DNA of 64,000 nt from NCBI GenBank assembly GCA_025351795.1, contig JANXVG010000011.1:1-64000 (forward strand), in the 5' to 3' direction. Numbering within the stretch: position 1 is the first letter of the stretch; every line of letters starts with the position of its first letter. Below the pieces are notes generated by a model. It saw nothing but the letters and a program-made list of their open reading frames with translations, was not told the origin of the DNA and searched no databases. The position numbers were made by a program, and so were the translations under genes. This DNA is from Salinibacterium sp. GTDB taxonomy: Bacteria > Actinomycetota > Actinomycetes > Actinomycetales > Microbacteriaceae. Of the stretch, positions 1-64,000 are shown one piece after another.

Positions 1-2
1 TC

Positions 3-353
3 GTCGGCGAGTACTACTTCGACAAGCCGCGCAACGTGTTCTTCGCGCTCGCCAAGAGCGACCAGCTCTGGGAGCGTCGCATCGCGATCGTCGGCACGTT
101 CGGCTTCATCAAGCGCGGTGACGCAACGACGACGCTCGAGATAGCGGAGAAGCTCCTGCGCGAGAAACACGACCTCATCCAGAAAGCTGTCGGTTGGATG
201 CTGCGCGAAGTCGGCAAACGCGTCGACCGCTCCCTGCTGATCGGCTTCCTCGACGAGCACGCCGGAGCGATGCCCCGCACGATGCTCAGCTACGCCATCG
301 AGCACCTCGACCCCGCGCAGAAGACGCACTACCGCTCGATCGCGCGACCCTAA
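3..353 (+). CDS. DNA alkylation repair protein (AlkC/AlkD-type HEAT repeats), C-terminal part
   Basis: The reading frame is open from the left edge of the window, so the gene begins outside it and only about 116 residues are visible. The stop is TAA at 351-353. The segment contains paired helices typical of HEAT-like repeats and a run (WERRIAIVGTFGFIKRG) characteristic of the AlkC/AlkD alkylpurine glycosylase family, followed by KAVGWMLREVGKR and a helical C-terminus. Family members excise N3/N7-alkylated purines in the cytoplasm. The catalytic region cannot be assessed because the N-terminal half is missing. It is followed by a disrupted transposase/PIN remnant on the opposite strand. Confidence 0.85.
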   Translation, partial: VGEYYFDKPRNVFFALAKSDQLWERRIAIVGTFGFIKRGDATTTLEIAEKLLREKHDLIQKAVGWMLREVGKRVDRSLLIGFLDEHAGAMPRTMLSYAIEHLDPAQKTHYRSIARP

Positions 354-363
354 TCGCGGGCGT

Positions 364-720
364 TCACACGACGTTGACCGCGAGTCCCCGAGCCGCCGCC
401 GCAGCAGCCCGATGGTTGTCGTTGGTCCAGAGCTGGTCGCAGTCGGCGAGCTGCGCGACGGCGAGGTGCAGCGCATCCGGAGTCCTCAGCCCGTGGCGTG
501 CGCGGAGCTGAGCCGCATGCATGAACTGCTCTTCGCCGAGATCCAGGCGACGGAAGTTGGCGAGTGCACGCACGTAGTGATCATGTGACGCGAGGGCCGC
601 GACAGTGGTTGGCCGACCGGTATTGATCACCAGCTTCACGACCTCAGCTTTGAACTCAGGAGTGAACTCCCGATGCCTGCTTGCCATGATGAACATTCTC
701 TCTTTCGAGGTGTCCACCAA
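364..720 (-). pseudogene. IS3-type OrfA fragment fused to the C-terminal part of a PIN-domain (VapC-like) toxin
   Basis: The frame encodes 118 residues with two unrelated halves. Residues about 13-43 read as the N-terminus of an IS3-family OrfA transposase (MASRHREFTPEFKAEVVKL), preceded by the natural start. From about residue 44 the sequence is the C-terminal part of a PIN domain, with TPDALHLAVAQLADCDQLWTND carrying the conserved acidic residues of VapC-like RNases. The N-terminal PIN Asp and any antitoxin gene are absent. I infer that an IS element inserted in a VapC gene and then collapsed by deletion, leaving an in-frame chimera. Activity as a toxin is unlikely because the first acidic catalytic residue is missing. 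Confidence 0.7.
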
Positions 721-730
721 ACCGGATCAC
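708..730. repeat. Probable terminal inverted-repeat end of the decayed IS3-type element
   Basis: The sequence GGTGTCCACCAAACCGG lies directly upstream of the OrfA-like start. It resembles the GGTGTCC...CGG type ends seen in many IS3-family elements. No partner end is visible, which fits a one-ended remnant. The identification is by resemblance only. Confidence 0.4.
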
Positions 731-852
731 CGCCACCCGATCCCTTCCCCGCTGCGGGTTGCTCTGTATGGCACTGTCGCTGTTATCCGCGTGCCAAGTT
801 CGCTTCTCTGTTATACATGGCTCACACGGTTCCTGAGCGAAAGGGGTGTGCG

Positions 853-1467
853 TTGCAGCCGACAAAGTTTTTTCTGACCGCCGCTGCGCTGATAACGCTT
901 ACCGTGGGAATGTCTGCCGTTGCTAGCTGGGCCGTCACATCGGCTACGACGTCATCTATTGCTCTGGCAGCAGTGACGGCAATGCATGCCAAAGACGGTG
1001 CTAACGGCAAAGACGGCACCAACGGCACCAACGGCAGTAACGGCAAAGACGGGCCGTCTGGGGCTGGTGGTATAGCCGGGGTATCTGGAGCAATCGGAAG
1101 TCAGGGCGCTGACGGCACGGCTGGCGTGAACGCGAGTCGATCGGCACCGATCGTCTCGCCGGCACTGGAACGGTTCACGCAAGTGTTCACGCAAGTAGAG
1201 CTGGCGACCATCCCGACCGGAGTTTACGCGATAGGGCTTACAGGAAAATTGTCGGCGGCCAGCAACCCGTATGAGCCCACAACGTGCTGGCTGCAACTCG
1301 CAGACGGCACATCACTAAGCAGCGTGCAGGTGAGCCGTCCGAATTCTTCAGCAGGAATGTCTGCGGTACTCGTGGCCAATGGTCCAACGGCTCTCTATTT
1401 GACCTGTGGCCCGGTAGCGGTGACGACGGACGGCGTGGTGTTGACCGCAGTTCCATTGGACCACTAA
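853..1467 (+). CDS. Collagen-like (Gly-X-Y) signal-anchored surface protein
   Basis: The product is about 204 aa. A TTG start at 853 is preferred over upstream ATGs because an AAAGGGG ribosome-binding site lies 6 nt before it and the protein then begins with a short basic stretch and a hydrophobic helix (residues about 5-30), as expected for a signal peptide or anchor. Residues about 45-95 are Gly-X-Y triplets such as GKDGTNGTNGSNG, a bacterial collagen-like region. A C-terminal beta-rich head of about 110 residues follows, with two Cys residues. Collagen-like proteins of this kind are usually exported and oligomerise through their triplets. Flanking transposase remnants suggest an accessory, acquired locus. 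Function is unknown. Confidence 0.65.
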   Translation: MQPTKFFLTAAALITLTVGMSAVASWAVTSATTSSIALAAVTAMHAKDGANGKDGTNGTNGSNGKDGPSGAGGIAGVSGAIGSQGADGTAGVNASRSAPIVSPALERFTQVFTQVELATIPTGVYAIGLTGKLSAASNPYEPTTCWLQLADGTSLSSVQVSRPNSSAGMSAVLVANGPTALYLTCGPVAVTTDGVVLTAVPLDH

Positions 1468-1590
1468 CGCGCGTGGTCGCGATGCCACCCGGTCACCCCG
1501 GCCCGGTCGGCGCCCCGATACCCGAGCGCTTTCTTCTTCGGCACGGTCTGCCGCTGCGTAATCGTCAGCGCAATAGAAACGGGCGCAACC
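1468..1590 (-). pseudogene. Decayed transposase fragment (actinobacterial integrase-core type)
   Basis: Read on the minus strand, one frame gives ITQRQTVPKKKALGYRGADR followed soon by VTGWHRDHAR. These resemble the N-terminal segment of a common actinobacterial transposase in which such a basic motif precedes a GWHRDHAR motif. About 10-15 residues between the two motifs appear deleted, and there is no start or continuing frame. I read this as a degraded fragment. The assignment rests on recalled motif resemblance. Confidence 0.35.
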
Positions 1591-1875
1591 CACATTCACC
1601 GGCTCATTCCTGAACCACGCCGAAACGGAGGTGTGCAGTTGAGGCAACGAATGGTGCTATCTGGAGGTTTCTTATGAGTCAACGCACTTCTTTGACCGGA
1701 ACTGCGCTCTGCGGCAATCTGCTCATCCAGAACCGCCGTGTACTGCGGCCCAATCTCGCCCACAGTCACCAACCGAGCGATCGGGATACCGCGCGCCGAG
1801 GGTGTTGACCGGCCCCACGGCTCATCGGAGTTGGCCCGGTTATCTAGCCAGAAGGCGGCACGCCGTCGCCGCGCG
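1591..1875. other. Intergenic stretch, no intact gene; possible second gene remnant
   Basis: No complete gene is convincing here. On the minus strand at about 1690-1840 a frame gives a protein-like stretch (IARLVTVGEIGPQYTAVLDE) without a credible start or ribosome-binding site, and it runs on antisense to the SRPBCC gene. It may be another eroded fragment of the insertion debris seen on both sides of the collagen-like gene. Confidence 0.3.
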
Positions 1876-2271
1876 CTACAGCCCCGCGAAGTACTCCCGC
1901 ATCGGCTCGAAGTAGCTTTGCCGCCATCCGCTCTGCTCATAGGCGAGCTGACCGCTCGGCACCTTGGTGTGGCGAATCGTGACGTGAGTGCCCTCGCCGA
2001 CCGGCTCGAGCAGCACCTCGATCTGCGAGTCGACGTCGCTAGGCTCGAACTCAGTGGTGCGCCACGACTGCACGATGCGACGCCCAGACGCCAGCGCGAT
2101 TGTCGTGCCGGTGATGTAGCCATCCCACGCCTCGTACTGGCCGCCGACGGTGGGGTCGATCTCGGCGGCGCCGCCGGTCATCGCGCTGTGGCCTGCACTG
2201 CTCATCCACGTGTCGAAGATCAGACTCGCGGGAGCCATGATCTCATCGGATACCTCGAAGTCGTAGGTCAT
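1876..2271 (-). CDS. SRPBCC-fold protein (AHSA1/activator of Hsp90-like)
   Basis: The product is 131 aa, a usual length for the family. It starts MTYDFEVSDEIMAPASLIFD, the first strand and helix of the SRPBCC/START-like fold, has a central WDGYITGTTIAL strand pair and ends with the long C-terminal helix (SYFEPMREYF) that closes the ligand cavity. Small stand-alone AHSA1-like proteins bind hydrophobic ligands or act as accessory proteins in the cytoplasm. No substrate can be read from the sequence. It is divergent from the VWA gene 160 bp away and is not part of an operon. Confidence 0.8.
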   Translation of the reverse strand: MTYDFEVSDEIMAPASLIFDTWMSSAGHSAMTGGAAEIDPTVGGQYEAWDGYITGTTIALASGRRIVQSWRTTEFEPSDVDSQIEVLLEPVGEGTHVTIRHTKVPSGQLAYEQSGWRQSYFEPMREYFAGL

Positions 2272-2431
2272 TTCCCGATGCTATACCGCGATATCCGCGG
2301 GCGGAATAGCGCAGCATCCGAAGCAACGTCACCTGTTTGCCACCCAACACACGCCCAAATGTCACCCTCATCTGCCACACTCATGCCGACCCCGCACGAC
2401 GGAGTTACCGCCGAGGCCGAGGAGGCGCCCG

Positions 2432-3055
2432 ATGACCGACCCCAACTACACCGGCCTGCTACTGGTGATCGATCGCAGCGGGTCGATGACGCGCATCCGG
2501 GATGACATGGTCGGCGGGCTCACCGCCATGCTCGCGAAGCAGGCGGCCGAGAAAGGCAAGCTCACCGTCGATATCGTCACCTTCGATGACCGCATCAAGC
2601 AGCAGGTCACTATGGGCAACCCCAAGAAGGTGAAGATCAAGCTCGAACCGCGCGGGTCGACCGCCCTCTATGACGCCATCGGTATGGCTGTCACGAGCTA
2701 CGGACGCACCCTCGAGGCGATGCCCGAAGATTCGCGCCCAGGCGTCGTACAGGTTGTTGTGGTGACCGATGGCAAAGAGAACGCGAGTGTCGAATATTCA
2801 GCGGATGCCGTGCGCGACCTCGTTCACCATCAGACGGCCGTGTACAACTGGGACTTCGTCTATCTGGGCGCCAACCAAGACGCGGTGCTCACCAGTGCTG
2901 CTCTCGGCTTCGCGGCAGACAGCGCCATGACGTTCGTTGCGGCGACCGCCAATGTTGACGCCCTCAGCGGATCCCTCGGCCGGTACGTGTCCGATGTGCG
3001 CAAGAACACGAAGCTGGGCTTCACTGACGGCGAGCGCGATGCCGCCGTCAAATAG
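2432..3055 (+). CDS. von Willebrand factor type A (VWA) domain protein
   Basis: The product is 207 aa and consists of a single cytoplasmic VWA domain with no signal peptide. Residues 11-20 contain the metal-ion-dependent adhesion site DRSGSM. A conserved Thr in GSTALYDAIG and the acidic VVTDGKENAS segment complete the MIDAS ligands. A GAGG element lies 7 nt before the ATG. Such small proteins resemble the VWA proteins linked to tellurium-resistance or chaperone modules, but no neighbour identifies a partner. It is followed by a convergently transcribed exporter gene. Confidence 0.85.
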   Translation: MTDPNYTGLLLVIDRSGSMTRIRDDMVGGLTAMLAKQAAEKGKLTVDIVTFDDRIKQQVTMGNPKKVKIKLEPRGSTALYDAIGMAVTSYGRTLEAMPEDSRPGVVQVVVVTDGKENASVEYSADAVRDLVHHQTAVYNWDFVYLGANQDAVLTSAALGFAADSAMTFVAATANVDALSGSLGRYVSDVRKNTKLGFTDGERDAAVK

Positions 3056-3123
3056 CTCCCCCGCGAGAAGCTCAGTGGGCCGAGATAACTTTCAGCGAGT
3101 CCTCACCAGAGCCGCCCGGCTAC

Positions 3124-4512
3124 TCAGCCCGCAACCGCCTCCGGCCCGGTGGATGCCGCTGCCGCCGTTCCCAACACGGGGGTCTTCGGCATGCTCAACA
3201 CGGCAATCACGGTGAGCACTGCGGCGATCACTACGGCGATGAACACGGTTGACGACGCCGCTTCCACCACGACCGGGTTCTTCTCGCCACCGACCGACGC
3301 CGCGAAGATGCTGTTCGCAATCGCACCGAAAATGGCCACGCCGACAGCGCTGCCGATCGACCGGGCGAACAGGTTGGCTCCGGTGACGACGCCGCGCTGA
3401 TTCCACGCGACGCTCGACTGCGCCGCAATCAGGGTGGGCACCGCCACGAGCCCCATGCCGAGGCCAATGATGAAGCAACTGACGGCCACCAAAGAAACCA
3501 TCGGACTATGCGCGAAAACGGCGAGCACGGCGGCGCCAATCACCACGATCGCGACACCGATGAGCGCCGTGGATCGAAAGCCGATGCGCAGATACAGGCG
3601 ACCGGAGAAGGATGCCGACACGGGCCATCCGATAGTCAGCGCAGCAAGGGCTAACCCGGCAACGATCGGCCTCACGCCGAGGGAGCCCGCGAGGTAGGTG
3701 GGCACGAACGACGTGAGCCCGATCAGGATGCCGCCGATGCCGAGCCCCACGAGCGTGGTGGTGAGCAGTAGCCGTCGGCTGAACACCCAGAGCGGCAGTA
3801 TCGGCTCTTCGGCCCGGCGCTCTGCCAACACGAATGCCACAAGCAGCACCGCACCGAGCCCGAAGGCGCCGATGCTCTGCACGGAGTTCCACGCCCAGGC
3901 CTGACCGCCCTCAAGCACCGCCAAAATGACAAGCGTCAACGAGACCGTGAGCAGTACGGCACCCAGATAGTCGACCCGGTGCTCAGTCTTCTCGACCTTC
4001 TCGTGGAACACCCGAACCAACAGCACGCCGGCGATAATGCACAGCGGAATATTGACGAAGAAGATCCACCGCCACGATACGAACTGCGAGAAGACCCCGC
4101 CGAGCGTCGGACCGACAACTGACGAGATCGCCCACACGCTCGCGAGGTACCCCTGGGTGCGTGCGCGCTCTGCCACGGTGTAGATGTCGGCGGTAATCGT
4201 GATGGCCATGGGTTGCACCGCGCCAGCACCGAGACCCTGCACCGCGCGGAACGCGATGAGCGCTGGCATGCTCCACGCGAATCCGCAGAGAATCGAGCCG
4301 AGCAGAAACAGCGCAATGCCGATCAGGATGATGGTCTTGCGCCCGACGATGTCCGACAGTTTCGCGTACACCGGCACCGACACCGCCTGGGCGAGCAGGT
4401 ACACCGAGAATAGCCACGGGAAGAGCGCGAAGTCGCCCAGATCTTTGACGATGGATGGCACGGCCGTCGCGAGAATCGTTGCGTCAATCGCCACCAGCCC
4501 GGTGGTGACCAT
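3124..4512 (-). CDS. DHA2-type MFS drug/metabolite exporter
   Basis: The visible ATG gives 462 aa with many hydrophobic segments. It carries the MFS motif A region (AKLSDIVGRKTIILIG), the RAVQGLGAGAVQP motif B and a motif C-like VVGPTLGG, typical of proton-driven QacA/EmrB-like exporters. The frame stays open upstream of the ATG with a conserved-looking leader (TTTDVGFRSERGPILIAL). No ATG, GTG or TTG occurs there, but a CTG at 4567-4569 is preceded by GGAG with 7-nt spacing, so translation may start at 4569 and add 19 residues. The substrate is unknown. Three 16-bp tandem repeats lie immediately upstream. Confidence 0.85.
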   Translation of the reverse strand: MVTTGLVAIDATILATAVPSIVKDLGDFALFPWLFSVYLLAQAVSVPVYAKLSDIVGRKTIILIGIALFLLGSILCGFAWSMPALIAFRAVQGLGAGAVQPMAITITADIYTVAERARTQGYLASVWAISSVVGPTLGGVFSQFVSWRWIFFVNIPLCIIAGVLLVRVFHEKVEKTEHRVDYLGAVLLTVSLTLVILAVLEGGQAWAWNSVQSIGAFGLGAVLLVAFVLAERRAEEPILPLWVFSRRLLLTTTLVGLGIGGILIGLTSFVPTYLAGSLGVRPIVAGLALAALTIGWPVSASFSGRLYLRIGFRSTALIGVAIVVIGAAVLAVFAHSPMVSLVAVSCFIIGLGMGLVAVPTLIAAQSSVAWNQRGVVTGANLFARSIGSAVGVAIFGAIANSIFAASVGGEKNPVVVEAASSTVFIAVVIAAVLTVIAVLSMPKTPVLGTAAAASTGPEAVAG

Positions 4513-4613
4513 CAGGGCGATGAGAATAGGCCCGCGCTCGGAGCGGAAGCCGACGTCTGTAGTGGTCAGGGGGTGCTCCGTTTGGGCTTGCCCCCGTTGA
4601 GCGGGCGGCGTTG

Positions 4614-4661
4614 ATGGGTGTGCAGCGCTATGGGTGTGCAGCGTTATGGGTGTGCAGCGTT
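4614..4661. repeat. Three tandem copies of a 16-bp repeat
   Basis: The unit ATGGGTGTGCAGCGTT is repeated three times head to tail (4614-4629, 4630-4645, 4646-4661); the first copy differs by one base. It sits in the 5' region of the exporter gene, about 45 bp upstream of its possible CTG start, where a promoter or operator is expected. Confidence 0.9.
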
Positions 4662-4973
4662 AATGTGCCGGCGAAGTCGGCTCACGACAGAGTTGCCCAT
4701 CAGAATGCAAGCCGCGCGCGGTGGCGGGTATTCCCCGCGCACGCACCGGATCAGGGTGCGCATGCGGCCGGGCCCCGCTGACTCGCGCTTTGTTGCTGTT
4801 CCGCGGCATCCGCAACAGCCACAAGGCGCGAGTGACCGGGCTCCGAGGGTGGGGGGCGCCGCCCGGGCGAGGCGACGGGACGCGGCAACGCCAAGCGAGC
4901 ACGCGAGCCGGCGGGCAGCGGGCAGCGGACAGCAGCGGACAGCGGGCAGCGGACAGCGGCGGGCAGACGCGAG
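4662..4973. other. 312-bp GC-rich intergenic region downstream of mfd
   Basis: No convincing gene is present. It holds a long imperfect hairpin (4781-4833) and, at 4911-4966, a short degenerate repeat built from GCGGGCAGCGGACA-like units just beyond the mfd stop codon. All six-frame translations look like GC-skew artefacts. Confidence 0.6.
4781..4833. terminator. Long hairpin downstream of mfd, candidate terminator
   Basis: ACTCGCGCTTTGTTGCTGTT (4781-4800) can pair with AACAGCCACAAGGCGCGAGT (4814-4833) over 20 positions with two mismatches, both tolerable as G-U pairs in RNA. The loop is 13 nt. It lies about 140 nt beyond the mfd stop codon and lacks a clear U-tract, so a terminator role is inferred. 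Confidence 0.5.
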
Positions 4974-7900
4974 CTACGACGCCGGCTCGCCCGCATCCAC
5001 GACGACCGGGGCAGGGAACAGGTTGCCGAGAAGCGACGTCACCCACGCGACGAACTCGGCATCGCTGGGATCCGACGGTATCGGCACGCTGATCGACGAA
5101 GTTTGCGCGAAGAAACGGGATCCCGGGTACATGCGCTGCATGCGCACCTGCAGTGAGTCGGGCAGCGGGGCGGGCGACACACGCAGGGTGCTACCCATTG
5201 CTACCACCTCGCTGAGCCCGGCTTTTTGGGCGGCGCGGCGCAAGCGCGAAACGGCCACGAGCATCGACACCTGGGCAGGCGGCTCGCCATAGCGATCGGT
5301 GAGTTCGTCGACAACCGAGTCGATGGCGTCGTCTGCAGCCGTGGGAGCGGATGCCGTCGACAGTTTTTGATACGCCTCGAGTCGAAGCCGCTCGCTCTCG
5401 ATGTACTCCTCCGGCAGGTGCGCGTCGACCGGCAGTTCGAGCCGCAGTTCGGTCTGGCCCTCAGCCACGTCGCCCCGGAAGGCGCTCACCGCCTCGCCGA
5501 TCATGCGCAAGTACAGGTCGAAGCCGACCCCGGCGATGTGGCCAGACTGTTCGCCGCCGAGCAGGTTGCCCGCCCCGCGGATCTCCAGATCTTTGAGCGC
5601 AATCTGCATGCCGCCACCGAGTTCGTTGTTGGCAGCAATCGTAGAGAGCCGGTCGGCGGCCGTCTCACTGAGTGGCTTTTCGGGGTCGTACAGGAAGTAG
5701 GCATATGCGCGTTCGCGCCCCCGGCCGACGCGACCGCGAATCTGGTGCAGTTGCGAGAGCCCGAACTTGTCGGCGCGATCCATGATCAGAGTGTTTGCGT
5801 TGGCAATGTCGATGCCGGTCTCGATGATGGTAGTCGACACGAGCACGTCGTACCTGCGTTCCCAAAAGTCGACCATCACTTGCTCGAGAACCGACTCGGG
5901 AAGTTGGCCATGAGCAATGGCGATGCGTGCCTCCGGCACCAGCTCGGCCAGTTGGGCAGCGACTCGATTGATCGACGATACGCGATTGTGCACGTAAAAA
6001 ACCTGGCCTTCGCGCAGAAGCTCGCGGCGAATCGCAGCCGTCACCTGACGGTCGGAGTACGGGCCCACGAAGGTGAGGATGGGGTGTCGATCCTCGGGCG
6101 GAGTGGCGAGCGTTGACATCTCGCGGATGCCGGTCACCGCCATCTCGAGCGTGCGCGGGATCGGCGTTGCAGACATCGCGAGGATGTCGACGTTGGTCTT
6201 CAACTTCTTGAGCGCATCCTTGTGCTCGACGCCGAAGCGCTGCTCCTCGTCGATGATCACCAGCCCCAGATCTTTGAAGGTGATGCCCTGGCTCAGCAGG
6301 CGATGCGTTCCGATGACGACATCGACCGTGCCATCCGCCATGCCGTCGATCGTTTCCTTGGATTCCTTTTCGCTCTGAAATCGGCTGAGCGCACGCAGAT
6401 GCACGGGGAACCCGGCGAAGCGCTCGGCGAACGTTTCGATGTGCTGGCGCACGAGCAGCGTGGTCGGCACAATCATCGCGACTTGCTTGCCGTCTTGCAC
6501 GGCCTTGAATGCGGCACGCACCGCGACCTCGGTTTTGCCGTAGCCGACATCGCCGCTGAGAAGGCGATCCATCGGGATCGGCGATTCCATGTCACGCTTC
6601 ACCTCGTCGATGGTGGTGAGTTGATCGGGAGTTTCCGCGAATGGGAAGGCCTCTTCGAGCTCGCGCTGCCAGGGGGTGTCTGGGCCAAACGAGTGGCCGC
6701 GGCTCGCCATGCGCGCCGAGTAGAGCTTGACAAGTTCGACCGCGATGTCGCGTACGGCTTTGCGCGCCTTGCCTTTGGCGGCCGACCACTCGCTGCCGCC
6801 CATCTTGCTGAGGCTGGGCGCTTCGCCGCCCACATAGCGGGTGAGCAGGTCGAGCTGGTCGGTCGGCACGTAGAGCTTGTCGCCCGGCAGTCCGCGCTTA
6901 TTGGGCGCGTATTCGATCAGCAAAAACTCGCGGCTGCGCTTCACCGCGTTGCGGCCGCCCGAGCTGACTTCGCGCTGGGTGAGCTCGATGAATCGCCCGA
7001 TACCGTGGGTCTGATGCACGACAAAGTCCCCGGCTTTCAGCTGCAGCGGGTCGACCACGTTCTTGCGGCGACTCGCGAGCTTCTTCACCTGACGGGAGTC
7101 GTAGCCGGCAGCGCGACCATAAAACTCGGCCTCGCTCAAGAGTGCGAGTTTGATGTCTGGCAGCTCGAAACCGTGATCGACGGATGCCTTCAACAGGTAT
7201 GCGACACCGGGCTCAGCGCTCCCGCTAGCACCCGTTTCCGCGCCGGAGCCGCTCGCGCCGCTGCCGCCGGGGAAGCTTCCCACAACGCGCGCGGATAGCC
7301 CGTGCTCGGCCAGAACGACTCCGGCGCGTTCGACCAGCCCAGGACCCTCGGCGACCACGGCGACAGTCCAGCCGTCTCTCAGCAGTTCGGCGACGTGCGC
7401 AATCGCGCCGTCGGCTTGCCCCACGAAGCTCGGTACCGCGGTGGCATCGACGCGCACGTAGTCGAGCTCGCTGCCGTCATCGAGAGCGGCGCCACTATCG
7501 AACCCACTCATGGTCCACCACGAGCGCAGCCCCGCCGCGAGGCGCAGTGCGCCAACCGAGAGAAAATCTCCGGAGTTGAGGTCGATCGGGGTCTCAGCTC
7601 CGGCGGTCGCGGCGTTCCATGCCGCACTCAGAAACTCACGATTCGTCTCGATGAGGCTGTGCGCCCGCGAGAGCACCCGCTCGGGCGACATGACCGCGAT
7701 CGCGCAATTCGGCGGCAGGTAGTGGGTGAGCGGCACGAGCTTGTCGACGAGTGCCGGCGCGAGCGACTCCATGCCATCGACGGGGATGCCTTCCGCGATT
7801 TTCGCAAGCATGCCGGCGAGAGACGGAAACTCGTGCTGCATCTCCGCCGCCCGCTGCTTCACGGCGGCGCTCAGTAGCAGCTCGCGGCTCGGAGGCAACT

Positions 7901-8582
7901 CAACTCTCTCGACTACCTCGGGTAGCGACCGCTGGTCGGCCACCGTGAACTCGCGGATTTGCTCGATCTCGTCGCCGAAGAACTCGACGCGCACCGGGTG
8001 ATCGGCGGCCGGCGGAAACACGTCGAGTATTCCGCCGCGCACCGCGAACTCCCCGCGTCTGGTGACCATGTCGACGCGCGCATAGGCGAGATCAACGAGC
8101 CGAGCTGACAGCGAACCGAGCTCATACCCGCGCCCGCCGGCTGCCAGATCGACCGGCTCGAAGTCAACGAGATTGTCGGCGAGGGGTTGCAGCGCCGCGC
8201 GTACTGACGCGACGACGATGAGGGTACCGGTTGGGGCATCCGCCCACGCTTTCAGCTGACGGAGGGCACGGATGCGCTTGCCCACGGTCTCGGCCGACGG
8301 GCTCAGTCTTTCGTGCGGCAGCGTCTCCCAGGCGGGAAACTCAACGACCTCTGCGTCGGGCAGGTAGCTGTGCAGCGACTCGCGCAGCGCTTCGGACTCA
8401 CGACCTGTCGCCACGATCGCGAGAAGCGACTGCGGCCCGCCGCGGCGCGCAAGCAGACCACCGAGGAGGGGCGCCCGGAGGCCATCGATGAGCGAGAAAT
8501 CGGCGCTCTGGCCCGAGTACGAGAGAGCATTCTCGAAGCTGCGGGCGCGCGAAAGGCCCGTGATAATTCCGTCGAGAGTCAC
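4974..8582 (-). CDS. mfd: Transcription-repair coupling factor Mfd
   Basis: The product is 1202 aa, full length for Mfd. It removes RNA polymerase stalled at DNA lesions and recruits the UvrABC excision machinery in the cytoplasm. The N-terminal UvrB-like region is followed by the RNA-polymerase-interacting domain at about residues 510-590, including the KLYVPTDQLDLLTRYVG stretch. The superfamily 2 translocase has Walker A in SGDVGYGKTEVA (about residue 672), DEEQ in IIDEEQRFGVEH (about 778) and QIRGRVGRGRERAYA as motif VI. The TRCF domain lies at the C-terminus. A Gly/Ala/Ser-rich insertion near residues 440-460 is probably a linker. The gene stands alone, with an 80-bp gap to the upstream cupin gene on the same strand. 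Confidence 0.98.
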   Translation of the reverse strand: MTLDGIITGLSRARSFENALSYSGQSADFSLIDGLRAPLLGGLLARRGGPQSLLAIVATGRESEALRESLHSYLPDAEVVEFPAWETLPHERLSPSAETVGKRIRALRQLKAWADAPTGTLIVVASVRAALQPLADNLVDFEPVDLAAGGRGYELGSLSARLVDLAYARVDMVTRRGEFAVRGGILDVFPPAADHPVRVEFFGDEIEQIREFTVADQRSLPEVVERVELPPSRELLLSAAVKQRAAEMQHEFPSLAGMLAKIAEGIPVDGMESLAPALVDKLVPLTHYLPPNCAIAVMSPERVLSRAHSLIETNREFLSAAWNAATAGAETPIDLNSGDFLSVGALRLAAGLRSWWTMSGFDSGAALDDGSELDYVRVDATAVPSFVGQADGAIAHVAELLRDGWTVAVVAEGPGLVERAGVVLAEHGLSARVVGSFPGGSGASGSGAETGASGSAEPGVAYLLKASVDHGFELPDIKLALLSEAEFYGRAAGYDSRQVKKLASRRKNVVDPLQLKAGDFVVHQTHGIGRFIELTQREVSSGGRNAVKRSREFLLIEYAPNKRGLPGDKLYVPTDQLDLLTRYVGGEAPSLSKMGGSEWSAAKGKARKAVRDIAVELVKLYSARMASRGHSFGPDTPWQRELEEAFPFAETPDQLTTIDEVKRDMESPIPMDRLLSGDVGYGKTEVAVRAAFKAVQDGKQVAMIVPTTLLVRQHIETFAERFAGFPVHLRALSRFQSEKESKETIDGMADGTVDVVIGTHRLLSQGITFKDLGLVIIDEEQRFGVEHKDALKKLKTNVDILAMSATPIPRTLEMAVTGIREMSTLATPPEDRHPILTFVGPYSDRQVTAAIRRELLREGQVFYVHNRVSSINRVAAQLAELVPEARIAIAHGQLPESVLEQVMVDFWERRYDVLVSTTIIETGIDIANANTLIMDRADKFGLSQLHQIRGRVGRGRERAYAYFLYDPEKPLSETAADRLSTIAANNELGGGMQIALKDLEIRGAGNLLGGEQSGHIAGVGFDLYLRMIGEAVSAFRGDVAEGQTELRLELPVDAHLPEEYIESERLRLEAYQKLSTASAPTAADDAIDSVVDELTDRYGEPPAQVSMLVAVSRLRRAAQKAGLSEVVAMGSTLRVSPAPLPDSLQVRMQRMYPGSRFFAQTSSISVPIPSDPSDAEFVAWVTSLLGNLFPAPVVVDAGEPAS

Positions 8583-8662
8583 TAGGCGATTCTAGAGTGC
8601 ACCGCCGGGGGTCGAGGTGGCTCGGTCGATCCGGTGGCGACGAGGGCTGGTGAGTGCAGGCT

Positions 8663-9007
8663 CTACGACGCGGTGGGACCCAGCACACTCGTTCCCGCCC
8701 GCGGGGTGTCGGTAGGTTCCTTGAGCTCTACGAATATGCAGTGGGTGTCGGTGGAACCCCGATTGTGACCGCTGTGGCTCTGGGCGCCTAGCCAGCGAGC
8801 GGCACCGCTCGGCATCTCGACGTCGACGCTGTGGTCACCGTCGATGAGCCGGCGCTCGAACGCGCTCAGTGTGATCATCACGCTATCGGGATGATCGTGG
8901 GGGGTCGTCTCCTCACCCGGGTGGTCGCGGTACTCCAGCACTCGCACCCGCTCATTCTCGAAGACGACGGAGTAGTGGCGGGGATTGGTGAGCACCGGAT
9001 CGACCAT
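8663..9007 (-). CDS. Small cupin-fold protein
   Basis: The product is 114 aa, one cupin barrel. Metal-binding type residues appear in the first motif (ETTPHDHPDSVMI) and in the second (GSTDTHCIFVELK). The N-terminus has NPRHYSVVFENERVRVLEYR, a pattern typical of the small cytoplasmic cupins often annotated as BauB-like or cytosolic cupins. No enzyme activity can be assigned from the sequence. It lies between pth and mfd on the same strand, with an 80-bp gap to mfd and 91 bp from pth. Confidence 0.75.
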   Translation of the reverse strand: MVDPVLTNPRHYSVVFENERVRVLEYRDHPGEETTPHDHPDSVMITLSAFERRLIDGDHSVDVEMPSGAARWLGAQSHSGHNRGSTDTHCIFVELKEPTDTPRAGTSVLGPTAS

Positions 9008-9098
9008 GGGTTGAGACTACGCGCGGCGGCGCGAACGGGGCAAGATCGCGAACGGAAGGAGTATCGCACGGGGTGCGATATCAGCGCCGGCTGGGCAA

Positions 9099-9683
9099 TC
9101 AGCGCGGCGAATGAAACCTGAGTTGTGCGGTGGTGAGGCCGTCGGTCGCGATGAGCTCGACGGCATCCGCTGCGTCGACAAGGATATTCGGCAGCAGCGT
9201 GCGCTCGGTCGCTGAGAAGTCGTGCAACACGAAGTCGGCTGCGGGTTGGCGACCGGGAGGACGACCGATACCAATCCGTACGCGGGTGAATTCGGGCGTG
9301 GCGATTGCTGCCGCAATATCGCGGATACCGTTGTGCCCGCCGTGCCCGCCGCCGGTCTTCAGGCGGATGGCGTCGAACGGGATGTCGAGCTCATCGTGCA
9401 CCACGATCAACCGCGCCGGATCGATCTTGTAGAAGCGCAGCAGCGCCGCGACCGGGCCTCCCGAGACGTTCATGAAGGCGTTGGGTTTGGCCAGGATGAG
9501 GCGTGCACCCCCGGCACCGCTTCGGCCCGCAGCGACGAGCGCGTTGGTCTTGTGCGATGTGAACGTCGTGCGCAGGCGGGCGGCCAGCTCGGCGAGCACC
9601 ATGTGCCCGACGTTGTGGCGGTTGCCAGCGTAGCCGGGCCCGGGATTGCCGAGCCCGACTACAAGCCACTGGTCTGTGTCCAC
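9099..9683 (-). CDS. pth: Peptidyl-tRNA hydrolase
   Basis: The product is 194 aa, the normal size for bacterial Pth. The enzyme cleaves the ester bond of peptidyl-tRNAs released from stalled ribosomes. The N-terminal LVVGLGNPGPGYAGNRHNVG holds the catalytic His and substrate-binding Asn, and KPNAFMNVSGGPVA and VHDELDIPF are the other conserved blocks. It is 26 bp downstream of rplY on the same strand, the usual actinobacterial pairing, so the two are probably co-transcribed. Confidence 0.97.
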   Translation of the reverse strand: MDTDQWLVVGLGNPGPGYAGNRHNVGHMVLAELAARLRTTFTSHKTNALVAAGRSGAGGARLILAKPNAFMNVSGGPVAALLRFYKIDPARLIVVHDELDIPFDAIRLKTGGGHGGHNGIRDIAAAIATPEFTRVRIGIGRPPGRQPAADFVLHDFSATERTLLPNILVDAADAVELIATDGLTTAQLRFHSPR

Positions 9684-9709
9684 CGGCGTTCTCGTGCGGA
9701 AGAGTCTGA

Positions 9710-10336
9710 TTACTCAGCAGCCTCAGTTGCGGCGGCCGGAGCTGCTTCAGCCTCAGCCTCCTCGCCCAGGTCTTGCTCGGCGGGAACGGAAACGGCGAGC
9801 ACGAGTGCATCCGCCTCGGTGATGAGCGTTGCGCCGGCGGGCAGCGTGACATCTTTGGCGAGAATGTGGGTACCAGCCTCTGCGCCCTCGATATCGATCG
9901 ACACGCTCTCCGGGATGCTTGTGGCGTCAACCTCGAGCAGCAGCGTGCGGTTGTCGAGCTCAGCGGTAGTACCGGCAACTGGCTCGCCGATCACGTGCAC
10001 TGAAACCTCGACCTGAACTTTTTCACCCTTGCGGATGACGATGAGGTCAATGTGCTCGATGATCTGCCGCACCGGGTCTTTCTGCACGTCCTTGACGAGC
10101 GCGAGAGTCACCTTGCCTTGGATGTCGAGCTCGAGAACCTGGTTTGACTTACGCAAGATCAGGGCGACCTCGTGCCCGGGCAGAGTCACGTGCTGGGGAA
10201 CGGTTCCGTGCCCATAGATCACGGCCGGGATCTTGCCGAGAGCGCGGATCTTGCGCGCGGCTCCCTTACCGAAAGACTCGCGAACCTCGGTGACGAGGTG
10301 ATTGCTAACTTCTTTGACGCCGGGCTTCTCAGCCAT
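9710..10336 (-). CDS. rplY: Ribosomal protein bL25 with Ctc/TL5-type C-terminal domain
   Basis: The product is 208 aa. It binds 5S rRNA in the large ribosomal subunit; the long form corresponds to the general stress protein Ctc/TL5. I start it at the ATG at 10334-10336 because an AAGGAGA ribosome-binding site lies just upstream; a longer open frame adds an implausible Pro-rich leader. The N-terminal beta-barrel carries GKGAARKIRALGKIPAVIYG, a signature of the family, and the C-terminal domain ends in an acidic/alanine-rich tail (EEAEAEAAPAAATEAAE). The 5' leader contains two GC-rich palindromic repeats listed separately. Confidence 0.96.
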   Translation of the reverse strand: MAEKPGVKEVSNHLVTEVRESFGKGAARKIRALGKIPAVIYGHGTVPQHVTLPGHEVALILRKSNQVLELDIQGKVTLALVKDVQKDPVRQIIEHIDLIVIRKGEKVQVEVSVHVIGEPVAGTTAELDNRTLLLEVDATSIPESVSIDIEGAEAGTHILAKDVTLPAGATLITEADALVLAVSVPAEQDLGEEAEAEAAPAAATEAAE

Positions 10337-10656
10337 GATTATCTCCTTGTGCGGGGCCGGGGCCCATGGTGTTGGGCCGGGGCCCACGTGTGATTTTCAA
10401 CTCGAACGCATATCAGCGTGAGGAAGACGTGTGGCTTTCGCCTGTTGCCCGCTCCACCGCGTCGATTACGGATGCTATCGTTGGCATCCCTCGCCGAAGT
10501 ACTGTTCGACTTTACACCGAACACGGCGCGGCAGCGATGCATCCGCCGCCATCACCCCGGCTGCGTGCAGCAGCCGAAGGACTAGCCTTGAAGACGGCGT
10601 AGTTCGCAGGCAACCGGTTCGAAGCAACCGGTTCGCCGCAACCCAAGGGAGTAGTC
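10337..10656. promoter_or_regulatory. 320-bp divergent intergenic region between rplY and gnd
   Basis: No gene is supported. The region must contain promoters for both divergent genes. On the rplY side it has two direct copies of a GC-rich palindrome (10354-10366 and 10374-10386). On the gnd side it has a tandem duplication of GCAACCGGTTCG (10610-10621 and 10624-10635) just upstream of the AAGGGAG ribosome-binding site of gnd. Confidence 0.7.
10354..10386 (-). promoter_or_regulatory. Two palindromic GC-rich repeats in the rplY mRNA leader
   Basis: The 13-mer GGGCCGGGGCCCA occurs at 10354-10366 and 10374-10386. In the rplY transcript each copy can fold as a GGGC-CCCG-GCCC hairpin, and they end about 10 nt before the ribosome-binding site. 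A regulatory role is inferred from position. Confidence 0.45.
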
Positions 10657-12111
10657 GTGGCCAAGGCAGCACAGGCAAACATCGGCGTGGTGGGTCTCGC
10701 GGTGATGGGGTCGAACCTCGCTCGCAACCTCGCGAGCCGCGACGGCAACACCGTGGCGATCTTCAACCGCAGCTACGAGAAGACCGCAACCCTGCTCGCT
10801 GAGCACCCGGAAGCACACTTCGTGCCCGCAACCAGCTACGAGGAGTTCGCTGCCGCGCTCTCGAAGCCGCGCACCGCGCTCATCATGGTGCAGGCCGGCG
10901 CGGGAACGGATGCCGTCATCGACGCGTTGACCGCCGTGTTCGAGCCGGGCGACATCATCGTAGATGGCGGTAACGCCCTCTTCACCGACACCATCCGTCG
11001 TGAGAAGGCGGTGCGAGAAATTGGAATCAACTTCGTGGGTGCCGGTATCTCAGGCGGCGAAGAAGGGGCGCTGCTCGGCCCGTCGATCATGCCAGGCGGC
11101 TCGGCAGAGGCGTGGAAGACGCTCGGCCCCATCCTCAGATCCATCGCGGCGGTCGCCGAAGGCGAGCCCTGTGTGACGCATGTGGGCACAGACGGCGCCG
11201 GCCATTTCGTCAAGATGATTCACAACGGCATCGAGTATGCCGACATGCAGCTCATCGCCGAGGCCTACGACCTGATCCGCCACGGCACCGGTGCCACTCC
11301 CGCCGAAATTGCCGACATCTTCACCGAGTGGAACGCGGGCGAGCTCGAGAGCTACCTCATCGAGATCACCGCCGAGGTGCTGCGCCACGTGGACACGAAG
11401 ACCGGTAAGCCGCTGGTTGACGTGATCCTCGACCAGGCCGGCTCGAAGGGCACTGGCGTCTGGACCGTGCAGACGGCGCTCGACCTGGGCATTCCGGTCT
11501 CGGGCATAGCGGAGGCCGTTTTTGCCCGTGCACTGTCGTCGAAGCCCGCGCAGCGGGCGGCGGCGTCCGCGCTCCCCGGGCCGAGCGCTCCCCTCACCGT
11601 GACCGACAGTGCCGCTTTCGTCGAAGACGTACGACAGGCCCTGTACGCGTCGAAAATCATCGCGTACAGCCAAGGATTCGATGCGATCGTCGCTGGCGCT
11701 GAGCAGTACAACTGGGATATCAAGAAGGGCGAGATTGCGAAGATCTGGCGCGGCGGATGCATCATTCGCGCACGCTTTCTCAATCGAATCACGGATGCTT
11801 ACGCCGAGAACCCCGGGCTCGTCGCGCTCGTGACCGCACCATTCTTCACTGACGTCGTGACCACCACGCAAGAAGCCTGGCGTCGCGTTGTGGCGCTGGC
11901 CGCGCAATCCGGCATCCCGACTCCGTCGTTCTCGTCATCGCTCGCGTACTACGACGGGTTACGCGCCGAGCGTCTGCCCGCCGCACTCGTGCAGGGCCAG
12001 CGTGACTTCTTCGGTGCGCACACCTACAAGCGCATCGACATGGAGGGCATCTTCCACACGCTCTGGTCGGGCGACCGAACCGAGATCGAAACCGAGGGTA
12101 GCAGCCACTAG
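10657..12111 (+). CDS. gnd: 6-phosphogluconate dehydrogenase (decarboxylating)
   Basis: The product is 484 aa, the long dimeric form. It oxidises 6-phosphogluconate to ribulose 5-phosphate and CO2 with NADP+ in the pentose phosphate pathway. The N-terminal Rossmann motif is VVGLAVMGSNLARNLASR (about residues 9-26). The substrate-binding block GISGGEEGALLGPSIMPGG and catalytic KMIHNGIEYADMQL are intact, and the C-terminal all-helical domain ends with the tail that covers the active site of the partner subunit. The GTG start is preceded by AAGGGAG. The gene is monocistronic and convergent with nagB. Confidence 0.97.
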   Translation: MAKAAQANIGVVGLAVMGSNLARNLASRDGNTVAIFNRSYEKTATLLAEHPEAHFVPATSYEEFAAALSKPRTALIMVQAGAGTDAVIDALTAVFEPGDIIVDGGNALFTDTIRREKAVREIGINFVGAGISGGEEGALLGPSIMPGGSAEAWKTLGPILRSIAAVAEGEPCVTHVGTDGAGHFVKMIHNGIEYADMQLIAEAYDLIRHGTGATPAEIADIFTEWNAGELESYLIEITAEVLRHVDTKTGKPLVDVILDQAGSKGTGVWTVQTALDLGIPVSGIAEAVFARALSSKPAQRAAASALPGPSAPLTVTDSAAFVEDVRQALYASKIIAYSQGFDAIVAGAEQYNWDIKKGEIAKIWRGGCIIRARFLNRITDAYAENPGLVALVTAPFFTDVVTTTQEAWRRVVALAAQSGIPTPSFSSSLAYYDGLRAERLPAALVQGQRDFFGAHTYKRIDMEGIFHTLWSGDRTEIETEGSSH

Positions 12112-12114
12112 CCA

Positions 12115-12134
12115 TGGCTGGGCACGACCAGCCA
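12115..12134 (+). terminator. Hairpin after gnd, candidate terminator
   Basis: TGGCTGG (12115-12121) and CCAGCCA (12128-12134) form a perfect 7-bp stem with a 6-nt loop, 4 nt after the gnd stop codon. There is no U-tract, so it may be a weak or bidirectional terminator between gnd and the convergent nagB. Confidence 0.45.
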
Positions 12135-12176
12135 CAGCGGTGATCGTGATCCACCACCGGGACAGTCTCGAACCAC

Positions 12177-12923
12177 TCAGGACCAGACGGTGGGTAGGTG
12201 CTGGGCTGCAGGCCCGTCGATCACTACGGTGACATCCGCATGCAATTGCAGTACCGACGCAGGACACTCGGGCGAAACCGGGCCGAAGAGCGCGGCTGCG
12301 AGGGCGCGAGCCTTGTGCTCCCCTTGTGCGACGAGGATGATCGCACGGGCGCGCCCGATCGTGGCCAGTCCCTGGGTTATCGCCTGGGTGGGAACGCTCT
12401 CGATGGCATCGAAGTAACGCACATTGTCGCTCCTCGTGCTGGCCGACAGGGTCACCACGCGCGTACCAGAGTTAAGTGGAGAGTCGGGCTCGTTGAATCC
12501 GAGGTGGCCGTTGGAGCCGATTCCGACCACTTGGACGTCGACACCGCCGCTGCTGATCAGTTGAGCTTCGAAGCGAGCGGCCTCAGCATCTGCATCGACG
12601 GCGGCCCCGTTCGGAACGAAAACGCGTGCGGGATCGATCCCCAGAGGTCGCACTACCCGCTCGCGGACGAACGCTGCATAGCTGCGCGAGTCGTCAGCCG
12701 AGAAACCAACGTATTCGTCGAGCGCGAAAATCGATGCGCGGGCCAACGGGTTCGAGCCGAAAGTGACCCGTCTCGCCAATTCCGCATAAATACCGAGCGG
12801 TGATGATCCGGTGGCTACGCCCAGAACCGGCGCCATTCTGCCGGCAACGGCATCCATGATTCGGTCGGATGCACAGGCGGCCAACTCCTCGGGATTTTCG
12901 GCGACGACCAGACGGAGAGTCAT
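12177..12923 (-). CDS. nagB: Glucosamine-6-phosphate deaminase family protein (NagB-like)
   Basis: The product is 248 aa. NagB converts glucosamine 6-phosphate to fructose 6-phosphate and ammonia. The phosphate-binding loop (VATGSSPLGIY), catalytic Asp in IFALDEYVG (about residue 68) and the VGIGSNGHLGFNEP block (about residues 131-145) with the active-site His are all present, so a true deaminase/isomerase activity is likely. Its start overlaps the stop of the FGGY kinase by 4 nt (ATGA), so the two are translationally coupled as the last genes of the catabolic operon. The natural substrate could be a different amino sugar phosphate, given the companions. Confidence 0.9.
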   Translation of the reverse strand: MTLRLVVAENPEELAACASDRIMDAVAGRMAPVLGVATGSSPLGIYAELARRVTFGSNPLARASIFALDEYVGFSADDSRSYAAFVRERVVRPLGIDPARVFVPNGAAVDADAEAARFEAQLISSGGVDVQVVGIGSNGHLGFNEPDSPLNSGTRVVTLSASTRSDNVRYFDAIESVPTQAITQGLATIGRARAIILVAQGEHKARALAAALFGPVSPECPASVLQLHADVTVVIDGPAAQHLPTVWS

Positions 12924-14383
12924 TCCCCGCCTAGCGATCCAACGCCGGAGGATTCTCCCGGCGTGGTGCGAAGTCGCAGTTCGTCGTGCCGGATCGCAAG
13001 CTCGTCCCAGAGCGCGCCTCGCGAAATTCGTGGTTCAGTCACGACAACGGGCCACTCGATTTCGGTCGTCCAACCAGCCGTCGCTTCCCCAGCGAGGAGG
13101 GCGGCTCCGACGGCTGAGTGATCGGTCTCCCCCTCGACGAACTCGACGACTCGGCCAGTCGCGTCCGCGAGATCTTGGCGCACAGTTCCCGACGATGCAC
13201 TCCTGCCCGTCACCCGCACGACTCCTCGCGTTGAATCTGATCTCGGGCTATCGACAAGCGCGAGGCACCGACGGGATTCGAGCACAATTCCGGAGACGAG
13301 TCCGCGTGCGACATCACTAGCTCCGGAGCGCAGCGATAGCCCACTGATCACGCCCATGAGTCGATCGTCCCAGAGTGCGCCCTGCTCGCCGGGCGCGACG
13401 TAGGGAAGAAACCCGGGAGCGGAAAGAATGTCTGCTCCGGCGGCGAGGCGAATGAGCTCGTCGGCACCTCCCGGAAGGTTGAGCACTCCCGCAAGCCACG
13501 CGAACGCGGATCCGGTCGCGAGGAGGTCCATCTCCAGACCGAATCCCTCGCCGACCATAGGCGTCACGATGTACCGCATTCGGTCGTCGAGCCGAAGAGC
13601 CTCGCTGAACGAGAGGATGACCGTGCTTGACCCGGCAACGTAGGCGACGTCGCCCTGACGCCGTACTCCGAGACCATATGCCCCGAGAACCGAGTCCGCC
13701 GCGCCAAGGACGACCGGTAATCCTGATCGGCATCCAAAACGTTCAGCCAGGTGCGGACGCAGAGCGGCTGCCGTGTTCGATGGCAGAACGTCTGGTACGA
13801 CGATTCCGGCCAAGATCGAGCGGATCCATCGGCCGGACGCAAGATCGAAGGCTCCGTACCCGGCGGCCGTACTCGGATCGGTTGCGAGTTCTCCGGTGAG
13901 CAGCAGGAACAGATAGTCCTTCGCTCCCGCAATGGTCGTTCCCCCTGCCGCTGGGGCCACGCGTGCGTGCATGGGCAGCAGGTACCGCGCATCGACGTAT
14001 TGTCCGGTGGAGCGGTAGAGCTCATCGACACCGTGCCGTGCCCTCAGGTCGCGGGCCTCGAGGGCGGCCCGATTATCTTCCCAGGTCACAGCCGGTCCCA
14101 CTGGTTCCCGTCGGCTATTCAGGCAGACCAAGGTGGGCAACATTGCCGACAGTCCGATCGAGGTCCATCTGGCCGGCTCGATCTGCCGGCCAAGGGCCGC
14201 AAGCACCGAATCGACTGCATCGCTCCACGCTCGCGGTGACTGCTCGGCCGCGCCGGGCTCAGGCCGGCTCGTGGGGTAGTCCATCCGCGCTCGTCCGAGC
14301 ACAAGCCCTTCTTCAGACAGCGCCACTGCCTTGAGACCGGATGTGCCAAGGTCGAGACCGATCGACACCAATCCGCTCGTCAT
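12920..14383 (-). CDS. FGGY-family carbohydrate kinase (xylulokinase-like)
   Basis: The product is about 487 aa. I start it at the ATG at 14381-14383, where the conserved N-terminus SIGLDLGTSGLKAVAL begins; the longer frame adds non-homologous residues. The second ATPase-core half carries VLGAADSVLGAYGLG and AYVAGSSTVI, and the C-terminal VVRVTGRSASSGTVRQDLAD corresponds to the adenosine-binding segment. FGGY kinases phosphorylate sugars, sugar alcohols and ketoses. The specificity cannot be read here; the usual xylulokinase xylA/xylR context is absent. It is 29 bp after the aminotransferase stop and coupled to nagB. Confidence 0.88.
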   Translation of the reverse strand: MTSGLVSIGLDLGTSGLKAVALSEEGLVLGRARMDYPTSRPEPGAAEQSPRAWSDAVDSVLAALGRQIEPARWTSIGLSAMLPTLVCLNSRREPVGPAVTWEDNRAALEARDLRARHGVDELYRSTGQYVDARYLLPMHARVAPAAGGTTIAGAKDYLFLLLTGELATDPSTAAGYGAFDLASGRWIRSILAGIVVPDVLPSNTAAALRPHLAERFGCRSGLPVVLGAADSVLGAYGLGVRRQGDVAYVAGSSTVILSFSEALRLDDRMRYIVTPMVGEGFGLEMDLLATGSAFAWLAGVLNLPGGADELIRLAAGADILSAPGFLPYVAPGEQGALWDDRLMGVISGLSLRSGASDVARGLVSGIVLESRRCLALVDSPRSDSTRGVVRVTGRSASSGTVRQDLADATGRVVEFVEGETDHSAVGAALLAGEATAGWTTEIEWPVVVTEPRISRGALWDELAIRHDELRLRTTPGESSGVGSLGGE

Positions 14384-14412
14384 GCCCTCGTCCCCCGCAT
14401 TCTGCCTAGCGC

Positions 14413-15795
14413 TTAGCGTGTCCGGGCAACGATCTTGAGTGCGTCCGCTGCCGCAGTCAGAGTCTGGTCTATATCGTCGTCGGTGTGCACGAGCGAGACA
14501 AACAGGTTCTCGAACTGCAGCGGGTGAAAGAGCACCCCGCGCACGAGCATCTCTTGATACCAGATCGTGAATGCTGCCTCGTCGGCAGTGCGTGCAGCAT
14601 CCCGCCAGTTTTTGATCGGCTGAGCAGAGAACCACAACTGGAAGACCGTGCCAAGACCGGCGACATACGCGTCCAGGCCGTTCTCGGCTGCCAGGTTAGC
14701 CAAGCCATCCGCTAGACGATATCCCACTGCGCGTTGACGCTCGTACAGGCCCGGCTCGGCCAGGATGTCCATGGTCGCCGAGACCGCGGCACACTGGATC
14801 ACGTTGGCATTGTAGGTACCAGACTGTGAGTACGTGCCGTCGGCTACCAGCCTCATCGCCTCTGTGCTGCCTCCGATTGCGGCAACCGGAAACCCGCCGC
14901 CGAGGCCTTTGGCGAGAGTCGTGAGATCGGGGATCACACCGAAGTATTCCTGGGCTCCGCCGCGGGCGAACCTGAATCCGGTGATCACCTCATCGAAGAT
15001 CAATAGGGCGCCGTACTCGGTCGTCTTCTCTCTGAGTAATTCGAGGTAACCGGGCTCGGGCAGGATGCAGCCGGTATTAAGCACCGCCGGCTCGGTCAAC
15101 ACGGCAGCGACCTCGTGGCCGCGCTGCTCCATGAGCCGCACGAAACTCTCCGGATCGTTCCACGTCAATACCACCAGGGTGTCCTTGAGCTCGTCGGGAA
15201 TTCCTGGGCCCATAGCGACGGGGCGTGGCGAATCCTGTGGTCCGGCGAGGGCGGGGTCCACATGGTTAGACCAGTACACCGTGTCTTGCCAGCCGTGGTA
15301 GTGACCTTCGAACCTGACGATGAGCCGACGTCCCGTCGTAGCGCGTGCCAGTCGGACAGCCGTACCGACCGCCTCCGAACCGGAGTTCGTGAAGCGCACC
15401 TGCTCGATTCCCGGCACGGCCTGGACGACCTTCTCCGCTGCCTCGATCTCGAGCTCATAGGGGAGGCCGAAGCACGTACCATAATCCGCAATAGCGTCAC
15501 TGACGGCCTTGGTAACCGCGGGATGCCGGTGACCCAAAATCATCGGGCCCAGCCCCAGCAGGTAGTCGATGTACTCGTTACCGTCAACGTCGGTAAGGCG
15601 CGAACCCTGTCCGCTGCTGACGAACAACGGGTACGGCTTCCATCCGTTGCGCGGCATACGAGCAGTGCTGCCAGCACCGCCGGGGATACTGCGCTTGGCG
15701 CGCTCAAAGAGTTTCGCCGAGTGCGCGGTTCGTACGGCGAACTGCTCCTCGAATTCGGGCTGGATGCTGGACGGGCCAGTGGACGTTATCGTCAT
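14413..15795 (-). CDS. Class III PLP-dependent aminotransferase (glutamate-1-semialdehyde aminomutase-like)
   Basis: The product is 460 aa with fold type I features: the PLP-contacting NSGSEAVGTAVRLARA, the LLIFDEVITGFRFA acidic block and the Schiff-base Lys in LAKGLGGGFPVAA at about residue 295. It resembles HemL-type enzymes but lies in a sugar-catabolic operon and not near heme genes, so a role in amino-sugar or amino-acid-type substrate conversion is more likely than heme synthesis. The 31-nt gap after the upstream hydrolase gene lacks an obvious ribosome-binding site and carries a palindrome shared with the operon front, listed separately. Confidence 0.85.
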   Translation of the reverse strand: MTITSTGPSSIQPEFEEQFAVRTAHSAKLFERAKRSIPGGAGSTARMPRNGWKPYPLFVSSGQGSRLTDVDGNEYIDYLLGLGPMILGHRHPAVTKAVSDAIADYGTCFGLPYELEIEAAEKVVQAVPGIEQVRFTNSGSEAVGTAVRLARATTGRRLIVRFEGHYHGWQDTVYWSNHVDPALAGPQDSPRPVAMGPGIPDELKDTLVVLTWNDPESFVRLMEQRGHEVAAVLTEPAVLNTGCILPEPGYLELLREKTTEYGALLIFDEVITGFRFARGGAQEYFGVIPDLTTLAKGLGGGFPVAAIGGSTEAMRLVADGTYSQSGTYNANVIQCAAVSATMDILAEPGLYERQRAVGYRLADGLANLAAENGLDAYVAGLGTVFQLWFSAQPIKNWRDAARTADEAAFTIWYQEMLVRGVLFHPLQFENLFVSLVHTDDDIDQTLTAAADALKIVARTR

Positions 15796-15802
15796 TGTGC
15801 TA

Positions 15803-15826
15803 ACTTAGCATACTTAGTATACGAAG
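15803..15826 (-). promoter_or_regulatory. Candidate internal GntR operator before the aminotransferase gene
   Basis: CTTAGTATACGAAG at 15813-15826 is a near-perfect palindrome centred on GTATAC. It adjoins two direct copies of ACTTAG(C/T)AT at 15803-15820. It fills the 31-nt space between the hydrolase stop and the aminotransferase start. The AGTATAC core also occurs in the operator-like palindrome at 20033-20048. Confidence 0.5.
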
Positions 15827-16855
15827 TTAAGAACGCTGCAGTAAACGTGCTGGGTTATCGACCAGCAACGTGGCCACTGTCTCCGAATCGATGCCGTACT
15901 GAGTACTCAGTAGCGGCTTGATCGTGCCCGGCAGATGGGCGTAACCGAGGCCTCCGAACCGACGCAACGTGATCTTCATCCACACATCACATCCGAGCAC
16001 CAACTGGCCCGCGTATCCCTCGGATAGGAGAACAGCAAGATCATCGAGCCGTTGCTTGTCGGTCGCATCGCGGTGGAAGTCGCCCCAGTAGAACTCCGCC
16101 CCGAAGGTGTCGTATTCCAGCACGGCCCCAGCCTGCGCCACTTCGCGGTGGTAGCCCAGGTCGAGGTGTTCATCCATGTGGCTAAACACGACGCGGTCGG
16201 CGGTCATCCCCTCGCTCACCAGTACATCGAGGATGGTCGTTGCGTGAGTACCGAAAGGGTCGAGGTGGATGTTGACAGCCGCTCCCGAGACAGCACCTGC
16301 GGCACCCGCCGCGCGCACGACCTTCCACTCGCGAGGCGTGATCGTCGAACTCGTGCCGATTTCGCCGATAATCGCGGGGAGAATTCCGGAGTGATCCACT
16401 CCTTCGGTGAGCTCACCCAGGAAAAAGTCGGTGATCTGATCCACGTCGGCATGTTCCACCCAATCGGGATGTGCGCCATGTACGTAGAGGGCGGTGGAGA
16501 CAATGATGGTGACGCCACTTCGGCGCGCGAGGTCTGGCAGCAACCGCACCTGTCCGCCCAGGTTTGTGGGAGTGAGGTCGACGAGGGTCCGTCCACCCGC
16601 GGATTCGAACTCGATGAGCTCAACCAGCGACGTTTCGGCGTCATCGAGCACGAGATTGTCCTCAACGCGATGGATGTTCCAGCGCAGCCAGCCCAGATTC
16701 TCCATAGTGACCGACTTGGGCGCATCCGCTTCTGTCGGTGGCTCGTACCACACCCTCGAGTCGGAGAATATGTGGTCGTGCATCGTCGTCACCCCGAGTG
16801 AACTGGCAGGAACCGTACCAAGCACGGTGTGCACGAGTGCAGTATCGTCGATCAT
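15827..16855 (-). CDS. Phosphotriesterase-like metal-dependent hydrolase (amidohydrolase superfamily)
   Basis: The product is 342 aa. The start is the ATG at 16853-16855, which overlaps the stop of the second permease by 4 nt. Binuclear metal ligands are visible: HDHIF near residue 26 for the HxH pair, Glu in IIGEIGTSS (about 163) in place of the carboxylated Lys of classic phosphotriesterase, His in NIHLDPFG (about 195), His in FSHMDEHLD (about 225) and Asp in LGCDVW (about 290). The Glu bridge is typical of the PHP/lactonase branch. In this operon it is likely to hydrolyse a lactone, ester or amide bond of the imported sugar-like compound. Confidence 0.85.
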   Translation of the reverse strand: MIDDTALVHTVLGTVPASSLGVTTMHDHIFSDSRVWYEPPTEADAPKSVTMENLGWLRWNIHRVEDNLVLDDAETSLVELIEFESAGGRTLVDLTPTNLGGQVRLLPDLARRSGVTIIVSTALYVHGAHPDWVEHADVDQITDFFLGELTEGVDHSGILPAIIGEIGTSSTITPREWKVVRAAGAAGAVSGAAVNIHLDPFGTHATTILDVLVSEGMTADRVVFSHMDEHLDLGYHREVAQAGAVLEYDTFGAEFYWGDFHRDATDKQRLDDLAVLLSEGYAGQLVLGCDVWMKITLRRFGGLGYAHLPGTIKPLLSTQYGIDSETVATLLVDNPARLLQRS

Positions 16856-17664
16856 CGTTCTACTCCCGCCGTTAGTCCGCGAACGATGTAGCGCTGGGCG
16901 AATACCGCGAACACGAGAACCGGCAGGGCTGAGAGCAGCGAGGCGGCTCCGAGTTGATCCCAGTGCACGGCGGCGTAGCCCTTGTAGCTCGAAGCGAGAA
17001 TGGGGATAGTCGGATTCGACGACGTGAGTGCGAGCGCAATCGTGACCTCGTTCCAGACGTTCACGGCAAGGATGATCGACGTCGTAGCGATACCAGGGAC
17101 CACTAGCGGAAAGTAGACGTGGCGCAGCGTCATCCATGAAGTGCAGCCATCAAGGGTGGCAGCCTCGGACAGTTCAATCGGGATGGTCTGGAAGAACGCG
17201 AGTAGCAACCACATCGCCAGCGGGATGGTTGCCGACTGGTACGCGATCGCCAAGCCGGGTGCCGAATCATAGAGGCCGATGCTCTGAAGCACCGAATACA
17301 ACGGAATTGCGACGAGGAAATCGGGGAACAGGTAGGCCACGAACAACCAGCCCAAGAGTCCGGTGCGAGCACGTATCCGGCGCCGGGTAAGGATATACGC
17401 AGCTGGCACGGTGACCGCCAGAGTCAGCGCAAGGGTGAGGGCGACAGTGGCAGCGCTCATGAGCGCTGCCTGGGCAAACCCCTGGTCGGACCACACGACC
17501 GCGAACGCCGAGAAATCGGGCACGAAGAGGAACGTCGGCGTGCCGAACGACTTCACCGGGTCTTGGGTGGCAATGCAGAAAATCCAGTACAGCGGAAAGA
17601 GTGTGACCACAATCGCGATCCCGAGATACACCCACTTCGCTACTCGCCCGGCCCGGTTAACCAC
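16852..17664 (-). CDS. Carbohydrate ABC transporter permease, MalG type
   Basis: The product is 270 aa with six predicted membrane helices. The cytoplasmic EAA loop reads ELSEAATLDGCTSWMTLRHV, typical of CUT1 sugar permeases that contact the ATPase. The N-terminus (ALFPLYWIFCIATQDP) matches MalG-like proteins. It overlaps the first permease by 8 nt and the hydrolase by 4 nt. No ATPase gene is in this operon, so a shared MsiK-type ATPase encoded elsewhere probably energises it, which is common in Actinobacteria. Confidence 0.9.
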   Translation of the reverse strand: MVNRAGRVAKWVYLGIAIVVTLFPLYWIFCIATQDPVKSFGTPTFLFVPDFSAFAVVWSDQGFAQAALMSAATVALTLALTLAVTVPAAYILTRRRIRARTGLLGWLFVAYLFPDFLVAIPLYSVLQSIGLYDSAPGLAIAYQSATIPLAMWLLLAFFQTIPIELSEAATLDGCTSWMTLRHVYFPLVVPGIATTSIILAVNVWNEVTIALALTSSNPTIPILASSYKGYAAVHWDQLGAASLLSALPVLVFAVFAQRYIVRGLTAGVER

Positions 17665-18559
17665 GAGTGCGCCTCAGGCGGCCCACGCCGACAAATGCCA
17701 CGACCGCGATGCCGATCATCATCGCGAACACCACCATCATCGTCACGCCCAAGCTCATCTGGGTGGCACTGAACGCCGTGCGATAGGCGAGAAACTGGAT
17801 GGAACTTGTGGATTGCCCTGGGCCGCCGTTGGTGGTTCCGAACACGAGCGCGAACACCTTGAGACAGTCGATAGACCGAATACCGGCAACGACCACAATG
17901 ATCGGTGCCATCATCGGAACAGTGAGATACCGCAACCGCTTCAGATAGCCAGCACCATCTAACTCTGCGGCTTCGAAGGGTTCACGAGGAAGGGATTGCA
18001 GCGCGGCCTGCAACACGACGAACACGAACCCGGTCTGCCACCACGAATCAATTCCGGCGACGGTAGGCAAGGCGAGTGCCGAGTTACCGAGCAGGTTCAG
18101 TGCGGGGATACCGACCAGGTGAGCAAGCCAGGGGATAACCCCAATCGTCGGATCGAGCATGACCTTCCACATGAGAGAAACGACGATGCCTGACACCATC
18201 AACGGCAGGATGAACACCGTGCGCAACCAGCCAATGTTGCGGCCCACTCGGTCGACGGCGAGCGCCAAGCCGAATCCGAGCACGAGTTCGATGCCGACCG
18301 CCATGACGGTGAACAGCACGGTACGCGCCAAGGACGCCCAGTACTCGCCGTCAGACAGCACAGCGAGATAGTTGCCAAGCCCGATGAACGAGAAGGTACT
18401 GCCCCAGTTCCAATTGAACAGGCTGAGGAATATCGCGTAACCGAGCGGGAATACGGTCGCGAGGGTGAGTACTACGAGTAGCGGTGCGAGGAATGCCCCG
18501 GTCGGGTTGTCCCCGACCGTGGCATTCCTTCCGCGCTTGAGCGATAGAGAAAGAGTCAC
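17657..18559 (-). CDS. Carbohydrate ABC transporter permease, MalF type
   Basis: The product is 300 aa with six membrane helices. PTGAFLAPLLVVLTLATVFP is the usual first helix of MalF-like permeases, and the EAA loop is EPFEAAELDGAGYLKRLRYL. It forms the heterodimeric channel with the MalG-type permease. Its start codon overlaps the stop of the binding-protein gene by 4 nt, so the importer is translated as a coupled unit. Confidence 0.9.
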   Translation of the reverse strand: MTLSLSLKRGRNATVGDNPTGAFLAPLLVVLTLATVFPLGYAIFLSLFNWNWGSTFSFIGLGNYLAVLSDGEYWASLARTVLFTVMAVGIELVLGFGLALAVDRVGRNIGWLRTVFILPLMVSGIVVSLMWKVMLDPTIGVIPWLAHLVGIPALNLLGNSALALPTVAGIDSWWQTGFVFVVLQAALQSLPREPFEAAELDGAGYLKRLRYLTVPMMAPIIVVVAGIRSIDCLKVFALVFGTTNGGPGQSTSSIQFLAYRTAFSATQMSLGVTMMVVFAMMIGIAVVAFVGVGRLRRTRG

Positions 18560-19935
18560 TTGAAGAGTGTGCTCATCTTTGTTTGTGCTTCGCCCATGAC
18601 ATCGCTGGCCTTCTTCCCGTCAGCTATACCGAGGACCGCGTCGACGACAACCAACAGTGCGGGTTCAATGTCACCCTTCACCACGGCCGTCGCACGGGCC
18701 GTAGACAGGGCCTTTTTTACCGTCGCTACGTAGTCGGGGTTGAGTGCTGAGGTGTAGTCAGCGAAGTCGGCCGCAGACTGCCGGGGAGCTCCACCGGTGA
18801 GGGCACCAAGCGCCGCGGTGTTCTTCTTGTCGGTGAACCACTGGGTAAAGAGCCACGCCGCACCTTTGTTGGCACTTGCCGTAGGAACGGCCAAGCCCCA
18901 GCTCCAGAGACCCGTTGTGCCACCTTTGGCCGCCGCCGGCAACACCGAATAGCCGACATGCCCGGTGATCGTCGATTGCGCGGGATCTTCGAAGGTAGGC
19001 CCGAATACGCTGGCGTCCGCGTAGAAAGCGGCTTTGCCTTGGCTGAACAGCGCGTTGGCGTCAGGCCAGTCGAGACTGAGCCTATTCGATGGGCCTGCGG
19101 CGATCAGCGCGGCGTAATCGCTCAGTCCCTTGGCGATCGCCGGGTCAGTGAGCCGCGGGCTTGTCCAGGATCCGTCGAACCACACGTTGTAGGGCAGGGC
19201 GATCGACGGATTGGTCGACGGCCATTCGTTGAATACGAATGCCGTTGGCGTGTCGACGATTGCAGCCGCGCGCACGCCGCGCACGACCGATCCAACGACA
19301 TCGCCGTTGCCCTGTGCGCTGATCAACTGGGCATCTGAGATGAGCTGCGACATCGTGGTCGGCACCACGCCGCCCAGGTATTTGTCGACGAGTGTCTTGT
19401 TGTAAAAGAGAATGTAGGTCTCGGTCGAGACGGGTACGCCATAGAGTTTGGCGTTCGGCGATCCGGACGGAAGCTTGGCTGGCGCGAGAATTCCTGCCGG
19501 GAAGTCGGCGATGTCGTATTCGCTCGAAGTCAGCGACGGGTTGTCAACGAATGTGCCGAGCGGTTCGAGTAGGTTAGCCGCCTGCTGCGTAGCGATCGAA
19601 TAGTCGAGGCCGGTCATCACCACGTCAGGAGAACTGCTCGTGCGGATCGCCTGATTCATCTTGTCGAAGTAGAGGTCCTCGGCGTAGGTCTGTAGTTTGA
19701 CCGTGATTCCGGTCGCTTCGGTGAACGCCGCGAGCCGATCCTTGACCCCCGCTGACCAGGGATGCTGATCGAGCATCACGTTGACTGTCGTGCCGCTGTA
19801 GCGCTTCCAGTCAAAGCTTCCCGTGGCTGTCACACCCGTTCCCGGACTTCCGCCCGCGGCCATGCCCGCACAACCAGCCAGCATTGCTGCCGTCGTGATC
19901 GCCACCACCATCGCCGCAGTTCGCCTGCTTCTCAT
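18556..19935 (-). CDS. Extracellular sugar-binding lipoprotein (family 1 solute-binding protein)
   Basis: The product is about 459 aa. The ATG at 19933-19935 is chosen because GGAGG lies 8 nt upstream and the protein then begins with a basic n-region, a hydrophobic core and the lipobox LAGC at about residues 19-22. The mature protein has the two-lobed layout of CUT1 binding proteins (for example NKTLVDKYLGGVVPTTMSQL near mid-protein). It would be anchored outside the membrane and deliver its ligand to the two permeases downstream. The ligand is unknown. Confidence 0.9.
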   Translation of the reverse strand: MRSRRTAAMVVAITTAAMLAGCAGMAAGGSPGTGVTATGSFDWKRYSGTTVNVMLDQHPWSAGVKDRLAAFTEATGITVKLQTYAEDLYFDKMNQAIRTSSSPDVVMTGLDYSIATQQAANLLEPLGTFVDNPSLTSSEYDIADFPAGILAPAKLPSGSPNAKLYGVPVSTETYILFYNKTLVDKYLGGVVPTTMSQLISDAQLISAQGNGDVVGSVVRGVRAAAIVDTPTAFVFNEWPSTNPSIALPYNVWFDGSWTSPRLTDPAIAKGLSDYAALIAAGPSNRLSLDWPDANALFSQGKAAFYADASVFGPTFEDPAQSTITGHVGYSVLPAAAKGGTTGLWSWGLAVPTASANKGAAWLFTQWFTDKKNTAALGALTGGAPRQSAADFADYTSALNPDYVATVKKALSTARATAVVKGDIEPALLVVVDAVLGIADGKKASDVMGEAQTKMSTLFK

Positions 19936-20032
19936 TCTGCATACCTCCGTGTCGGTGCGGGCAGGATCCCGCGGGTGCACTTCTGTGGCAGGGGCCGCAA
20001 TGGTCGAACCGGCCGTGGATCGCTGCTTACAT

Positions 20033-20048
20033 TGTCAGTATACTAACA
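20033..20048 (-). promoter_or_regulatory. Candidate GntR operator upstream of the transport operon
   Basis: TGTCAGTATACTAACA is a 16-bp palindrome with one mismatch, centred on GTATAC. It lies about 100 bp upstream of the binding-lipoprotein gene, in an AT-rich gap downstream of the GntR gene. GntR-family HutC-type regulators bind short AT-centred palindromes of this kind, so it is the best operator candidate for the operon. Confidence 0.55.
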
Positions 20049-20093
20049 GGGTAAAAACTGTTTGTGTAGTATGTAATCTGAGCTTAATATAAC

Positions 20094-20112
20094 GTTAACA
20101 TATTAAGTTAAC
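20094..20112. repeat. Two GTTAAC palindromes at the end of the regulator gene
   Basis: GTTAAC occurs at 20094-20099 and 20107-20112, straddling the stop codon of the GntR gene. The AT-rich setting is exceptional for this genome. It may be part of the promoter region for the transport genes or another regulator site. Confidence 0.35.
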
Positions 20113-20984
20113 GACTCCGGCCCATCACGTCTTGTTGAGGTACCCAGCGGAGTGATCGCCCAACTTCCTCCGTTACCGGGGCTGAGCAATCTGGGGTTGT
20201 TGGTACCCGACGTGTAGAACACGAAGTCCTTCGCAAGATAAGTCTGCTGGTACGAATCGAACGAAATCCCATCCCGCGTAGAGCTCACGCCGCGGATTCG
20301 CACCACGGTCTCCGAGCCCGATATAGCAAGGTTGTGGCGTTCCCAGACGTCGGGATGGTCCACCTCAAGAAACTGCTCGACGAAATCATCCACCAAACCG
20401 AAACGTTCCCGCAGATATCCATAGAGTGATCCGCCGTCCGCAATGTGCACCTCGTCCATCGTCGGAACCCGGCTGAGGGGCAGTACCGCTCTCTCGAGGA
20501 TTTTGGGGACACCACCAAGGCTGCGCAGGCGCTGGATCTCCCAGACCGGCTCGCCCTGCTCGATAGACAGGGAATCGGCATGGTTAAGACCCGGCAGTCC
20601 CACGATCACGCTCAACACCCGGGTCGACAGAGTCGTCTCAGCGTCAACGCCCTGCATGGTATTCAGAAGCGCACCGAGACGAGACGGCTCGCTGACGATA
20701 CGAGGCGGCGCGACAAAAGTGCCGACCCCCTGCTGCCGAACAATCCGGCCAGCATGCGTGAGTTCATCGAGAGCCCGCCGCACGGAGATCACGCTCACCC
20801 CGGCCAACTCCGCTAGTTCGGCGGTGCTCGGCAGCCTCTCACCACCCTTGAGACCGCCGTCGTCGATGAGCGACATCACAATGTCGTACACCCGCTGGTA
20901 GCGCAGCACCTTCTTCGCGCCGACACGGAAACCGGTGCGTCCGCTCTCGAGGTTCTGGGTCACTATCTCTGCTCCATGTCTCAC
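20103..20984 (-). CDS. GntR-family transcriptional regulator with UTRA effector domain
   Basis: The product is 293 aa. The N-terminal winged helix-turn-helix covers about residues 28-92 (RLPSTAELAELAGVSVISVR is the recognition region). The remaining 190 residues form a HutC-type UTRA ligand-binding fold (for example WEIQRLRSLGGVPKILERAV). Such regulators repress transport and catabolic operons and are released by a sugar or sugar phosphate. It is the first gene of the operon that follows on the same strand, 168 bp before the binding lipoprotein, so it probably controls it and itself. The ligand is unknown. Confidence 0.9.
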   Translation of the reverse strand: MRHGAEIVTQNLESGRTGFRVGAKKVLRYQRVYDIVMSLIDDGGLKGGERLPSTAELAELAGVSVISVRRALDELTHAGRIVRQQGVGTFVAPPRIVSEPSRLGALLNTMQGVDAETTLSTRVLSVIVGLPGLNHADSLSIEQGEPVWEIQRLRSLGGVPKILERAVLPLSRVPTMDEVHIADGGSLYGYLRERFGLVDDFVEQFLEVDHPDVWERHNLAISGSETVVRIRGVSSTRDGISFDSYQQTYLAKDFVFYTSGTNNPRLLSPGNGGSWAITPLGTSTRRDGPESLT

Positions 20985-21028
20985 TTATCATCCCATCTCA
21001 CACGCACAGGTGTCAGAATGACGGGACC

Positions 21029-21406
21029 ATGCCGCAACACGAGTTCGACGACGAGCCCGAGCTCGCGGGCTACCAGCCCCACGCCGAGGCGCCGTTGAGG
21101 CGGCAGCGACTCGCGACAGTGCTCCGCATCGTCGTGATCGTGGGGTTGCTCTCGCTGATCCTGCCGGGCATTCTCGTGACGGCATCGACGGCTAACCAGA
21201 CCGCGAATGCAAGCTGCGCCAGGTACGTGACGTATTTCGCGCCCGAGGCCGTGAGCTTCTCGACACGGTTCGAGTTCTTTGGCCCATCCGGCCCCGGCTG
21301 GAATTGTTACGCGGTGCAGTTCGACGGAGCGGAGGTGCTCGTGCACGCACTCGGCATCATCCCCGGCGGCCCACGACTGCCAACGGCACCGTTGCAGAAC
21401 AGTTAA
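21029..21406 (+). CDS. Small membrane-anchored hypothetical protein
   Basis: The product is 125 aa. It has a charged N-terminal cytoplasmic part (residues 1-28), one transmembrane helix (about 31-54, RIVVIVGLLSLILPGILVTA) and a C-terminal extracytoplasmic part of about 70 residues with two Cys. I recognise no domain. It is divergent from the GntR gene and its stop codon abuts the stop of the convergent acyl-CoA ligase gene. Confidence 0.7.
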   Translation: MPQHEFDDEPELAGYQPHAEAPLRRQRLATVLRIVVIVGLLSLILPGILVTASTANQTANASCARYVTYFAPEAVSFSTRFEFFGPSGPGWNCYAVQFDGAEVLVHALGIIPGGPRLPTAPLQNS

Positions 21407-23119
21407 CTACGGCGTCGCACCATCGACCAGGAGCGACTCGCGCACTTGCTTGCGCAGCACCTTACCGATGAGTGATGTGGGTAGGTCGGCGACCGCCACC
21501 ACACGCCGCGGAACCTTGTACGCGGTGAGGTTTGCGCGCGCAAAATCGCGGATCGATGCCTCGTTGAGAGTCGCACCGGGCGCGAGCACGACGGCGGCCA
21601 CCACGTCTTCGCCCGAGTGTTCGCTGGGCAGCCCCACGACGGCGACATCCGCAACGTCTGGGTGCAACCGCAGCGCATCTTCGACCTCGCTCGGCGCCAC
21701 CTTGAAGCCACCGATGATGATGATCTCTTTGATCCGGTCAATGATGCGCACGAAGCCATCGGCGTCGACCGTGACGATGTCGCCAGTGCGAAACCAGTCG
21801 GCGCCAGCATCGGAGGTGGGAACGAAAACTTCCGCCGTCTCGTCTGGCTTCTTCCAGTAGCCAGAGAACACTTGCGGACCGCGCACGATGAGTTCGCCCT
21901 GCTCGCCGGCCGGTCGGTCGAGATTCGGGTTCTCGGGGTCGACTACTCGAATCTCGGTGTTCGGCAGTGGCAACCCCACTGTGCCCGCGCGGCGCGTCGG
22001 CCCCACCGGGTTCGCCATCAGCACGGGGCTCGTCTCACTGAGCCCGTAGCCCTCGACGAGGTAGCCGCCGGTCTGTGCCTCCCACGGCTCAACCACGGAT
22101 GCCGAGAGCGGCATCGCACCAGAAATCGCGATCTCTATTCCCTTCAGCGACACCCCCTTCTCTTTCGCCGCGGCGCTGAGCCGTTCGTAGATCGGCGGAA
22201 CGGCTGGCAGGAAGGTGGCCGGATGCTTCTTGATGACGGGCAGTACGAGGTCAGGGTCGAAACGGGGAAAAAGCACGAGGCGCGCGCCCATGCTCATCGC
22301 AAAGGTGAGACAGAGCGTGAGCCCGTAGGCGTGGAACATGGGCAGCACCGCGTAGACGACCGCAGTGCCACGCTGCACCGTAGGCACCCAAGCGCGCGCC
22401 TGCGCCGCGTTCGACGCAAGGTTGTAGTGAGTGAGGGTGGCGCCCTTAGGCACCCCGGTCGTTCCACTCGTGTACTGGATGAGCGCGACATCGTGTGCAG
22501 CGGGGCGAATAGCATCCGCACGAATCGGTTCGGCTCTCAGCAGGTCTTCCCACACTGTCGTACCACGCACCGACGTGGTGAGTGCCGAACGAGACTGCCG
22601 CGCTCTCGCGATCGGCAACCGCAGCAGCGCTCGGGTAATGAAAGGCATCGACCGCGTGACGTCGATGGAGATGATTCGGTCGACAGCGACATCCGCCGGA
22701 AAATCCTGGATCGTCGAGACCACTTTGTTCCAAGCAATAACGGTTTTAGCGCCGTGGTCTTCGAACTGATGGCGTAGCTCGCGTGGAGTGTAGAGCGGGT
22801 TGTGCTCCACAACGATGGCGCCGAGGCGCAGTATGGCGTAGAAGGCGACGACGTGCTGCGGACAGTTGGGCAGAACGAGAGCGACAGTGTCACCCTGCTG
22901 CACGCCGAGCAGACGCAGGCCCTCAGCCGCCCGGTCGATCTGCTCGCCTAACTCGGCATAGCTCGTCTCGCGGCCAAAATACTCAAGCGCGACGTTAACC
23001 GGATACTCGCGAACAGACCCCTCGATGATGTCGAACAAAGAACCGGTCGGCGGGTCGATCTCGTGCGGAACACCCTCTGCGTATGAGGCGAGCCACGGTT
23101 GCGGAGTCAACGCCGCCAT
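21407..23119 (-). CDS. Long-chain fatty acid-CoA ligase (AMP-forming)
   Basis: The product is 570 aa, an ANL-superfamily adenylate-forming enzyme that activates fatty acids to acyl-CoA via acyl-AMP. The P-loop-like motif YTSGTTGVPKGATLTH is at about residue 220, the A5 motif GYGLSETSPV, the A7/A8 hinge WFRTGDIVTVDADGFVRIIDR and the catalytic Lys near the C-terminus in TSLIGKVLRKQVRE. It lies 4 bp downstream of prs, so the two are likely to be co-transcribed. Confidence 0.92.
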   Translation of the reverse strand: MAALTPQPWLASYAEGVPHEIDPPTGSLFDIIEGSVREYPVNVALEYFGRETSYAELGEQIDRAAEGLRLLGVQQGDTVALVLPNCPQHVVAFYAILRLGAIVVEHNPLYTPRELRHQFEDHGAKTVIAWNKVVSTIQDFPADVAVDRIISIDVTRSMPFITRALLRLPIARARQSRSALTTSVRGTTVWEDLLRAEPIRADAIRPAAHDVALIQYTSGTTGVPKGATLTHYNLASNAAQARAWVPTVQRGTAVVYAVLPMFHAYGLTLCLTFAMSMGARLVLFPRFDPDLVLPVIKKHPATFLPAVPPIYERLSAAAKEKGVSLKGIEIAISGAMPLSASVVEPWEAQTGGYLVEGYGLSETSPVLMANPVGPTRRAGTVGLPLPNTEIRVVDPENPNLDRPAGEQGELIVRGPQVFSGYWKKPDETAEVFVPTSDAGADWFRTGDIVTVDADGFVRIIDRIKEIIIIGGFKVAPSEVEDALRLHPDVADVAVVGLPSEHSGEDVVAAVVLAPGATLNEASIRDFARANLTAYKVPRRVVAVADLPTSLIGKVLRKQVRESLLVDGATP

Positions 23120-23123
23120 CGGC

Positions 23124-24101
23124 TCAGGCCGCGCCGTCGAACATCGAGGTGACCGATCCGTCGCCGAATACCTCCTGGATGGCGCGGGCTATCAGGGGGG
23201 CGATCGGCAAAACGGTGAGCGTGGGAAACCGTTTCTCCGGCGGGATCGGCAGCGTGTCGGTAACGACCACTGAATCGATCGACACTGACTGCAGCAACTC
23301 AGACGCAGGTTCGGAGAAAATCGCGTGGGTCGCAGCGACGACGACCCCGGTAGCGCCAGCGGACTTGAGCGCTTCCGCGGCCTTGACGATCGTGCGCCCG
23401 GTATCGATCATGTCGTCGACGATGAGGCAGACCCGCCCGTTCACCTCGCCGACGATCTCGTGCACGGTCACCTTATTAGGGATGAGCGGATCACGTCGCT
23501 TGTGAATGATCGCGAGCGGCACACCGAGCTTGTCACTCCAGATGTCGGCGACGCGCACCCGCCCCATGTCTGGGCTCACCACCGTGAGCGTAGCCGGGTC
23601 GAGGATCGCACGAAAGTGCTCGAGAAGCACCGGCATCGCAAACAAGTGGTCGACGGGCCCGTCAAAAAAGCCCTGGATCTGCGCAGCATGCAGGTCGACG
23701 CTCATGATGCGGTCGGCCCCCGCAGCCTTGTACAGGTCAGCAATGAGCCGGGCACTGATCGGTTCGCGGCCGCGGCCCTTCTTGTCTTGGCGGGCGTATG
23801 GGTAGAACGGAGCGACAACGGTAATGCGCTTAGCGGATGCTCGCTTGAGCGCGTCGACCATGATCAATTGCTCCATCAGCCACTCGTTGATCGGGTTGGT
23901 GTGCGATTGGATGACGAACGCGTCGCAGCCACGAACGCTCTCGTCATAGCGCGCGTAGATCTCACCGTTCGCGAAGGTGCGCGCGTCGGTGTGCACCAGA
24001 TCAGAGCCCAGTTCGCTCGCGATATCGATCGCAAGTTGTGGGTGTGCGCGCCCCGACACGATCACGAGTCTTTTCTGGCCGGAGATCTTGATGCTGGCCA
24101 C
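23124..24101 (-). CDS. prs: Ribose-phosphate pyrophosphokinase
   Basis: The product is 325 aa. It makes PRPP from ribose 5-phosphate and ATP for nucleotide, His and Trp synthesis. The class I features are present: the N-terminal SGRAHPQLAIDIASELGSDL, DLHAAQIQGFFDGPVDHLFA for cation and ATP contact, and the PRPP loop CLIVDDMIDTGRTIVKAAE. It follows glmU on the same strand with a 98-bp gap, a conserved pairing in Gram-positive bacteria. Confidence 0.97.
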   Translation of the reverse strand: MASIKISGQKRLVIVSGRAHPQLAIDIASELGSDLVHTDARTFANGEIYARYDESVRGCDAFVIQSHTNPINEWLMEQLIMVDALKRASAKRITVVAPFYPYARQDKKGRGREPISARLIADLYKAAGADRIMSVDLHAAQIQGFFDGPVDHLFAMPVLLEHFRAILDPATLTVVSPDMGRVRVADIWSDKLGVPLAIIHKRRDPLIPNKVTVHEIVGEVNGRVCLIVDDMIDTGRTIVKAAEALKSAGATGVVVAATHAIFSEPASELLQSVSIDSVVVTDTLPIPPEKRFPTLTVLPIAPLIARAIQEVFGDGSVTSMFDGAA

Positions 24102-24199
24102 GTCGACTCGCTCTCTGCCGGCTCACCGACGCTCGTAGTACTGATTCTATTGGGGTGCGCTCAGTCGACTTCTCGAATGTCGACGAGATGGCACACGAG

Positions 24200-25636
24200 C
24201 TACCCATCGCTCCTGTCGGATGCGGCGGCCGCAGCCTCGGCGCCCGCCGTGCCGGCGCGGTTTGCCACAGTCCAGCCGCCCATGTTGCGCTGCGGAGCCA
24301 CGGTAATCGCCAGTGCGCCAGCTGGCACGTCTTTACGCACGACCGCTCCTGCACCGGTGTATGCCCCGTCGCCGACCGTGACGGGCGCGACGAAGACGTT
24401 GTGCGAACCCGCATGCACATGCGAGCCAATCACTGTCGGGTTCTTGTTGACGCCGTCGTAGTTGGCAGTGATCGCACCAGCGCCGAGATTAGTGTGCTCG
24501 CCAATGGTGGCATCGCCGATATAGCTCAGATGCGGCACCTTGCTATCTGCACCAATTGTCGAGTTCTTGACTTCGACGAAAGTACCGATCTTGCCGCCAG
24601 CGCCCAGCCAAGTGCCGGGCCGCAGGTACGCAAATGGCCCGACGGATGCTGCGGCCCCGATCACCGCCAGCGTCGCGTCGGTGCGCTTCACCACGGCATC
24701 CTCGCCCACCTCGCAGTCGACCAGTGTCGTGTCAGGCCCGATCTTGGCGCCCCGCGCTACGAGGGTTGCTCCCTTGAGTTGAGTACCGGGAAGCAGTTCG
24801 ACATCTTCCGCGAGAGTCACGTCGGCGTCGATCCAGGTCGTGGCCGGATCCTGCACGGTGACCCCGGCGAGTTGCCAGCGACGCAGGATTTGGGTGTTCA
24901 TGCGGCGCGCGGCATCCGCGAGTTGTACTCGGTCGTTAACCCCAGCGACGATCCAACTCTCAGAAACGGGAACGGCCTCGATCGCTGCCCCTGCGCCGCG
25001 CAGCAGGCCGAGTACATCGGTCAGGTACTTCTCCTTCTGCGTGTTCTCGGTGCCAACCAGCGCGAGCTGCGCGCGCAATGGACCCACCCGAAACACGTAG
25101 GTTCCTGAGTTGATCTCGGTGACAGCGAGCTCTGCGGCCGTCGCGTCTTGTTGTTCCACGATGCGGTCGAGTGCGCCGTCGGCGGAGCGAATCACCCGAC
25201 CGTAGCCGGTGGCGTCGTCGAGGATCGCGGACAGCACGGTGGCCGCTGCATTCGCGGCGCGATGGCTCGCGACGAGGGCCGCCAGGGTCGCTGAATCGAG
25301 TAGCGGAACGTCGCCGCTTATCACGACGACATCGCCCTCAAAGTCGGTGGGCAGGGCCGCGAGCGCAACCTCTACCGCGCGACCGGTGCCGGGTACATCA
25401 TCTTGATCGACGATGACAGACTCGGGAAAGTAGTCGCTAATGGTCGCGACGACGGCATCGCGTTCGTGGCGCACGACGGCGATCACCAGACTGGGTCTCA
25501 ATTGACGGGCAGTTGCCAGCACATGGGCAACGAGCGGACGCCCAGCGAGAGGGTGCAGAATCTTCGGTGTAGCCGACTTCATGCGCGTGCCCCGGCCTGC
25601 GGCGAGAATAATGACGGCGAGATTGTGGTCTGTCAT
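24200..25636 (-). CDS. glmU: Bifunctional GlcNAc-1-P uridyltransferase / GlcN-1-P acetyltransferase
   Basis: The product is 478 aa. It makes UDP-GlcNAc for peptidoglycan. The N-terminal uridyltransferase has LAAGRGTRMKSATPKILHPL at residues about 11-30 and the GDVPLLD metal site. The C-terminal left-handed beta-helix (from about residue 255) has hexapeptide repeats including VEVKNSTIGADSKVPHLSYI and NYDGVNKNPTVIG with the acetyltransferase active site. A short Ala-rich tail of about 20 residues follows. It is the last core gene before the surface/Pst cluster. Confidence 0.97.
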   Translation of the reverse strand: MTDHNLAVIILAAGRGTRMKSATPKILHPLAGRPLVAHVLATARQLRPSLVIAVVRHERDAVVATISDYFPESVIVDQDDVPGTGRAVEVALAALPTDFEGDVVVISGDVPLLDSATLAALVASHRAANAAATVLSAILDDATGYGRVIRSADGALDRIVEQQDATAAELAVTEINSGTYVFRVGPLRAQLALVGTENTQKEKYLTDVLGLLRGAGAAIEAVPVSESWIVAGVNDRVQLADAARRMNTQILRRWQLAGVTVQDPATTWIDADVTLAEDVELLPGTQLKGATLVARGAKIGPDTTLVDCEVGEDAVVKRTDATLAVIGAAASVGPFAYLRPGTWLGAGGKIGTFVEVKNSTIGADSKVPHLSYIGDATIGEHTNLGAGAITANYDGVNKNPTVIGSHVHAGSHNVFVAPVTVGDGAYTGAGAVVRKDVPAGALAITVAPQRNMGGWTVANRAGTAGAEAAAAASDRSDG

Positions 25637-25675
25637 GCAAACATTCTCTCGCAGGTCGAGCAGCGGGCCACTACC

Positions 25676-26326
25676 TCAGGCCGCCGGTGCCGACAGTTTC
25701 GTGAGGGCAATCAGCCGCTCACGACCGTTCGAGTGCCAATAGCAGGTCTGCAGAATCACGTCAGCCGCGAGCTGCGCGGTGGCGATGGCCGCGCTGTCGC
25801 CAGCATGCGCGTCGCGCCCAGCAGTCACCACGTACGTGCCGTCGAGCCCCATGCCGCTGAGCACGACGGTGTCACCGGCGCGCATGTCGAGCACGATCGA
25901 GCCGCCGCAGTAGTTGTGGGCGCCCACGATCGGAGCAACAGCCCCGAGTTGCATCCGCACCCACAGACAGCGGTCGATTTCGGTCTGGTAACCGGTGGCG
26001 TCAATAACGATAGACCAGCCGTGGTGACCGGTGCTCGGCGGTGATACCAACTGCGGGCCGGGCGCGACGAGAGTCGCGGATACCTCGACCGGTTGCGGAA
26101 ATGCGGTCGTTGCCGGGATCATTGTTGTCGCCGTGGCACCCGCACTCGGCGAGTGACCCGCAGTCGCAGCCGATGCCAGCGGCGTGCGTGCCCCCTGAAT
26201 ACCCGATGTAAGCGCCACCGCTGCCGCGAGCGCAGCAGCGAAAGCGAGCGCACGCCAGATAGCGGTGCGCTTTCGCGCCTGATGGTAGGCGCGAAACGGA
26301 TGGTCGGGTGACTCGCTCTTCTGCAT
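25676..26326 (-). CDS. Sortase-fold transpeptidase with intact catalytic residues, membrane-anchored
   Basis: The product is 216 aa. The N-terminus has one membrane helix (about residues 25-45) after a basic cytosolic tail; a Ser/Thr/Ala-rich linker leads to the domain. I recognise the sortase core by VGAHNYCGGSIVLDMRAGD, with the catalytic His about residue 136, the TLxTC-like ILQTCYWHSN with Cys about 193, and RERLIAL for the Arg. Sortases cleave C-terminal sorting signals and attach proteins to the cell wall. It is 21 bp downstream of pstB and probably the last gene of the surface/Pst cluster. Overall similarity to named classes is low; the class E/F type is the closest guess. Confidence 0.7.
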   Translation of the reverse strand: MQKSESPDHPFRAYHQARKRTAIWRALAFAAALAAAVALTSGIQGARTPLASAATAGHSPSAGATATTMIPATTAFPQPVEVSATLVAPGPQLVSPPSTGHHGWSIVIDATGYQTEIDRCLWVRMQLGAVAPIVGAHNYCGGSIVLDMRAGDTVVLSGMGLDGTYVVTAGRDAHAGDSAAIATAQLAADVILQTCYWHSNGRERLIALTKLSAPAA

Positions 26327-26347
26327 CAGGTGGCGTGAGCTCTCGGC

Positions 26348-27379
26348 CTAGCCGAATCGGCCGCCCACATAGTCGGCCGTGCGCGAGTCGCTCGGCGCGC
26401 CAAATATCTGTTCAGTAGGACCCTGTTCGACGATTCCACCTGGAGTCCCCTGGGCGGCAAGGAAGAACGCGCAGTTGTCTGACACCCGCTGGGCCTGCTG
26501 CATATTGTGGGTCACGATTACAATCGTGACCTCTTTGGCGAGTTCGAGCATCGTCTCTTCGATCACGCGAGTTGATGTGGGGTCCAGTGCCGAGCACGGC
26601 TCGTCCATGAGCAGTACGCGCGGCCGTACAGCGAGTGATCTGGCGATACAGAGCCGCTGCTGCTGGCCACCGGAGAGCCCACCGCCCGGTTGGCGAAGTC
26701 GATCGCGCACCTCTTTCCAGAGGCCCGCCTTGATGAGGCTCGCCTCCACGAGCTGGTCTTTGGCATCCCGACCGGCCTTCGTTCCTGTCAGGCGCAACCC
26801 GGCGACCACGTTGTCATAGATAGACATGGCCGGAAACGGGTTCGGCTTCTGAAACACCATTCCAATGTGGCGCCGTGCGTCGGTCAGGCGACGATTCGCA
26901 TCGTAGATGTCGACCCCGTCGAGCAATACTTCGCCAGCCAGCGAAGCGGATGGCACCATTTCGTGCATGCGGTTCAGGATGCGCAGAAACGTTGACTTGC
27001 CGCAGCCCGATGGGCCGATGAGCGCCGTGATCATTCCTGACTCCATGGTCAGCGAGACCCGGTCGAGCACCTTCCGCTCGCCGAACCAGGCCGAGATTGC
27101 CCGAGCATCGAGCGTGGCCAGCTCGGCTGGCGGCGCAAGCACGACCGGCGAAACGACTACCGCGTCGACGCTCTGGATCGGCACCTGCACCTCTAAGCGG
27201 AGATCGACTAGTGTCGACTCTCCCTCGTGTGTCGGCTCAGTTTCGATCTCGGTCTCGGTCTCGATCTCGGCTAAGGCAGCCATGGAATCGATTTCGATTT
27301 CGTCCGTTGGCACGTAAGTACCATCATTCTCGACGCGCTCAATTACCGCGTTCGCGTCCCGCGTGGTCGTCTCAGTCAT
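26348..27379 (-). CDS. pstB: Phosphate-type ABC transporter ATPase PstB with an acidic N-terminal extension
   Basis: The product is about 343 aa; normal PstB is about 260. I start it at ATG 27377-27379, with GGAG 6 nt upstream. Residues 1-85 are unusual: Glu/Thr-rich ([18 protein letters not shown]) and unlike PstB. The ATPase then follows with Walker [20 protein letters not shown], the signature [16 protein letters not shown], Walker [14 protein letters not shown] and the switch His in VTHNMQQAQ. It energises PstC/PstA, whose genes lie 11 kb upstream at the front of the same strand-collinear cluster. It starts 14 nt after the stop of the inactive sortase-like gene. Confidence 0.9.
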
Positions 27380-27393
27380 GGTGTTCTCCGGTG

Positions 27394-28374
27394 TTACAGC
27401 AGGTTGGGCAGGGTGGTCATGGCGGCACCCGCGGTAGCAGCTCCGAGGGCGAGCCAGACCGGAATAGTAATCACCCAGGTTTGCCACAGACCCCATCGCG
27501 AACGAACCCACCGCAGGGCGATCACGGCAACGGTCAGCAGCTGCAGCCAAAAGATTGTCGCAAACCAACCTCCGGAGTCGGATCCCATCGCGAGTTCAGA
27601 GCGATCGAGCACTTCTTTGGTAAAGACGGGTGACGGCGTCGTCTGCACTTTCGACGTCAATGACGCATCGATATGTAACGCACCCGATGGGGCGAGAGGG
27701 ATGCCGTCCGCAGTGATCAACTCAAGCCGACCCTCCCCAGACTTCAGTTCCTGGGGCAGAAGATCGCCCTCCCGTCGCACCCCGAAGACGTCGTATGTGC
27801 TCGTACCCTGTCCGGTAACAATCGTGATTGTGTCGCCCGGAATCAGTGCACTGAGGCGCCCAAACGGCCCGCCGTAGGTCGCCTGACGGCCCATGATGAT
27901 GCTCGTGCCATCTTGCCCTGGCAGCACGGTATCGCGGCGATGCCCGGGGCCTTCGGTGAGATCACTCGGCCGGGTACCCTGCACGACCACCTCGTTGATG
28001 TCGAGTCGCTTGATAGTGAGCAAAGCCAGCGGTGTGCCGTTGGAAACGAGCTTCGCGTTGACGTCGAGTTGCCCGAGTGGCGTGGTCGCAAGAGCAAGTT
28101 CCGAGCGCAACTGTTGGTAGAGCAAGTATTGCCCGCGGCTATGTTGCAGTGAGCCCACGATCGTGACGTGCGCCACGAACCCGAGCAGAAGAGCGGATGT
28201 CAGCAACCACACCACACCAGCCCACCACCGAATCTCACGCGGCGTCGGCTCCGGCCGACGACTGCGCCGGCGTTTCGGTGGCGTGCGCAACCAGATCGGC
28301 AATGCGCTGCGGGCCGTCGGGGCAGGCTTCGTGGGCTGCGGTGCCGCAACGGGAGGCTCGAGCGTCACCGTCAC
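27394..28374 (-). CDS. Sortase-like membrane protein lacking catalytic His, Cys and Arg
   Basis: The product is about 326 aa. A GTG start at 28372-28374 overlaps the upstream stop by 4 nt. It has a basic, Pro-rich N-terminus, a membrane helix (about residues 55-75), then a sortase-like domain: [20 protein letters not shown] aligns by eye with the usual GHR...F..L block, and [10 protein letters not shown] and YDVFGVR match following strands. The catalytic His position is Gln, the Cys block reads ELITADGIP with Ala, and the terminal Arg position is not Arg. Two further membrane helices close the protein. I infer a non-catalytic sortase-fold scaffold working with neighbouring surface proteins. 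Confidence 0.65.
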
Positions 28375-29126
28375 GGTGCAGATCCAGTCGGCTCGGTCGT
28401 GACGCCGAACCACCCGGCGATCGTGCGACGGAAGTGGATCGACGTCGAGATCAGCCCGATCAGCAGAACGCCGAACACCACAATCAGCCACCACAGTGCG
28501 GGAATCGAGGCGACCGCGGCACCGCTGAGCACGGTGAATCTCTTGTTCTCGATGTGCCGCGAATCCCAGCCGGTTGCCTCGGTCACGTGAACACCTGAGC
28601 GCAGCGAATCGGGCACCAGAAAGCGAGCGGTAGCCTGCCCAGACGCATTGGCGACGAAGCTGCCCACGACGATCGGATCGGAGTAGAGCACGAACTTGAC
28701 TTTTTCGCCCGGGGTGAACCCGCTGCCGATCGCGATCATCCACTGTTTCGTGCTAATGCGCTCGTGGTCGAGTTCTAACCCATCGGCGTGCTCGGTGGGC
28801 GCACGCGGCACAGTCGGGGAACCATCGGGGTCGGTGGGGCGCGTTCCACCGCCCGAGCCTGAGCCGCCACCCGCACCTCCTTGGCCCGATCCACTGCCGG
28901 AGCCGGTTCCATTGTCTCCTCCGTCGCTTCCCCGGTCATCCTTGCCGGTTGAACTGGGAGTGGGCGTCGGGGGAAAACTCTTCTCCGGGATTACCACAGT
29001 CAGGGGTATCGGCGACGGACTGATCGCCGAGATCGCCATTGCTGGCATCAGGAACGCACTCAGTATCGTCGCTACGATGACGACCGCACCAGCGCCGACT
29101 GTAGCCAGCTTTGCGTCGAGCTTCAC
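28371..29126 (-). CDS. Gly/Ser-rich exported membrane protein
   Basis: The product is 251 aa. It has an N-terminal signal or anchor helix (about residues 8-32), a low-complexity linker rich in Gly, Ser and Asp (about 60-105), a folded extracellular region with SKQWMIAIGSGFTPGEKVKF (a pattern seen in Ig-like/adhesion-type domains), and a C-terminal membrane helix (ALWWLIVVFGVLLIGLI) with a basic end. The start overlaps the DUF916 gene stop by 4 nt and the stop overlaps the sortase-like gene. Its role is probably a surface-exposed linker or receptor. I recognise no named family. Confidence 0.7.
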   Translation of the reverse strand: MKLDAKLATVGAGAVVIVATILSAFLMPAMAISAISPSPIPLTVVIPEKSFPPTPTPSSTGKDDRGSDGGDNGTGSGSGSGQGGAGGGSGSGGGTRPTDPDGSPTVPRAPTEHADGLELDHERISTKQWMIAIGSGFTPGEKVKFVLYSDPIVVGSFVANASGQATARFLVPDSLRSGVHVTEATGWDSRHIENKRFTVLSGAAVASIPALWWLIVVFGVLLIGLISTSIHFRRTIAGWFGVTTEPTGSAP

Positions 29127-30289
29127 TTGCCAGTCGCTTCCTCAGCAGCGGATGCACCGATGGCCTGTTCCCGTGCCGCATGGGTGGCCTCATCGATGGC
29201 CAGGTACATGCGCTCACGGGTGCCACTCAAGTAGCGCCAGATCAGGTAGATCACCGCAATCACTATGATCACCAGAATCAGCAATGTCCACGAGATGGCA
29301 AGGGTCGTCACCGTCGACGAGACCACCGTGAATCCGCTTGCGGTGGTGTCGACGACTGCGTCACTAGTGGCGGCCGTAGTCGGCGTGGGCGACGGGGTCG
29401 GCGTTGCGGTCGATCCAGTGGCGGCCGGTTTGTCGGCGGTGCCCACCTCGCCCGGGGTCAAAGTCACTGTCGACCAGGCAAGCGCGAGAGCCGCGATCGC
29501 GGGTACATCCGCGGTGATTCGCACCGTCTGGCGCGGCAGGATATTCACGACCGGCTTGGGGGTGAACGCGCCAAGCGGAATACCGAATGGACCGGTGATC
29601 ACGATTCTTTGATTGACATCCATACGCAGGTTGCCCGTGTTGCTCACGTCGTAACCGATGGAGAGCGTACCGGGCGCGAACGGGTTGAACGAGGGGCCGT
29701 AGCCCGAGACGAGGCCAACCGCTTCGACGCCGACCTTCGGCACTCCCGAGACTTTCAGGTAGACGCGAGCACCCACCCGTTGCTCGAGGGTGACGGCCGC
29801 ACCACTCTGAGTGCCCGTGGTGAGTACGGCCGCCACAATTCCCGCGACATGATCTCCGGGAGCGGCATCCGAAGGAATGACCATGCTGAATGGCACCGTG
29901 GCCTGAGCGCCGGGCTGAATGGTGATTTTGCTGTTGGCGAGGGTTACCCAACCGCCGACGTCGGTCGGTTTAGCGCTGTGAGCGAGTAGCCCAAACGCGC
30001 CCGTCGACGGCTCATTAATTGCGTCGGTTGCATAGAGCATGAAGTCAGCCGCGGTCGCCCCGGAATTGGAGACAACGACGCTGTCGACGATCTGCGTTCC
30101 GGGGCCGACCGAGTACTCAAAGGTGCGGCGTTGGCCATCGGTCGTCGGAGCTGGTTCGACGCTCCAGGTGATCTCGCCGTCGGCGGACGCGGTCTCGGGC
30201 AGGCCACCGCCGAGCGCGTGGATGAGGACCGGCGACAGGGCAAGCGTGAGAGCGACCAGCACAGCGACGGAAGCAGTGATTCGGGACAT
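29123..30289 (-). CDS. DUF916 / WxL-interacting-type surface protein
   Basis: The product is about 388 aa starting at ATG 30287-30289. It has a signal peptide (SVAVLVALTLALSPVLIHAL), then beta-rich domains with the DUF916-like pattern ITWSVEPAPTTDGQRRTFEY, DSVVVSNSGATAADFMLYAT and PSDAAPGDHVAGIVA, and a second Ig-like domain (about residues 200-270). After a Thr/Pro-rich linker comes one membrane helix (about 325-350) and a cytosolic tail. In Firmicutes, DUF916 proteins bind peptidoglycan and partner with WxL proteins; the gene next upstream encodes a WxL-like protein. No clear ribosome-binding site precedes the ATG. Confidence 0.8.
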   Translation of the reverse strand: MSRITASVAVLVALTLALSPVLIHALGGGLPETASADGEITWSVEPAPTTDGQRRTFEYSVGPGTQIVDSVVVSNSGATAADFMLYATDAINEPSTGAFGLLAHSAKPTDVGGWVTLANSKITIQPGAQATVPFSMVIPSDAAPGDHVAGIVAAVLTTGTQSGAAVTLEQRVGARVYLKVSGVPKVGVEAVGLVSGYGPSFNPFAPGTLSIGYDVSNTGNLRMDVNQRIVITGPFGIPLGAFTPKPVVNILPRQTVRITADVPAIAALALAWSTVTLTPGEVGTADKPAATGSTATPTPSPTPTTAATSDAVVDTTASGFTVVSSTVTTLAISWTLLILVIIVIAVIYLIWRYLSGTRERMYLAIDEATHAAREQAIGASAAEEATGK

Positions 30290-30401
30290 TGTGAGGAGCC
30301 AATCATCAAGAAGCGAGCAGATGGTGAACTGGTGATGAACGGGGCAAGCGGGTTGGAGTCGATACGAGATCGACCCCAACCCGCCGGTTATTACTACTGA
30401 C

Positions 30402-31694
30402 CTAGATGAGGGTCAGCGTGAGGGTTGCCGAGTACGCGCCAGCAGGCGTGTTCGACGGCGCCTTCAACTGCAGCACTGCTGCTGCGTTGGTTACCGTTCC
30501 CGCGGAGCTCGGGGATCCGCTGGCCAGCTGGCTGATCGCCTTGAGGCCGAGATCTCCCACTGCAACAGCTGGCAGAACGAGGGCACCAGCAACGGAGCCA
30601 CCGGCGGAACCGCTGACTGCCGGGGTCCAGCCGAGGTACTTACCGAGGAGAGTCTTGGCACCCACGGTGAAGTCGCCGACCTGGCCGGTGAGGCTCCAGC
30701 TCGGGTAGTCGAGCTGGCGGGAGTCCGTCACGACCGCAGCGAGTGAACCACTCGCGTTGAGCGTTCCGGCGCTGAGCGTTGCCGTGCCGAGGGAAACCGT
30801 CGACGAGACACCGGTCAGGGTCAACGTGCCGACGCCCGAAGGAATCGTCGTGGTGACCGTTGACGGCGACGAGCTGCCACCGACCTGCACAGTGGATGTT
30901 GCCGAGGTGGAGGTGGCGTAGACGGCGTCGGACGGAACGAACTGCGCGGTGTAGGAGTGAGTTCCGTAAGATACGCCGGTGAGCGACGCCGAAGCGACGC
31001 CCGAAGCGACGGCAACAGTGGCAACCGTGGTGGAGCCTTCATTGAACACAACGCTTCCGGCGGCGGCGGTTGCCGTGCTGGAATCGCTGAGCTTCTGCAC
31101 GGTCGCGCCGAGGCTGACCGTTGTTCCCGAAGCGCCAGCGGTCAACGAGACGTTGGTGGTGATCGCGGGTGCGGCGGGAAGACCCCAGGCACCGGTCGTG
31201 GTGTTGTAGGTCATGTCCAACTTCACGTACGGGTCGGTCGCGCGGTTCGGCGATGTCTTCGACGCAAAGTAGTAGTAGCGAAGCTCGAACGGGCCCGAGA
31301 CCAGCGTGCTCAGGGTCGGGTCGTTCAGTAGCTTGCTGCTCAGGAAGGTGTTCGTCGGGGTGATCGAGCGGTCCATGAACGCCGGCTGGCCGTCGAGACC
31401 GTTGGTGCCAGACGTCGACACCTGCGAGGAACTGCGTGCCTGTGCAACTGATCCGACTTCTACACCGCCCTGATAGACGAACGTGCCACTCAACAGGTTG
31501 TACGGAGCTGTCGCGCCGACGCTCACTGCCATGCTGTTGAAGAAGTTGACGTCAGTGTTGACGTTTCCGCTCGTCGGCGTGATGGTGATCGTTCCGGCGA
31601 TCTGGGCAGCCTGCGCGGTCTGGGCTGCGCCCAGAACACCGACCACCATGGCACCGGCGATAGCCAATGCGGCGATTTTCTTGGAAATTCTCAT
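30402..31694 (-). CDS. Secreted Ig-like protein with WxL-like C-terminal domain
   Basis: The product is 430 aa, with AAGGAAA before the ATG. A signal peptide ends near AQTAQA (residue about 30). Residues about 180-285 form a Big_3/Big_5-type Ig repeat (GTHSYTAQFVPSDAVYATST). The C-terminal part has the two spaced Trp motifs of WxL domains, YPSWSLTGQVGDF and LGWTPAV, and ends in the beta pattern APSNTPAGAYSATLTLTLI. WxL domains attach non-covalently to peptidoglycan. WxL proteins are best known from Firmicutes, so this is a notable actinobacterial example. It sits directly upstream of the DUF916 gene, as in Firmicute WxL loci. Confidence 0.75.
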   Translation of the reverse strand: MRISKKIAALAIAGAMVVGVLGAAQTAQAAQIAGTITITPTSGNVNTDVNFFNSMAVSVGATAPYNLLSGTFVYQGGVEVGSVAQARSSSQVSTSGTNGLDGQPAFMDRSITPTNTFLSSKLLNDPTLSTLVSGPFELRYYYFASKTSPNRATDPYVKLDMTYNTTTGAWGLPAAPAITTNVSLTAGASGTTVSLGATVQKLSDSSTATAAAGSVVFNEGSTTVATVAVASGVASASLTGVSYGTHSYTAQFVPSDAVYATSTSATSTVQVGGSSSPSTVTTTIPSGVGTLTLTGVSSTVSLGTATLSAGTLNASGSLAAVVTDSRQLDYPSWSLTGQVGDFTVGAKTLLGKYLGWTPAVSGSAGGSVAGALVLPAVAVGDLGLKAISQLASGSPSSAGTVTNAAAVLQLKAPSNTPAGAYSATLTLTLI

Positions 31695-31731
31695 TAGTTC
31701 AGTTTCCTTTTCGTGTGGTGTAGCGAATTAG

Positions 31732-32853
31732 TTAGAACTGGAAGGCTTGCTTGTAGGTGGTGGTGTTGCCGCAGAGGGAGCCGATGGTGCCGAATCCGTA
31801 CTGCTTGATCGTTGCCGACGCCGTGCAGACCTGCGAGCCAGTGCCCATGAACACGCTTTGCAGCTGAACGTCAGCGGCGACGGTTCCGGTCAGACGCGCG
31901 GTCGAAACCACGTTGTAGACGAGCCGGTTTACCGGGAACGATGGGTTGATTTCGATGCCGCCACCCACGCTGGGCTGGTACGGCTTGATCGTTCCGATGC
32001 TGCCCAACTGGATGTTTCCACGGCGCTCGACAACGGTCGTCGGGAGCGCAGCATAGTTACCCTGCTGGATGTACTGCGCGACCGAGAACGGCGCGATGTC
32101 GCCGGGCTGCGTCACGTAGTTACCGTTGTGCTCCTGAACCGTGTTTCCGAGGTCAGTCGCAACTCCACCGGCAGTGATCGTCGCTTCGGTCATTCCGAGC
32201 TGGCCGATCCAGAACGAGCGAGTACCCGAACCAGTCTGCGGCAGCAACGGGCGAATGGTGACCGTGTTGAAGTTGTTATCGGTGTAGTTCGTGACGGTAC
32301 CGCGGTAAATGTTGCGCAGTGTGAACGGCGCAGGAGAGACCGAGTCCTGAGCTGCAGCACCGATAGAGATGTCACGCGGGAAGTCACTTGCAGCGCTGAC
32401 CGCGAAGGACACGGCGTCGCGAGCAAACGGGATGAAGGTGAGGTCGGTTCCGGGGAACGAGCCGCTGGGAGCAGCGGAGCTACGGGCGAAGTCGAGCTGA
32501 CCGGTGATGTCGATGCCAGTCGTTGCGGGCCACACGCGCGTTCCGCTCTGGTTGATCGACGCACTGAGTGCCTTCTGGCCGCTACCGGATCCGTTCGGGC
32601 GGTTGAAGGACACACCACCCGTGCGCGTCTGGATAGTCGCCGAACCAGTCGCGTCGTACGAACCGATGTTGGCGATGACGGTGCCGAGCCCATTGACCAG
32701 GTTCTCAGTCGTGTCGGAGCCAACTCCCACGAGTGGCTTGATGGTGCCGACCGGAGTCGGGTCTGCATTTGCTGGTACCGCAGCGCCGAAGGCGACAGCG
32801 ATGACGGCAGCAGCAGCGACTACGCCGAGGCGCAGTTGAGTCTTTCTGAGCAT
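31732..32853 (-). CDS. Secreted PstS-like substrate-binding protein
   Basis: The product is 373 aa with a standard signal peptide (residues 1-30, ending PANADP) and no lipobox or C-terminal membrane helix. PBP-type phosphate-binding motifs are visible: GVGSDTTENLVNGL near residue 44 and GSGTRSFW near residue 210. It thus resembles PstS but appears to be released or wall-bound, unlike the membrane-anchored PstS in the same cluster. It lies 37 bp upstream of the WxL-like gene and probably shares its transcript. The ligand may be phosphate or another anion. Confidence 0.75.
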   Translation of the reverse strand: MLRKTQLRLGVVAAAAVIAVAFGAAVPANADPTPVGTIKPLVGVGSDTTENLVNGLGTVIANIGSYDATGSATIQTRTGGVSFNRPNGSGSGQKALSASINQSGTRVWPATTGIDITGQLDFARSSAAPSGSFPGTDLTFIPFARDAVSFAVSAASDFPRDISIGAAAQDSVSPAPFTLRNIYRGTVTNYTDNNFNTVTIRPLLPQTGSGTRSFWIGQLGMTEATITAGGVATDLGNTVQEHNGNYVTQPGDIAPFSVAQYIQQGNYAALPTTVVERRGNIQLGSIGTIKPYQPSVGGGIEINPSFPVNRLVYNVVSTARLTGTVAADVQLQSVFMGTGSQVCTASATIKQYGFGTIGSLCGNTTTYKQAFQF

Positions 32854-32909
32854 TGTTTTCCAACCTCTGTTTGGTATGGTGCCCCTGTAAGTCAGTCCGT
32901 ATGGACTAG

Positions 32910-32944
32910 CCCCTCATTGGCTTTGCGGTTCGATGAGGGGTTTT
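32910..32944. terminator. Hairpin between the 899-aa protein gene and the second PstS-like gene
   Basis: CCCCTCAT (32910-32917) pairs with ATGAGGGG (32933-32940) over a 15-nt loop, followed on the plus strand by TTTT. The T-tract suits termination of plus-strand, antisense transcription. On the minus strand it could be an attenuator or processing site in the leader of the 31732-32853 gene. A second small hairpin (AGTCC/GGACT, 32894-32907) adjoins it. Confidence 0.5.
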
Positions 32945-32984
32945 CCTATGGGCCGGAGCGGATTGCCCACAAGAAGTGCGGTGG

Positions 32985-35684
32985 TTAGAGGAACCCTCTT
33001 CCTCGGAACAAAAACGGTGCGATCAGGAAGCCCACGAGCCCAATGCCCAGCGCGATCGCGAGGCCAGAGCGCGCAATTGGCTCAGTGCTTGATACCGCGG
33101 TGCGATCGGTCTTCAGCGAATCGGCGCCGGGAGTCAGTACCGGCGTGGCACCCGAGCCACTCGATAGTCCAGCCCCGGCCGCCGCAACCGACGAATCGTA
33201 GGTGTCGTGTGCGTACGCCCCAGAGTTGGTGTTACCGGAGTTCGACGCTGTCGGTACATACGACTTAATGTCGTCGGCGGCGGCGCTTGCCTGGCTGACC
33301 ATGTCGGCCGTGAGCGGCAAATATCCGGCAGGCAGGTTACCGATGGCCGAGCCCGACACCTGCCCGCTTGTGGTGACCTGCTTCAGCATGTCGGTGATGG
33401 TCGAACGGGCCGCCGGGCTGGCCTTGGTCAGATTGACACCCGCGTAGGTGACGATGGTCATCGGGTAGCCGTTGTCAGGCACCAGTGCTGGATCGATCTG
33501 TTTGACCGTGTCGAGGCTGGTCGGCGCGAGGGCGACCAGTGCGTTGGTCATGCCCGCCGCATCCGCGCTCACCACCGTCGCAGGATTGTTAGGTACACCG
33601 ATCGCCGCTGTGCTCAAGCCGTACCGCGCCGCGGACGGACTGTCAGTAATGGCGATCATGAATTTTGAGCCCGGCAGCTGCGTTCCGCTGCTGACCCAGT
33701 CACCAACTCCTGCACCGTCGGTGACCTTGTACGGATCCCAATAGCTCTTAGAGTTGGGGTTTGCGCGGAATGCCTGACGTGCCGCCGTCAAGAGGTTGTC
33801 GGTGTACGGCGCAAACTGGATCGAGTCGAATCGCAATCTCTCGTTACTCAGTTTGAGCGGCGCCAGAGTCTCGTCATTCTTGGGAAAGGTATCGAGATTC
33901 AGGAGGGTCAGTTTTTTCGGCGAACCGTCGAGGTTCGTGAGCCCGACATTGCGCTGCACCGGCGTCTCGAGGTAGTTGTTCGCCGAGTCTAGGTACCACG
34001 GTACGACTGCCCCAGGGTCGCCCTTCGGCAAGTAGTAGGGGTTGATCGTCATCCCCGAAGGGTCCGCGGCGCCGTTCAGGAACGCAACGGCATCCTTATC
34101 CGCGAGAATCCAGCGCCATACCTGGCGAATTGCATCGGCACCTGCCGGGCCGGGCAGTACGATCGCCGGATCGGACGTGAACTGCTTGTAGTTGGTGGGA
34201 TTCATGGCCTGAAAGTCAGGATCATCGCTCAGGTAGTGGTATTTTCGGTTGACCCCGGGGAGCTGTGCGACCTGCTTCGTCGGCTCGGAGACACTCTGAG
34301 GTACCGTGAACGTGTAGGACTGGGTGAGCAGTTTGGCCATTAGTCGCGGTGAAATATTCAAGTGCTCTTGTCGTCCACCGTCAAACTCAGCGTTGAACGC
34401 GATTACCACACTCGAAATGGCGACCGGTGCATACCTGAGTTTTGTCTTCGACAGCACTTGGCGTTCGCCATCGGTGAGAAGCTCGCCCGCGCTCACCGGA
34501 TACCCGGAGTAGGCGATATTCGGGGTGGTGACGCCAGTTTCGATGAGTTGCGCCCTAGCCACGGAATCGGGATTGGTCGAGAAGCTGAACGTGCTCTTCA
34601 CTGTGGTGCAGAGCGATGGTTGCCACGAGCTCATCGCGCTGACCATGAGCTGTGACCCGATCACCCGAACCTCGCTGCTCCCCACGACACACGTGCTGCC
34701 GGTGGGCGCAAAATCGAGGGGCACGACAATTCGATTTTTCCAGTAGTCGCACAGATCGTTGACCGGGCTGCCACCCTGAATCGAGTTGGGACGATCGACC
34801 GTATACAGGGCGAAGTTGTTTGCGGGCTCCCGAATGCCGCTGCACTGTTCGCCGTCTCCGCCGAAAACGGTTCCGCGCGGTACAACTACCAGCCAGCACC
34901 GCAAGTGTTCCGGGGTTCCACAGCCCATCTGTGGCGCCTGTTTGGAGGTTTGTGTCTCGAAGTCGAAGAATCCGTTGCCCGTGTCGCCCACTCTCGCGCT
35001 CGTCACTTCGTTGGTCGTCGACGGGCCAAAATAGTCGAGAATGTCGTATTGCGAGACACCCGACGCGGTCAGATGTGGCTTACCGCTCACCGTGACGCCA
35101 CCCACCGTAAGAAACGGCACATCGTGCGTGGTCGGGTGAGCTGGATCGAGGTCAAGCGGCCCGACGCGCAACGCGTTGTCGGGTATCACCGAGTCACCTA
35201 GTCCGTTGTTTTCGGTTAGTGCTCGCGCACCCCACAGGCAGGTGTGACTGAAGTCGGCAGCACTCGGATCGGTACCCCAACACTGCATGGCCTGCAGGTA
35301 GTTCATCGCGTTAGTTGCCGCGGCTCCCGATTGGGTCGACGACCGTGTGCCGGCGAACCCCGTCACGCTCACCCGAATGGCTTGGTCGATGATTCCGGAC
35401 GTCTGCGAAACCGAAATCGCGATTTTCTTGAACTCGTTGTAGTGCGGGCTCGAGGCGTCGCGGGTGGGCTGCACCGCTTGCGCGCTCGAGTTGTCTGAGA
35501 CCCACTTCACTGAGAGGGCCGACGAGCCGGATGCCGCAGCATCCGCACTCGGCTGCTGCAGCGGGCCGATCGCCACCAGACCACCAATCGCTACCGCGAC
35601 CAGGGTCGCCGAGGCGATCCGCACCGCCACCATGCGGGGGTGCGTGCTGCGAGATGTACCGCGGGGGTTCGACACGGCCATCAC
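32985..35684 (-). CDS. Large exported, C-terminally membrane-anchored protein of the Pst/surface cluster
   Basis: The product is about 899 aa. The GTG at 35682-35684 follows the PstS stop directly and has GGAGG at good spacing; an ATG follows it at once. It has a signal helix (about residues 20-45), a long extracellular region with several Cys (AMQCWG, LRCWLVVVPRG), and a C-terminal membrane helix (SGLAIALGIGLVGFLIAPFL) ending RGRGFL, resembling a sorting tail without LPxTG. Some segments (for example RQVWRWILADKDAVAFLNGA) look like a much enlarged PstS-type binding protein. I do not recognise a named family. Its position after pstC-pstA-pstS suggests a substrate-capture or assembly role. Confidence 0.7.
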   Translation of the reverse strand: MMAVSNPRGTSRSTHPRMVAVRIASATLVAVAIGGLVAIGPLQQPSADAAASGSSALSVKWVSDNSSAQAVQPTRDASSPHYNEFKKIAISVSQTSGIIDQAIRVSVTGFAGTRSSTQSGAAATNAMNYLQAMQCWGTDPSAADFSHTCLWGARALTENNGLGDSVIPDNALRVGPLDLDPAHPTTHDVPFLTVGGVTVSGKPHLTASGVSQYDILDYFGPSTTNEVTSARVGDTGNGFFDFETQTSKQAPQMGCGTPEHLRCWLVVVPRGTVFGGDGEQCSGIREPANNFALYTVDRPNSIQGGSPVNDLCDYWKNRIVVPLDFAPTGSTCVVGSSEVRVIGSQLMVSAMSSWQPSLCTTVKSTFSFSTNPDSVARAQLIETGVTTPNIAYSGYPVSAGELLTDGERQVLSKTKLRYAPVAISSVVIAFNAEFDGGRQEHLNISPRLMAKLLTQSYTFTVPQSVSEPTKQVAQLPGVNRKYHYLSDDPDFQAMNPTNYKQFTSDPAIVLPGPAGADAIRQVWRWILADKDAVAFLNGAADPSGMTINPYYLPKGDPGAVVPWYLDSANNYLETPVQRNVGLTNLDGSPKKLTLLNLDTFPKNDETLAPLKLSNERLRFDSIQFAPYTDNLLTAARQAFRANPNSKSYWDPYKVTDGAGVGDWVSSGTQLPGSKFMIAITDSPSAARYGLSTAAIGVPNNPATVVSADAAGMTNALVALAPTSLDTVKQIDPALVPDNGYPMTIVTYAGVNLTKASPAARSTITDMLKQVTTSGQVSGSAIGNLPAGYLPLTADMVSQASAAADDIKSYVPTASNSGNTNSGAYAHDTYDSSVAAAGAGLSSGSGATPVLTPGADSLKTDRTAVSSTEPIARSGLAIALGIGLVGFLIAPFLFRGRGFL

Positions 35685-35685
35685 G

Positions 35686-37437
35686 TTACGAGTCCTCCGT
35701 CGGTCGCGAAGCACGACCACCTTTCCTAATGAATGCCGGTAGATGAACTTTTGGGGTCAGAACCGTGCGCACGCCACCGAGTCGGGCTCGCGTCCGGATT
35801 CGCTTGACGACGCGACCCGTCGGCCCCCTCGGTGCGTTAGCGAGCGCTGCGGATCGCTGGCGCGCGACCAGAGGCGGAAGCACGATCGCGAGGAGGGCCA
35901 CCAGCACGGCGAGGATCATGAGCAATAGAGTCGGAAGCGGTAACCCCCGACTCGGCAGGTCAATCGGCGAGCCAGCAATCACGGGATTACCTCCGCCAGC
36001 CAAGCCGACCACACCACTACTCGATCCGGCACCATTCGGGCCATTGGTCGATTTCGAGCCACCAACTCCGCCCACGGTTGTGCCACTGCCCGAATTACTC
36101 GCCGTCGCCACATCGGCGGCACCCCCGGTGCCCGTCAAACACTGGTCTGCACCCTTCTTGTCACACTCTTGCGGTTGGGGCGCCGTGGCGGCCAGTTTGT
36201 TCGTACCATCGGTCGAAAACGTGGGATTGTTGCACCGGCTGATGTCTTTATTGAGCGGGTCGCCACCGGGAATCTTTTGAATCTGTGCCAGACCTGCCGC
36301 AGCCAGGTTGATCGGCAGCGGGGAGTAGCCGAGAACTTCCGCCTGTTGCTGGCCCTCGCACAGAAAATACGACGCGAAATCGGCGAGGGTAAGACCCTTA
36401 TTTGTAGTGAACCTACCCTCGACGGCGGTGGGAATGATCATGTACGAGTACGACGACAACGGGTACGCTCGGGGGTCGGCATTCGAGTAAACTCCCCCCA
36501 GTTGAGACGTGAGGTAGTCGGGCGAATTTGCGTCGTTGTTGATCACCGCGGCAAGCAGTGACACCGCGACGTTGGATGCGGTCGGCTCGGTGTAGTAGCC
36601 AGCCGAATTCAGCACCTTCGCTACCGGAAATCGTGCGTTGAGCGCATAAGAGTCTTCAACGTAGGTAATTGCGCCCACTGACTTGTCAAGCGCAACCTGA
36701 CCGGCCACGCCGTTAGACCCCTGTTGACCGAGGAAGGCCGACCCGGGCACGATCGGATAGTTCGAGGTGATTCCGCAGATGGCTTTGCCAGCCTTGGCGC
36801 AGTAGGCGGTCCAGATCGCGGGAAACTGCGACCGCATCCACGATGTGAGCTGGGCCGTCGTTCCCGACCCGTCTGAACGCACAACGGGCACGATGGTGAT
36901 GCCGGGCAGCGTCAGCTTGGGGTTATCTGCGGCGATCGCAGAGTCATTCCACTTAGTGATCACACCCGTGAAGATATTGGCGAGTGTCTGTCCAGACAAC
37001 CGCAGGTTGGTGACCCGCTGGCCACCGATGACGAGGTTGTACATGAACGCGGTGCCCCCAGCCACGATGGGCACGTAAGCGAACTGCCTGGTCGGTCGGA
37101 GATCGGGGCTATCGCTGCCGGAGAGCGCGTACGGAATTTCGGAGACCCCGAAGTCCGCCGTGCCCTGAGAAAATGCCGCCCGTCCGGCGGACGAGCCCGA
37201 ATTGTCGTACGTCACCTTCCAGCCGTAGTTGTCGAACACATTGCGGATCCACTGGTCGAGCGCGTTCGCGGACCACGAGGACCCCGTCCCGGCAATCGGG
37301 TCGTGGGTGGCGCCAGCAGCCGTCGCAGTTGACGCGATTGCGACCGAGGGCACCAGCGCGGTGGCGAGCACGATCATGGAGGATACGACGACGCGGACTG
37401 CGCGCCTGCAGCCAGATCGACACGGGGTGCTACTCAC
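35686..37437 (-). CDS. pstS: Membrane-anchored phosphate-binding protein PstS with cytosolic tail
   Basis: The product is 583 aa; usual PstS is about 350. A signal peptide (residues 14-42) precedes the phosphate-binding fold with GTGSSWSANALDQW, SGSSAGRAAFSQGTADFGVS and SDGSGTTAQLTSWM, the canonical anion-binding loops. A Gly/Ser/Asn linker (about 440-490) leads to LPSRGLPLP, a membrane helix (about 497-520) and a 60-residue basic cytosolic tail. This is unlike the lipoprotein PstS of most bacteria. The gene overlaps pstA by 4 nt. LPSRG before the helix is only loosely like a sortase motif. Confidence 0.88.
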   Translation of the reverse strand: MSSTPCRSGCRRAVRVVVSSMIVLATALVPSVAIASTATAAGATHDPIAGTGSSWSANALDQWIRNVFDNYGWKVTYDNSGSSAGRAAFSQGTADFGVSEIPYALSGSDSPDLRPTRQFAYVPIVAGGTAFMYNLVIGGQRVTNLRLSGQTLANIFTGVITKWNDSAIAADNPKLTLPGITIVPVVRSDGSGTTAQLTSWMRSQFPAIWTAYCAKAGKAICGITSNYPIVPGSAFLGQQGSNGVAGQVALDKSVGAITYVEDSYALNARFPVAKVLNSAGYYTEPTASNVAVSLLAAVINNDANSPDYLTSQLGGVYSNADPRAYPLSSYSYMIIPTAVEGRFTTNKGLTLADFASYFLCEGQQQAEVLGYSPLPINLAAAGLAQIQKIPGGDPLNKDISRCNNPTFSTDGTNKLAATAPQPQECDKKGADQCLTGTGGAADVATASNSGSGTTVGGVGGSKSTNGPNGAGSSSGVVGLAGGGNPVIAGSPIDLPSRGLPLPTLLLMILAVLVALLAIVLPPLVARQRSAALANAPRGPTGRVVKRIRTRARLGGVRTVLTPKVHLPAFIRKGGRASRPTEDS

Positions 37438-38882
37438 GATCCGGGGTCCTCACTCGTGTTGTCTGGCTCGGCCGCATCGGCAGATCCACGACGGTAGCGG
37501 GGGGTCGCTGCGGGCTTCGCTCGTGGGCGACGACGCTCGGTGATCGCGAAACGAATGGTCGATGAAATCTCGGTCGCGAAGTGGCGAACCCACTTCATGA
37601 AGGCGGTCGCTTCGGTAGCCGTTGCGTCAGCCGCCAATGGGGCGGCCGCCAACGCTCCGGAAACGACAGCGGCTGGCTTCGCGATCGCATGGGTTGCTCG
37701 GGCAACGCGCTTGCGCGCGACGCTCAACGGAACACCGAGTTCACGGGCGCGGTACCGGTAGTCGTCGTCGCGCGACTGTCTGGTACGCGCGCGCTGCTGG
37801 GCACTGCTCAGCTGCCCCGGCCCCCTGCCGCCGATCGCCCTAGCGAGGGCGAAGAGCAACACCACGAGCACCATGAGCACGGCGGCGGTGCCGAATCCGC
37901 GCGCGATCATGGTGAGCTCCGGCGACTTGACGAACGTGAAAGTAGTGAGCGGCAGCGAGGTCATTGGTCCGCTGAACGGGTTGAGGTTGAGGAAGGTGGT
38001 GGCCCCGGCGGTGAGCAGCACTGGCGAAGTCTCACCGATACCGCGCGCCGTGCCGAGAATCACGGCCGTAGTCAGCCCGGACCGCGCGGTCGGGAGGGTG
38101 ACCGTCCACACCGTGCGCCACGTAGACGCGCCTAGCGCGCGAGCCGCCTCCTTGAGGTTGCCTGGCACGAGCCGCAGCACGACATCCGCTGACCTGATGA
38201 TGATCGGCAGCATCATGACCGTGATGGCGAGTGACGCCGCGAAACCAGACCGATTGAACCCAAGAAACACGATGATGGTTGCATAGATGAACAGGCCCGC
38301 GACGATCGAGGGAAGCGCCGTCATTGCCTCGACGATGGTGCGCACGAATTGCGCGTACCGGCCAGGAAACTCGCTCAAAAAGACAGCCGTCATGATGCCG
38401 AGGGGCACGCTAATCGCGAGTGAGATGGTGATCATGATCAGGGTTCCGGCCACAGCGTGCAGAACGCCGCCCCGGCTCAGCGGATCGAGCGGGCCTGCAT
38501 TGCTCATGTCTTTAGTGAAGAAGTTGAGGTACCCGAGCGGCGCTAAACCCCGCCCAACGGTGTAGAACACGACGGAGAACAGCGCAAGCAGCATGAGGAA
38601 GCCCAGCGAGTGCACGACCACGCTCACCATGCGGTCGCGAACCGTTGGGCCGTTCTCGTCGAACGCCGTAAGCAGGCCGAACAGGATCATGAAGAGAAGG
38701 TAGGCAATCACAATGAAGCCGATTGCGCCCTCAAGCGGCAGAGCGTAGACGAACAGCCAGGCCGTGAAGCCAATGGATGCTCCCGCACACCCGAGCAGTC
38801 GAATCACGTCGACTGCACGCAGGGTCGAGGTCACGCGCCGCACCTCGACGGCAGGCGGCCCCTTCACGAGCGCGGTAGTCAT
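37434..38882 (-). CDS. pstA: Phosphate ABC transporter permease PstA with a long C-terminal tail
   Basis: The product is 482 aa; PstA is usually about 290. The N-terminal region (residues 1-60) has two extra helices, then the permease core with LPSIVAGLFIY, the EAA loop NLKEAARALGASTWRTVWTV and GIGETSPVLLTAGA. After the last helix a basic, Ala-rich cytosolic tail of about 120 residues follows (from about 365), ending SADAAEPDNTSEDPGS. The start overlaps the pstC stop by 1 nt. Tail and extra helices suggest additional contacts with cytosolic or membrane partners in this locus. Confidence 0.9.
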   Translation of the reverse strand: MTTALVKGPPAVEVRRVTSTLRAVDVIRLLGCAGASIGFTAWLFVYALPLEGAIGFIVIAYLLFMILFGLLTAFDENGPTVRDRMVSVVVHSLGFLMLLALFSVVFYTVGRGLAPLGYLNFFTKDMSNAGPLDPLSRGGVLHAVAGTLIMITISLAISVPLGIMTAVFLSEFPGRYAQFVRTIVEAMTALPSIVAGLFIYATIIVFLGFNRSGFAASLAITVMMLPIIIRSADVVLRLVPGNLKEAARALGASTWRTVWTVTLPTARSGLTTAVILGTARGIGETSPVLLTAGATTFLNLNPFSGPMTSLPLTTFTFVKSPELTMIARGFGTAAVLMVLVVLLFALARAIGGRGPGQLSSAQQRARTRQSRDDDYRYRARELGVPLSVARKRVARATHAIAKPAAVVSGALAAAPLAADATATEATAFMKWVRHFATEISSTIRFAITERRRPRAKPAATPRYRRGSADAAEPDNTSEDPGS

Positions 38883-39955
38883 CAGTCGCTCTGGCTTCCG
38901 GATCGACTGCGTGCAATGATCGTCGACGCCACGAAGTTGACGACCAAGGTCGCCAAAAAAAGCGTCAGACCCGCGGCCATGAGCGCGGAAATTTCGAACG
39001 ACGAGGCCTCGTTATAGCGCAGGGCAATGAGCGCAGAGATGGTGTTCGCTCCCTTCTCGAGAATGTGCGGCTGAATCACGAAGACCGGCGAGATGATTAG
39101 GTACACGGCGATAGTCTCCCCGAGCGCGCGGCCCAGGCCGAGCATCGTTCCGCCAATGATTCCGCCCCGCCCGAACGGAAGAACCACGCTGCGGATCATT
39201 CCCCAGCGAGTCGCGCCCAGCGCGAGCGCCCCCTCACGTTCACCGATCGGTGCCTGCGTGAATACCTCGCGCATAATCGAACTCGCGATCGGAGCCACCA
39301 TGAGGGCCACGACGATTCCGGCAATGAAGGTGGATGCCGCGAACACAGTCGGAGTGGCGAGCGGGTCGTTCGGGTCGAAGCCACTCACCGCGAAGATAGG
39401 TATCCAGCCCAGGTAGGTGGCGATCCACTGCGACACGGGAAGAATGTTCGAGCTCAGGAAGAACACGCCCCAGAGTCCGTAGACGACACTCGGCACCGCC
39501 GCCATCAGGTCGACGATGGTCACGAGCACGTTCTTTATCTTGAGTGGCGAATATTCGCTGATGTAAAGCGCCGTACCAATCGCGAGTGGGAACGCGAATG
39601 CAATTGCAGTGAGAGCGACAAGAACCGTGCCCGTGAGCACCGCGGCGATGCCAAACTTCCCGGAGTTGGGATCCCACGACTGCTCAGTGATGAACGAGGG
39701 GCCGGCGACGTGGAAGGCCCGGAATCCCTGAACGAGCAGGAATATTCCGACCAGCGACATGACCGAAACCACAATCGTGCCGCTGCCGCGAGCCACCCAC
39801 TTGAACGCTATATCGGGCCGATCAGTGGCTGCTGACAGCGTGCGCGGGAAGTCGGCGACGACCGCCACGACCTCGGTGGCCAGCTCATCGCTCGCGGTGC
39901 CGAGCTCCGCCTCCAGCACACGCGTATGGGTCTTAGGTTCGGTAGGCACGATCAC
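38882..39955 (-). CDS. pstC: Phosphate ABC transporter permease PstC
   Basis: The product is about 357 aa if it starts at the GTG at 39953-39955; a GTG at 39949 is an alternative and the ribosome-binding site is weak (GGCGGG). It has six membrane helices, the periplasmic EQSWDPNSGKFGIA typical of PstC, LPVSQW, and the EAA loop EREGALALGATRWGMIRSVV with GRALGETIAVYLI. It forms the channel with PstA. The start lies inside the 3' end of the upstream small gene by about 20 nt, which suggests coupling. Confidence 0.92.
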   Translation of the reverse strand: MIVPTEPKTHTRVLEAELGTASDELATEVVAVVADFPRTLSAATDRPDIAFKWVARGSGTIVVSVMSLVGIFLLVQGFRAFHVAGPSFITEQSWDPNSGKFGIAAVLTGTVLVALTAIAFAFPLAIGTALYISEYSPLKIKNVLVTIVDLMAAVPSVVYGLWGVFFLSSNILPVSQWIATYLGWIPIFAVSGFDPNDPLATPTVFAASTFIAGIVVALMVAPIASSIMREVFTQAPIGEREGALALGATRWGMIRSVVLPFGRGGIIGGTMLGLGRALGETIAVYLIISPVFVIQPHILEKGANTISALIALRYNEASSFEISALMAAGLTLFLATLVVNFVASTIIARSRSGSQSD

Positions 39956-40424
39956 CCGCCATGAGAGCGGGGTCCGTGAGCCGTGCCCCGGGCCGCAAGG
40001 TGGCGATAGCGATAGCACGAAGGGCGAGCTCAATCGAATGGCGGCGGTCGCGATCGGTCAGGTACCAGCGCGCGCAGGTCATCACCGGGGTGTCGTCAAT
40101 GCTCGCGTACCAGCCGTACACACCGCGGCCGGCCTCGCTGACGAGCTCAACCTGCAGGGTGTTGCTCGATTCGATGACCTCTCGTGCGTCCGCCGTGGCT
40201 ACTTCGAAGGTGTCACGCACTTCGACGCTACGGGCGAGCTGACGGTTATTTGCCGAGACCAGCTGCCAGACGAGCAGGCTCTCGGTGACCGGCAACGGTT
40301 CACCGGGCGACGCATGCGCGACACGGCTGCCCAAAACTCGTTGAAGATGCCCCAACCACGGGGTGAGCTTCGGGCTGTCGCTCGCAACGAAGCGCACAAA
40401 CACCACTCGCGGACCAACCGACAT
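39933..40424 (-). CDS. Hypothetical protein preceding pstC
   Basis: The product is 163 aa, with no signal peptide or membrane helix. AAGGTGG lies about 9 nt before the ATG. It is mixed alpha/beta in look, with a central LQVELVSEAGRGVYGWYASI and MTCARWYLTDRDRRHSIELA; I do not recognise a domain. Its 3' end overlaps the start of pstC by about 20 nt, so it is likely the first gene of the surface/Pst cluster. It begins 130 bp from tRNA-Gln. Confidence 0.7.
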   Translation of the reverse strand: MSVGPRVVFVRFVASDSPKLTPWLGHLQRVLGSRVAHASPGEPLPVTESLLVWQLVSANNRQLARSVEVRDTFEVATADAREVIESSNTLQVELVSEAGRGVYGWYASIDDTPVMTCARWYLTDRDRRHSIELALRAIAIATLRPGARLTDPALMAGDRAYRT

Positions 40425-40553
40425 GGCTCGGCCACCTTCTTACTCGGAGTCGCATCGTCGGAATCGATGCGAATGGAGTCAATGCGGCGACGCCAAACAC
40501 GCGACCGCTGGCACACGAACGGCGACAATCACGCAGGTGAACAATTGGTGTAC

Positions 40554-40628
40554 TGGCTCCGCCTCCAGGACTCGAACCTAGACCTAACAGCTCCAAAGGC
40601 TGTCGTGCTGCCATTACACCAAGGCGGA
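40554..40628 (-). tRNA. trnQ: tRNA-Gln (anticodon UUG)
   Basis: Read on the minus strand, a complete cloverleaf is visible: acceptor TCCGCCT pairs with AGGCGGA, the anticodon stem ACAGC/GCTGT encloses the loop CTTTGGA with anticodon TTG, the T-loop is GGTTCGAGTCC-like, and the discriminator G is followed by an encoded CCA (40554-40556). The anticodon reads CAA and, by wobble, CAG codons. It lies at the border between the surface/Pst cluster and the core genes. Confidence 0.95.
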
Positions 40629-40780
40629 CCGCACTCTCGTGCACAGCAAGTCTGCCAGACTCGCCGCACTCCTCGACGACACGGCCCGCGCCTATGACAT
40701 CTTCTCGTCGCCCCCGCAGCCTCTCTCGTTCACCCGAGCGCAGAGAAACGTTAATTCGTTCCTCATATGCTGTGCGCACA

Positions 40781-41554
40781 ATGAATACCCGCACCGGTCT
40801 CGTGGCCGCCGTTCCATTACTTCTCCTGCTGCTGTCAGCGTGCGCGCCGTCCGCAGTGCCGACACCGGCGGAAACGCCAGCGGTTGCTACCACGACGGCT
40901 GTGGATCCGACCGCCCCGATCGCGCCTGGCCCGGTCGAACCAGATACCACGCTCATCGTGAAGGCCACGGCAACCGCTGCCAATGGAGCTCGGCTCGCGC
41001 TCGAGCTGCGCCTCCACAAGCCGATCGCGTACGACGACATTGCCGGCCAGACCCTCCCCGCCGCTCTCGCGGCGGTCTGCGATGGCACGCTCAGCAAAAC
41101 CCTGTTCGAGCAGCAACGATGGAGCTTTGCACGCGCCAACATCAGCGCGCTGCCCGCCTCCACGTCGACCGCCGTCTGGCCAACCGACGCCGTCGTCGGA
41201 ACGTTGCCCTCGGCACGCTTCGTCGCCGTCGTCGCGCGAGGTTCTCTGACCGACGTCGCAACCTCTGGCGTACCAGCGTGCTACACCGACAAGGTGTTCA
41301 CCGGTGGCGGTAATGGGGCCTTGGCCATCGGCATCCCCGGCGACACCCTCCAATCCGGAGCCGCCGGCAGCTTCACTCGGTGGGCTAACCATCGATTTGG
41401 GTTCACCAGCGCCCCAGGTGTCACTCTCAGCGCGTGCAGCTTCGAGGTCACCGACCTCGGCAAACAATACGGCGGGGGCACTTCATCGTGGGCATCGCTC
41501 GTCGACCGGGGCAACTGCGCAATCGGAGCAGCGACGGAGGCCCAGGAACACTAG
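40781..41554 (+). CDS. Secreted lipoprotein of unknown function
   Basis: The product is 257 aa from the ATG at 40781. A signal peptide with lipobox LSAC (residues about 16-19) is clear, followed by a Thr/Pro/Ala-rich linker. The mature domain has four Cys (LAAVCDGT, VPACYTDK, LSACSFEV, DRGNCAIG) and may be disulfide-bonded. No ribosome-binding site precedes the ATG, but TATGCT lies 10 nt upstream, so a leaderless transcript is plausible. The MarR gene follows 15 bp downstream and may be co-transcribed. I recognise no family. Confidence 0.8.
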   Translation: MNTRTGLVAAVPLLLLLLSACAPSAVPTPAETPAVATTTAVDPTAPIAPGPVEPDTTLIVKATATAANGARLALELRLHKPIAYDDIAGQTLPAALAAVCDGTLSKTLFEQQRWSFARANISALPASTSTAVWPTDAVVGTLPSARFVAVVARGSLTDVATSGVPACYTDKVFTGGGNGALAIGIPGDTLQSGAAGSFTRWANHRFGFTSAPGVTLSACSFEVTDLGKQYGGGTSSWASLVDRGNCAIGAATEAQEH

Positions 41555-41569
41555 CGGGATAATGGGTGG

Positions 41570-42061
41570 ATGCCCACCAGCGACGAAGTCGACCGTATCG
41601 TCGACGCGTGGACGCGCGCGCGCCCCGATCTCGACTTCTCGCCCTTGCACGTGTTGTCTCGGGTTGCGCGGCTTTCGCGACATCTCGATAGGGCCAGGCG
41701 CATAGCATTCGCGGCATCCGACCTGGATTCGTGGGAGTTCGACGTATTGTCGGCACTACGCAGGGCGGGGGCACCCTACCAACTGAGCCCCAAACTGCTT
41801 CTGCAGCAAACCCTCGTATCGAGTGGCACGATGACTAACCGAATCGATCGGCTGGTCGACCGCGGTCTCGTGGAACGGGGCACCGACCCGAACGACGGAC
41901 GCGGCATCCTCGTGATGATGACGCCGATCGGGCGCGAACGCGTCGACCGCGCAATCAGCCAGTTGCTGGTGAGCGAGGCTGAATTGCTCGACGGCTTGTC
42001 AGTCGGCGACCAGGAGCGCCTCGCCATTCTCTTGCGCAAGCTCAGCCTCGACTTCGACTAG
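41570..42061 (+). CDS. MarR-family transcriptional regulator
   Basis: The product is 163 aa. The winged helix region is typical: LDSWEFDVLSALRRAGAPYQLSP, recognition helix LVSSGTMTNRIDRLVDRGLVER and wing DPNDGRGILVMMTPIGRERV. Family members are dimeric repressors of efflux, stress or catabolic genes, released by small phenolic ligands or oxidation. There is no Cys here for thiol sensing. It could regulate the preceding lipoprotein gene or itself; the target is not evident. Confidence 0.92.
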   Translation: MPTSDEVDRIVDAWTRARPDLDFSPLHVLSRVARLSRHLDRARRIAFAASDLDSWEFDVLSALRRAGAPYQLSPKLLLQQTLVSSGTMTNRIDRLVDRGLVERGTDPNDGRGILVMMTPIGRERVDRAISQLLVSEAELLDGLSVGDQERLAILLRKLSLDFD

Positions 42062-42197
42062 TTACTGACCGAGCGAGTGCGTCGGCGCCCCACGATGCGG
42101 CTCGTCGGCCAGATTGTCGTGGCGGGCGCGCAGCGAGTCATGCCCGCATGAGTACTGAGCCGCTATACGGTGTGCGCGGTGTGCGCCCGATGACCAC

Positions 42198-43976
42198 TCA
42201 GGTGAGCAGCTCAGTGAGCTCCAGCACGCGAAACTCTGCGATCTCGACGTTCTCCTGCAAACCGCTCAACTCAGCGGCGAGCGCGCCCAGGCCCGCATAA
42301 TCAGACTGGTCGTGGCCCGCCATCCGCGAATGCAGGTCAGCGATCTGCCCGTTTACCTTGTCGATCTTGCGTTCTGCGGCGGCCAATTCTTTCTGTGCGT
42401 TGCGAAGTTCAGCACCGCCGAGACTCGACTTCGTTGCGACCGGGGCAGCCGATACCGCGGGCTTGCGATTCTGCTGAGCGCTGCGTAGCTCGAGGTACTG
42501 GTCGACCCCTCGCGGTAGGTGCCGCAGGCCGCCATCGATCACGGCGTACTGCTGGTCGGTGACACGCTCGACAAGGTATCGGTCGTGCGAAACCACGAGC
42601 AGGGTGCCGGGGTACGAGTCCAACAGGTCTTCGATCGCGGCAAGCATGTCGGTATCAAGGTCGTTGGTCGGCTCATCGAGAATCAGCACGTTGGGCTCGG
42701 AGAGCAGGATGAGCAGCAACTGCAATCGGCGCTTCTGTCCGCCAGAGAGATCCTTGACCGGGGTCGACAACTGGGCACTTGAGAACCCGACGCGTTCGAG
42801 CAGTTGCCCGGGCGTCATTTCCTTGCCACCGGTGATGTATGTGCTCTTCTGGCGGCCAAGCACCTCGCTCACGCGGTCGTTCCAGATTTCCTCGAGCTCG
42901 AATAGCTGCTGAGTCAGCGTGGCTACCTTGATGGTCTTGCCGCGCTTGACCCGTCCCGTGGTGGGCTGCAGGCTGCCAGACACGAGATTTAGCAGCGTGC
43001 TTTTGCCGGCCCCGTTCACGCCGAGAATACCCGTACGCTCGCCGGGGGCGATGCGCCAGGTGACATCCTTCAGCACCTGTTTCGTGTCGTAGGAGACGCT
43101 CACATTCTCGAGGTCAACGACATCCTTACCGAGTCGCTGCATGGCCATCGACGCGAGCGAAACACTGTCGCGCGGCGGCGGCTCGTTCGCGATGAGCGCG
43201 TTCGCCGCATCGATGCGGAACTTCGGCTTGGTGCTTCTCGCGGGCGCGCCGCGCCGCAACCAGGCCAACTCTTTGCGCATGAGATTCTGGCGCTTCGACT
43301 CGGAGGCCGCCGCCATCTGGTCGCGCTCCACGCGCTGCAGAATGTACGCAGCGTATCCGCCCTCGAATGGCTCGATCAGGCGGTCGTGCACCTCCCAGGT
43401 GTCCGTGCAGATCTCGTCGAGAAACCACCGGTCGTGAGTCACGACCACAAGTCCACCAGCGTTTGTCGACCAGCGGCGTTTCAGGTGACCGGCCAGCCAG
43501 GTGATGCCTTCGACGTCGAGGTGGTTTGTGGGCTCATCGAGAAAGATCACGTCGTGGTCGCCGATGAGGAGCGCAGCGAGCGCGACGCGCCGACGCTGGC
43601 CGCCCGAGAGATCGCCGATCCTCGCTTCCCACGGGATATCCGCGGCAAGCCCGGCGATGACGTCGCGCACCTGAGGGTCCCCGGCCCAGACGTGCTCGTC
43701 GATGTCGCCGATGATCGTCTGGTGCACGGTTCTGGACTCGTCGAGTTCATCCGCCTGATCGAGCATTGCGAGGGTGACTCCGCCGCGGCGCGTAACACGA
43801 CCAGAGTCGGGCTCGAGCCGCCCGGCCAGAAGCCGCAGCAGCGTCGACTTGCCGTCGCCGTTGCGGCCGACAATTCCAATGCGGTCGCCCTCGTCGAGAC
43901 CAATCGTCACCTTATCGAAGATGACGCGGGTCGGGTATTCAAGGTGGAGCGCTTCGGCTCCGAGTAGATGTGCCAC
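42198..43976 (-). CDS. ABC-F family ATPase (Uup-like)
   Basis: The product is about 592 aa from the GTG at 43974-43976. It has two soluble nucleotide-binding domains and no membrane segments: Walker A GRNGDGKSTLLRLLAG and GVNGAGKSTLLNLVSG, signatures LSGGQRRRVALAALL and LSGGQKRRLQLLLIL, Walker B IFLDEPTNHLD and LILDEPTNDLD. The linker between domains is about 80 residues, and the C-terminus (about residues 520-592) is a coiled coil, as in Uup. ABC-F proteins act on ribosomes, resolving stalls or giving antibiotic protection. The start is chosen because the earlier ATG adds a Pro/Ser leader. Confidence 0.93.
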   Translation of the reverse strand: MAHLLGAEALHLEYPTRVIFDKVTIGLDEGDRIGIVGRNGDGKSTLLRLLAGRLEPDSGRVTRRGGVTLAMLDQADELDESRTVHQTIIGDIDEHVWAGDPQVRDVIAGLAADIPWEARIGDLSGGQRRRVALAALLIGDHDVIFLDEPTNHLDVEGITWLAGHLKRRWSTNAGGLVVVTHDRWFLDEICTDTWEVHDRLIEPFEGGYAAYILQRVERDQMAAASESKRQNLMRKELAWLRRGAPARSTKPKFRIDAANALIANEPPPRDSVSLASMAMQRLGKDVVDLENVSVSYDTKQVLKDVTWRIAPGERTGILGVNGAGKSTLLNLVSGSLQPTTGRVKRGKTIKVATLTQQLFELEEIWNDRVSEVLGRQKSTYITGGKEMTPGQLLERVGFSSAQLSTPVKDLSGGQKRRLQLLLILLSEPNVLILDEPTNDLDTDMLAAIEDLLDSYPGTLLVVSHDRYLVERVTDQQYAVIDGGLRHLPRGVDQYLELRSAQQNRKPAVSAAPVATKSSLGGAELRNAQKELAAAERKIDKVNGQIADLHSRMAGHDQSDYAGLGALAAELSGLQENVEIAEFRVLELTELLT

Positions 43977-44277
43977 TCGCGCAAGCTTACGGCGCGGTGA
44001 AGTGGGGGGCGATCCAGCAAACACCGGCGCAGCGCCTGCCGCACCGCCTACTACACCCTCTACTGCACCCTCGACCGTCGAGAGTGCACATTCACTTAGT
44101 TACCGACTTGCCAACTGCAAGAATCTGCACTCTCACCGCGGCAGCAGCGCCCGACCAGAGTCCGCGGCACCACACTCCGCGCCTTCACCGCAGCAGCACC
44201 GCAGCAGCACCGCAACACCGCAGCACAGCAGCACCGCAGCACACTCCGCGCCCTCATTTCGACTGCGAACCGCGCCC
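43977..44277. other. 301-bp intergenic region with hairpin element and CAG/CAC-rich tract
   Basis: No gene is supported. It contains a GAGAGTGCA-type hairpin element (44077-44134) and a low-complexity tract of CAGCAC/CCGCAG repeats (about 44190-44260) just downstream of the DUF559 gene. Confidence 0.6.
44077..44134. repeat. Hairpin element A downstream of the DUF559 gene
   Basis: GAGAGTGCA (44080-44088, within GTCGAGAGTGCA) is the exact reverse complement of TGCACTCTC (44126-44134). Between them CTTGC/GCAAG forms an inner 5-bp hairpin. The same outer arms and nested design occur at 45586-45647. Confidence 0.75.
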
Positions 44278-45210
44278 TCACCGCAAATTTGCTCGCTCGC
44301 GCAGAAGACGTGTCAGCCGGTGAACCATCAACTGCGGATGCTTCAGGTGCTCGAATGTCACGCGAAACACCCTCCAACCGGCAAGTTCGAACAGCTCACG
44401 TCGTTCAATGTCCTCGTGGTACACCGCGCGTTCTATGCGATGGCCGTCGCCCTCATATTCGATCGCGATGCGCTGCGCCACATAGGCGAGATCGGGGGTG
44501 CCGACGAAATCGCCATTCTCGTCGCAAACCGTGAAGCCGATTCTCGGTTCGGGCAGTCCGCCGCGCACGATCGCCAGTCTCAGCCGCGATTCCATCGGCG
44601 AATCTGTTCCCGAACGGATGCCGCCCAGCGCCGCTCTCGCCGCAACTGATCCACGGTGCTTCGCCGACATCGCGACAGTCGCGCGAAGTGCTGCCGCTGT
44701 GCTGAGCGGGCGTTTCCTCCGCACCAGAAAATCTCCGGCCTCGATCAGCTCATCCACGGTCAGCTGACCGGCCAATTGCATCCACGCTGTTTCGGGTGCC
44801 ACAACTGGCAAGCCTCCGATCGCGCGAATCTCACCGACTCGGATACGGTGCCCAATAACACCACTCCGGCGCGGCGGCTGAGTGGTCGATGTCACTCCGA
44901 CATCAAGTTCGATCCGCTGCCCGATGCGGTCCGGGAGCGGCATCCCGTATATACGCGCCGCGGTGATGTGGCTGAACGCGAATCCGCTGGGTGCGACCGG
45001 CAAGTAGCCTGCGCAGCGGGCCAATAGTTGGTGATGCGATATCTCGAATGAGTCGAGACCGCTGATCTCGCGCCGCGCCATTCGCGAGCCCTGAAATGGA
45101 CGAACAAGGTCGGATGCGGTGAGCCGGTTAGGCGAAACTCCCGCCTCCAGCGCGGCGGCTACCGAGAATGCAGCCGGAAGTTGCAGGGGAAGAGGTCGCA
45201 GTCGTGTCAC
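44278..45210 (-). CDS. DUF559-type restriction-endonuclease-like protein
   Basis: The product is 310 aa with a GTG start. The N-terminal half resembles the AbiEi-like winged-helix region (PSGFAFSHITAARIYGMPLP) common in these actinobacterial proteins; the C-terminal DUF559 domain has the PD-(D/E)xK-like arrangement with TPDLAYVAQRIAIEYEGDGH and ELFELAGWRVFRVTF. Such proteins resemble Vsr-type very-short-patch nucleases, though the biological role is unknown. No partner restriction or toxin gene is adjacent. The gene is flanked on both sides by the same kind of hairpin element, which may be related to its function. Confidence 0.82.
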   Translation of the reverse strand: MTRLRPLPLQLPAAFSVAAALEAGVSPNRLTASDLVRPFQGSRMARREISGLDSFEISHHQLLARCAGYLPVAPSGFAFSHITAARIYGMPLPDRIGQRIELDVGVTSTTQPPRRSGVIGHRIRVGEIRAIGGLPVVAPETAWMQLAGQLTVDELIEAGDFLVRRKRPLSTAAALRATVAMSAKHRGSVAARAALGGIRSGTDSPMESRLRLAIVRGGLPEPRIGFTVCDENGDFVGTPDLAYVAQRIAIEYEGDGHRIERAVYHEDIERRELFELAGWRVFRVTFEHLKHPQLMVHRLTRLLRERANLR

Positions 45211-45437
45211 ACGTCAAGTGTCGCTGGGTGGCGGCTGGCCCGGGCCAATCATCCACAGCGAGCGACGGGGGGAGCCCTACCCCACCTGGGCGCACCCGGC
45301 TACCCCAACCTTGCCACACCCCGCCCGCCCCCCTCTCCCCGCCACTCCCCGGCGACTCCCCGCGGCTCCCCGCGGCTCCCCCACCATCGTCGAAAGCGCA
45401 GAAAAGCGGGGTGCGGGTCATCTTCACTGCGAGTTTT

Positions 45438-45449
45438 TGCACTCTCGAC
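45438..45449. repeat. Single copy of the hairpin-arm sequence
   Basis: TGCACTCTCGAC is the exact reverse complement of the arm GTCGAGAGTGCA at 45586-45597. It is preceded by TTTTT, and the other arm is followed by GTTTTT. The pair flanks the GC-rich tandem array. Confidence 0.65.
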
Positions 45450-45479
45450 CCCGTTCGCAGCGACGGCGGCAGGGCGGGC

Positions 45480-45580
45480 AGGCGGGCGCGGCGCTGCGCG
45501 GCCCTGCGCGGCGCGGCCCTGCGCGGCCCTGCGCTGCACGGCCCTGCGCTGCACGGCCCTGCACGGCGCTGCGCGGCGCA
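45480..45580. repeat. Degenerate tandem array of GC-rich units
   Basis: The tract repeats the words GCGCGGCCCT and GCTGCACGGCCCT about eight times, with units of roughly 10-13 bp. It has the look of a slippage-generated array and no coding signal. Confidence 0.7.
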
Positions 45581-45585
45581 GTTCA

Positions 45586-45647
45586 GTCGAGAGTGCAGTT
45601 TTTGGTGGTGTGACGCTCGATCAACCGAGCGAAAGTGCGCTCTCGAC
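45586..45647. repeat. Hairpin element B upstream of the DUF559 gene
   Basis: GTCGAGAGTGCA (45586-45597) and TGCGCTCTCGAC (45636-45647) are complementary over 11 of 12 positions. Inside, GCTCG/CGAGC (45615-45630) forms a nested hairpin. Size and architecture match element A on the other side of the DUF559 gene. Confidence 0.75.
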
Positions 45648-45770
45648 GGAAAAACCGGGACGCGGGGACGCCCACGCGGGCGGGATGCGCGGGCGGGATG
45701 CGCGGGCTGGACGGGCGGGATACCCAGGCGGCAGGAACGGTCGACACCGCCGACACCGCAGCAGCTGAAG

Positions 45771-47333
45771 CTACGCAACCCGCACAGTGATCGAGTGGTA
45801 ACCCTCGGCCCCGTTCGGAACTACGTCGACGTTCGCACCACTCTGCGTGACCCCGGACGAGTCCATCGCGCGCGCTTCGATCTTGTGATCTCCGGATGCC
45901 GCATCCCACTCGAACACCCACTGCCGCCAGGTGTCTGCAGAGATCGCCTGTGCGAGCTTCGCGGCCTGCCACGGTCCGCCATCCACACGTACGTCGACGC
46001 CATCAATTCCGGTGTGTTGAGCCCACGCGACGCCCGCTACCGCGACGGGTCCGTTCGCCACCGTGGCCCCAGAGCGAGGCACGTCGATACGCGACGAGGT
46101 TTTCACTGGCCCACGCGCCGACCAGCCTCGGTCGGTCCAGTACGCGCTTTTGTCGGCGAATCGGGTCACTTCTAAGGTCACCACCCACTTCGTTGCCGAG
46201 ACGTACCCGTAGAGTCCCGGAACGACCATGCGCACTGGGAAGCCGTGCTCGATGGGCAACGGATCACCGTTCATGCCTACCGCGAGAATCGCTTCCCGGT
46301 TCTGGTCGAGGAGCACCTCGAGTGGGCTGCTCGCCGTCCAGCCGTCGACGCTCGACGACAGCACCATGTCCGCGCCGCTCATGGGTTTGGCTCTCGCGAG
46401 TAGGTCGCGAATGGGGTAGCCGAGCCACTTCGCATTGCCAACGAGATTTCCGCCTACCGGATTCGAGACGCACATGAGCGTCGCGTACGTCTCGATGAGT
46501 GGCAGAGCCAGTAGTTCGTCAAAACCGATCTCCACCTCGTTCTCGACCATCCCCGTGATTCTCAACTTCCACGTCGACGCGTCAACGGATGGCACCTGCA
46601 GCGCGGTATCAATGCGGTAGAAGGTCGGATTGGCGGAGATGAGCGGCGCGATGCCGGGCACACTGAGCGAAGCGCCCGCCGGGATGGCCGCAGCCACGAC
46701 CGAAGGCGCAGGCAATTTCAAGGCCGCCCGCACCGTGTTAACCGCGAGCGTTCCCGCGTTGATCATGCGGGCACCGAGCCCGACCACGACGGATGCAGCA
46801 ACAGCCCCCACCAGGATGGTCAGAAATCCACGCCGATCCACGGTTGCCCGGTCAAACCGGGACGCGACAGAGCCGCTGGCCCGTGCGGCGTCTGCCCAGT
46901 CGTGCAGTCGTGCAGTCGCCCTTCGCAGCACGATGGCGCCGATGACAATTCCGCTAACCGTCGGGATCGCCCACGACAGATTGGCTTGGGCCCTGGTGGT
47001 GACGGCAACCGTTGCGATGAGGCCGACAAGACCGAAGACGACGATTCCGATCGGCGGCGTGCGGTATTCGATCATGCCAGCGAATGCCGCAACGACAGCG
47101 ATTAGGATGGCGAGCGAGAGAAGGAGCACAACCTTGTCTCCCGTGCCGAAGAGCGCGATGACGGTCTCTTTCACCACCGGCGGAACAATGTCAATCACCA
47201 GAGATCCGACGGCGAAGAGTGGGCCGCTCGCCGGGGCTACGAACACCGCAACGACTTCGGCGACGGCTAGTGCGACAGCCGCGGCAACCAGCCCAGCCAC
47301 GGCGGCCCAGATGGTGGATCGCCTTGTGCTCAT
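45771..47333 (-). CDS. Membrane-anchored molybdopterin-dependent oxidoreductase (sulfite oxidase family)
   Basis: The product is about 520 aa from the ATG at 47331-47333 (GGGAG upstream). The N-terminal 150 residues have four or five membrane helices, then RRGFLTILVGAVAASVV marks the crossing before the extracytoplasmic domain. The Mo-binding domain has the catalytic Cys in TYATLMCVSNPVGGNL, PLEVLLDQNREAILAVGMNG and HGFPVRMVVPGLYGY, followed by a C-terminal Ig-like dimerisation domain (from about 430). This fusion of a membrane domain with a YedY/sulfite-oxidase-like domain is common in Actinobacteria. The electron donor is unknown. Confidence 0.9.
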   Translation of the reverse strand: MSTRRSTIWAAVAGLVAAAVALAVAEVVAVFVAPASGPLFAVGSLVIDIVPPVVKETVIALFGTGDKVVLLLSLAILIAVVAAFAGMIEYRTPPIGIVVFGLVGLIATVAVTTRAQANLSWAIPTVSGIVIGAIVLRRATARLHDWADAARASGSVASRFDRATVDRRGFLTILVGAVAASVVVGLGARMINAGTLAVNTVRAALKLPAPSVVAAAIPAGASLSVPGIAPLISANPTFYRIDTALQVPSVDASTWKLRITGMVENEVEIGFDELLALPLIETYATLMCVSNPVGGNLVGNAKWLGYPIRDLLARAKPMSGADMVLSSSVDGWTASSPLEVLLDQNREAILAVGMNGDPLPIEHGFPVRMVVPGLYGYVSATKWVVTLEVTRFADKSAYWTDRGWSARGPVKTSSRIDVPRSGATVANGPVAVAGVAWAQHTGIDGVDVRVDGGPWQAAKLAQAISADTWRQWVFEWDAASGDHKIEARAMDSSGVTQSGANVDVVPNGAEGYHSITVRVA

Positions 47334-47471
47334 GCCGCTCCCATACTCGACGCCTGCCAACTAGGTAACTCTATGACGACCCGCTGGGAGCGCCATCACA
47401 TTGTGCGCGATCCGAACGCCACCACCTCGTCGGTGTGCCATTTTCTCAGCCCCCGGCAATACCCTCGAACC

Positions 47472-49004
47472 ATGAGTGTCTCGGTCGGTGTGCGTTCGCA
47501 GGATGCCGCAGAAATCCCCCGGCGCGTGATACGTCACCCCATTTTTGTGCCCTCTCTGGTCGGGATACTCGGCTTCCTCATCTCGGTTGCTGGCATCACC
47601 GGTCCATCGCTGTGGTACGACGAAGCGGCGACGGTAACATCTGCCACCCGCACCTGGTCACAACTGTTCCTGGAGATCGGCAACGTCGATGCCGTGCACG
47701 CGGCGTATTACGCGCTCATGCATGTCGTATTCGACCTCGTCGGATACTCCCCGCTCAGCCTGCGGCTGCCGAGCGCCATTGCGGTGGGGATCGCGGCCGC
47801 GCTCACCGTGCTGCTCGGCCGCGCGGTGGATCGGCCACGACTCGCGCTGATCGCCGGGGTCGTCTTCTGCGTGCTCCCCCGCACCACCTGGATGGGCACG
47901 GAAGGTCGCTCCTACGCGATGACGGCGACGCTTGCGGTCGCTATGACCCTGGTTTTCGTGCATGCGACGCGAGCCGCAACGGCCCGAGCCACGACCGCCC
48001 GATTGTGGATCGGGTATGTGGCGCTTGTCGTGTTTTCGTGTGTCGTGTTCATCTACCTCGCCCTCATCGTGGTCGCGCACGCGGTCAGCGTGCTCTGGTG
48101 GCTGAGGAGCCGCGGTGGCAAGTTTGCCGCGCCGATCTGGCAGTGGATGATCGCGGCGGGCGCATCCGCTCTACTAATTTCTCCATTCGCGGTCATCGTG
48201 ATCGGGCAGGGACACCAGTTGTACTGGATCAAGCCGACCGGGTGGTTCACCGTTGTGCGCGTACTCGGCGAGCAGTGGTTTGAGGCGAGTGTGCCATTCG
48301 CCGTCGTCGGGTGGATCGGAATTGTGGCGGGAGCCATCGTGCTGGTGAGCCGGTCTCACGGACTCTCGGCGGCATCCATCCTGCTCCCTGCTCTCGCCGT
48401 ACCGACGATCGTGCTGGTGGTCGTGAGCGCGTTCACCATGCCCATCTATGCGCCGCGCTACCTCTCGATGTGCGCTCCGTTCGTCGCCATTGTGGTTGCA
48501 GCGGCCATCGATGCTCTGCGCTGGAAACCGGCATGTGTCGGCGCGGTCGCGCTCACGGTCGCGCTCGCCATCCCCCCCGCAGTCGCCCAAAGACAGCTCC
48601 AGACAAAAGACGGCGCAACTTGGTCACAAGTGGCGTCGTTCATCACGGCACAACGAGCGGCCAGTGGCGCGACCTCCACGGCCGCCATCGTCTACGGAAC
48701 TCTCGAACGGCATCCGACAACAACCGCCGAAGTTATCGCGGTGGGGTACCCTGCCGCATTCACCGGTACCGTCGACGTCACGCTCGATAAGACCGGCGCC
48801 GAACTCGGAGAGTTGTGGGACAGCCGCCTGCCGTTGCACAACTCGCTCGACAAGCTCGGCACTGCGGATGTCGTCTATCTCGTCACCGGCACACCTCAGG
48901 GCCCACATCCCACGACGACCGAATCGCTGCAATCTGCTGGCTGGCATGAAACGGCGACGTGGCTATTCCACTGGATAACCGTGATCAGGTACGACCGAAA
49001 CTAA
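47472..49004 (+). CDS. Glycosyltransferase family 39-like mannosyltransferase
   Basis: The product is about 510 aa from the ATG at 47472; an earlier ATG at 47373 lies only 39 bp from the divergent gene and adds an unconserved leader. It has 10-12 membrane helices. The first extracellular loop SLWYDEAATVTSATRTWSQL with the acidic pair is typical of GT-C/GT39-like enzymes that use polyprenyl-phosphate sugars. The C-terminal 120 residues are a soluble extracytoplasmic domain. It probably glycosylates an envelope lipid or glycan. Its stop is 2 bp from that of the convergent ispE. Confidence 0.85.
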   Translation: MSVSVGVRSQDAAEIPRRVIRHPIFVPSLVGILGFLISVAGITGPSLWYDEAATVTSATRTWSQLFLEIGNVDAVHAAYYALMHVVFDLVGYSPLSLRLPSAIAVGIAAALTVLLGRAVDRPRLALIAGVVFCVLPRTTWMGTEGRSYAMTATLAVAMTLVFVHATRAATARATTARLWIGYVALVVFSCVVFIYLALIVVAHAVSVLWWLRSRGGKFAAPIWQWMIAAGASALLISPFAVIVIGQGHQLYWIKPTGWFTVVRVLGEQWFEASVPFAVVGWIGIVAGAIVLVSRSHGLSAASILLPALAVPTIVLVVVSAFTMPIYAPRYLSMCAPFVAIVVAAAIDALRWKPACVGAVALTVALAIPPAVAQRQLQTKDGATWSQVASFITAQRAASGATSTAAIVYGTLERHPTTTAEVIAVGYPAAFTGTVDVTLDKTGAELGELWDSRLPLHNSLDKLGTADVVYLVTGTPQGPHPTTTESLQSAGWHETATWLFHWITVIRYDRN

Positions 49005-49006
49005 CG

Positions 49007-49942
49007 TTACGCATTCATGATACGTGCGCCATGAACCGGGCCGGTCGCCCGCACGACGGTCAGGCGAGCGGCGCTCAGGGCGATCTGCAACTCAAGCGCC
49101 GAGTCGAGATCGGCGGCGAGAAACGCGATGGTGGGCCCAGACCCGGACACAATTCCGGCGAGTGCACCATTTTCTTCGCCGAGCTCGAGAATCGCGGCGA
49201 GCGACGGCTCAAGGTGCAGCGCCGGTGCCTGCAGGTCGTTGTAGAGGGTCTCCGCGAGCATCTGCGGGTCGCCCGCCCGCAGCGCCTGAAGAACGTTGGG
49301 ATCGACTGACGGGGCGGTATCCGCCGGAAAAATATCTTGGGAGTGACGATCGCGATGACGGTCGAGTTCGCTGTAGACGGCGGGCGTCGACAGTCCGAAG
49401 TCAGAGACGGCGAGCACCCACTGAAACGTGCCCTTAGCGAGGGCCGGGCTCAACTGGTCTCCGCGGCCCGTGCCGATCGCCGTACCGCCGGTGAACGCGA
49501 ACGGCACGTCCGCGCCGAGCTGCGCCGCCAGCACAAGCATGTCTTCGCGAGCGAGGCCGGTACCCCAGAGGGCGTCGCACGCCAAGAGAGTAGCTGCGGC
49601 ATCCGCTGACCCGCCGCCCATGCCCCCGGTTACCGGCACGTGCTTCTCGATCTCGAGGTGAGCTCCCCCGCGAAAGCCCGTCTTGCGGGCGAGCAGGCGG
49701 GCTGCCTTGATCGCGACGTTGGAGCCGTCGGTCGGAACCCGAGAGAGTTCGACCGTGCCAGAAATACTCACCGAGAAGTCATCCGCAGGGTACGCGCGCA
49801 CATCTTCGTACAGCGAGACAGCCTGGTACGCGATCGCAACGTCGTGGTAACCGTCGTCGAGCATCGCGCCGACCTTGAGGAATACGTTGATCTTGCCGGG
49901 CGCTCGCGCGTGGGACATTCTCACAACGGCCGCCCGGGTCAT
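49007..49942 (-). CDS. ispE: 4-diphosphocytidyl-2-C-methyl-D-erythritol kinase
   Basis: The product is 311 aa, a GHMP kinase of the MEP isoprenoid pathway that phosphorylates the 2-hydroxyl of CDP-methylerythritol. The N-terminus has [13 protein letters not shown], the GHMP phosphate-binding loop is [18 protein letters not shown], and the C-terminal motif is [16 protein letters not shown]. An ATG at 49918 is an alternative start. It is 87 bp after rsmA on the same strand, completing the conserved metG-tatD-rsmA-ispE series. Confidence 0.97.
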
Positions 49943-50029
49943 GAGTCCAACCTAGCGCGCACACTTGAAAGGAAAAATCAGCTAAAGTTCCAGCGCCATC
50001 TGGCGGCGGTGTCGTGGGCCGGTTCGGTA

Positions 50030-50887
50030 CTAGCTGGCGCGAGCAATCCGCAGAAAATCGGCGACAGTGAGCTCCTCGCCGCGAGCCGTTGGTGCGACCC
50101 CGGCGGCCTCCAACCGCGCGGATGCCGTGGTCGTGTCGCCGAGCAGCTCACCGAGCGACTGGCGCAGCATCTTTCTCCGCTGCTGGAACGCGGCATCCAC
50201 GAGTGCGAAGGTGGCAAGCCGCTCGGCCTCGGTACCCGGTTGCTCGTGGCGCTCAAATCCGACCAGGATCGAGTCCACGTTGGGCACCGGCCAGAAGACC
50301 TGGCGACTCACCTGACCTGCCGTTCGGAATGCGCCGTACCAGGCCGACTTCACGCTCGGCGAGCCGTAGACCTTCGAGCCCGGGCTCGCCGCGATGCGTT
50401 GGCCGACCTCCGCCTGAACCATCACCAGTCCGCGCTGGATCGAGGGGAAATACTCGAGAAAATGCAGAAGCACGGGAACGGAGACGTTGTACGGCAGGTT
50501 CGCCACCAGTACGGTCGGGGCATCCGGAAGCTCGGTCACTCGCAGGGCATCGTCGGCGATCACGGTGAGTCTGGCGTGCGGCTGCAGCTCGCTCACCGTG
50601 ATCGGCAGCTGCGTCGCGAGGCGCCTATCAATCTCAATCGCGACGACGGATGCCCCAGTCTCGACCAACCCGAGGGTGAGCGATCCCAGGCCGGGGCCGA
50701 CCTCCACAACGGTCTCGCCGGATTGCACGCCCGCGGCCTTCACAATGCGGCGAACGGTGTTTCCGTCGATGACGAAGTTCTGGCCAAGCTTCTTGGTGGG
50801 CTGCATGTCGAGCAACTCGGCAAGGTCGCGGATCTGCGCCGGGCCGAGGAGTGCGCTCACTGTCGGGCGAGTGGGCCCCGCGCTCAC
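50030..50887 (-). CDS. rsmA: 16S rRNA (adenine1518/1519-N6)-dimethyltransferase
   Basis: The product is 285 aa. It dimethylates two adenines in helix 45 of 16S rRNA during small-subunit assembly. The GTG start at 50885-50887 overlaps the tatD stop by 4 nt (GTGA). The SAM-binding motif is VVEVGPGLGSLTLGL, the catalytic block VLVANLPYNVSVPVLLHFL, with the leading KKLGQNFVID. The C-terminal helical domain is intact. Loss of this enzyme causes kasugamycin resistance in other bacteria. Confidence 0.97.
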   Translation of the reverse strand: MSAGPTRPTVSALLGPAQIRDLAELLDMQPTKKLGQNFVIDGNTVRRIVKAAGVQSGETVVEVGPGLGSLTLGLVETGASVVAIEIDRRLATQLPITVSELQPHARLTVIADDALRVTELPDAPTVLVANLPYNVSVPVLLHFLEYFPSIQRGLVMVQAEVGQRIAASPGSKVYGSPSVKSAWYGAFRTAGQVSRQVFWPVPNVDSILVGFERHEQPGTEAERLATFALVDAAFQQRRKMLRQSLGELLGDTTTASARLEAAGVAPTARGEELTVADFLRIARAS

Positions 50888-51780
50888 GCGAGCTCCGCGA
50901 ATGGCCCCGGCGGCGGGGTGACGGGTTCGGCATCCCATCGCCCGTATACCTCTTCGGTGTTAGACGAGATGAGGGCGGCGAGCATAGCGACATCCGTGTC
51001 AAGATACCCAGCCATGGCCCGCAGCGTGTGCGGCAACAGGTACGGAGCGTTGGGCCTGCCCCGCAGTGGCATCGGCGTGAGGTATGGGGCATCCGTCTCG
51101 ATAAGCACGAGCCGCCGCGGTATGAAGGCCAGGGCCTCGCGCAGAGCGTCTGAATTCTTGAACGTGACCGTGCCCGCAAATGACAGATACCAGCCGTTGT
51201 CTGCGCAGACGCGGGCGAGCTCCAGGTCTCCGCTGAAGCAGTGGAATACGGTCTTCGTGGGCGCACCGACACGCAGTAGTGTCTTCACGACCTCGGCGTG
51301 AGCGTCTCGATCGTGGATCTGCATCGCAATACCGTGCTTCTTTGCGATATCGATATGAGCCTCGAACGAACGGTACTGCGCATCTCTGCCCGACTCGCCG
51401 GTGCGAAAAAAGTCGAGGCCGGTCTCGCCGACAGCGCGTACCCGTGGGCGCCCGGCCAGTTCGTCGATCTCGGCGATCGCCGCATCGAGTTCGCCGGCCG
51501 CGTCATATCGTGGCGCTTCATTCGGATGGATGGCGACCGCCGCGAGCATGCGTGGCTCGATCGCCGCGATCCCGGCCGACCAGCGGCTCGTCTCGAGGTC
51601 ACCACCGACCTGCACCACGCCACGCACTCCCACGCTCGATGCGCGGTCAAGGTGCTCGAGATAGCCGAGCTGGCCATGCGGCCCACCATCGCTGATCTCG
51701 AGATGGGTGTGGTTGTCGTAGACGGGCACCACAAGCGATTCTGGAACAGGTGGATAGCTGAGATCGCGTGACTGCCCCAC
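50884..51780 (-). CDS. TatD-family metal-dependent DNase
   Basis: The product is about 298 aa if it starts at the GTG at 51778-51780; the start is uncertain because GGAGG overlaps that codon and no better one is visible. Metal ligands are in YDNHTHLEI, VGETGLDFFR, FHCFSGDLEL and LIETDAPYLTP. TatD proteins are 3'-5' exonucleases or tRNA/DNA quality-control hydrolases in the cytoplasm. It is downstream of metG by 47 nt and coupled to rsmA, the usual order. Confidence 0.92.
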   Translation of the reverse strand: MGQSRDLSYPPVPESLVVPVYDNHTHLEISDGGPHGQLGYLEHLDRASSVGVRGVVQVGGDLETSRWSAGIAAIEPRMLAAVAIHPNEAPRYDAAGELDAAIAEIDELAGRPRVRAVGETGLDFFRTGESGRDAQYRSFEAHIDIAKKHGIAMQIHDRDAHAEVVKTLLRVGAPTKTVFHCFSGDLELARVCADNGWYLSFAGTVTFKNSDALREALAFIPRRLVLIETDAPYLTPMPLRGRPNAPYLLPHTLRAMAGYLDTDVAMLAALISSNTEEVYGRWDAEPVTPPPGPFAELA

Positions 51781-51827
51781 CTCCGTCGACGTGTCGCGGT
51801 GGCGGATGTGCCGGCCCTCGGGTGGCG

Positions 51828-53414
51828 TCAGGGCTCGACCGTTTCGATGCGGGGAAACAGCGGCGCTTCGAGCGGGGTCACGACGCTGCCAGCCGGCAGT
51901 TGCCCCCAGCGCCCGGCATCGGTGATCACCTGAGCGGGGAGTGCGCCGAGAGGCAGCTCGGCACCGAGTGCTCTCCACAGCGTGGTCGTGGCCTCAGGAA
52001 TGACGGGTGAGAGCAGCACGGTGAGCGCGCGCAAGCCATCCACCGCCGTGTACAGCACCGTGCCGAGTCGCGCGCGGTTCGCGTGATCTTTAGCGAGCGC
52101 CCACGGCTCCTGAATGGTGATGTAGCCGTTGAGTTCATCGACGATCGTCCAGATGGCGGCGATCGCTTCGTTAATCGCCAGGCGATCGATGGCGGCGTCG
52201 GCGTCAGATGTCGCGGCGGCAACAACGCGCTGCACGGCGAGGTCGGCATCCGTGTAGTCGGATGCCGCTGGCAGCACCCCACCGAAGTACCGAGTGACCA
52301 TGGCCACGACACGCGACGCGAGGTTGCCGAATCCGTTTGCCAACTCGGCCTGATAGCGAGCGGATAGGTCTTCCCAGCTGAAAGAACCGTCTTGTCCAAA
52401 GTTAATGGCACTCAGGAAGTAGAACCGGAAAGCATCGGTTCCGAATGTGTCGGTAATCTGCTCGGGCGCAATACCGGTGAGCTTCGACTTGCTCATCTTC
52501 TCGCCGCCGACAAGAAGCCAGCCGTGACCGAACACCTGCTTCGGTACCTCAAGGCCCGCTGCCATCAGCATGGCCGGCCAGATGACGGCGTGGAAGCGCG
52601 CAATGTCTTTGCCGACGAGGTGGGTAGCCGGCCAGCGACGCGCGAATTGCTCGTCGTCGACGCCGTACCCGACAGCGGTGATGTAGTTCAGGAGGGCATC
52701 GAACCAGACGTAGAGCACGTGGCTCGGGTCCCACGGAATGGTTATGCCCCAGTCGAAGCTGGAACGCGAGATTGAGAGGTCGGCGAGCCCCTGCTTCACG
52801 AACTGCACGATCTCGTTGCGAACGCTCTCGGGTTGAATGAAGTCGGGTTGCTTCTCATACAGATCAAGGAGACGCTGCTCGAAATCGCTCATGCGGAAGA
52901 AGTAGTTGGTCTCCTTGAGCACCTCGATCGGGCGCCCGTGGATCTTGCACACCAATTGCCCCGCGTAGTCACCGGTTTCGGTCTCCATGAGGTCGTCGAG
53001 TTGCTTGTACTCCTCGCACGCGACGCAGTAGAAGCCCTCATACTCGCCGGTATAGATGTACCCGTCGTCGTAGAGCTTCTGCAAAAAGATCGTCACGGCC
53101 CTTTCATGACGCTCATCTGTCGTACGAATGAAGTCATCGTTGGCGATATTGATTGTCTTCAGCAGGGGAAGCCACGCTTCCTTGACGAGCTTGTCGGCCC
53201 AGGCCTTGGGGCTTGTGTCATTTGCGACTGCTGTGCGCAGAATCTTCTGACCGTGCTCATCCGTTCCGGTAAGCAGCCAGGTGTCCTCACCGGCCTGGCG
53301 ATGCCAGCGCGCAAGAACGTCTGCCGCAACCTCGGTGTAGGCATGGCCGATGTGTGGCACATCATTCACATAGAAGATGGGCGTCGTCAAATAGAAGGAA
53401 TCACCGGCGGCCAT
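51828..53414 (-). CDS. metG: Methionyl-tRNA synthetase
   Basis: The product is about 528 aa from the ATG at 53412-53414, or three residues longer from 53423. The class I motifs are DVPHIGHAYTEV and GGEKMSKSKL, and the connective peptide includes CVACEEYKQLDDLM and a further Cys. No C-terminal tRNA-binding domain is present, as in the short actinobacterial form. It charges tRNA-Met. The upstream neighbour is the divergent aldo/keto reductase gene at 55 bp. Confidence 0.97.
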   Translation of the reverse strand: MAAGDSFYLTTPIFYVNDVPHIGHAYTEVAADVLARWHRQAGEDTWLLTGTDEHGQKILRTAVANDTSPKAWADKLVKEAWLPLLKTINIANDDFIRTTDERHERAVTIFLQKLYDDGYIYTGEYEGFYCVACEEYKQLDDLMETETGDYAGQLVCKIHGRPIEVLKETNYFFRMSDFEQRLLDLYEKQPDFIQPESVRNEIVQFVKQGLADLSISRSSFDWGITIPWDPSHVLYVWFDALLNYITAVGYGVDDEQFARRWPATHLVGKDIARFHAVIWPAMLMAAGLEVPKQVFGHGWLLVGGEKMSKSKLTGIAPEQITDTFGTDAFRFYFLSAINFGQDGSFSWEDLSARYQAELANGFGNLASRVVAMVTRYFGGVLPAASDYTDADLAVQRVVAAATSDADAAIDRLAINEAIAAIWTIVDELNGYITIQEPWALAKDHANRARLGTVLYTAVDGLRALTVLLSPVIPEATTTLWRALGAELPLGALPAQVITDAGRWGQLPAGSVVTPLEAPLFPRIETVEP

Positions 53415-53468
53415 GATTGTCATTCTATTCTGCGGGCATCCGGTGTTACGTGTGCTTAGGCTGGAGGT

Positions 53469-54332
53469 ATGAGAACTCGCACCATCGGAACAATGACCGT
53501 GAGCGCTATCGGACTCGGCGGGATGCCCATGTCGATTACCGGACGCCCCGACCGCGACCGCTCGATCGCCACCATTCACGCCGCCCTCGACGCTGGCGTG
53601 ACGCTGATCGACACCGCAGACGCCTACACAACCGCAGAAGACGGTCAGGGCCACAACGAAGAGCTCATTGCCGAAGCTCTCGGTTCATACCCCTCAGACA
53701 CCTCACACGTTCTCGTGGCCACCAAAGGCGGCCTCATCAATGACCGGCCCGGCCAGACATGGTCGCGCAACGGTGCGGTGTCGTACCTCAAGTCGGCGGC
53801 AAAAGAGTCTCTCGCGCGACTCGGCGGCGATGCAATCGGGCTGTACCAATTTCATCGCGAAGACCCCAGCATCGACTATGCCGAATCGATTGGAGCGCTC
53901 GCCGACCTGATTGACGACGGAACGATTCTCATGGCTGGCATTTCGAACGCGACGATCGACATGATCGAGATAGCCCAGCGCGTGCTCGACGGTCAACTCG
54001 TCTCGGTGCAAAACCAGTTCTCGCCGCTGCGCCGAGAAGGACTGCCTGAACTCGAATACTGCATGGCACACGGGATCGCCTACCTGCCATGGTCACCCCT
54101 CGGTGGCATTAAGAGCGCGGCGGATCTCGGCACCACGCAGTCTGCGATTCAGCAGATAGCGACGCAACTCGCCGTAAGCCCGCACCGGGTCGCGCTCGCC
54201 TGGGAGCTCGCGTTAGGCGAACACGTTATCCCGATCCCCGGCGCGTCGAGGCCGACGAGCATCATCGACTCGGCGCAGGCCGCCGACCTCGACCTCACTG
54301 CAGAGCAGATCGCGCTCATCTCTGCGGCGTAA
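53469..54332 (+). CDS. Aldo/keto reductase
   Basis: The product is 287 aa, a complete (beta/alpha)8 barrel. The catalytic tetrad is visible: Asp and Tyr in LIDTADAYTTAEDG, Lys in VLVATKGGLI and His in LYQFHREDPS. The NADPH-binding end has IPGASRPTSIIDSAQAADL. It reduces aldehydes or ketones with NADPH; the substrate is unknown. It is divergent from metG, and a 29-bp repeat and the rsmI 3' end follow. Confidence 0.93.
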   Translation: MRTRTIGTMTVSAIGLGGMPMSITGRPDRDRSIATIHAALDAGVTLIDTADAYTTAEDGQGHNEELIAEALGSYPSDTSHVLVATKGGLINDRPGQTWSRNGAVSYLKSAAKESLARLGGDAIGLYQFHREDPSIDYAESIGALADLIDDGTILMAGISNATIDMIEIAQRVLDGQLVSVQNQFSPLRREGLPELEYCMAHGIAYLPWSPLGGIKSAADLGTTQSAIQQIATQLAVSPHRVALAWELALGEHVIPIPGASRPTSIIDSAQAADLDLTAEQIALISAA

Positions 54333-54334
54333 GC

Positions 54335-54435
54335 CGCTGGCGCGATCCCCTCAGCTCCAGCGCCGGACCTCCTTCGCAGGCTCAGTCGGCGCTGGCGTCG
54401 CGGGATCGCTGGCGCGATCCCCTCAGCTCCAGCGC
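54335..54435. repeat. 29-bp direct repeat, second copy inside the 3' end of rsmI
   Basis: The same 29 bp, starting CGCTGGCGCGATCCCC and ending CTCCAGCGC, occurs at 54335-54363 and 54407-54435, 72 bp apart. Each copy can fold via CGCTGG/CCAGCG. One copy lies in the intergenic gap and one encodes the C-terminal residues of RsmI. Confidence 0.9.
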
Positions 54436-55227
54436 GCCCTCGTACAGGTCACGACGACTGAGGCCGGTCGCGTCGGCGACTTCCACCGAGGCATCCCGAA
54501 GTCGAGTGCCCTCCTCGACGAGTTCGAGCACGCGTGCGATCCCGGTCGGCAGGTCGGATGCCGCGGCTGCTGCGCCACCGACGAGCACGACGATCTCGCC
54601 CTTGACGCCGCCCGCTGCCCATTCGGCAAGCTCGGATGCCGTGCCGCGCTTCACTTCCTCGAAAAACTTGGTGAGCTCCCGGCAGACCACTACGCGGCGG
54701 TCGGGGCCGAGTGCAACGACAAGGTCGGCGAGCGCGGCGGCGAGCCGGTTGGGTGACTCGAAGAACACCATGGTGCGCTGCTCGCGGGCAAGGTCTGCGA
54801 AATAGGCCACCCGACCCTTACGCGGCAGAAACCCCTCGAATGTGAAACGGTCGGTCGGCAGGCCGGAGATGGCGAGAGCCGTGAGCACCGCCGACGGGCC
54901 GGGCAGCGCGGTCACCCGCACGCCGGCGACCGCGGCTGCAGCGACAAGTGGAAAACCGGGGTCACTGATTGCTGGCATTCCGGCATCTGACAACACGAGC
55001 ACATCGGTGTCACGGGCGAGCTCGACAAGCTCGGCGGCCTTCTCGGTTTCATTGTGCTCGTGGATCGCAATGAGGCGGGGGCGATTCTCGATACCGAGCG
55101 CGCGCATGAGGTGGATGGTCGTGCGAGTGTCTTCAGTCGCGATTACGGTAGCCGTCGTCAGCGCGTCGATGAGCCGGGCCGACGCGTCACCGAGGTTACC
55201 AATCGGGGTTGCCGCGAGGATAAGCAC
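54382..55227 (-). CDS. rsmI: 16S rRNA (cytidine1402-2'-O)-methyltransferase
   Basis: The product is 281 aa from the GTG at 55225-55227, where the conserved LILAATPIGNLGDAS begins. Other tetrapyrrole-methylase-fold motifs are ATEDTRTTIHLMRALGI, LVLSDAGMPAISDPG and TALPGPSAVLTALAISGLP. It 2'-O-methylates C1402 of 16S rRNA. The C-terminal residues (about 265-281) overlap the direct repeat and may be recently extended by it. It is divergent from the protein O-mannosyltransferase gene, as usual in Actinobacteria. Confidence 0.96.
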   Translation of the reverse strand: MLILAATPIGNLGDASARLIDALTTATVIATEDTRTTIHLMRALGIENRPRLIAIHEHNETEKAAELVELARDTDVLVLSDAGMPAISDPGFPLVAAAAVAGVRVTALPGPSAVLTALAISGLPTDRFTFEGFLPRKGRVAYFADLAREQRTMVFFESPNRLAAALADLVVALGPDRRVVVCRELTKFFEEVKRGTASELAEWAAGGVKGEIVVLVGGAAAAASDLPTGIARVLELVEEGTRLRDASVEVADATGLSRRDLYEGALELRGSRQRSRDASAD

Positions 55228-55298
55228 GACCTCAGTATGGCGGTGCTGGCACCAGACACGTGGGGAAGCGGTTCGCGCTGAGCGTTTAGCATTGCCCT

Positions 55299-56936
55299 GT
55301 GGATATCGAGGGCACGCGCGCGTTTGACACCGTGCTTCGGCTCGAGCAGCCCGAGGTCGATGAAGGCTGGGGTTCGAACGAACCGACCGGGTCGCGTTTC
55401 GACGATTGGTGGACGCGGCGGCGCACGGCAGTGCAGCGGGCATTCCGGTGGGCGGGGCCTGCTGCGGTGCTCGTGACGGCCGCCGTGACACGGCTCTGGA
55501 ATCTTGGTCACCCTGGCTCCCTCGTCTTCGACGAGACCTTCTACGTCAAAGACTCCTGGACGCTCTGGAATCTCGGGTACGAGGCGCAATGGCCCGCTGA
55601 AGCTGACACCCAGTTCAATGCTGGCCAGCCCAACATCTACCTACACGATGCGTCGTTCGTGGTGCATCCTCCGCTCGGCAAGTGGATCATCGGCCTCGGT
55701 GAAGAGTGGCTCGGTGCTGGTAACCCGGTCGGCTGGCGCATCTCGACGGCGATCGTCGGCATCCTCGCGGTATTACTCATCATGCTCGTGGCGAAGAAGC
55801 TATTCAGGTCCACCTTGCTCGCGACGATTGCCGGTGGCCTGATGGCCATCGACGGCAACGCGATCGTGATGAGTCGGGTGGCACTGCTCGACAACAGCGT
55901 GATGTTCTTTGCGCTGTTGGGGTTCGGCGCGATCCTGCTCGACCGCGAGTGGAGCGCACATCGCCTTGCGACCTGGTACGCGAGGAGAACGGATGCCGAC
56001 CGCTCAACTCACTGGGGCCCGGCACTGTGGGGCCGCCCGTGGTTGGTCGCCGCGGGCGTCGCGTTCGGTGCAGCATCCGCCGTGAAGTGGAGCGGGCTCT
56101 ACTTCTTCGCCGTGTTCGCGGTGTACACGCTCGCAGTCGATGCTGTTGCCCGCCGAAAGTCCGGTGTCGCATTCTGGTTGTCTGGCACGATCTTTCGGCA
56201 GGGGCCCGTGTCGTTCCTGCTCATGGTTCCCATCGCCGTCGCCACCTACCTGTCGACCTGGATCAGTTGGTTTGCTAGCACGCGCGGCTACGACCGATAC
56301 TGGTCGGTAGGGCCCAGTAGCTGGACGGGGATATTAGCCTGGGTGCCGCACTCGATCCAGAGTTGGTGGCACTTCGAGGTGCAGGTGTACCAGTACAACG
56401 TCGGCGAATCGCGGCCGCACAGCTACCAGGCCAATCCGCTCAGTTGGCTTTTTCTCGTGCGCCCGACGAGCATGTACTATCAGGGCGCGAACGCGGGTGA
56501 GCACGGCTGCACGGCCACCAGTTGCGGCTCGTGGATCACTGGGCTCGCCAATCCGCTGATCTGGTGGGCGGCAACAGCGGCGATACTGTACCTGACCTAC
56601 CGCCTCGTGCGATATCGCGAGTGGAAGGTAGGCCTGATCCTCACGGGCATGGCGGCCGGCTACCTGCCGTGGCTGCTGTACACCGGGCGCACAGTATTCC
56701 AGTTCTACACAATCGCGTTCGAGCCATACATGCTGCTTGGGCTGGTCTTTGTGATCGGGATGATCCTCGGAAGTCCGGCAGATCCGCGCGCCAATCGCAC
56801 GAGCGGCATCCGTCTCGTCTTGATCTTCTTCGCTCTGGCGATCGCGGTGACCATCTTCAACTGGCCGATCTGGACAGGCCAGCAGATTAGCTACGACTTC
56901 ATGAGCGTGCACTGGTGGCTGCCGAGCTGGCGATAG
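55299..56936 (+). CDS. Polyprenol-phosphate-mannose-dependent protein O-mannosyltransferase
   Basis: The product is 545 aa with a GTG start and about 11 membrane helices. The first large loop has LVFDETFYVKDSWTLWNLGY, with the catalytic Asp-Glu pair of the PMT family, then HPPLGKWIIGLGE and later the W-rich loops (SWWHFEVQVYQYN). It transfers mannose from polyprenyl phosphate to Ser/Thr of secreted proteins. The exported proteins in this window with Ser/Thr-rich linkers are possible substrates. Confidence 0.95.
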   Translation: MDIEGTRAFDTVLRLEQPEVDEGWGSNEPTGSRFDDWWTRRRTAVQRAFRWAGPAAVLVTAAVTRLWNLGHPGSLVFDETFYVKDSWTLWNLGYEAQWPAEADTQFNAGQPNIYLHDASFVVHPPLGKWIIGLGEEWLGAGNPVGWRISTAIVGILAVLLIMLVAKKLFRSTLLATIAGGLMAIDGNAIVMSRVALLDNSVMFFALLGFGAILLDREWSAHRLATWYARRTDADRSTHWGPALWGRPWLVAAGVAFGAASAVKWSGLYFFAVFAVYTLAVDAVARRKSGVAFWLSGTIFRQGPVSFLLMVPIAVATYLSTWISWFASTRGYDRYWSVGPSSWTGILAWVPHSIQSWWHFEVQVYQYNVGESRPHSYQANPLSWLFLVRPTSMYYQGANAGEHGCTATSCGSWITGLANPLIWWAATAAILYLTYRLVRYREWKVGLILTGMAAGYLPWLLYTGRTVFQFYTIAFEPYMLLGLVFVIGMILGSPADPRANRTSGIRLVLIFFALAIAVTIFNWPIWTGQQISYDFMSVHWWLPSWR

Positions 56937-57011
56937 CGGTTGTCTGGTGAGTTGTGCACACCGAAACCGGGCCTGCCGCCAGCACTCACCCTAAAAAGTG
57001 ACTGCGGAACC

Positions 57012-57040
57012 GTGACAGGCGCGCTCGTAAGCCCTACAGT
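57012..57040 (+). promoter_or_regulatory. Likely sigma70-type promoter of the Ig/polytopic protein gene
   Basis: GTGACA (57012-57017) and TACAGT (57035-57040) are separated by 17 bp and lie about 70 bp upstream of the ATG at 57112. Both boxes resemble the -35 and -10 consensus used by actinobacterial housekeeping sigma factors. Confidence 0.55.
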
Positions 57041-57111
57041 GCAGTGAGCACGTAAGTGCTACCAGAATGCCCACCCGTCATTCTTCGCCTGACCCCCCCC
57101 TCAGGATTCTG

Positions 57112-59958
57112 ATGCGTAACTCCATCGCCACCGCCGTTGCTGCACTCACCCTCGCCCTGAGTGGCGTCCTGTTCGCTGCCCTGCCCGCGGGCGCCGGCAG
57201 CGCCGAACTGAACTTCTCGCTCGCCGCCAGCCCCCCCTCAGGGTCGGGCCAGATATCGCCCCCACCCACGAATGTCGACTACGGCGCACTGCCGAGCGTC
57301 GACTACACCTTCGCTTCGGCGTCTGCCACGGCTACCGGGTCGCTCGCAGGAGGAGCAGACACCGGTGACTCCGCGTTGTACGACCAGACGACCGGCCCAC
57401 CCGAGGGTCCCGCCAGTGACTGCACCTGGGCGAGCGACCCTGCCTCCTGCGTGTTTCCCACGCTCGCACCCGGCCCATGGGAGATAATCTCGAGCCAGTC
57501 GTGGAGCACAAGTCCTACCAGCCCAGCCACAACGGTAGACACCTACTTTGTCGTGCCCGAAGCCCCGATTCTGAGCGCCTGGGCTCTCACCGATACCGTC
57601 GCCTTCTCCGGCACGGGCATGGCGACTGATTCCGTCACGGTGATGGACACGGCGAGTTCCGCGGTGTGCTCGGCCGTAGTGGGCCACGACAACCGCTGGT
57701 CGTGCACCAGCGGAACCCTTGCAAACGGCCAGCACAGCTTCTATGCGCTGCAGACGGATTTATCGGCTGGAGCCTCCGCCGCGATCGGCTCGGCGACCTA
57801 TCGGGCCGGCGGCACATCATCAGCTACCGCCAATCAGTTAGTAACCATCGACGCAACCGGCCTTCCGGCCGTCGCTCATACATTCCTGCCCGCTGGGATC
57901 AGGATAATCGGTACCCCAAATAGCAGCGCTACCAAGGTCGGGATCGATCTGTATTCGTGGACTGCTGAAGACGGATACCGTCTCGTTGCGGGTTGCCCGG
58001 CGCCGATAGACAACGAGGGGTGGGAGTCCGGTTCCTACGACTTTCTTGATGTTTCGGTCGGCGTGAATACCTGCACTATCGCCGCATTGACTCCGGGTGT
58101 CTGGCGCAGCCACTCTCATCAGAACTCGGGCACAAGCGACATAGCGGCACCAAACTGGGTGAGCGACTATTTCGTCGTGCCCGTTGCACCCACGATCGCG
58201 AGCATAACCGACACCGGAAACGCGACCGCCGCGCTGTCGGGCACGACAATTCCTGGCGACCGGATCCACGTCGTCGCTGAAACCGATGTCGAGGCCTGCG
58301 CCGCAATCGGGGCACCAATCACGGGTGCCTGGTCGTGCACTACCGAAACGCTCGCGAGTGGAACCCATACCTTTCGAGCCTACCTAGAAGACCTTGGAGC
58401 CGGCGAAAACAGCGATGTTCCACAGTCGGTGTACCTGCCCGGTGGCCTGTCGGCAGCGAGCCCGTCTCGTTCTGTCAGCCTTGCAGTACCCATTGTTCCT
58501 GACACCCCAAGCACTCCCAGCACAGTGGTAACGCCCCCGGCGCCCGCACTTCCCTCTCCCATCTGGTCGTTTACCGTCAACGGTCTCGACCTGAACAATG
58601 TGCACCCGGGCGACCACTTCACGATCATCGGCACCGGGCTGCCGGTCGGCGCAACGATAGCTGCCGAGCTGCATTCGACGCCGGTCGCGCTCGGTCAGGC
58701 GAAGGTCGCGCCAGACGGAAAATTCACGCTCAGCGCTATCGTGCCTGTAGAGACAGTATCCGGCCAACATCACCTCGTACTCTCGCTCGTGGGAGCCGGG
58801 CTTCAGCCGACGACGAGCGAGCAGGCACTGACGGTAGTGGATGCCGTGACGGCTTCAACCGGAGACTCACCCACTAAGTCGGGCGCGACATCCCCTGCTG
58901 CCGGAACAGCAGAGACGAGCGGCACACCAAACGTGGCCCTCACTCAACCCAACATTCTTACCCACTCGCTCAACTCAATCGCCGATGTGGTCGCCCACCC
59001 GGGCAAAATTCCCGCGGCCTTCGCTATCGGCCTCGTTCTGCTGATCTTTGCGGTGCTGCCCGCACACCTTCTTAATGCCACGATCGGCGAACAGTATGAG
59101 CGCTTCGCGCGGCGGATGCCGCGGCTACGCACTCGTCCACGATGGCTGTCGGCGCTGGTCGGCGCCGCTCAGCGCGCACCGGTATTGGGCGCGATCGTTG
59201 TCACGACCCTAACCGCGCTGCTGTTTGGGTTCGCTGACCCGAAATTTGGTTTCACGTTCGCTTCGCTACGCCTGTTTCTGGCCTGCGCAATCGCCCTGTT
59301 CGTCGTCGTCTATGTCGCGAACGCACTCACGGCATTCGTGATGCGTCAACGCTGGTCGGTCGATGTCGTGCTGAGCGTTCGACCGCTCGGCCTCATTCTC
59401 ACTGTCGCGGGTGTGGTCATTTCGCGGATTCTCGACTTCTCGCCCGGGCTCCTCATCGGGCTTGTGATTGGTCTTTCGATTGCTGGCTCGACGGCGGCAG
59501 TGCACGCCTGGAAGGCCGTGCTCATTCGAACTGGTTTCCTGCTGGTAATTTCTGTCATCGCGTGGCTGTGGTTTAGCGCAGCCACAGTGGGCGAAGCCGA
59601 ACCATCGTCGTTCGGCGCTGCCTTGTTCTCCGAAATACTCGTCGCCATTACTACAGAAGGAATCGTGATTCTTCTGGTGGAACTGCTGCCCTTCAGGTTG
59701 CTCGAAGGACAACGCCTCTTTACGCGATCAAGGGCACTCTGGGCTGGCGTTTACCTGATCGTGGTCGTCCTCTTCATCGTCGCTATCGTTCCCTGGGAAG
59801 GCAACTGGGCCGCTCTCGGTAATTCTCTGTGGGCCTGGATCGCCGTCGTCCTGGGGTTCGGTGCCGTGTGCGTCGGCATCTACCTGTACTTCCGATTCTG
59901 GGCTTCACCGCTACCTGAAGACCACCACCAACGCGTTGATGTCAGCAATATGCAGTGA
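57112..59958 (+). CDS. Large exported protein with Ig-like repeats and a polytopic C-terminal domain
   Basis: The product is about 948 aa from the ATG at 57112. A signal peptide ends near PAGAGSAEL. The extracellular part (about 30-620) has two related repeat blocks (ITDTGNATAALSGTTIPGDR in the second matches LTDTVAFSGTGMATDSV in the first) and an Ig-like domain. The C-terminal 330 residues hold eight or nine membrane helices. In the last part VELLPFRLLEGQRLF resembles the LLP..LDGG loop of site-2 proteases, but no HExxH is present. I recognise no named family for the whole protein. It is monocistronic. Confidence 0.75.
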   Translation: MRNSIATAVAALTLALSGVLFAALPAGAGSAELNFSLAASPPSGSGQISPPPTNVDYGALPSVDYTFASASATATGSLAGGADTGDSALYDQTTGPPEGPASDCTWASDPASCVFPTLAPGPWEIISSQSWSTSPTSPATTVDTYFVVPEAPILSAWALTDTVAFSGTGMATDSVTVMDTASSAVCSAVVGHDNRWSCTSGTLANGQHSFYALQTDLSAGASAAIGSATYRAGGTSSATANQLVTIDATGLPAVAHTFLPAGIRIIGTPNSSATKVGIDLYSWTAEDGYRLVAGCPAPIDNEGWESGSYDFLDVSVGVNTCTIAALTPGVWRSHSHQNSGTSDIAAPNWVSDYFVVPVAPTIASITDTGNATAALSGTTIPGDRIHVVAETDVEACAAIGAPITGAWSCTTETLASGTHTFRAYLEDLGAGENSDVPQSVYLPGGLSAASPSRSVSLAVPIVPDTPSTPSTVVTPPAPALPSPIWSFTVNGLDLNNVHPGDHFTIIGTGLPVGATIAAELHSTPVALGQAKVAPDGKFTLSAIVPVETVSGQHHLVLSLVGAGLQPTTSEQALTVVDAVTASTGDSPTKSGATSPAAGTAETSGTPNVALTQPNILTHSLNSIADVVAHPGKIPAAFAIGLVLLIFAVLPAHLLNATIGEQYERFARRMPRLRTRPRWLSALVGAAQRAPVLGAIVVTTLTALLFGFADPKFGFTFASLRLFLACAIALFVVVYVANALTAFVMRQRWSVDVVLSVRPLGLILTVAGVVISRILDFSPGLLIGLVIGLSIAGSTAAVHAWKAVLIRTGFLLVISVIAWLWFSAATVGEAEPSSFGAALFSEILVAITTEGIVILLVELLPFRLLEGQRLFTRSRALWAGVYLIVVVLFIVAIVPWEGNWAALGNSLWAWIAVVLGFGAVCVGIYLYFRFWASPLPEDHHQRVDVSNMQ

Positions 59959-60024
59959 CCGACTGTTACCACGCGTGTCGTCATCGAGAAGGTATGGCTC
60001 GGTACTTCCGGTAACTTGGGGATC

Positions 60025-61344
60025 ATGGCCGATCGCGACAGAGTTGACAAAGAGTGGGGCTTTCGCACCCGGGCAATTCATGCGGGAAACATCCCGGATG
60101 CCGTGACCGGTGCCCGCGCGCTACCCATTTACCAGACCAGTGCGTTCGTGTTCGACGACACCGCGGATGCTGCCGCCCGCTTCGCCCTGCAGAAGTACGG
60201 CAACATCTACTCCCGCCTAGCAAACCCCACGGTGGCGAGTTTCGAGGAGCGGGTTGCGAGCCTTGAGGGCGGACTCGGAGCCGTCGCGACGGCAAGTGGG
60301 CTCTCCGCGCAGTTCATCACGTTCGCATCCCTCACCGGAGCCGGCGACCACATCGTGGCATCAGCGAATCTCTATGGCGGGTCGATCACCCAGCTCGACG
60401 TCACCCTGCGCCGCTTCGGGGTAGACACGACCTTTGTGAAGAGTTCCGACCCGGCCGACTACGCGACCGCGATCACCGATAAGACCAAGCTCATCTTCGC
60501 CGAAACGATCGCAAACCCGTCCGGTGAGATCGCCGACATCGAGGGGCTTGCCGAGGTCGCTCACGCGCACCACATCCCGCTGATCATCGACTCCACCATC
60601 GCGACCCCCTACCTCAATCGCCCCATCGAGTGGGGAGCGGATGTTGTCATCCACTCGGCCACCAAGTTTCTCGGGGGTGCAGGAACGACGCTCGGCGGGG
60701 TAGTCGTCGAATCCGGCCGGTTCCACTGGGCCAACGAACATTTCCCGTTATTCGATCAGCCCGTGCCGGCGTACGGCGGGCTCAACTGGCACGGCAACTT
60801 TGGCGAATACGCGTTCCTCACCCGCTTGCGTGCCGAACAATTGCGCGACATCGGCCCATCGCTCGCGCCGCACTCGGCCTGGCTTCTTGCGACCGGAGTC
60901 GAGACGCTGCCGTTTCGCCTGCAAGCACACGTCGACAATGCGCGCATCGTGGCAGAGTGGCTCGACGCCGACCCGCGCATTGAGAAGGTCTATTGGGCTG
61001 GCTTGCCGCAACACCCGCACTTCGAGCGTGCCAAGAAGTACCTACCCAAGGGCCCCGGATCGGTTTTCTCGTTCGTCGTGCGTGCCACCGAAACCCAGAA
61101 CGGCCGCGAGGTCGGCCAGAGATTTATCGAGTCGGTGAATCTTGCGAGCCACCTTGCCAACATCGGTGACGCTAAGACGCTCGTGATCCACCCGGCGTCG
61201 ACCACTCACGCCCAACTCAGCGAACAGCAGTTGCTTGAGGCAGGCGTGCTGCCGGGCGTCGTGCGCATCAGCGTCGGAATAGAAGATCCAGAAGACATTG
61301 TTGATGACCTTGACCAGGCATTAACCGCCGCAACGAAGGGCTAG
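60025..61344 (+). CDS. metY: O-acetylhomoserine sulfhydrylase (aminocarboxypropyltransferase)
   Basis: The product is about 439 aa from the ATG at 60025. It is a Cys/Met-metabolism PLP enzyme making homocysteine from O-acetylhomoserine and sulfide. The N-terminus WGFRTRAIHAGNIPDAVTGA, cofactor loop SGLSAQFITF, the PLP Lys in VIHSATKFLGGAGTTLGG and the C-terminal HPASTTHAQLSEQQL are typical of MetY. The next gene starts 2 bp after the stop. Confidence 0.93.
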   Translation: MADRDRVDKEWGFRTRAIHAGNIPDAVTGARALPIYQTSAFVFDDTADAAARFALQKYGNIYSRLANPTVASFEERVASLEGGLGAVATASGLSAQFITFASLTGAGDHIVASANLYGGSITQLDVTLRRFGVDTTFVKSSDPADYATAITDKTKLIFAETIANPSGEIADIEGLAEVAHAHHIPLIIDSTIATPYLNRPIEWGADVVIHSATKFLGGAGTTLGGVVVESGRFHWANEHFPLFDQPVPAYGGLNWHGNFGEYAFLTRLRAEQLRDIGPSLAPHSAWLLATGVETLPFRLQAHVDNARIVAEWLDADPRIEKVYWAGLPQHPHFERAKKYLPKGPGSVFSFVVRATETQNGREVGQRFIESVNLASHLANIGDAKTLVIHPASTTHAQLSEQQLLEAGVLPGVVRISVGIEDPEDIVDDLDQALTAATKG

Positions 61345-61346
61345 AC

Positions 61347-61925
61347 ATGAGTGTCTCGACACGCGATACCGTCACCAGCCAGTTGGCTAACGGGCTCACC
61401 TGCGAGCTTCCTGCAGACTCGCCGCTGGCCAAGCTGCTCACCTCGAAGCGCACCTGGGTGGGGCCGGCGGCGAAGGAACGCCTCGCGATTCTGCGCAGGG
61501 CAAAGTCGATAGCGATCGTCGGTGCCTCGCCGAACTCGACACGGTCGAGCTACTTCGTGGGCACCTACCTGCTGCAGTCGAGCGACTACCGCGTGTATTT
61601 CGTTAATCCGATGGCGGACGAGATTCTCGGCCGGAAGGCCTACAAGTGCCTCGCTGACCTGCCTGAGGTGCCCGACATCGTCGACGTGTTTCGCAAGGGC
61701 AGCGATATCCCGGCGGTCATCGACGAGGTACTCGCGATCGGCGCGAAGACCGTCTGGGTGCAACTGGGTATCTGGAACCAGGATGCCGCGATCTACGGTG
61801 AGTCGAAGGGTCTCACGGTGGTGATGGACCGCTGCATCAAGATTGAGCACGCGCGGTTTCACGGCGGACTGCACTTGCTCGGCTTCGACACCGGGGTGAT
61901 TACCTCCCGCAAGACGCTGCGCTAG
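61347..61925 (+). CDS. CoA-binding Rossmann-fold protein (YccU-like)
   Basis: The product is 192 aa, a single COG1832-type domain. IAIVGASPNSTRSSYFVG is the nucleotide-binding loop, with VYFVNPMADEILGRKAYKCL and TVVMDRCIKIEHARFHGG as the other conserved blocks. Its start follows the metY stop by 2 bp, so the two are one operon. CoA-binding proteins of this type are often next to MetY, and a sulfur-metabolism role is inferred from context. Confidence 0.92.
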   Translation: MSVSTRDTVTSQLANGLTCELPADSPLAKLLTSKRTWVGPAAKERLAILRRAKSIAIVGASPNSTRSSYFVGTYLLQSSDYRVYFVNPMADEILGRKAYKCLADLPEVPDIVDVFRKGSDIPAVIDEVLAIGAKTVWVQLGIWNQDAAIYGESKGLTVVMDRCIKIEHARFHGGLHLLGFDTGVITSRKTLR

Positions 61926-61930
61926 GTGCT

Positions 61931-62010
61931 CCGGTGAGTCCCTTTTCAGGCTGAGCCGGGCAGTTACTGGACTATGAACTCACCGGCCGGCTCAGCCTGA
62001 AAAGGGACTC
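61931..62010. terminator. Perfect 24-bp inverted repeat between convergent genes
   Basis: The arm 61936-61959 (starting GAGTCCCTTTTCAGG) is the exact reverse complement of 61987-62010 (ending CTGAAAAGGGACTC). The 27-nt spacer contains ACTCACCGG (61978-61986), which can instead pair with CCGGTGAGT (61931-61939), giving an alternative hairpin. The element lies between convergent genes and its right arm covers the stop codon of the DUF255 gene. A bidirectional terminator is the simplest reading. Confidence 0.8.
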
Positions 62011-63889
62011 AACGGAGGGCGGCGGCGAGTTGCTCAGGGGCAGTGATCGGCAGGCGGCACACAAAGTTCTCGCAGAGGTAGGCAGTCGCCCCCGTGGCGG
62101 CGGTGCGCCCCGCGAAGAGTTCACAGCCAGCCCGAGCGAATGCGGTGGCCTGGGCGTCGCTGACGACCGCAACGATCGATCCCTGCCAACTCTGGGCGAG
62201 CGTCGCGAGTGGTGAGCGAGCGTCACCGACGACCACGAGTTGCGACACCGGCGACTGCAGGCGCGACATGACGGTAAGCGCAGTGCCGAAGGAGATCGGG
62301 CGCTCGGCCGCACGTGTCGCGACGCTCGCCATGCGCCTCTCGGCCTCGGTCAGATAGGGTGCGTACGCGGTAAGCAGATACAGCCGGTACAGGGCAGCCG
62401 CGAACGCGCTCGGTCCAGAGGGATGTGCGCCGTCGCTCGGCTCTGCCTCAAGCACGAGTCCGTTCGCGGTGAGCACGGGGTCGGCGCCACCAGGAACACC
62501 GTTCACCGCGAGCACATCGTCAACGAGCGTGCGCGCCACCGATGCGTAGCGAACCTCGCCGGTCGCGGTCGCGAGGTGCAACAGGCCGGATGCGAGCATG
62601 CCATAGTCGTCGATCGTCGCCTTCGCGGCGGAGATCGTCTCACCAATCGATGCCCGTACGAGCCCCTGTTTCAGAATGTGCCTCTCGATCAGGAAGTCGG
62701 CCGCGCGCCGCGCCGCGGCGATCCAGTCCGCTCGGTTCACGAGCGTGCCCGCGATCGCGAGCCCCTCGATCGCGAGCCCATTCCAGCCGGTGAGCACCTT
62801 CTCGTCCAGCGGCGGAACGCTCAGGGTGGCGCGACGGGCCGCGTCGAGGGAGTAGTAGAAGCCCTCGACCCGTTCGCCGTCGACGGTGCTCTCGCTGTCT
62901 TGGGCCGAGGCGAAGCCACCAGCCGGCAATTGCATCCGCTCGATCAAGAAACCGGCGATTCCGGCCGCAATTTCGGCCCGACCGGAGCGCGCATATGCGA
63001 CCAGCAATTGTGCGTTGTCGTACAGCATGCGTTCGTAGTGTGGTTCGGTCCAGTCGCGTCGCGTTGCGTAACGGAAGAACCCGCCCTCGATCGGGTCGCG
63101 GAGGCTGGATGCCGACATGGCATCGAGTGCGCGCTCGGCAAGCCCGCGGGCCGCGAGGTCGCCCACCGACCGGGCCGCGAGGTCGCCCACCGACCCGGCG
63201 TCGTGGTCGGCGTCCGGTACCGTGCTCAGAACCCCCGCCCCGCGTTCGAGCAGGAAGAGTAAGACGGGCGTGACCGGAAACTTGGGACTGCCGCCGAAGC
63301 CGCCGAACTGTTGGTCTTCGAGCGCGACGAGCTCACTCACGATCGCGGTGAATCCTTCGTCATCGGGGAGCGCGCTGGAAACCCGGGCAACCGGGCTGGC
63401 AAGTGCCTGGACGATAGTCGCCGCACTACCATCAACCTGTTCTCGGCGATCGCGCCAGGCATCGAGCACCGCGTCGAGCACCTGCCTGAACGATGCACGG
63501 CCATGCGCGGCAACCGGCGGCCAGTACGTGCCAGCGAAAAAGGTGCGGCCGGTCGGAGTCAGGAAGGCGTTGAGCGGCCAGCCGAGGTCCTCGGTAAATG
63601 CGCCAGCTGCCGCCAAGTAGGTGGCGTCGACATCCGGGTACTCTTCACGGTCGACCTTGATCGCCACGAGATTTTCGTTCATGAATCTGGCAATCTCGGG
63701 ATCGCTGAAACTCTCCCGTGCCATCACGTGGCACCAGTGACACGTCGAGTAGCCGATCGACACAAGCACCGGCACGTCACGGCGCCGCGCTTCCTCGAAC
63801 GCCTCGGCACTCCACTCCCACCAGTCGACGGGGTTGTCGGCGTGCGAGCGCAAATACGGGCTTACCGCTGTCACGAGGCGATTGGACAT
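62009..63889 (-). CDS. Thioredoxin-domain DUF255 protein (YyaL/SPATA20-like)
   Basis: The product is 626 aa. The N-terminal thioredoxin-like domain has [17 protein letters not shown] and the CxxC motif in [18 protein letters not shown]. An (alpha/alpha)6 glycosidase-like domain follows (from about residue 190; [20 protein letters not shown] and [14 protein letters not shown]). The activity is not known. An 8-residue in-frame tandem duplication (SVGDLAAR twice) is at about residues 230-247. The stop overlaps the inverted repeat terminator. Confidence 0.94.
63148..63195. repeat. In-frame 24-bp tandem duplication inside the DUF255 gene
   Basis: A 24-bp unit at 63148-63171 (starting GGGCCGCGAGGTCG) is repeated exactly at 63172-63195, duplicating the residues SVGDLAAR in a surface-loop region without disturbing the frame. 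Confidence 0.95.
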
Positions 63890-63913
63890 GCCTCCAGCGT
63901 AGGCTCGGTATTG

Positions 63914-64000
63914 TGCCTACGACAGTCGCAGTTACCTACATCGGCGGTCCCACCGCCCTCCTCGAATACGGCCACCTGCGCATCGTCACCGACCCGACCT
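63914..64000 (+). CDS. Metallo-beta-lactamase-fold hydrolase, N-terminal fragment
   Basis: A frame from a GTG at 63914 runs to the window edge and encodes [20 protein letters not shown] then RIVTDPT. The IGGPTALLE...TDPT pattern is the first strand pair of UlaG-like MBL-fold hydrolases. Catalytic HxHxDH residues lie outside the window. It is divergent from the DUF255 gene, 24 bp apart. Confidence 0.65.

Follow-up and report, generated by a model that had tools for sequence, protein, structure and literature searches.

A divergent WxL-like and WxLIP-like gene pair in a Pst transporter island of Salinibacterium sp. and other actinobacteria

Genes and features of the locus

The window analysed here is a stretch of 64,000 nucleotides of Salinibacterium sp. 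DNA. It carries an island whose gene order is pstC-pstA, three PstS/PBP-like proteins, a WxL-like/WxLIP-like pair, a membrane protein, a sortase-fold protein, and pstB (Table 1). The WxLIP-like gene starts with the ATG at 30289; our analyses ran from 30292, one codon longer. The first-pass annotation of this DNA was silent on what flanks the pair, namely a Pst operon and a sortase-like gene.

Table 1. Coordinates of island genes and features in the window.
Feature	Position	Strand	Remarks
PstB-like ATPase, N-terminal extension	26348..27397	-	TIGR00972 337.7 bits, cut-off 343.2
Pseudo-sortase: membrane protein of sortase fold that lacks the catalytic His and Cys	27394..28368	-	PF04203 E 2e-12
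251-aa membrane protein	28371..29126	-	no Pfam family scores meaningfully; slot occupied likewise across many islands
WxLIP-like protein, 388 aa	29123..30289	-	PF06030 below cut-off, Firmicutes WxLIP profile, 9i25_C structure match
PHO-box-like repeat, 13/14	30323..30340	-	gap between WxL-like and WxLIP-like genes
Strong hairpin, 16-nt arms, no T run	30348..30384	-	same WxL-like/WxLIP-like gap; z -5.06
WxL-like protein, 430 aa	30402..31694	-	Big_3_5; C-terminal domain matched to Firmicutes WxL profile
PBP373: PBP-like, secreted, 373 aa	31732..32853	-	PF12849 E 2.2e-8, 34.7 bits, cut-off 27 passed
P911: 901 aa, C-terminal TM	32985..35690	-	residues 344-813 PstS-like
PstS-like protein, 583 aa, C-terminal TM helix, basic tail	35686..37437	-	PF12849 E 2e-40
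PstA permease	37434..38882	-	TIGR00974 201.2 bits, cut-off 193.45 passed
PstC permease	38882..40033	-	TIGR02138 252 bits, cut-off 196.45 passed; start probably near 39957
PHO-box-like repeat GTACACC-4-GTTCACC	40536..40553	-	5' of operon

The WxL-like protein and its WxLIP-like partner

The WxL-like protein is composed of a signal peptide, an N-terminal beta region, an Ig domain (residues 183-271), and a WxL-like domain (about 280-430). The Ig domain matches Pfam Big_3_5 with an E of 5.3e-8, at 33.7 bits against a cut-off of 35.5, and the matches listed in a fold search with the full-length model lie on this domain (178-273). By profile-profile comparison, the C-terminal domain matches Firmicutes WxL over 150 columns at 97.4% (E 9.5e-12), as compared with 0.38, 0.15, and 1.96% for three control cross comparisons. 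The Pfam WxL profile (PF13731) found no match in this protein or in its own genome. It passes its cut-off in 1 of 100 genomes of the family, and it reaches E <= 1 in 5 of 27 relatives of the protein, the best at 0.0048.

PMC10599100 describes the WxL domain as carrying a dual Trp-x-Leu motif. We examined both motif positions in an alignment of 103 WxL-like domains drawn from both of the locus sets described below. The domain forms the end of the protein, lying no more than 5 residues from the C-terminus in 100 of the 103. The first motif has its Trp in 100 of the domains, followed at the +2 position by L in 67, V in 18, I in 15, and another residue in 3; in the window protein it reads WSL, within SWSLTGQ. 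The second motif position falls at the extreme C-terminus (YSATLTLTLI in the window protein, with Leu in place of Trp), and none of the 103 domains has a Trp there (78 L, 10 I, 7 V, 4 F, 1 T, 3 gaps). The first-pass annotation had pointed to two Trp motifs, SWSLTGQ and LGWTP. Both are present and WSL aligns with the WxL motif, but LGWTP is a separate motif, conserved in part (83 of the 103 domains have its W), and not the second WxL motif. The first-pass description of the WxL sequence as divergent holds. Judged from its sequence, the protein ends in a divergent WxL-like domain.

The WxLIP-like protein consists of a DUF916/PGBD domain, a second sandwich domain, a linker, and a putative C-terminal transmembrane helix, which corresponds to a predicted helix at residues 335-388 of the model and to a hydrophobic stretch visible in the sequence. 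DUF916 (Pfam WxLIP_PGBD, PF06030) matches the protein with an E of 3.2e-4 at 21.1 bits, below the 27.3-bit cut-off, and is found at E <= 0.1 in 27 of 28 relatives scanned singly (best 1.7e-9). Profile-profile comparison matched the protein to Firmicutes WxLIP at 98.3% (E 1.6e-14), and the DUF916 domain taken alone at 98.1%. These matches, the first of them sub-threshold, bear out the earlier assignment of this gene to DUF916. Profile searches with WxL and DUF916 models had been proposed as a check on the pairing: profile-profile comparison gives clear matches for both families, and in the window proteins Pfam WxL finds no match and DUF916 falls under its cut-off.

The model of the WxLIP-like protein matches the solved Enterococcus faecium WxLIP (9i25_C) with a Z of 17.5 over 238 residues that take in both sandwich domains. 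WxLIP was the top match of the structure search, and the next unrelated entry (Z 13.2) covered one domain only. By profile-profile comparison the second sandwich domain matches DUF3324 at 1%. Since the Z 17.5 match spans both domains, a DUF3324-type domain that is unrecognisable by sequence appears to be present, and in the model the second domain would resemble the DUF3324/HBD domain of WxLIP. The DUF3324 partner that the first-pass annotation took to be missing is thus placed by the structure match within the DUF916 protein itself.

The 251-aa protein had been suggested as a replacement for DUF3324. We reject this for the window, as the 251-aa family matches the actinobacterial DUF916 family at 43.6% over 37 columns and Firmicutes WxLIP at 73.5% over 61 columns, both near the C-terminal ends, and the second domain appears to sit in the DUF916 protein. 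The 251-aa protein has a Gly/Ser-rich linker and one Ig-like stretch, and it is found in part of the islands. In sister loci L120, L121, L122, and L125 the gene in its slot has a copy of the DUF916-protein second domain (99.3%), and given these copies the replacement idea came close.

The pair resembles the Firmicutes WxL/WxLIP clusters (E. faecium EfmWxLIP1 and long WxL, PDB 9i25) in that one protein ends in a WxL-like domain that keeps the first WxL motif, and the protein next to it combines a DUF916 domain, a modelled second sandwich domain, and a predicted C-terminal transmembrane helix. Unlike those clusters, it has lost the second WxL Trp, its putative DUF3324-type domain is unrecognisable by sequence, and it is placed in a Pst operon. 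A WxL cluster as defined in PMC10599100 has two or more WxL proteins alongside a single WxLIP, whereas the window has one WxL-like gene; some relatives of the locus carry two or more.

The Pst importer, the binding proteins, and the sortase-fold protein

As in a PstSCAB importer, PstC, PstA, PstB, and a PstS-like protein are all encoded in one operon, with PstB and PstS slightly below their equivalog cut-offs. The 583-aa PstS-like protein scores 196.6 bits with TIGR00975 (cut-off 205) and matches solved PstS at an E of 9.8e-32. No Pfam match was found for P911; it matches island PstS at 96.8% (E 2.8e-10) by profile-profile comparison and does not have the RSDGSGT motif. The island differs from PstSCAB in that its PstS-like proteins have C-terminal transmembrane helices, P911 has a large N-terminal part, and a secreted PBP, a pseudo-sortase, and surface proteins are added. 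The genomes differ as well: each of the 16 tested that carry the island encodes a further PstC elsewhere, which makes two or more above the cut-off, as compared with one PstC in each of two same-genus genomes without the island.

We also considered whether an extended PBP might generally take the place of the pair. This was borne out only in part: with lengths taken as ORF lengths, whose starts are uncertain, the PBP has at least 600 aa in 13 of 16 pair-less islands of the second locus set described below but in only 2 of 27 pair-less sortase-drawn islands (from the best 80 of 488 relatives). Of 17 extended PBPs, 3 contain a region resembling the window Ig domain (E 1.3e-8, 2.3e-5, and 0.0092).

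The sortase-fold protein is like class E sortases in matching solved sortases, over about 90 residues with a best E of 7.7e-16. It is unlike them in its NF033747 score of 64.3 bits, far below the 160-bit cut-off, and in its catalytic residues. None of the 43 island sortases aligned has a Cys at the place of the catalytic Cys, and all 43 have Arg or Lys in the catalytic His column; in L083, L112, L113, and L114 a His lies one or two residues off that column. The alignment shows this to be a predicted pseudo-sortase whose catalytic residues are lost, a protein that family-based annotation would take for a working sortase.

PHO-box-like repeats were observed 5' of pstC in 8 of 46 regions, as compared with 0.17 expected; in a control region the count was 0 of 45. 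Among 95 island loci 3 PHO-like sites were found against 0.67 expected, two of them 5' of pstC, and scanning the window with a three-unit pattern yielded a p of 0.12; the pattern for the window repeats was written after the site had already been seen. The sites are not conserved across islands, and they hint weakly at Pho control of the island.

Occurrence of the pair

Among 47 island loci drawn by the sortase-like protein regardless of the pair, 25 have both genes, 22 have neither, and none has one alone; these loci come from the best 80 of 488 relatives, and the proportions are therefore not a prevalence. With 22 islands of the 47 lacking the pair, the importer does not need it. A second set gave 23 loci with both genes and 17 with neither; its first 20 loci had been picked for the DUF916 gene, and the set is therefore no evidence that islands with the WxL gene only are lacking. 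The sets overlap by at least five sortase-drawn loci (L192, L197, L202, L213, and L214), and with flanks of 10 kb a pair farther away could be missed and pstC frequently falls outside the region. A hand count placed a DUF916 gene within 10 kb of P911 in 26 of 39 P911 loci. In Micromonosporaceae the pair stays together on the opposite side of pstB. Besides Salinibacterium, the genera with the island include Cryobacterium and Streptomyces. The profile and structure matches, together with this both-or-neither pattern, support the view of the first-pass annotation that this is the Firmicutes WxL/DUF916 gene pairing in diverged form.

Discussion

Our computations show the kinship of both proteins with the Firmicutes pair, their both-or-neither occurrence, the constant position they occupy in a conserved Pst island, the further PstC in the genome, and the loss of the catalytic residues of the sortase. 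We think it probable that the two diverged proteins of the pair serve a second, specialised Pst importer as part of a wall-tethered phosphate-capture module. By analogy with the 9i25 complex of WxLIP and long WxL, the WxLIP-like protein, its C-terminal helix in the membrane, would bind the C-terminal WxL-like domain and so keep the Ig/WxL-like protein close to the transporter, within the cell wall. Ligand, in all likelihood inorganic phosphate, would be gathered across the wall by the secreted PBP together with the two PstS-like proteins anchored in the membrane, and be delivered to PstCAB. The pseudo-sortase may act as a membrane scaffold and not as a transpeptidase, and expression of the island is probably raised under phosphate limitation. 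Several observations count against this reading: the Ig/WxL-like protein and the PBP, both of which would have to be retained, lack a membrane anchor themselves; P911 does not have RSDGSGT; the 583-aa PstS-like protein carries the Glu discussed below; PHO-like sites are not conserved; and 22 of the 47 islands do without the pair.

It is unlikely that the pair instead serves ordinary adhesion or surface display, the role proposed for the WxL clusters of Firmicutes, and shares an operon with Pst by chance. Stand-alone pairs do occur in the same family, in 9 of 20 DUF916-drawn loci without a pst island, and the Ig-like N-terminal part is typical of how large WxL proteins are built (PMC9772566); however, the place of the pair is kept in a conserved multi-gene order across many genera, the tree groups island copies together (6 label changes against a shuffled mean of 29.1), and 9 of 10 stand-alone WxL-like proteins scanned bear purple acid phosphatases, not adhesins. 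We regard as similarly doubtful a reading in which the second Pst system takes up or senses another ligand (phosphonate, phosphite, sugar phosphate) and the pair holds the matching capture protein in the wall. The 583-aa PstS-like protein has a Glu where PstS has an Asp, at what is presumably a phosphate-contact position, and this substitution, the additional PstC, and two more PBP-like proteins would suit such a reading. Against it, the 583-aa protein keeps the remaining PstS motif, RSDGSGT, and the ligand-binding SGT is invariant in all 17 PBP373 sequences. Finally, it is very improbable that a shared Ig-like fold accounts for the resemblance with no kinship to WxL and WxLIP: the window proteins fall below Pfam cut-offs, and a PDB profile search with the WxL-like family ranks the WxL chain 9i25_A third (E 0.031) after two unrelated chains, but the profile-profile matches are strong against low cross controls, WxLIP comes first in structure comparisons, the alignment is full-length including the C-terminal beta motif, and the genes are adjacent.

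If the pair does serve the second Pst importer, a WxL/WxLIP anchoring system studied mainly in gut Firmicutes gains a nutrient-uptake role in actinobacteria. More tentatively, many actinobacteria may carry an undescribed nutrient-capture machine that spans the envelope. It would comprise a second Pst system with binding proteins both secreted and anchored in the membrane, a sortase that has become a scaffold, and, in some lineages, a WxL/WxLIP pair by which capture proteins are held to the wall. In Microbacteriaceae the pair may also display purple acid phosphatases, so that phosphate release and capture would share one anchoring system. The literature searched gave no description of such an island, and as far as it shows, the surface parts of this second Pst system, present in many actinobacteria, are unstudied. 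The function of WxL/WxLIP in Firmicutes is based largely on prediction (PMC10599100), and the island would offer testable partners for the pair. The cluster also makes testable how thick-walled Gram-positive cells bring phosphate to their membrane importers.

Homology of the pair to Firmicutes WxL and WxLIP proteins

The first-pass annotation had read two adjacent genes as a Firmicutes-type pairing of WxL and DUF916 proteins. In Pfam searches the second protein matched DUF916 (now named WxLIP_PGBD) below the cut-off, and neither pair protein gave a WxL match. The Ig domain of the WxL-like protein (Big_3_5) scored just below the cut-off. A profile search of the whole genome placed PF06030 only at the DUF916-like gene and returned no match for PF13731.

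Positions of features in the window
Feature	Position	Strand	Description
Sortase-like gene	27394-28368		beside 251-aa membrane protein gene
DUF916-like protein gene	29123-30289	minus	388 aa, C-terminal TM helix
PHO-like site	30323-30340		between genes of pair; at least 13/14
Hairpin	30348-30384		intergenic, z -5.06
WxL-like protein gene	30402-31694	minus	430 aa, secreted
PBP-like gene	31732-32853		secreted PBP-like product
Hairpin	32910-32940		intergenic, z -3.02
P911 gene	32985-35690		901 aa, part PstS-like
PHO-like site	40536-40553		upstream of operon; at least 13/14

We compared 44 actinobacterial C-terminal domains, a set that excludes the members closest to Firmicutes, with 14 Firmicutes WxL domains and obtained a profile-profile match of 97.4% (E 9.5e-12, 150 columns). 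Likewise, 52 DUF916-like proteins matched eight Firmicutes WxLIPs at 98.3% (E 1.6e-14, 285 columns), and the cross controls gave 0.38, 0.15 and 1.96%. Split by domain, the DUF916-like protein matched WxLIP at 98.1% through DUF916 and at 1% through its second domain. The top Foldseek match of its structural model (mean pLDDT 84.7) was E. faecium WxLIP (E 1.5e-11), with Z 17.5 over 238 residues spanning 40-334, versus Z 13.2 and one covered domain for the next unrelated entry. As modelled, the second domain does match that of E. faecium WxLIP. The WxL-like protein model (mean pLDDT 80.3) found structural matches via its Ig domain only.

Judged from sequence profiles, the C-terminal domain of the WxL-like protein is WxL-like and homologous to WxL. 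Of the two WxL Trp residues, the first is kept in 100/103 actinobacterial domains and the second in 0/103. We therefore use the name WxL-like rather than classing the domain as canonical WxL; it probably works like Firmicutes WxL.

Relatives of the pair

Among 150 Microbacteriaceae genomes, 51 gave a match to the DUF916-like protein and 40 to the Ig/WxL-like protein, many at coinciding places. A profile built iteratively from the C-terminal part recovered 47 further full domains from 40 loci. In these and the window's domain, 48 in all, one Trp is invariant, and a C-terminal beta motif is shared by all except those at loci L067 and L084. PF13731 matched weakly at similar locations in 22 of 100 family genomes (E <= 1), one of them above the cut-off, with part of the weakest matches located elsewhere. 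Locus L067 (genome G078) holds the sole WxL match above the Pfam cut-off among 100 family genomes, in a Firmicutes-style order of small WxL-like, DUF916, large WxL-like and small WxL-like genes. In RefSeq, the second gene on plasmids of Clavibacter, Cellulosimicrobium, Streptomyces and Arthrobacter is labelled 'DUF916 domain-containing protein', and the preceding gene is hypothetical in 3/4 and RICIN domain-containing in Streptomyces. PMC9772566 attributes >91% of known WxL sequences to Firmicutes.

The Pst island and its spread

The pair lies between the PBP-like gene and the 251-aa membrane protein gene, within a Pst cluster ordered pstC-pstA-PstS-P911-PBP ... pstB. The first 20 relatives' loci divided into 11 with this island and nine with the pair alone. 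With P911 as island marker, we found it in 35/150 family genomes (24/85 genera), in 33/297 genomes of the order at E <= 0.001, and in 7/346 phylum-sample genomes at E < 1e-100, other classes among them. Family genomes G060, G089, G115 and G122 have two P911 loci apiece, both near a DUF916 gene in G060, G089 and G122.

A collection of 84,980 species yielded 488 relatives of the sortase-like protein. The best 80 of these include Microbacteriaceae, Promicromonosporaceae, Bifidobacteriaceae, Propionibacteriaceae, Jiangella, Streptomyces, Micromonosporaceae and Nakamurella, and the closest named isolate among them is Salinibacterium xinjiangense (76%). From the same 80, we counted 47 loci of at least 20.5 kb, with P911 in 47/47 and pstB in 46/47. 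The pair occurs as both or neither: complete in 25, absent from 22 and split in 0. In several Micromonosporaceae the two genes lie together on the far side of pstB. In a tree of 87 DUF916-like proteins, island copies cluster (6 label changes versus a shuffled mean of 29.1), and they likely have more than one origin. The island of L187, a MAG labelled Aeromicrobium and perhaps a misplaced contig, is almost as near the window's as that of Salinibacterium. At L120 (12791-13708), L121 (4209-4985), L122 (11028-12053) and L125 (11712-12545), the slot of the 251-aa protein is taken by a protein that consists of a TM helix and a copy of the second domain of the DUF916 protein; these proteins match that domain at 99.3% (profile-profile).

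At least two PstC above the cut-off were present in 16/16 island genomes tested, and two same-genus genomes that lack P911 have one PstC each. The PstS-like protein (35686-37437) aligns to solved PstS (E 9.8e-32) with its RSDGSGT motif intact and carries Glu where solved PstS has a contact Asp. Residues 344-813 of P911 are PstS-like (96.8%, profile-profile) and lack the RSDGSGT motif; PBP matches PstS at 64% (profile-profile).

A sortase-like protein without catalytic residues

Compared with six genuine sortases from related genomes, the sortase-like proteins of the islands have GR. in place of A.HR and TA.G or similar in place of TC. The catalytic Cys place holds no Cys in 43/43 aligned proteins and the His column holds Arg or Lys in 43/43, with a His 1-2 residues off that column in 4/43. 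A small secreted protein at 25676-26326 has a weak sortase match (16.7 bits) and a Cys in TC context; none of 60 loci searched held a relative of it.

The phosphate theme

The PHO box consists of two 11-nt direct repeats, given with GTTCACC for S. coelicolor in PMC4415409. Two window sites scored at least 13/14 on a PHO-like pattern composed after the sites were seen (expectation in the window 0.02). Upstream of pstC, scores of at least 12 occurred in 8/46 relatives versus 0.17 expected and 0/45 in the control. Against the phosphate theme count the three sites of at least 13 versus 0.67 expected in 95 whole island loci, and a three-unit PHO scan of the window (p 0.12). The two hairpins flank the PBP and WxL-like genes and lack T runs; they may serve in the processing or stability of transcripts.

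Of the ten stand-alone WxL-like proteins scanned, nine carry purple acid phosphatase and metallophosphoesterase domains and are probably wall-held phosphatases. Such loci, with a DUF916 gene adjoining, are L036, L071, L073, L074, L077, L078, L079, L080 and L086; the phosphatase domain is of the purple acid phosphatase N-terminal type. PMC12537917 had already remarked, in connection with Microbacterium, on DUF916 close to phosphatases. A haem-binding HtaA domain (E 1e-19) is present in one WxL-like relative, and the anchor therefore seems to display varied cargo.

Probable role of the pair

No description of this arrangement came up in the literature searched. The computations show the homology of the pair, its gene neighbourhood, its both-or-neither pattern and the loss of catalytic residues in the sortase-like protein, whereas we infer binding, ligand, regulation and a scaffold role for the sortase-like protein. 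The pair most likely fixes in the wall the outer parts of a second Pst importer of the phosphate type.
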